Positions 1 through 9,283 of a stretch of DNA of 9,283 nt are shown here, in pieces. The DNA is taken from the NCBI GenBank assembly GCA_946886375.1, contig CAMPIL010000126.1:1-9283 (forward strand), written 5' to 3'. Both the position numbers and the translations under genes were made by a program. The first letter of the stretch is position 1. Each line of letters begins with the position of its first letter. The notes beneath the pieces are model-generated. The model saw nothing but the letters and a program-made list of their open reading frames with translations, was not told the origin of the DNA and searched no databases. The DNA is from an uncultured Phycisphaerales bacterium (lineage in GTDB: Bacteria; Planctomycetota; Phycisphaerae; Phycisphaerales; SM1A02).

Positions 1-1
1 T

Positions 2-577
2 GCTTTTGATGCGTTGAATACCGCATGGCGGTCGGCGTACACCCTGGCCAACCAGCCCGCGACGAATTCCAAGGCCAACATCATCGCCAAGAACCAGGCG
101 AAACTTGAGATGCTGCGCAGCGTAAACGGCGCGTGGGAACTGGTCGACATCGTCCAGAACTTTCCCGGCACCACCGATGCGATGCGCGGCGAACTCGGCT
201 TGCGCCTGAACAATCCACCCACGCCGATCCCTGCGCCTGCGGATGCACCCGTGCTGACGATCAAGAGCACGCTCAATCGCGTCGTGAAGATCACGCTGCG
301 CGACAGCAAGGACGAGAATCGTCGCGGCAAGCCCGAAGGCGTTGATGGTGCGACGATCGTGTATCACGTTGGCGCGATTGCGCCGCTTGATCCTTCGCAA
401 TGGGTCTTTGCGATGAACACGTCCAAGACGACGGTGTATGTGGATTTGCCTGCGGGCGTGCCCGCCAACAGCCAGGTGTGGTTCACCGCAATGTGGTTCA
501 ACCAGCGCAAGCAAACCAGCCCGCCGGCAACGGCACAATCAACCGTGATCGGTGGCGGATACGCGATGGCGGCGTGA
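2..577 (+). CDS. Hypothetical protein with Fn3-like C-terminal half (5' end outside window)
   Basis: The reading frame is open from base 2 and runs to TGA at 575-577, so the gene starts upstream. A TTG at 14 is only an internal codon (Ala-Phe-Asp-Ala-Leu-Asn in frame), not a convincing start. About 191 residues are visible. The first 75 or so are helical and polar (a segment rich in Asn, Ala and Lys, then AWELVDIVQNFPGTTD). A Pro/Ala linker follows (PPTPIPAPADAP). The last 110 residues look like beta strands in a fibronectin-III-like arrangement, ending VWFTAMWFNQRKQTSPPA and a Gly/Ala tail. I recall similar proteins of about 200-230 residues as hypothetical proteins in planctomycete genomes, but I know no function. 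The stop is 2 bases before a heptamer repeat array. The coding call is firm and the fold is a guess. Confidence 0.7.
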   Translation, partial: AFDALNTAWRSAYTLANQPATNSKANIIAKNQAKLEMLRSVNGAWELVDIVQNFPGTTDAMRGELGLRLNNPPTPIPAPADAPVLTIKSTLNRVVKITLRDSKDENRRGKPEGVDGATIVYHVGAIAPLDPSQWVFAMNTSKTTVYVDLPAGVPANSQVWFTAMWFNQRKQTSPPATAQSTVIGGGYAMAA

Positions 578-579
578 GA

Positions 580-647
580 CAGAAGTCAGAGGTCAGAGAT
601 CAGAGGTCAGCAGGAAAGGAAGTCAGAGATCAGCGGTCAGAGGTCAG
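580..647 (+). repeat. Heptamer array A (CAGAGGT-type units)
   Basis: Imperfect 7-base units of the form CAG(A/C)(A/G)(A/G)T occur at 580, 587, 594 and 601. A disrupted stretch at 611-623 follows, then further units at 624, 631 and 638 with a final CAG at 645-647. This is the reverse-complement orientation of arrays B and C, which lie nearer to and beyond the four-helix-bundle gene. Confidence 0.85.
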
Positions 648-667
648 CGATTACACTTGCACCTTTG

Positions 668-702
668 CTTCTGAACTCTGACTTCTGACCTCTGACCTCT
701 GA
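668..702 (+). repeat. Heptamer array B (CCTCTGA-type units, inverted relative to A)
   Basis: Five contiguous units are visible: CTTCTGA, ACTCTGA, CTTCTGA, CCTCTGA, CCTCTGA. They are the reverse complement of array A, so arrays A and B with a loop of about 20 bases (648-667) could form an imperfect hairpin between the upstream gene and the four-helix-bundle gene. The array ends 8 bases before the ATG at 711. Confidence 0.85.
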
Positions 703-710
703 GCACGACT

Positions 711-1094
711 ATGCAGATCAATTCCGCGAAAGACTTGATTGTTTACAGGCGGGCATACGAACTTGCAATGCGTATCTTCGAAGTCAGCAAATGTTTTCCA
801 GCAGAAGAGCGTTATGCGCTGACAAGCCAGATTCGGCGATCGTCTCGTTCGATCTGCCTGAACCTGCGCGAGGCATGGGCCAAGCGGCGATATGAAGCTG
901 CGTTCGTGGCCAAGCTGACTGACTGTGACGGCGAGAACAGCGAAACAGATTCGGCGCTCGATTTCGCTTTGGATTGTGGATACATCGATCACGACACGCA
1001 TCGAGAATTGATATCTCTGACGACCGAAATTGGAAAAATGCTTGGGTCAATGATCCAGCGACCGGACGGATTCTTGCTGACCTCTGACCTCTGA
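711..1094 (+). CDS. Four-helix-bundle protein (23S rRNA intervening-sequence / S23 family)
   Basis: This 127-residue protein has the usual length for the family (about 115-130). The recognisable order is a first helix with DLIVYRRAYELAMRIFEVSK, then FPAEERYALTSQIRRSSRSIC, then the helix NLREAWAKRRYEAAFVAKL, and finally the ALDFALDCGYI segment before a last helix. This matches the variant group carrying (N/L)xxEAWxKRRYEAAF instead of the NIAEG form. Family members were first found inside 23S rRNA insertions and form homopentamers. Their role is unknown, though nucleic-acid binding has been proposed. Here the gene is not in an rRNA gene and is placed between heptamer arrays. ATG 711 is the first start after array B, and no clear Shine-Dalgarno precedes it. 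The last five codons (LTSDL) and the TGA come from array C, so the C-terminus is made by the repeat. Confidence 0.88.
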   Translation: MQINSAKDLIVYRRAYELAMRIFEVSKCFPAEERYALTSQIRRSSRSICLNLREAWAKRRYEAAFVAKLTDCDGENSETDSALDFALDCGYIDHDTHRELISLTTEIGKMLGSMIQRPDGFLLTSDL

Positions 1095-1106
1095 CCTCTG
1101 ACCTCT
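1077..1106 (+). repeat. Heptamer array C (four perfect CTGACCT units)
   Basis: Four perfect CTGACCT copies at 1077, 1084, 1091 and 1098, plus a trailing CT. The orientation is the same as array B, so the four-helix-bundle gene sits between direct repeats. The array overlaps the last codons and stop of that gene and ends 5 bases before the next gene's ATG. Confidence 0.93.
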
Positions 1107-1111
1107 TGGCC

Positions 1112-2272
1112 ATGACAAACCTCACACTTCATCGTAATACGAACAGTCAAGCCATCGCCCCCCCGTTGCCGCTTCCGGGGCCTCGGAGTGGTGCAGTCAG
1201 CGTTCGTCCTGCGACTGAGCGCGATCTGGTGTTTATCGATCAATTGCAGAAGAAGTACAGCAAGGCTGTCGCGTTTGCTTCGTATGCGGAATTGCTCTCG
1301 CACATCAATGAGGGGACGGCGCTGATCGCGGTGGAAGGCGCGGTCACGAATTCGCAGGGCCGATGCGTGGGCGGAAGGCAGATCGGGTATTGCTTGTATC
1401 GCGATCGCTACATGAAGAGAGAGGATTGCGGGCTTGTCTCGCAACTGGTTGTGGATGGTGAGAAGCAGCGCGGCCTGGTGGGCGCGGCGCTGGTGCAGGC
1501 GATGTTCGAGCGCGTGCCTTGGGGCGTAAGGTTGTTCTGCTTGTGGTGCGCGCAGGATTTGGACGCGAACCATTTCTGGGAGTCGCTGGGGTTTGTGCCG
1601 CTGGCGGTTCGAGCAGGATCGCGCGGCAAGGCTGAGGGCGGAACGCGAAAGAATGGCACGCGCGTGCAGATCTTCTGGCAAAGGCGTGTGCGCGAAGGCG
1701 ATGATTATGCGTATTGGTATCCATCGCAGACGACTGGTGGAAGGATGGCGGAGGCGCGATTGGTGCTGCCGATCCCGCCTGGGAAGCATTGGAGCGATGA
1801 GTTGCCGTTGGTTCTTCCGGGGATAGGGTTGTTGGGGACAAAGGCGCTGCCGGAAGGTGATGCGGAGAACGCGGCGAAGGTGAAGCGCCCCCCGATGAAG
1901 CGATCAAAGTCCAAGGCCGAGCCTGCGCATCAAACGCTTACGGTTTCAAACGGCTTGCGGTTTGGGAGTTCATCGGATGCGGCTGCCGCAAAAGAGAAGG
2001 CCGAGAAAGCCGAGAAGCCCACCCCCCGCAAGCGCGCCACCCGTGTGCGTCAGAAGAATGATCCGAAGTTCATCGCAGCAGCGCGCGAGTTGCGCGATCG
2101 GTACTTGGAAGAGGTCAACACCGTGGGGGGCCGCCTGCTTCCCGCAGCGAATGGCAAGTACGATGTCAGTCGCCAGCTGGCCCCCCCATCCGCGCCATCT
2201 GTCGTGGCACGGGCTGCGATGAAGGTCGAGCGACTGCCGGGAGCGGGTGCCAATCTCCTTGAAGCGGCGTGA
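1112..2272 (+). CDS. GNAT-like acetyltransferase domain protein with Lys/Ala-rich tail and conserved-looking C-terminus
   Basis: 386 residues from ATG 1112. The TTG at 1106 lies in the heptamer array and is a less likely start. Residues about 30-168 look like a GNAT N-acetyltransferase: SVRPATERDLVFIDQL (strand 1/helix 1), IGYCLYRDRY (strand 2-3 region), the acetyl-CoA-loop region QLVVDGEKQRGLVGAALVQA, and the motif-B segment DANHFWESLGFVPL. The loop is an imperfect match to Q/R-x-x-G-x-G/A, with Leu122 where Gly is usual. Residues about 170-240 are unfamiliar. Residues about 255-315 are Lys/Ala/Glu/Pro-rich and probably disordered (AAAAKEKAEKAEKPTPRKR). A final block (DPKFIAAARELRDRYLEEVN) looks like a short ordered helix. 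A role in acetylating a protein or small molecule is possible, but the substrate is unknown. No Shine-Dalgarno is visible because the repeat abuts the start. Confidence 0.72.
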   Translation: MTNLTLHRNTNSQAIAPPLPLPGPRSGAVSVRPATERDLVFIDQLQKKYSKAVAFASYAELLSHINEGTALIAVEGAVTNSQGRCVGGRQIGYCLYRDRYMKREDCGLVSQLVVDGEKQRGLVGAALVQAMFERVPWGVRLFCLWCAQDLDANHFWESLGFVPLAVRAGSRGKAEGGTRKNGTRVQIFWQRRVREGDDYAYWYPSQTTGGRMAEARLVLPIPPGKHWSDELPLVLPGIGLLGTKALPEGDAENAAKVKRPPMKRSKSKAEPAHQTLTVSNGLRFGSSSDAAAAKEKAEKAEKPTPRKRATRVRQKNDPKFIAAARELRDRYLEEVNTVGGRLLPAANGKYDVSRQLAPPSAPSVVARAAMKVERLPGAGANLLEAA

Positions 2273-2282
2273 GCCGTTCATA

Positions 2283-2311
2283 TTGTGGGATATAGGGTTG
2301 GGGGCTACTAT
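2283..2311 (+). promoter_or_regulatory. Candidate sigma70-type promoter for the membrane-cluster operon
   Basis: TTGTGG at 2283-2288 and TACTAT at 2306-2311 are separated by 17 bases. This is the only good -35/-10 pair I see in the 48 bases between the GNAT-like gene and the next ATG (2321). The predicted start point near 2318 would leave almost no leader before that ATG. Confidence 0.4.
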
Positions 2312-2320
2312 GACGGGGCT

Positions 2321-3094
2321 ATGGCCCAAGCATACACCCCAGGCTTAAAAGTCACGCAACGCATCGTGCATCGCACTCGGCGCGTTCTCCCCATCGCAGG
2401 CGAAGTGCTCGTCAATCTTGGCCAGTCCGTCAATGCACGCGATGTCGTCGCGCAGACCTTCATGCCCGGCGAGATCACGCCCCTCAACATGGCGAACCTC
2501 CTCTCCATGCAGCCCAGCGACGTGCCTGACTGCATGCTCAAAAAGGAAGGCGAGCGCGTCAGCGTCGGCGATTCCCTGGCCCGCACCAAGGGCATCTTCG
2601 GGATGTTCAAGAACGAATACAAATCCAAGGTCGCCGGAACCCTCGAAGCCGTTTCGGCAATTACGGGCCAGGTCATCGTTCGAGGCGAACCGCTGCCCGT
2701 GCAGGTCCAGGCTTTTCTCGCAGGCAAAGTGACGGAAATCATCCCCAGGGAAGGCTGCATCATCGAAGCCGAGGTCGCCTTCATCCAAGGCATCTTCGGC
2801 ATCGGCGGCGAAACGCATGGCAAGATCAAACTCGCCTGCCAAGGGCACGATGAAGAACTTTCCGATGACCTCATCACCCCTGAAATGAAAAACTGCATCG
2901 TCGTCGGCGGGGCACGCGTGACCGAAAAAGCCATCGAAAAGGCTCGGTCCGTCGGCGCAGCCGCCCTCGTCACCGGCGGCATCGACGATCAGGACCTCAA
3001 GACATTCCTCGGCTACGACCTCGGCGTCGCCATCACCGGATCAGAAAAAGTCGGCCTGACCATCATCATCACCGAAGGCTTATTATATATATAA
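2321..3094 (+). CDS. N-terminal part of interrupted barrel-sandwich/KOW protein
   Basis: Residues 1-257 of a cytoplasmic-looking protein, cut short by a TAA at 3092-3094 inside the A/T-only tract. There is no signal peptide or membrane segment. Residues about 24-50 and 75-130 resemble a barrel-sandwich (lipoyl/RnfC-like) arrangement: GEVLVNLGQSVNARDVVAQTF, then KKEGERVSVGDSLAR and GTLEAVSAITGQVIVRGEP. No biotinyl/lipoyl Lys motif is seen. Residues about 188-250 look like an alpha/beta unit (MKNCIVVGGARVTEKAIEKA, AAALVTGGIDDQDLKTFLGYDLGVAITG). ATG 2321 is preferred over GTG 2285, which would fall in the candidate promoter. The frame is identical to the fragment at 3182-3448. Read through, the two give one 375-residue protein, so I regard this as half of a single gene. 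It is the first gene of the five-gene cluster. Confidence 0.8.
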   Translation: MAQAYTPGLKVTQRIVHRTRRVLPIAGEVLVNLGQSVNARDVVAQTFMPGEITPLNMANLLSMQPSDVPDCMLKKEGERVSVGDSLARTKGIFGMFKNEYKSKVAGTLEAVSAITGQVIVRGEPLPVQVQAFLAGKVTEIIPREGCIIEAEVAFIQGIFGIGGETHGKIKLACQGHDEELSDDLITPEMKNCIVVGGARVTEKAIEKARSVGAAALVTGGIDDQDLKTFLGYDLGVAITGSEKVGLTIIITEGLLYI

Positions 3095-3156
3095 ATTTAA
3101 TATATAAAATTAATAATTATTTAATATAATTAATTAAATTATTATTAATTAAAATT
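3080..3156. other. 77-base A/T-only tract replacing coding sequence of equal length
   Basis: No G or C occurs between C3079 and C3157 in an otherwise GC-rich gene. The gene frame contains five TAA codons here (3092, 3098, 3122, 3131, 3146). The frame is unchanged across the tract. Reading each A as A or C and each T as T or G allows ordinary GC-rich codons throughout: TTA=TTC, TTA=GGC, ATA=ATC, TAA=GCC, ATT=ATG, AAA=ACC, ATT=CTG. These restore F-G-x-I-A-M-A-x-R-T-F-x-L-L and, at the end, N-G before S-T-Q-I-R. The first altered base would be about 3082 and the last about 3156. The tract itself is seen directly, and the decoding is inference guided by my memory of this protein family. Confidence 0.9.
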
Positions 3157-3181
3157 CTCGACGCAAATTCGCGCAGGCGTC

Positions 3182-3448
3182 ATGCGGCCCGAGGTCCTCA
3201 TTCCCCTTGCCGGACTTGCAACCAGTCAGCCGGCGGCGGCCGACCGCGTGGACGGCCTGCTGGAAATCGGCCGTCCGGTGCGGATCATCCGCGACCCGTA
3301 TTTCGGACAGATTGGGTGCGTCAGCGGGCTGCCTCACGAACCGCACGTGCTGGGGTCGGGCTCCAAGGCCCGCGTGCTCGAGGTGAAGTTCGATTCGGGC
3401 AAGCGGGTTGTGATCCCTCGTGCTAATGTGGAGTTGATTGAAGGGTGA
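3182..3448 (+). CDS. C-terminal KOW-like fragment of the interrupted protein
   Basis: 88 residues from ATG 3182 to TGA 3446-3448. The in-frame sequence just upstream (S-T-Q-I-R-A-G-V then M-R-P-E-V) reads as normal protein and connects this piece to the 2321-3094 fragment, so the ATG is probably an internal methionine and not a genuine start. Residues about 26-87 form a small beta-barrel of KOW/SH3-like type: LLEIGRPVRIIRDPYFG, QIGCVSGLP, ARVLEVKFDSGKRVVIP and a closing ANVELIEG. KOW-like barrels bind RNA or protein partners in NusG and ribosomal proteins. The partner here is unknown. The stop lies 4 bases before the next gene, whose Shine-Dalgarno is inside this gene's last codons, which indicates translational coupling. 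As an independent gene it is doubtful. As the 3' part of 2321-3448 it is well supported. Confidence 0.8.
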   Translation: MRPEVLIPLAGLATSQPAAADRVDGLLEIGRPVRIIRDPYFGQIGCVSGLPHEPHVLGSGSKARVLEVKFDSGKRVVIPRANVELIEG

Positions 3449-3452
3449 CCCC

Positions 3453-4382
3453 ATGAGACGAATCTTCCTGATCGGAATTGTCGCCGCCCTGTCCTGCTGC
3501 GCAATGGCTGCAGCAAGCGCGCCCGCGCCCGCGACAGCGCCAGCCGATGAGACCTTCAAGCAAATGATCGATCGAACCGTGTTCGATGTTGATCGCGGTT
3601 GGCTGGCGCTGATCGTCCTGATCATTTGCGGATCGGTGATCACATTCATCCTTCTGGCCCGAGCGGGCGTGCCGCTGAAGATTCGCAAGATCGCGGGTCT
3701 GGAAGCGGTCGATGAAGCCGTCGGTCGCGCGACGGAAATGGGTCGTCCGGTGCTGTTTGTGCCGGGCATCCAGGACATGAACGACATGATGACACTGGCC
3801 GGCCTCACCGCGCTGGGGCGCGTGGCGAAGACGGTTGCGGAATACGATGCCAAACTGGAAGTGCCAACGAGCAAGTCACTGGTGATGACGGCGGCGCGGG
3901 AAACGGTGAAGTCGGCGTTTCTTTCCGCCGGCCGTCCCGACGCCTACAACGAAGAACTCATCTATTACGTCACCGATGAACAGTTCGGATACGTGGCGTA
4001 TCTCAGCGGCCACATGGTGCGGCAAAAGCCCGCGGCGTGTTTCTATCTGGGAGCGTTCTTTGCTGAGTCGCTCATTCTTGCAGAGACCGGCAACGCGGTG
4101 GGCGCCATTCAGATCGCAGGAACCGCGGAAACCGCGCAACTTCCGTTCTTCGTCGCCGCATGCGACTACACGCTCATCGGCGAGGAATTTTACGCCGCTT
4201 CGGCTTACCTCTCTGGCGAACCCGATCAACTTGGATCGCTGCGCGGCCAGGACGTGGGCAAGATCCTTGTCGCGTGTGGATTGCTCATCGGCTGCGTGAT
4301 CGCCACGGGCGCTTCGCTGCAGGGCCCGGATTCGGCCTTCGCGCACTCGCTTGAATACATCATGACCCACCTGCTTCGCTAA
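3453..4382 (+). CDS. DUF6754-like membrane-anchored protein
   Basis: 309 residues. AAGGG at 3441-3445, 7 bases before ATG 3453, fixes the start. The in-frame TTG at 3438 overlaps the previous gene and is less likely. Residues 1-23 look like a signal peptide or signal anchor (MRRIFLIGIVAALSCCAMAA), followed by an Ala/Pro-rich linker. A membrane segment at about 48-69 is followed by a basic stretch (KIRKIAG), which places the large domain (about 75-265) on the cytoplasmic side. A second hydrophobic segment lies at about 269-288. The soluble part looks alpha/beta (GRPVLFVPGIQDMNDMMTL, SKSLVMTAARETV, GAIQIAGTAETAQLPFF). It resembles what I recall as the DUF6754 family, which has no assigned function. 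The protein sits second in the cluster. No catalytic motif is recognised. Confidence 0.8.
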   Translation: MRRIFLIGIVAALSCCAMAAASAPAPATAPADETFKQMIDRTVFDVDRGWLALIVLIICGSVITFILLARAGVPLKIRKIAGLEAVDEAVGRATEMGRPVLFVPGIQDMNDMMTLAGLTALGRVAKTVAEYDAKLEVPTSKSLVMTAARETVKSAFLSAGRPDAYNEELIYYVTDEQFGYVAYLSGHMVRQKPAACFYLGAFFAESLILAETGNAVGAIQIAGTAETAQLPFFVAACDYTLIGEEFYAASAYLSGEPDQLGSLRGQDVGKILVACGLLIGCVIATGASLQGPDSAFAHSLEYIMTHLLR

Positions 4383-4399
4383 AGGACGCGATTCACGCC

Positions 4400-5107
4400 A
4401 TGAAACGCACTGCACCGCTGCTCATCACGTCGATCGCCGGGATCATCATGGTCCTCGCGTATTTCATCCCGCCGGCCAAGAACTGGGGCGAGGAAGTGGC
4501 GGTGTGGTTCGACATCCTGGCTGCGATCGCATTCGTGTTGGGCGGCGGCAACCTGCTCAAGATTCAACTGAAAAAAATGTCCGACCAGTCGCCGGGCTGG
4601 GGCTATGCAGCAGTCACGGCGATCGCGTTTGTCCTGACGCTGGTTGTCGGACTTGGAAAAGTCGGCGTGCCTCCCAGCCTGGAATTCCCGAATTACGGCT
4701 GGAGCGGCTCCTACAACCAGCAGGGCGGCATGTTCTGGTGGCTGTACGAATTCGCGATGAAACCGCTTCAGGCCACGATGTTCGCCATGCTGGCGTTCTA
4801 TGTGGCGTCGGCGGCGTTCCGGGCATTCCGGGCCAAGAACATGGAAGCGTCGCTGCTGCTGGGCACCGCGTTCATCATTCTGCTCGGCCGCACGTATGCC
4901 GGGGTCTGGCTGACAGATGGCATTTCCGATGAACCCAGCTCGTGGTGGCGCAACCTGCGGCTGGAGAACGTTTCAGACAGCATTCGCGGATTGTTCACAA
5001 CCACCGGCACCCGCGCGATCATGATCGGCGTGGCGCTGGGCATTGCCTCCACATCGCTCAAGATCATTCTGGGCGTCGATCGCTCGTACCTGGGATCCAA
5101 GGACTGA
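4400..5107 (+). CDS. Six-helix integral membrane protein, unknown function
   Basis: 235 residues from ATG 4400, 17 bases after the previous stop, with AAAGGA at 4381-4386 as a somewhat distant ribosome-binding site. Hydrophobic segments lie at about 5-24, 33-52, 68-88, 124-143, 149-170 and 205-225. Between the third and fourth is an aromatic, Gly-rich loop (NYGWSGSYNQQGGMFWWLYEF) that is probably extracytoplasmic. Basic loops (KIQLKK, FRAFRAKN) suggest cytoplasmic faces after the second and fourth segments. I recognise no transporter or enzyme signature. Its constant neighbours (a DUF6754-like protein and an anchored alpha/beta protein) suggest it is one of the membrane subunits of a complex. 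The coding call is firm and the function is unknown. Confidence 0.85.
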   Translation: MKRTAPLLITSIAGIIMVLAYFIPPAKNWGEEVAVWFDILAAIAFVLGGGNLLKIQLKKMSDQSPGWGYAAVTAIAFVLTLVVGLGKVGVPPSLEFPNYGWSGSYNQQGGMFWWLYEFAMKPLQATMFAMLAFYVASAAFRAFRAKNMEASLLLGTAFIILLGRTYAGVWLTDGISDEPSSWWRNLRLENVSDSIRGLFTTTGTRAIMIGVALGIASTSLKIILGVDRSYLGSKD

Positions 5108-5111
5108 ACCG

Positions 5112-5966
5112 ATGTACGAACTGCTGAAAAATCTCGATCGCCGATGGGTCTTCCTGCTGATGGCTATCGCCGTCTCCGTGCCCATTCTGCTTCAACTGAG
5201 TTTCCCGGAAAAAGTCAGTCCGCTGACGGCTGACGCCTACGCCCAATTGGAGAAGATTCAGCCGGGCGACAAGGTGTTGCTGTCATTTGACTTCGACCCC
5301 TCCAGCGCGGGCGAGTTGACGCCCATGGCCACGGCCTTCACCTACCACGCCGCCAAGCGCGGGGCCAAACTCTACTTCATGGCGTTGTGGCCCGTCGGTC
5401 CGCAGATGGTCGAGGAAACCATTGCCAAGGTCATCAAGAACGACTTCCCGGAAATGAAGTACGGCGTTGATTACCTCAATCTGGGTTACAAGAGCGGCAA
5501 CGAGGGCGTGATCAAGGTCATCGTCACCGACCTGAAAAAACTTTACACAACTGATCACTTCGGCACCGGCATCGGCACAATCCCCATGATGGAAGGTGTC
5601 AGCAGCGTGCAGGACATGAATTTGATCGTCAACGTCAGCGCCGGCTATGTCGGGGCCAAGGAATGGGTGCAATATGCCAAGACCGCATTCCCGGACAAGA
5701 TCGAATTGGTCGCCGGTTGCACAGGCGTGCAGGCTCCCCCCCTGCTTCCGTACATTCCCAACCAGTTGCCCGGACTGGTCGCAGCCATCAAGGGCGCGGC
5801 CGAGTACGAGAAACTGCTCGTTGACGAGTACGGACTGGAAGATCAGCCGCGCTACAAGGAAGGCCTGCGCCGCATGGGTTCACAACTCGTGGCCCACGTG
5901 CTCATGATCGCGTTAATCGTCACGGGCAACGTTATTTTCTTCATTGGCCGAAGGGAGGCTCGCTGA
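5112..5966 (+). CDS. Double-anchored protein with extracytoplasmic alpha/beta domain, unknown function
   Basis: 284 residues. ATG 5112 lies 4 bases after the previous stop, and an upstream in-frame ATG at 5043 would overlap the preceding gene heavily. A basic N-terminus (KNLDRR) followed by a membrane segment at about 12-30 and a second at about 257-278 places residues 31-256 outside the cytoplasm. That domain alternates strands and helices: GDKVLLSFDFDPSSAGELTP, AAKRGAKLYFMALWPVG, GVIKVIVTDLKKLY, DMNLIVNVSAG, KIELVAGCTGVQAPPLLPYI. One Cys (203) sits in a Gly/Pro-rich loop. No known enzyme motif is evident. The tail GRREAR is basic and cytoplasmic. The stop overlaps the next gene's start by one base (TGATG), showing tight coupling. 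It probably interacts with the flanking membrane proteins. Confidence 0.85.
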   Translation: MYELLKNLDRRWVFLLMAIAVSVPILLQLSFPEKVSPLTADAYAQLEKIQPGDKVLLSFDFDPSSAGELTPMATAFTYHAAKRGAKLYFMALWPVGPQMVEETIAKVIKNDFPEMKYGVDYLNLGYKSGNEGVIKVIVTDLKKLYTTDHFGTGIGTIPMMEGVSSVQDMNLIVNVSAGYVGAKEWVQYAKTAFPDKIELVAGCTGVQAPPLLPYIPNQLPGLVAAIKGAAEYEKLLVDEYGLEDQPRYKEGLRRMGSQLVAHVLMIALIVTGNVIFFIGRREAR

Positions 5967-7045
5967 TGAAACGCGAGGGATTGATCTGGCTGGTTGTTCT
6001 CGCGATCGGCGTGGTCCTGCTGGCGATTCGCATGTCGCTTCCCGGCGGCGTGGGGAAAGAATATGTGCGTGAGGTGCCCAAGACCTACGTGCAGGTGACG
6101 CGTCCGGTCGAAGGAACCGATCGAAGCGAAACAGTGTGGGTGCAAGCCGATCTTCCGGAGGCCACCGCGAACGGCGTTTCACGCACTGCGGAGCAACCCG
6201 TTTCGTGGACGACCTACGAAGCCGCTTATGAGCGAGATGTGGCGACGGGCAACAAGGTCTATTTCAGTTGGAGTCGAACGCTTGGGACGTGGCTGGCGGC
6301 GTTCCTCACCCTTTCGATCTTCTCATTCCTCTATCGCGACAATCCGTTCTACAAACTCGCTGAATCCCTTTTCATCGGCGTGTCCGCAGCGTATTGGATG
6401 GTCGTGCAGTTCTGGAGCGTGATCGTCCCCAATCTGCTGGGCAATCTCATTCCCATGCCTGTGCGCGACTGGGCCATGCCCGGCCTGGAAACCACGCACC
6501 CGCACCTGGTGTACATCGTTCCGCTGATTCTTTCGGTGATGCTGCTGTGGCGATTGATGCCGGCGGGCGGGTGGATTTCGCGCTGGCCGCTGGCGTTCTT
6601 TATCGGCGTGTTCGCGGGTCTGCGGATGATTCAGTTCATCCAAGCCGACTTCCTCAATCAGATTCGCAACGGCATCCTGCCTCTTATCGTGACCAGCGCT
6701 GATTGGATTCGCGCGTTCCCCGATGCGGCGGCAGAAGTCGGGGGCAATCCGACCTGGCAGCCTTGGACCACCTCCATCTGGAACATCATTTCCGTGCTGG
6801 GCGTGCTGGCGTGTTTGACGTACTTCTTCTTCTCCATCGAGCACAAGGGAGTGGTCGGCCGGGTGGCACGCGTGGGCACTTGGATTCTCATGATCACCTT
6901 CGGCGCGATGTTCGCATTCACCGTGATGGGACGCATCGCGCTCTTGACCGGGCGATTGGAGTTCCTGTTCATCGACTGGCTGCGGCTGATTGATCCCGCA
7001 GGCACCCGCAGCGCTGTGGCGGCGACGGTGGGCATTCTGTGGTGA
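5966..7045 (+). CDS. Polytopic membrane protein (about 7-8 helices), unknown function
   Basis: 359 residues. ATG 5966 overlaps the preceding TGA by one base, and GGGAGG at 5954-5959, within the end of the previous gene, is the ribosome-binding site. One membrane segment at about 7-23 is followed by an 80-residue hydrophilic stretch (30-100), likely extracytoplasmic, and then by hydrophobic segments at about 105-123, 134-156, 181-197, 205-225, 269-290 and 303-325, with a further hydrophobic patch near 331-340. A Trp/Pro-rich segment (NPTWQPWTTSIWN) precedes the sixth segment. I recognise no family. As the last gene of the unit it probably supplies the largest membrane subunit. An inverted repeat lies beyond it. 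Confidence 0.85.
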   Translation: MKREGLIWLVVLAIGVVLLAIRMSLPGGVGKEYVREVPKTYVQVTRPVEGTDRSETVWVQADLPEATANGVSRTAEQPVSWTTYEAAYERDVATGNKVYFSWSRTLGTWLAAFLTLSIFSFLYRDNPFYKLAESLFIGVSAAYWMVVQFWSVIVPNLLGNLIPMPVRDWAMPGLETTHPHLVYIVPLILSVMLLWRLMPAGGWISRWPLAFFIGVFAGLRMIQFIQADFLNQIRNGILPLIVTSADWIRAFPDAAAEVGGNPTWQPWTTSIWNIISVLGVLACLTYFFFSIEHKGVVGRVARVGTWILMITFGAMFAFTVMGRIALLTGRLEFLFIDWLRLIDPAGTRSAVAATVGILW

Positions 7046-7070
7046 GCAGCCAGCTGGAGAGGGCAGGCGT

Positions 7071-7134
7071 CAGGGATTCAGGGGTTTAGCGACCGGATGA
7101 TGGTCCTCACCCCAAACCCCAGCCCTAATCCCTG
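7071..7134 (+). terminator. Imperfect inverted repeat after the membrane cluster; possible terminator
   Basis: CAGGGATTCAGGGGTTT at 7071-7087 pairs imperfectly with AAACCCCAGCCCTAATCCCTG at 7114-7134 around a 26-base loop. There is no T-run directly after the second arm, so intrinsic termination is uncertain. The arm also resembles the GGGATT-type dispersed intergenic repeats of GC-rich genomes. The remainder of 7046-7145 shows nothing else I can support. Confidence 0.35.
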
Positions 7135-7145
7135 CTCTGGGTTCG

Positions 7146-7174
7146 TTGACATTCGCGGGGTGCGTTTTTACACT
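7146..7174 (+). promoter_or_regulatory. Sigma70-type promoter for rpmF-plsX-fabH
   Basis: A perfect TTGACA at 7146-7151 and TACACT at 7169-7174 are separated by exactly 17 bases. They lie in the intergenic region about 70 bases upstream of rpmF. Transcription would start near 7181, leaving a leader of about 63 bases. This is the best promoter match in the window. Confidence 0.7.
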
Positions 7175-7243
7175 AGTGACTTCCCTCCGTGACTTTCCCG
7201 GCCCGGCCTTTCGGTCTGGTTGCCTCAGTATCAGGACCTTCCA

Positions 7244-7426
7244 ATGCATCCGTGTTTCCGAACATCTCCCACCCGCAAGGGTAAGCGTCGCTCGCATCAT
7301 GCCTTGAAGGCCCAGCATTCGGTTCGCTGCCCCAATTGCCAGGCCGCCAAGCGGCCGCATCAGGCCTGCCCGAGTTGTGGGTACGTTCGGCCAGGGCTGC
7401 TTATCAAGACCGGCGGAGAAGAGTAA
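7244..7426 (+). CDS. rpmF: 50S ribosomal protein L32
   Basis: 60 residues, typical of L32, a small protein of the large ribosomal subunit. The N-terminus is basic (RTSPTRKGKRRSHHALK), matching the conserved R-x-x-K-RR-x-H stretch. It is followed by a zinc-ribbon with four cysteines, C29-x2-C32 and C42-x2-C45 (CPNC and CPSC), and GY shortly after, as in the family. ATG 7244 is chosen because AGGA at 7233-7236 precedes it at a usable distance, and the in-frame TTG at 7220 would add a non-conserved extension. The gene is separated from plsX by 6 bases. The rpmF-plsX-fab linkage is conserved in many bacteria and strongly supports the call. Confidence 0.93.
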   Translation: MHPCFRTSPTRKGKRRSHHALKAQHSVRCPNCQAAKRPHQACPSCGYVRPGLLIKTGGEE

Positions 7427-7432
7427 ATCGCC

Positions 7433-8452
7433 ATGCGGATCGGCGTGGACGTGATGGGCGGCGACAACGCCCCCGATGCTATTCTTGACGGCGCTCTGGC
7501 GTCGCTGGAACGGCTCGACGCGTCCGATGAACTGGTCCTCTTTGGCGATGCCAAAATCATCAACGACGCGCTGATCAAGCGCACCCCCAACGGGCCAGCC
7601 AAGGTTTCAGTCGTCCCCACGACTGAGGTTGTGGCAATGGACGAGCCGCCGGTCGAGGCGGTGCGCGCCAAGCCCGACAGTTCCATCACGGTGCTTTGCA
7701 AGCACGCCGGTCGCAAGGCGGACCATCCGCTGGACATCGTGATTTCGGCAGGAAGCACCGGTGCACAGGTGACGGCGGCGCAGATGTACATGCGGCGGCT
7801 GCCCAACGTGCATCGTCCTGGAATCGCCGTCGCCGTGCCGACGTTCACCGGCCCGATCGTGCTGATTGATGTGGGCGCGAACATTGAGCCAAAGCCGCAC
7901 CATCTTGCGCAATATGGCGTGATGGGCGACGTATTCGCCCGGTGCATCCTTGGGTTGAAGAACCCGCGCGTCGCGCTGATGAACGTGGGCGGCGAAGAGC
8001 AAAAAGGCACCGCCGAGATGAAGGAAGCCCGCGACCGCCTGCGCTCGATCGACGACCTGAACTACATCGGCTATGTCGAGGGCCGCGGCGTGTTCAACGG
8101 CGAGGCGGACGTGGTCATCACCGATGGCGTGGTGGGCAATGTCATGATCAAACTCGCTGAGGGCTTGTCGGCCGGCATTTTCAGGGCGATCGGCCGCGAG
8201 GTGTTCCGCATTGACCCGCAACTGGCCGCCCGCCTGGAGCCGGTGGTGAAGTCGATTTACGCCAAGCACGACTATCACGAATACGGCGGGGCTCCCCTGC
8301 TGGGCGTGAACGGCGTGTGCATCATCTGTCACGGTTCCAGCATTGCCCGCACCATCACCAACGCGGTGCTCCGCGCCAAGCAACTGGTGGAATTGCGCGT
8401 GAACGAGGCGATCAGCCAGCGTCTGGGCGCGATGGAAGAGGCCGTGGCGTGA
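7433..8452 (+). CDS. plsX: Phosphate acyltransferase PlsX
   Basis: 339 residues, the normal length for PlsX, which makes acyl-phosphate from acyl-ACP and inorganic phosphate. The acyl-phosphate feeds PlsY for membrane phospholipid synthesis at the cytoplasmic face of the membrane. Diagnostic segments are the N-terminal GVDVMGGDNAP (4-14), VISAGSTGA (103-111), VLIDVGANIEPKP (143-155), the GYVEGRGVFNGEADVVITDG stretch (213-232) with the following GNVMIKLAEG, and the C-terminal GGAPLLGVNG. GGAGAA at 7415-7420, inside the end of rpmF, serves as ribosome-binding site, so translation is coupled to rpmF. The gene is intact, with no unusual residues in these motifs. Confidence 0.97.
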   Translation: MRIGVDVMGGDNAPDAILDGALASLERLDASDELVLFGDAKIINDALIKRTPNGPAKVSVVPTTEVVAMDEPPVEAVRAKPDSSITVLCKHAGRKADHPLDIVISAGSTGAQVTAAQMYMRRLPNVHRPGIAVAVPTFTGPIVLIDVGANIEPKPHHLAQYGVMGDVFARCILGLKNPRVALMNVGGEEQKGTAEMKEARDRLRSIDDLNYIGYVEGRGVFNGEADVVITDGVVGNVMIKLAEGLSAGIFRAIGREVFRIDPQLAARLEPVVKSIYAKHDYHEYGGAPLLGVNGVCIICHGSSIARTITNAVLRAKQLVELRVNEAISQRLGAMEEAVA

Positions 8453-8455
8453 GTC

Positions 8456-8490
8456 GATTTACGATTCGCGATTTCCAACTTACGATTGGG
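8456..8490 (+). repeat. Short degenerate repeat (CGATT / TTACGATT units)
   Basis: Within the 131 bases between plsX and fabH, CGATTTACGATTCGCGATTT is followed by CCAACTTACGATTGGGG, so CGATT occurs four times in about 35 bases. It resembles the short AT-containing intergenic repeat units seen in some planctomycete genomes. The rest of 8491-8583 shows nothing I can support beyond a weak GCGGC/GCCGC stem near 8513-8526. Confidence 0.4.
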
Positions 8491-8583
8491 GCTGAGGGCG
8501 AACTGACGAAGCGGCGATCGGCGCCGCAGATATCAGCAGCCAATTGACGCCGCGCCGTCCGACTGCGTTCGTGTGATCGACCC

Positions 8584-9283
8584 ATGACTTCCGTGCCCCG
8601 CCAATCGTCCACTCCATTGACCGCCGCAGCGCCGTACGGCTTTGGCATTCAAATTGCCGGCGTCGGCTCGGCCGTGCCCGATCGTGTGTTGACCAACGCC
8701 GATCTGGAGAAGATGCTCGACACGTCTGATGATTGGATCGTGCAGCGCACCGGAATTCGGGAGCGTCGCATCGTCGATCCAAAAGTCGCAGGCACCTACA
8801 CGCTTGGCCGCGATGCGCTCGAGCGCGCCTTGGCGGACGCGGGCCTTCAGGGCAGTGATCTGGACATGGTCATCTTCGCGACGGTGACCGCGGAAATGAC
8901 CTGCCCCTCCAACGCATGCCGGGTCGCCTTGGACGTCGGTGCGGTGCCCGCAGGAGCGTTTGATCTTGTCGCGGCCTGTTGCGGCTACGTCTATGCGCTC
9001 AACGTCGGCGAGTCGCTGGTCCGCAGCGGCCGGCACCGGACCGTCGGCGTGATCGGCTGCGATGCCATGAGCACCGTGTGCGATTATTCTGAGCGCAGTG
9101 TGTCGATTCTCTTCGGCGACGCCGCCGGCGCGGTCATCCTCAAGCGCGATGACGCCGATCCATCCGTTGGCTGCCTCTATCAATCGCTGCATTCAGACGG
9201 AACGATGTGGGAATCGCTGTACATGCCGCGGCGATGCAGCGAGGTCCCCGAAAAAGATCACGACAATCCCATCAAACTCGGTT
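8584..9283 (+). CDS. fabH: Beta-ketoacyl-ACP synthase III (KAS III), 3' end outside window
   Basis: The frame is open from ATG 8584 to the window end, giving 233 residues of a protein usually about 320-350 long. KAS III condenses acetyl-CoA (or another acyl-CoA) with malonyl-ACP to start fatty-acid synthesis in the cytoplasm. The hallmarks are IAGVGSAVPDRVLTNADLE (24-42), TSDDWIVQRTGIRERRI (47-63), the active-site segment LVAACCGYVYAL with catalytic Cys132 (the next residue is Cys instead of the common Ser), and FGDAAGAVIL. The His and Asn of the triad would lie beyond 9283. The first 19 residues before YGFGIQIAGVG are a non-conserved extension, so the true start could be slightly different. 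No strong Shine-Dalgarno is seen. Its place after rpmF-plsX is the classical arrangement. Confidence 0.95.
   Translation, partial: MTSVPRQSSTPLTAAAPYGFGIQIAGVGSAVPDRVLTNADLEKMLDTSDDWIVQRTGIRERRIVDPKVAGTYTLGRDALERALADAGLQGSDLDMVIFATVTAEMTCPSNACRVALDVGAVPAGAFDLVAACCGYVYALNVGESLVRSGRHRTVGVIGCDAMSTVCDYSERSVSILFGDAAGAVILKRDDADPSVGCLYQSLHSDGTMWESLYMPRRCSEVPEKDHDNPIKLG

What the first reader, a model, noticed from the sequence alone, without database searches (positions are those of the whole stretch)
3080..3156. A/T-only tract that decodes as the normal gene with every C written A and every G written T
Seventy-seven consecutive bases have no G or C, in the middle of a GC-rich coding region. This is not an insertion: the frame is identical on both sides. 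By my recollection of relatives, in which about 26 residues lie between T-E-G and (S/A)-T-Q-I-R, exactly that many codons are present. Treating A as A/C and T as T/G gives a sensible codon at every position: TTA-TTA = TTC-GGC (F-G), ATA-TAA-ATT-TAA = ATC-GCC-ATG-GCC (I-A-M-A), ATA-AAA-TTA = CGC-ACC-TTC (R-T-F), ATT-ATT = CTG-CTG (L-L), a later TTA = GGC (G), and AAA-TTC = AAC-GGC (N-G) running directly into the intact S-T-Q-I-R-A-G-V. All five in-frame TAA stops become Ala/Asp/Glu/Ser codons. The sequence thus looks projected onto the amino/keto (M/K) alphabet. The leading explanation is technical: A/C and G/T share lasers in four-colour sequencing, or M/K ambiguity codes were flattened to A/T. 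A real tract would need saturating C-to-A plus G-to-T change on one strand, for which I know no mechanism. Diversity-generating retroelements target adenine, and deaminases give transitions.
Basis: partly seen in the sequence, partly recalled or inferred. Interest (0 to 1): 0.85.

Follow-up and report, generated by a model that had tools for sequence, protein, structure and literature searches.

The report
Sequencing artefact: two-letter collapse in gene
A 77-base stretch made only of A and T inside an otherwise normal bacterial gene is almost certainly a reading error in which every C was recorded as A and every G as T, so the gene only looks broken in the database.

Summary
Window 3080-3156 is 77 A/T-only bases in a 60% GC gene; no other A/T-only run in the window reaches 10. 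The 118 listed homologues that span the region all have exactly 26 residues there, so nothing is inserted. Read as A = A/C and T = T/G, the tract fits 25 of 26 residues of the nearest homologue and scores +43.9 bits over a random A/T string, against -63 to -99 bits for the three other collapse rules. Relatives' DNA collapsed by the same rule matches it about as well as their flanks match the window's. About 47 G/C bases became A/T; none is left inside.

Best explanation: a technical artefact (0.94). The rule is its own reverse complement, so mates with collapsed 3' ends would agree and merge; it also equals G-to-T on both strands, the 8-oxoguanine spectrum, so a real origin has a name but is very unlikely. 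Reads and platform were not available; the instrument-level cause is inference.

The parts
3080..3156 (+). A/T-only tract: C written as A and G written as T over 77 bases; five in-frame TAA codons
   Evidence: run; codon fit 0.845; 23 of 26 columns; DNA-level match; +43.9 bits for the C>A, G>T rule.
3157..3160 (+). Ragged right edge: 3157 is a normal C, but the following codon (3158-3160) reads Ser where the family has Ala, so the collapse probably reaches one base past the run
   Evidence: Column 27: A in 141 and T in 7 of 148 unique rows, Ser in none; one codon only, so weak.
2321..3448 (+). Gene of a conserved 375-residue protein family of unknown function (some members match Pfam Biotin_lipoyl), read in one frame on both sides of the tract and cut short by it as written
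   Evidence: P0055 matches PF00364 at 2.2e-5 whereas P0002 and P0003 match no Pfam family.
2321..3094 (+). The 257-residue product as written, present in the public protein database as P0001
   Evidence: P0001, 257 aa, 100% identity; its C-terminus ends in the tract's first codons.

Best explanation
The tract is a technical artefact (probability about 0.94 for that part). The organism most likely carries an ordinary intact gene; over about 77 bases the data behind the assembly lost the distinction between A and C and between T and G, so C was written A and G was written T. The most likely cause, and the one I commit to at about 0.6, is excess green signal in Illumina red/green two-colour sequencing, where C is red, T is green, A is both and G is dark: added green turns C into A and G into T and leaves A and T alone. 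Because this rule is its own reverse complement, two mates of one short fragment that both went bad in their late cycles would agree on their overlap and merge into a sequence with good ends and a collapsed middle, which an assembler would keep where coverage is low. Shown here: the projection itself, its rule, its extent and its fit to the family. Inferred: that it arose in sequencing, the green channel, the merging of mates and the low coverage.
For: Spacing unchanged in 118 of 118 spanning homologues and 47 of 47 loci. Codon fit under C>A, G>T 0.845 against 0.336 +- 0.072 for codon shuffles and 0.279 +- 0.070 for base shuffles, 0 of 1,000 each reaching it. Nearest homologue fits 25 of 26. 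+43.9 bits over a random A/T string; simulated collapsed family members give 24.5 to 43.7 bits (5-95%); the other three rules give -98.6, -63.4 and -74.1. Collapsed DNA of 47 relatives matches the tract at mean 0.735, their flanking segments at 0.691 to 0.777, unrelated in-frame windows at 0.499 +- 0.059, so no divergence is added beyond the collapse. Of the four single-channel faults in red/green chemistry only 'green stuck on' yields an A/T alphabet, with exactly C>A and G>T (colour code from a passage of PMC13218037). The same paper reports the mirror-image artefact, T>G and A>C, and suggests loss of signal.
Against: The platform and the reads are unknown, so neither the two-colour cause nor low coverage was tested. 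The two-colour artefact in print goes in the opposite direction and is sparse; I found no report of excess green. Three variable columns (12, 17, 20) do not allow the family's commonest residue, and 25 of 155 homologues fit 20 or fewer of 26 columns, no better than the best of 20,000 shuffles. The collapse rules that send both C and G to A, or both to T, also beat their own codon shuffles (0 and 3 of 1,000 reach them), which is expected because each shares half of the rule. P0001 stands for 6 member sequences, whose letters I could not see: an identical tract in independent samples would speak for a real sequence.
Confidence: 0.6

Rival explanations
1. Four-colour Illumina artefact: the images that tell C from A (red laser) and G from T (green laser) were lost for a block of cycles, so that each laser pair collapsed to one letter.
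For: A/C and G/T are the laser pairs and their swaps the commonest substitutions on HiSeq, 29.2% and 26.8% (passages of PMC3334598). On MiSeq the commonest miscall of C is A (58% and 61%) and of G is T (45% and 40%) in the two reads (passages of PMC4381044). Uneven recovery of two filters could also give the ragged right edge.
Against: Two faults must coincide and each must be one-way; in the same papers A also goes to C at high rates, yet no C or G is left in the 77 bases.
Confidence: 0.2
2. Software: M/K ambiguity codes flattened to A/T, or the low bit lost in a 2-bit base code in which A, C, T, G are 0, 1, 2, 3, for a block of bases.
For: Clearing the low bit of that code gives exactly C>A and G>T (arithmetic on ASCII codes, no call). 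Both give a clean interior such as the one seen.
Against: A block error should have clean ends, but the right edge looks ragged (one codon), and 77 to 79 bases is no whole number of four-base bytes. Writing K as T is not the alphabetical default. No such fault is known to me (recalled).
Confidence: 0.13
3. A real mutational event: every G on both strands of the patch became T (G-to-T and, seen from the other strand, C-to-A), as 8-oxoguanine would cause.
For: The rule is its own reverse complement, which fits damage acting on both strands; 8-oxoguanine gives this spectrum (recalled knowledge).
Against: About 47 changes in 75 bases, none of another kind needed, no G or C left inside, intact conserved residues directly on both sides. 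I know of no process that saturates a short patch.
Confidence: 0.03
4. A true A/T-rich insertion or replacement, unrelated to the gene's own sequence.
For: A/T-only DNA is easily recognised as foreign in a 60% GC region.
Against: Spacing unchanged; fit 7 standard deviations above codon shuffles; a literal 42-base piece has no exact match in the viral contigs; no Rfam family in the window at gathering threshold.
Confidence: 0.005

Closest known systems
NovaSeq 6000 two-colour T>G / A>C artefact (PMC13218037; abstract and other passages seen)
   Same: Change of the green signal explains both letters at once; pairs T/G and A/C are the ones involved; strand-symmetric.
   Different: There green is apparently lost (T to G, A to C) at scattered single bases; here green would be gained (G to T, C to A) over a continuous block and fixed into a contig.
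Four-colour laser-pair substitution errors (PMC3334598 and PMC4381044; passages seen)
   Same: A/C and G/T are the confused pairs.
   Different: Scattered and two-way, not a saturated one-way block.
8-oxoguanine G-to-T mutation or library oxidation (recalled; one paper listed, not opened)
   Same: Same substitution pair when both strands are damaged.
   Different: Sparse; no saturated patch with sharp edges.
Diversity-generating retroelements and deaminase editing (recalled)
   Same: Localised, dense, one-way change inside a gene.
   Different: The first changes adenines, the second makes transitions; transition decoding fits 2 of 26 columns and scores -98.6 bits.

Membership tests
Excess-green fault in red/green two-colour sequencing | C becomes A and G becomes T, A and T unchanged | tested here: met
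   enumeration of channel faults.
Excess-green fault in red/green two-colour sequencing | Strand-symmetric result | tested here: met
   C>A with G>T is its own reverse complement; the tract follows it over its whole length.
Excess-green fault in red/green two-colour sequencing | Reads come from a red/green two-colour machine and collapse by cycle or tile | not testable with these tools
   No reads or run data; no genome held for the window.
Four-colour laser-pair confusion | A/C and G/T are the confused pairs | tested here: met
   pairs from passages.
Four-colour laser-pair confusion | Confusion runs both ways, so some A read as C and some T read as G | tested here: not met
   No C or G in 77 bases; a complete loss of two images could still hide this.
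8-oxoguanine mutagenesis | G-to-T on the damaged strand | tested here: met
   The C>A, G>T rule equals G-to-T on both strands.
8-oxoguanine mutagenesis | Scattered changes, most G left intact | tested here: not met
   About 47 expected G/C in 75 bases, none left.
Deaminase editing | Transitions (C-to-T, G-to-A) | tested here: not met
   Mean fit 0.080, 978 and 988 of 1,000 shuffles do as well; -98.6 bits.
Insertion of foreign A/T-rich DNA | Spacing differs from that of relatives | tested here: not met
   26 residues in 118 of 118 spanning homologues and 47 of 47 loci.

The most novel reading that the evidence does not exclude
A real, localised and saturating mutational event in which every G on both strands of a 77-bp patch became T while A and T stayed untouched, by a process not yet described.
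Probability: 0.03. Interest if true: 0.9.

Novelty: not a real feature. Interest (0 to 1): 0.22.

Why it matters
As biology it is probably nothing: the gene is most likely intact in the organism. As data quality it matters a little. A reading fault can be fixed into a public contig as a clean, frame-preserving, strand-symmetric tract that ends a conserved gene and puts a false 257-residue protein into databases (P0001). It can be recognised by one rule, collapsing the homologues by C>A and G>T and comparing, which could be used to screen assemblies for A/T-only runs in genes of GC-rich contigs. If it were real, it would be a kind of local hypermutation that nobody has described as far as I know.

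Tried and rejected
Insertion or replacement: rejected, spacing unchanged. Transition decoding, and collapse of both C and G to A or both to T: rejected. The same tract in viruses: a literal 42-base piece has no exact match in viral contigs. Structured RNA: no Rfam match at gathering threshold. An intact copy from the same species: none at 90% identity or more among the 120 hits listed (8,000 candidates scored) or the 120 listed. Prevalence: in the 300 loci fetched (4,382,963 bases; overlapping copies not removed; about five sixths of them viral contigs chosen through two Pseudomonas phages) no A/T-only run reaches 40; in the 258 loci with GC of at least 0.55 the longest is 23, at locally 39% GC. 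That sample is small and biased and gives no rate. Solved structures: no sequence match for P0002. Literature: nine searches; others returned nothing; three papers were seen, by abstract and passages or by passages only, the rest as listings.

Weak points: three variable columns disagree with the commonest residue. One search used 155 of the 240 proteins then fetched, 148 unique rows; the others lack the full motif (not checked one by one). One search uses small pseudocounts, so its edge ratio of about 1,200 is rough. The observed 43.9 bits lies just above the 95th percentile (43.7) of 500 simulated collapsed members.

Full report
What is there. The window (9,283 bases, 59.8% GC) holds a normal-looking stretch of bacterial genes; the nearest relatives of the affected gene are Phycisphaerales and other planctomycete metagenome bins. 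By Pfam it carries a 23S rRNA-IVP/bAvd-family protein, a GNAT-like protein (E 2.2e-4, below Pfam's cut-off) and a DUF6754 protein, then plsX (FA_synthesis) and a fabH-like gene that runs off the end; the 68-residue ORF before plsX looks like ribosomal protein L32 (recalled, not tested). The gene at 2321-3448 has room for 375 residues and is in one frame at both ends, but bases 3080-3156 contain no G or C and put five TAA codons in frame. No other A/T-only run in the window reaches 10 bases. The protein database already holds the product cut short by this tract (P0001, 257 residues), so the tract stands in a public record.

It is not an insertion. Of the 120 listed homologues, 118 have exactly 26 residues between TEG and xTQIR; the others are the window's own truncated product and a partial sequence. 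All 47 loci found with the N-terminal part have the same spacing.

It is a collapsed copy of the normal sequence. Each tract codon was expanded under the four rules by which C and G could have become A and T. Under C>A, G>T the commonest family residue is allowed in 23 of 26 columns, every column is met by at least one homologue, and the mean fit over 112 unique homologues is 0.845. The other rules give 0.080, 0.377 and 0.414. Codon shuffles give 0.336 +- 0.072 and base shuffles 0.279 +- 0.070; none of 1,000 each reaches the observed value. The two mixed rules also beat their own codon shuffles (0 and 3 of 1,000), as they must if they share half of the true rule. The misfits (columns 12, 17, 20) are variable columns. 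The nearest homologue fits 25 of 26; over 155 homologues the fit runs from 16 to 25, and 25 of them do no better than the best of 20,000 shuffles (20 of 26). With a family profile and the window's own codon usage the tract is 43.9 bits better explained as a C>A, G>T collapse than as a random A/T string of its composition. Simulated collapsed members give a mean of 34.9 and 24.5 to 43.7 bits (5-95%); the other rules score -98.6, -63.4 and -74.1.

The DNA says the same. The corresponding 77 bases of each of the 47 relatives, collapsed by C>A, G>T, match the tract at 0.62 to 0.86, mean 0.735. Four flanking segments treated in the same way match the window at means of 0.691, 0.711, 0.777 and 0.709. 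Unrelated in-frame windows of the same loci (66,358) match at 0.499 +- 0.059, maximum 0.714, which 29 of the 47 exceed. So the tract shows the family's usual divergence and no sign of anything beyond the collapse. About 47 of the first 75 bases were G or C before; the 14 columns that are at least 90% conserved and fit force at least 18 changes.

Edges. On the left the last normal base is C3079 and the first forced change lies within three bases of it (columns 1 and 2 are Phe and Gly in 118 of 118). On the right C3157 is normal, but the codon after it reads Ser where 141 of 148 unique rows have Ala and 7 Thr, so the collapse probably reaches slightly past the run. That rests on one codon.

Mechanism. 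C>A with G>T is its own reverse complement. A fault in either mate of a read pair, or damage to either strand, leaves the same result. In NovaSeq 6000 chemistry T is green, C red, A both and G neither (passage of PMC13218037). Of the four ways in which one channel can be stuck, only 'green on' yields an A/T alphabet, and it gives exactly C>A and G>T. One fault explains the pattern, including that A and T are untouched. The same paper reports the mirror case, T>G and A>C, and suggests loss of signal. I infer, without reads, that green background rose in the late cycles of both mates of a short fragment, that the collapsed ends agreed and were merged or assembled, and that coverage was low. Fading excess green could leave a ragged edge.

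Alternatives. The four-colour laser pairs are the same base pairs and are swapped most often (PMC3334598; PMC4381044), but in both directions, and two pairs must fail together. Flattened ambiguity codes or a lost bit in a 2-bit code would also do.

Limits. No reads, no platform and no whole genome. The same or a very close species occurs in at least one other assembly (P0241, 99% identical DUF6754 protein on a 1,206-base contig), but no intact copy of the affected gene at 90% identity or more was listed. P0001 counts 6 member sequences on one listed contig; I could not see the others, and the same tract in an independent sample would put the artefact reading in trouble.

Verdict. Observation confirmed; decoding confirmed; technical cause about 0.94; excess green in two-colour chemistry the best single cause, about 0.6. 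Not a biological feature.

Noticed in passing
window 580-702, 711-1094 and 1071-1106: A 127-residue 23S rRNA-IVP/bAvd-family protein (PF05635 1.3e-30) is flanked by 7-bp periodic arrays (CAGAGGT / CTGACCT) in inverted orientation (arms 581-616 and 1071-1106, 92% complementary); the right-hand array even forms the end of the reading frame. It looks like a small mobile or repeat-bounded cassette. A three-unit version of the repeat had no exact match in the 300 fetched loci.
   Followed up: partly
P0001, the window's product 2321-3094: The database cluster of the truncated protein counts 6 member sequences on one listed contig of 9,274 bases, 9 fewer than the window. What the other members contain and why the lengths differ is unknown.
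   Followed up: no
window 2321-7045: The affected family lies next to a DUF6754 gene and three further ORFs without a Pfam match (4400-5107, 5112-5966, 5966-7045). Relatives of the affected protein occur in bins labelled Planctomycetota, Cloacimonadota, Poribacteria and others, so this may be a conserved system of unknown function.
   Followed up: no
loci L005, L006, L011, L026, L027: Family members at 52 to 67% identity sit on contigs titled Acidobacteria, Neomarinimicrobiota or Bacillota/Firmicutes; wrong bin labels or wide spread, not checked.
   Followed up: no
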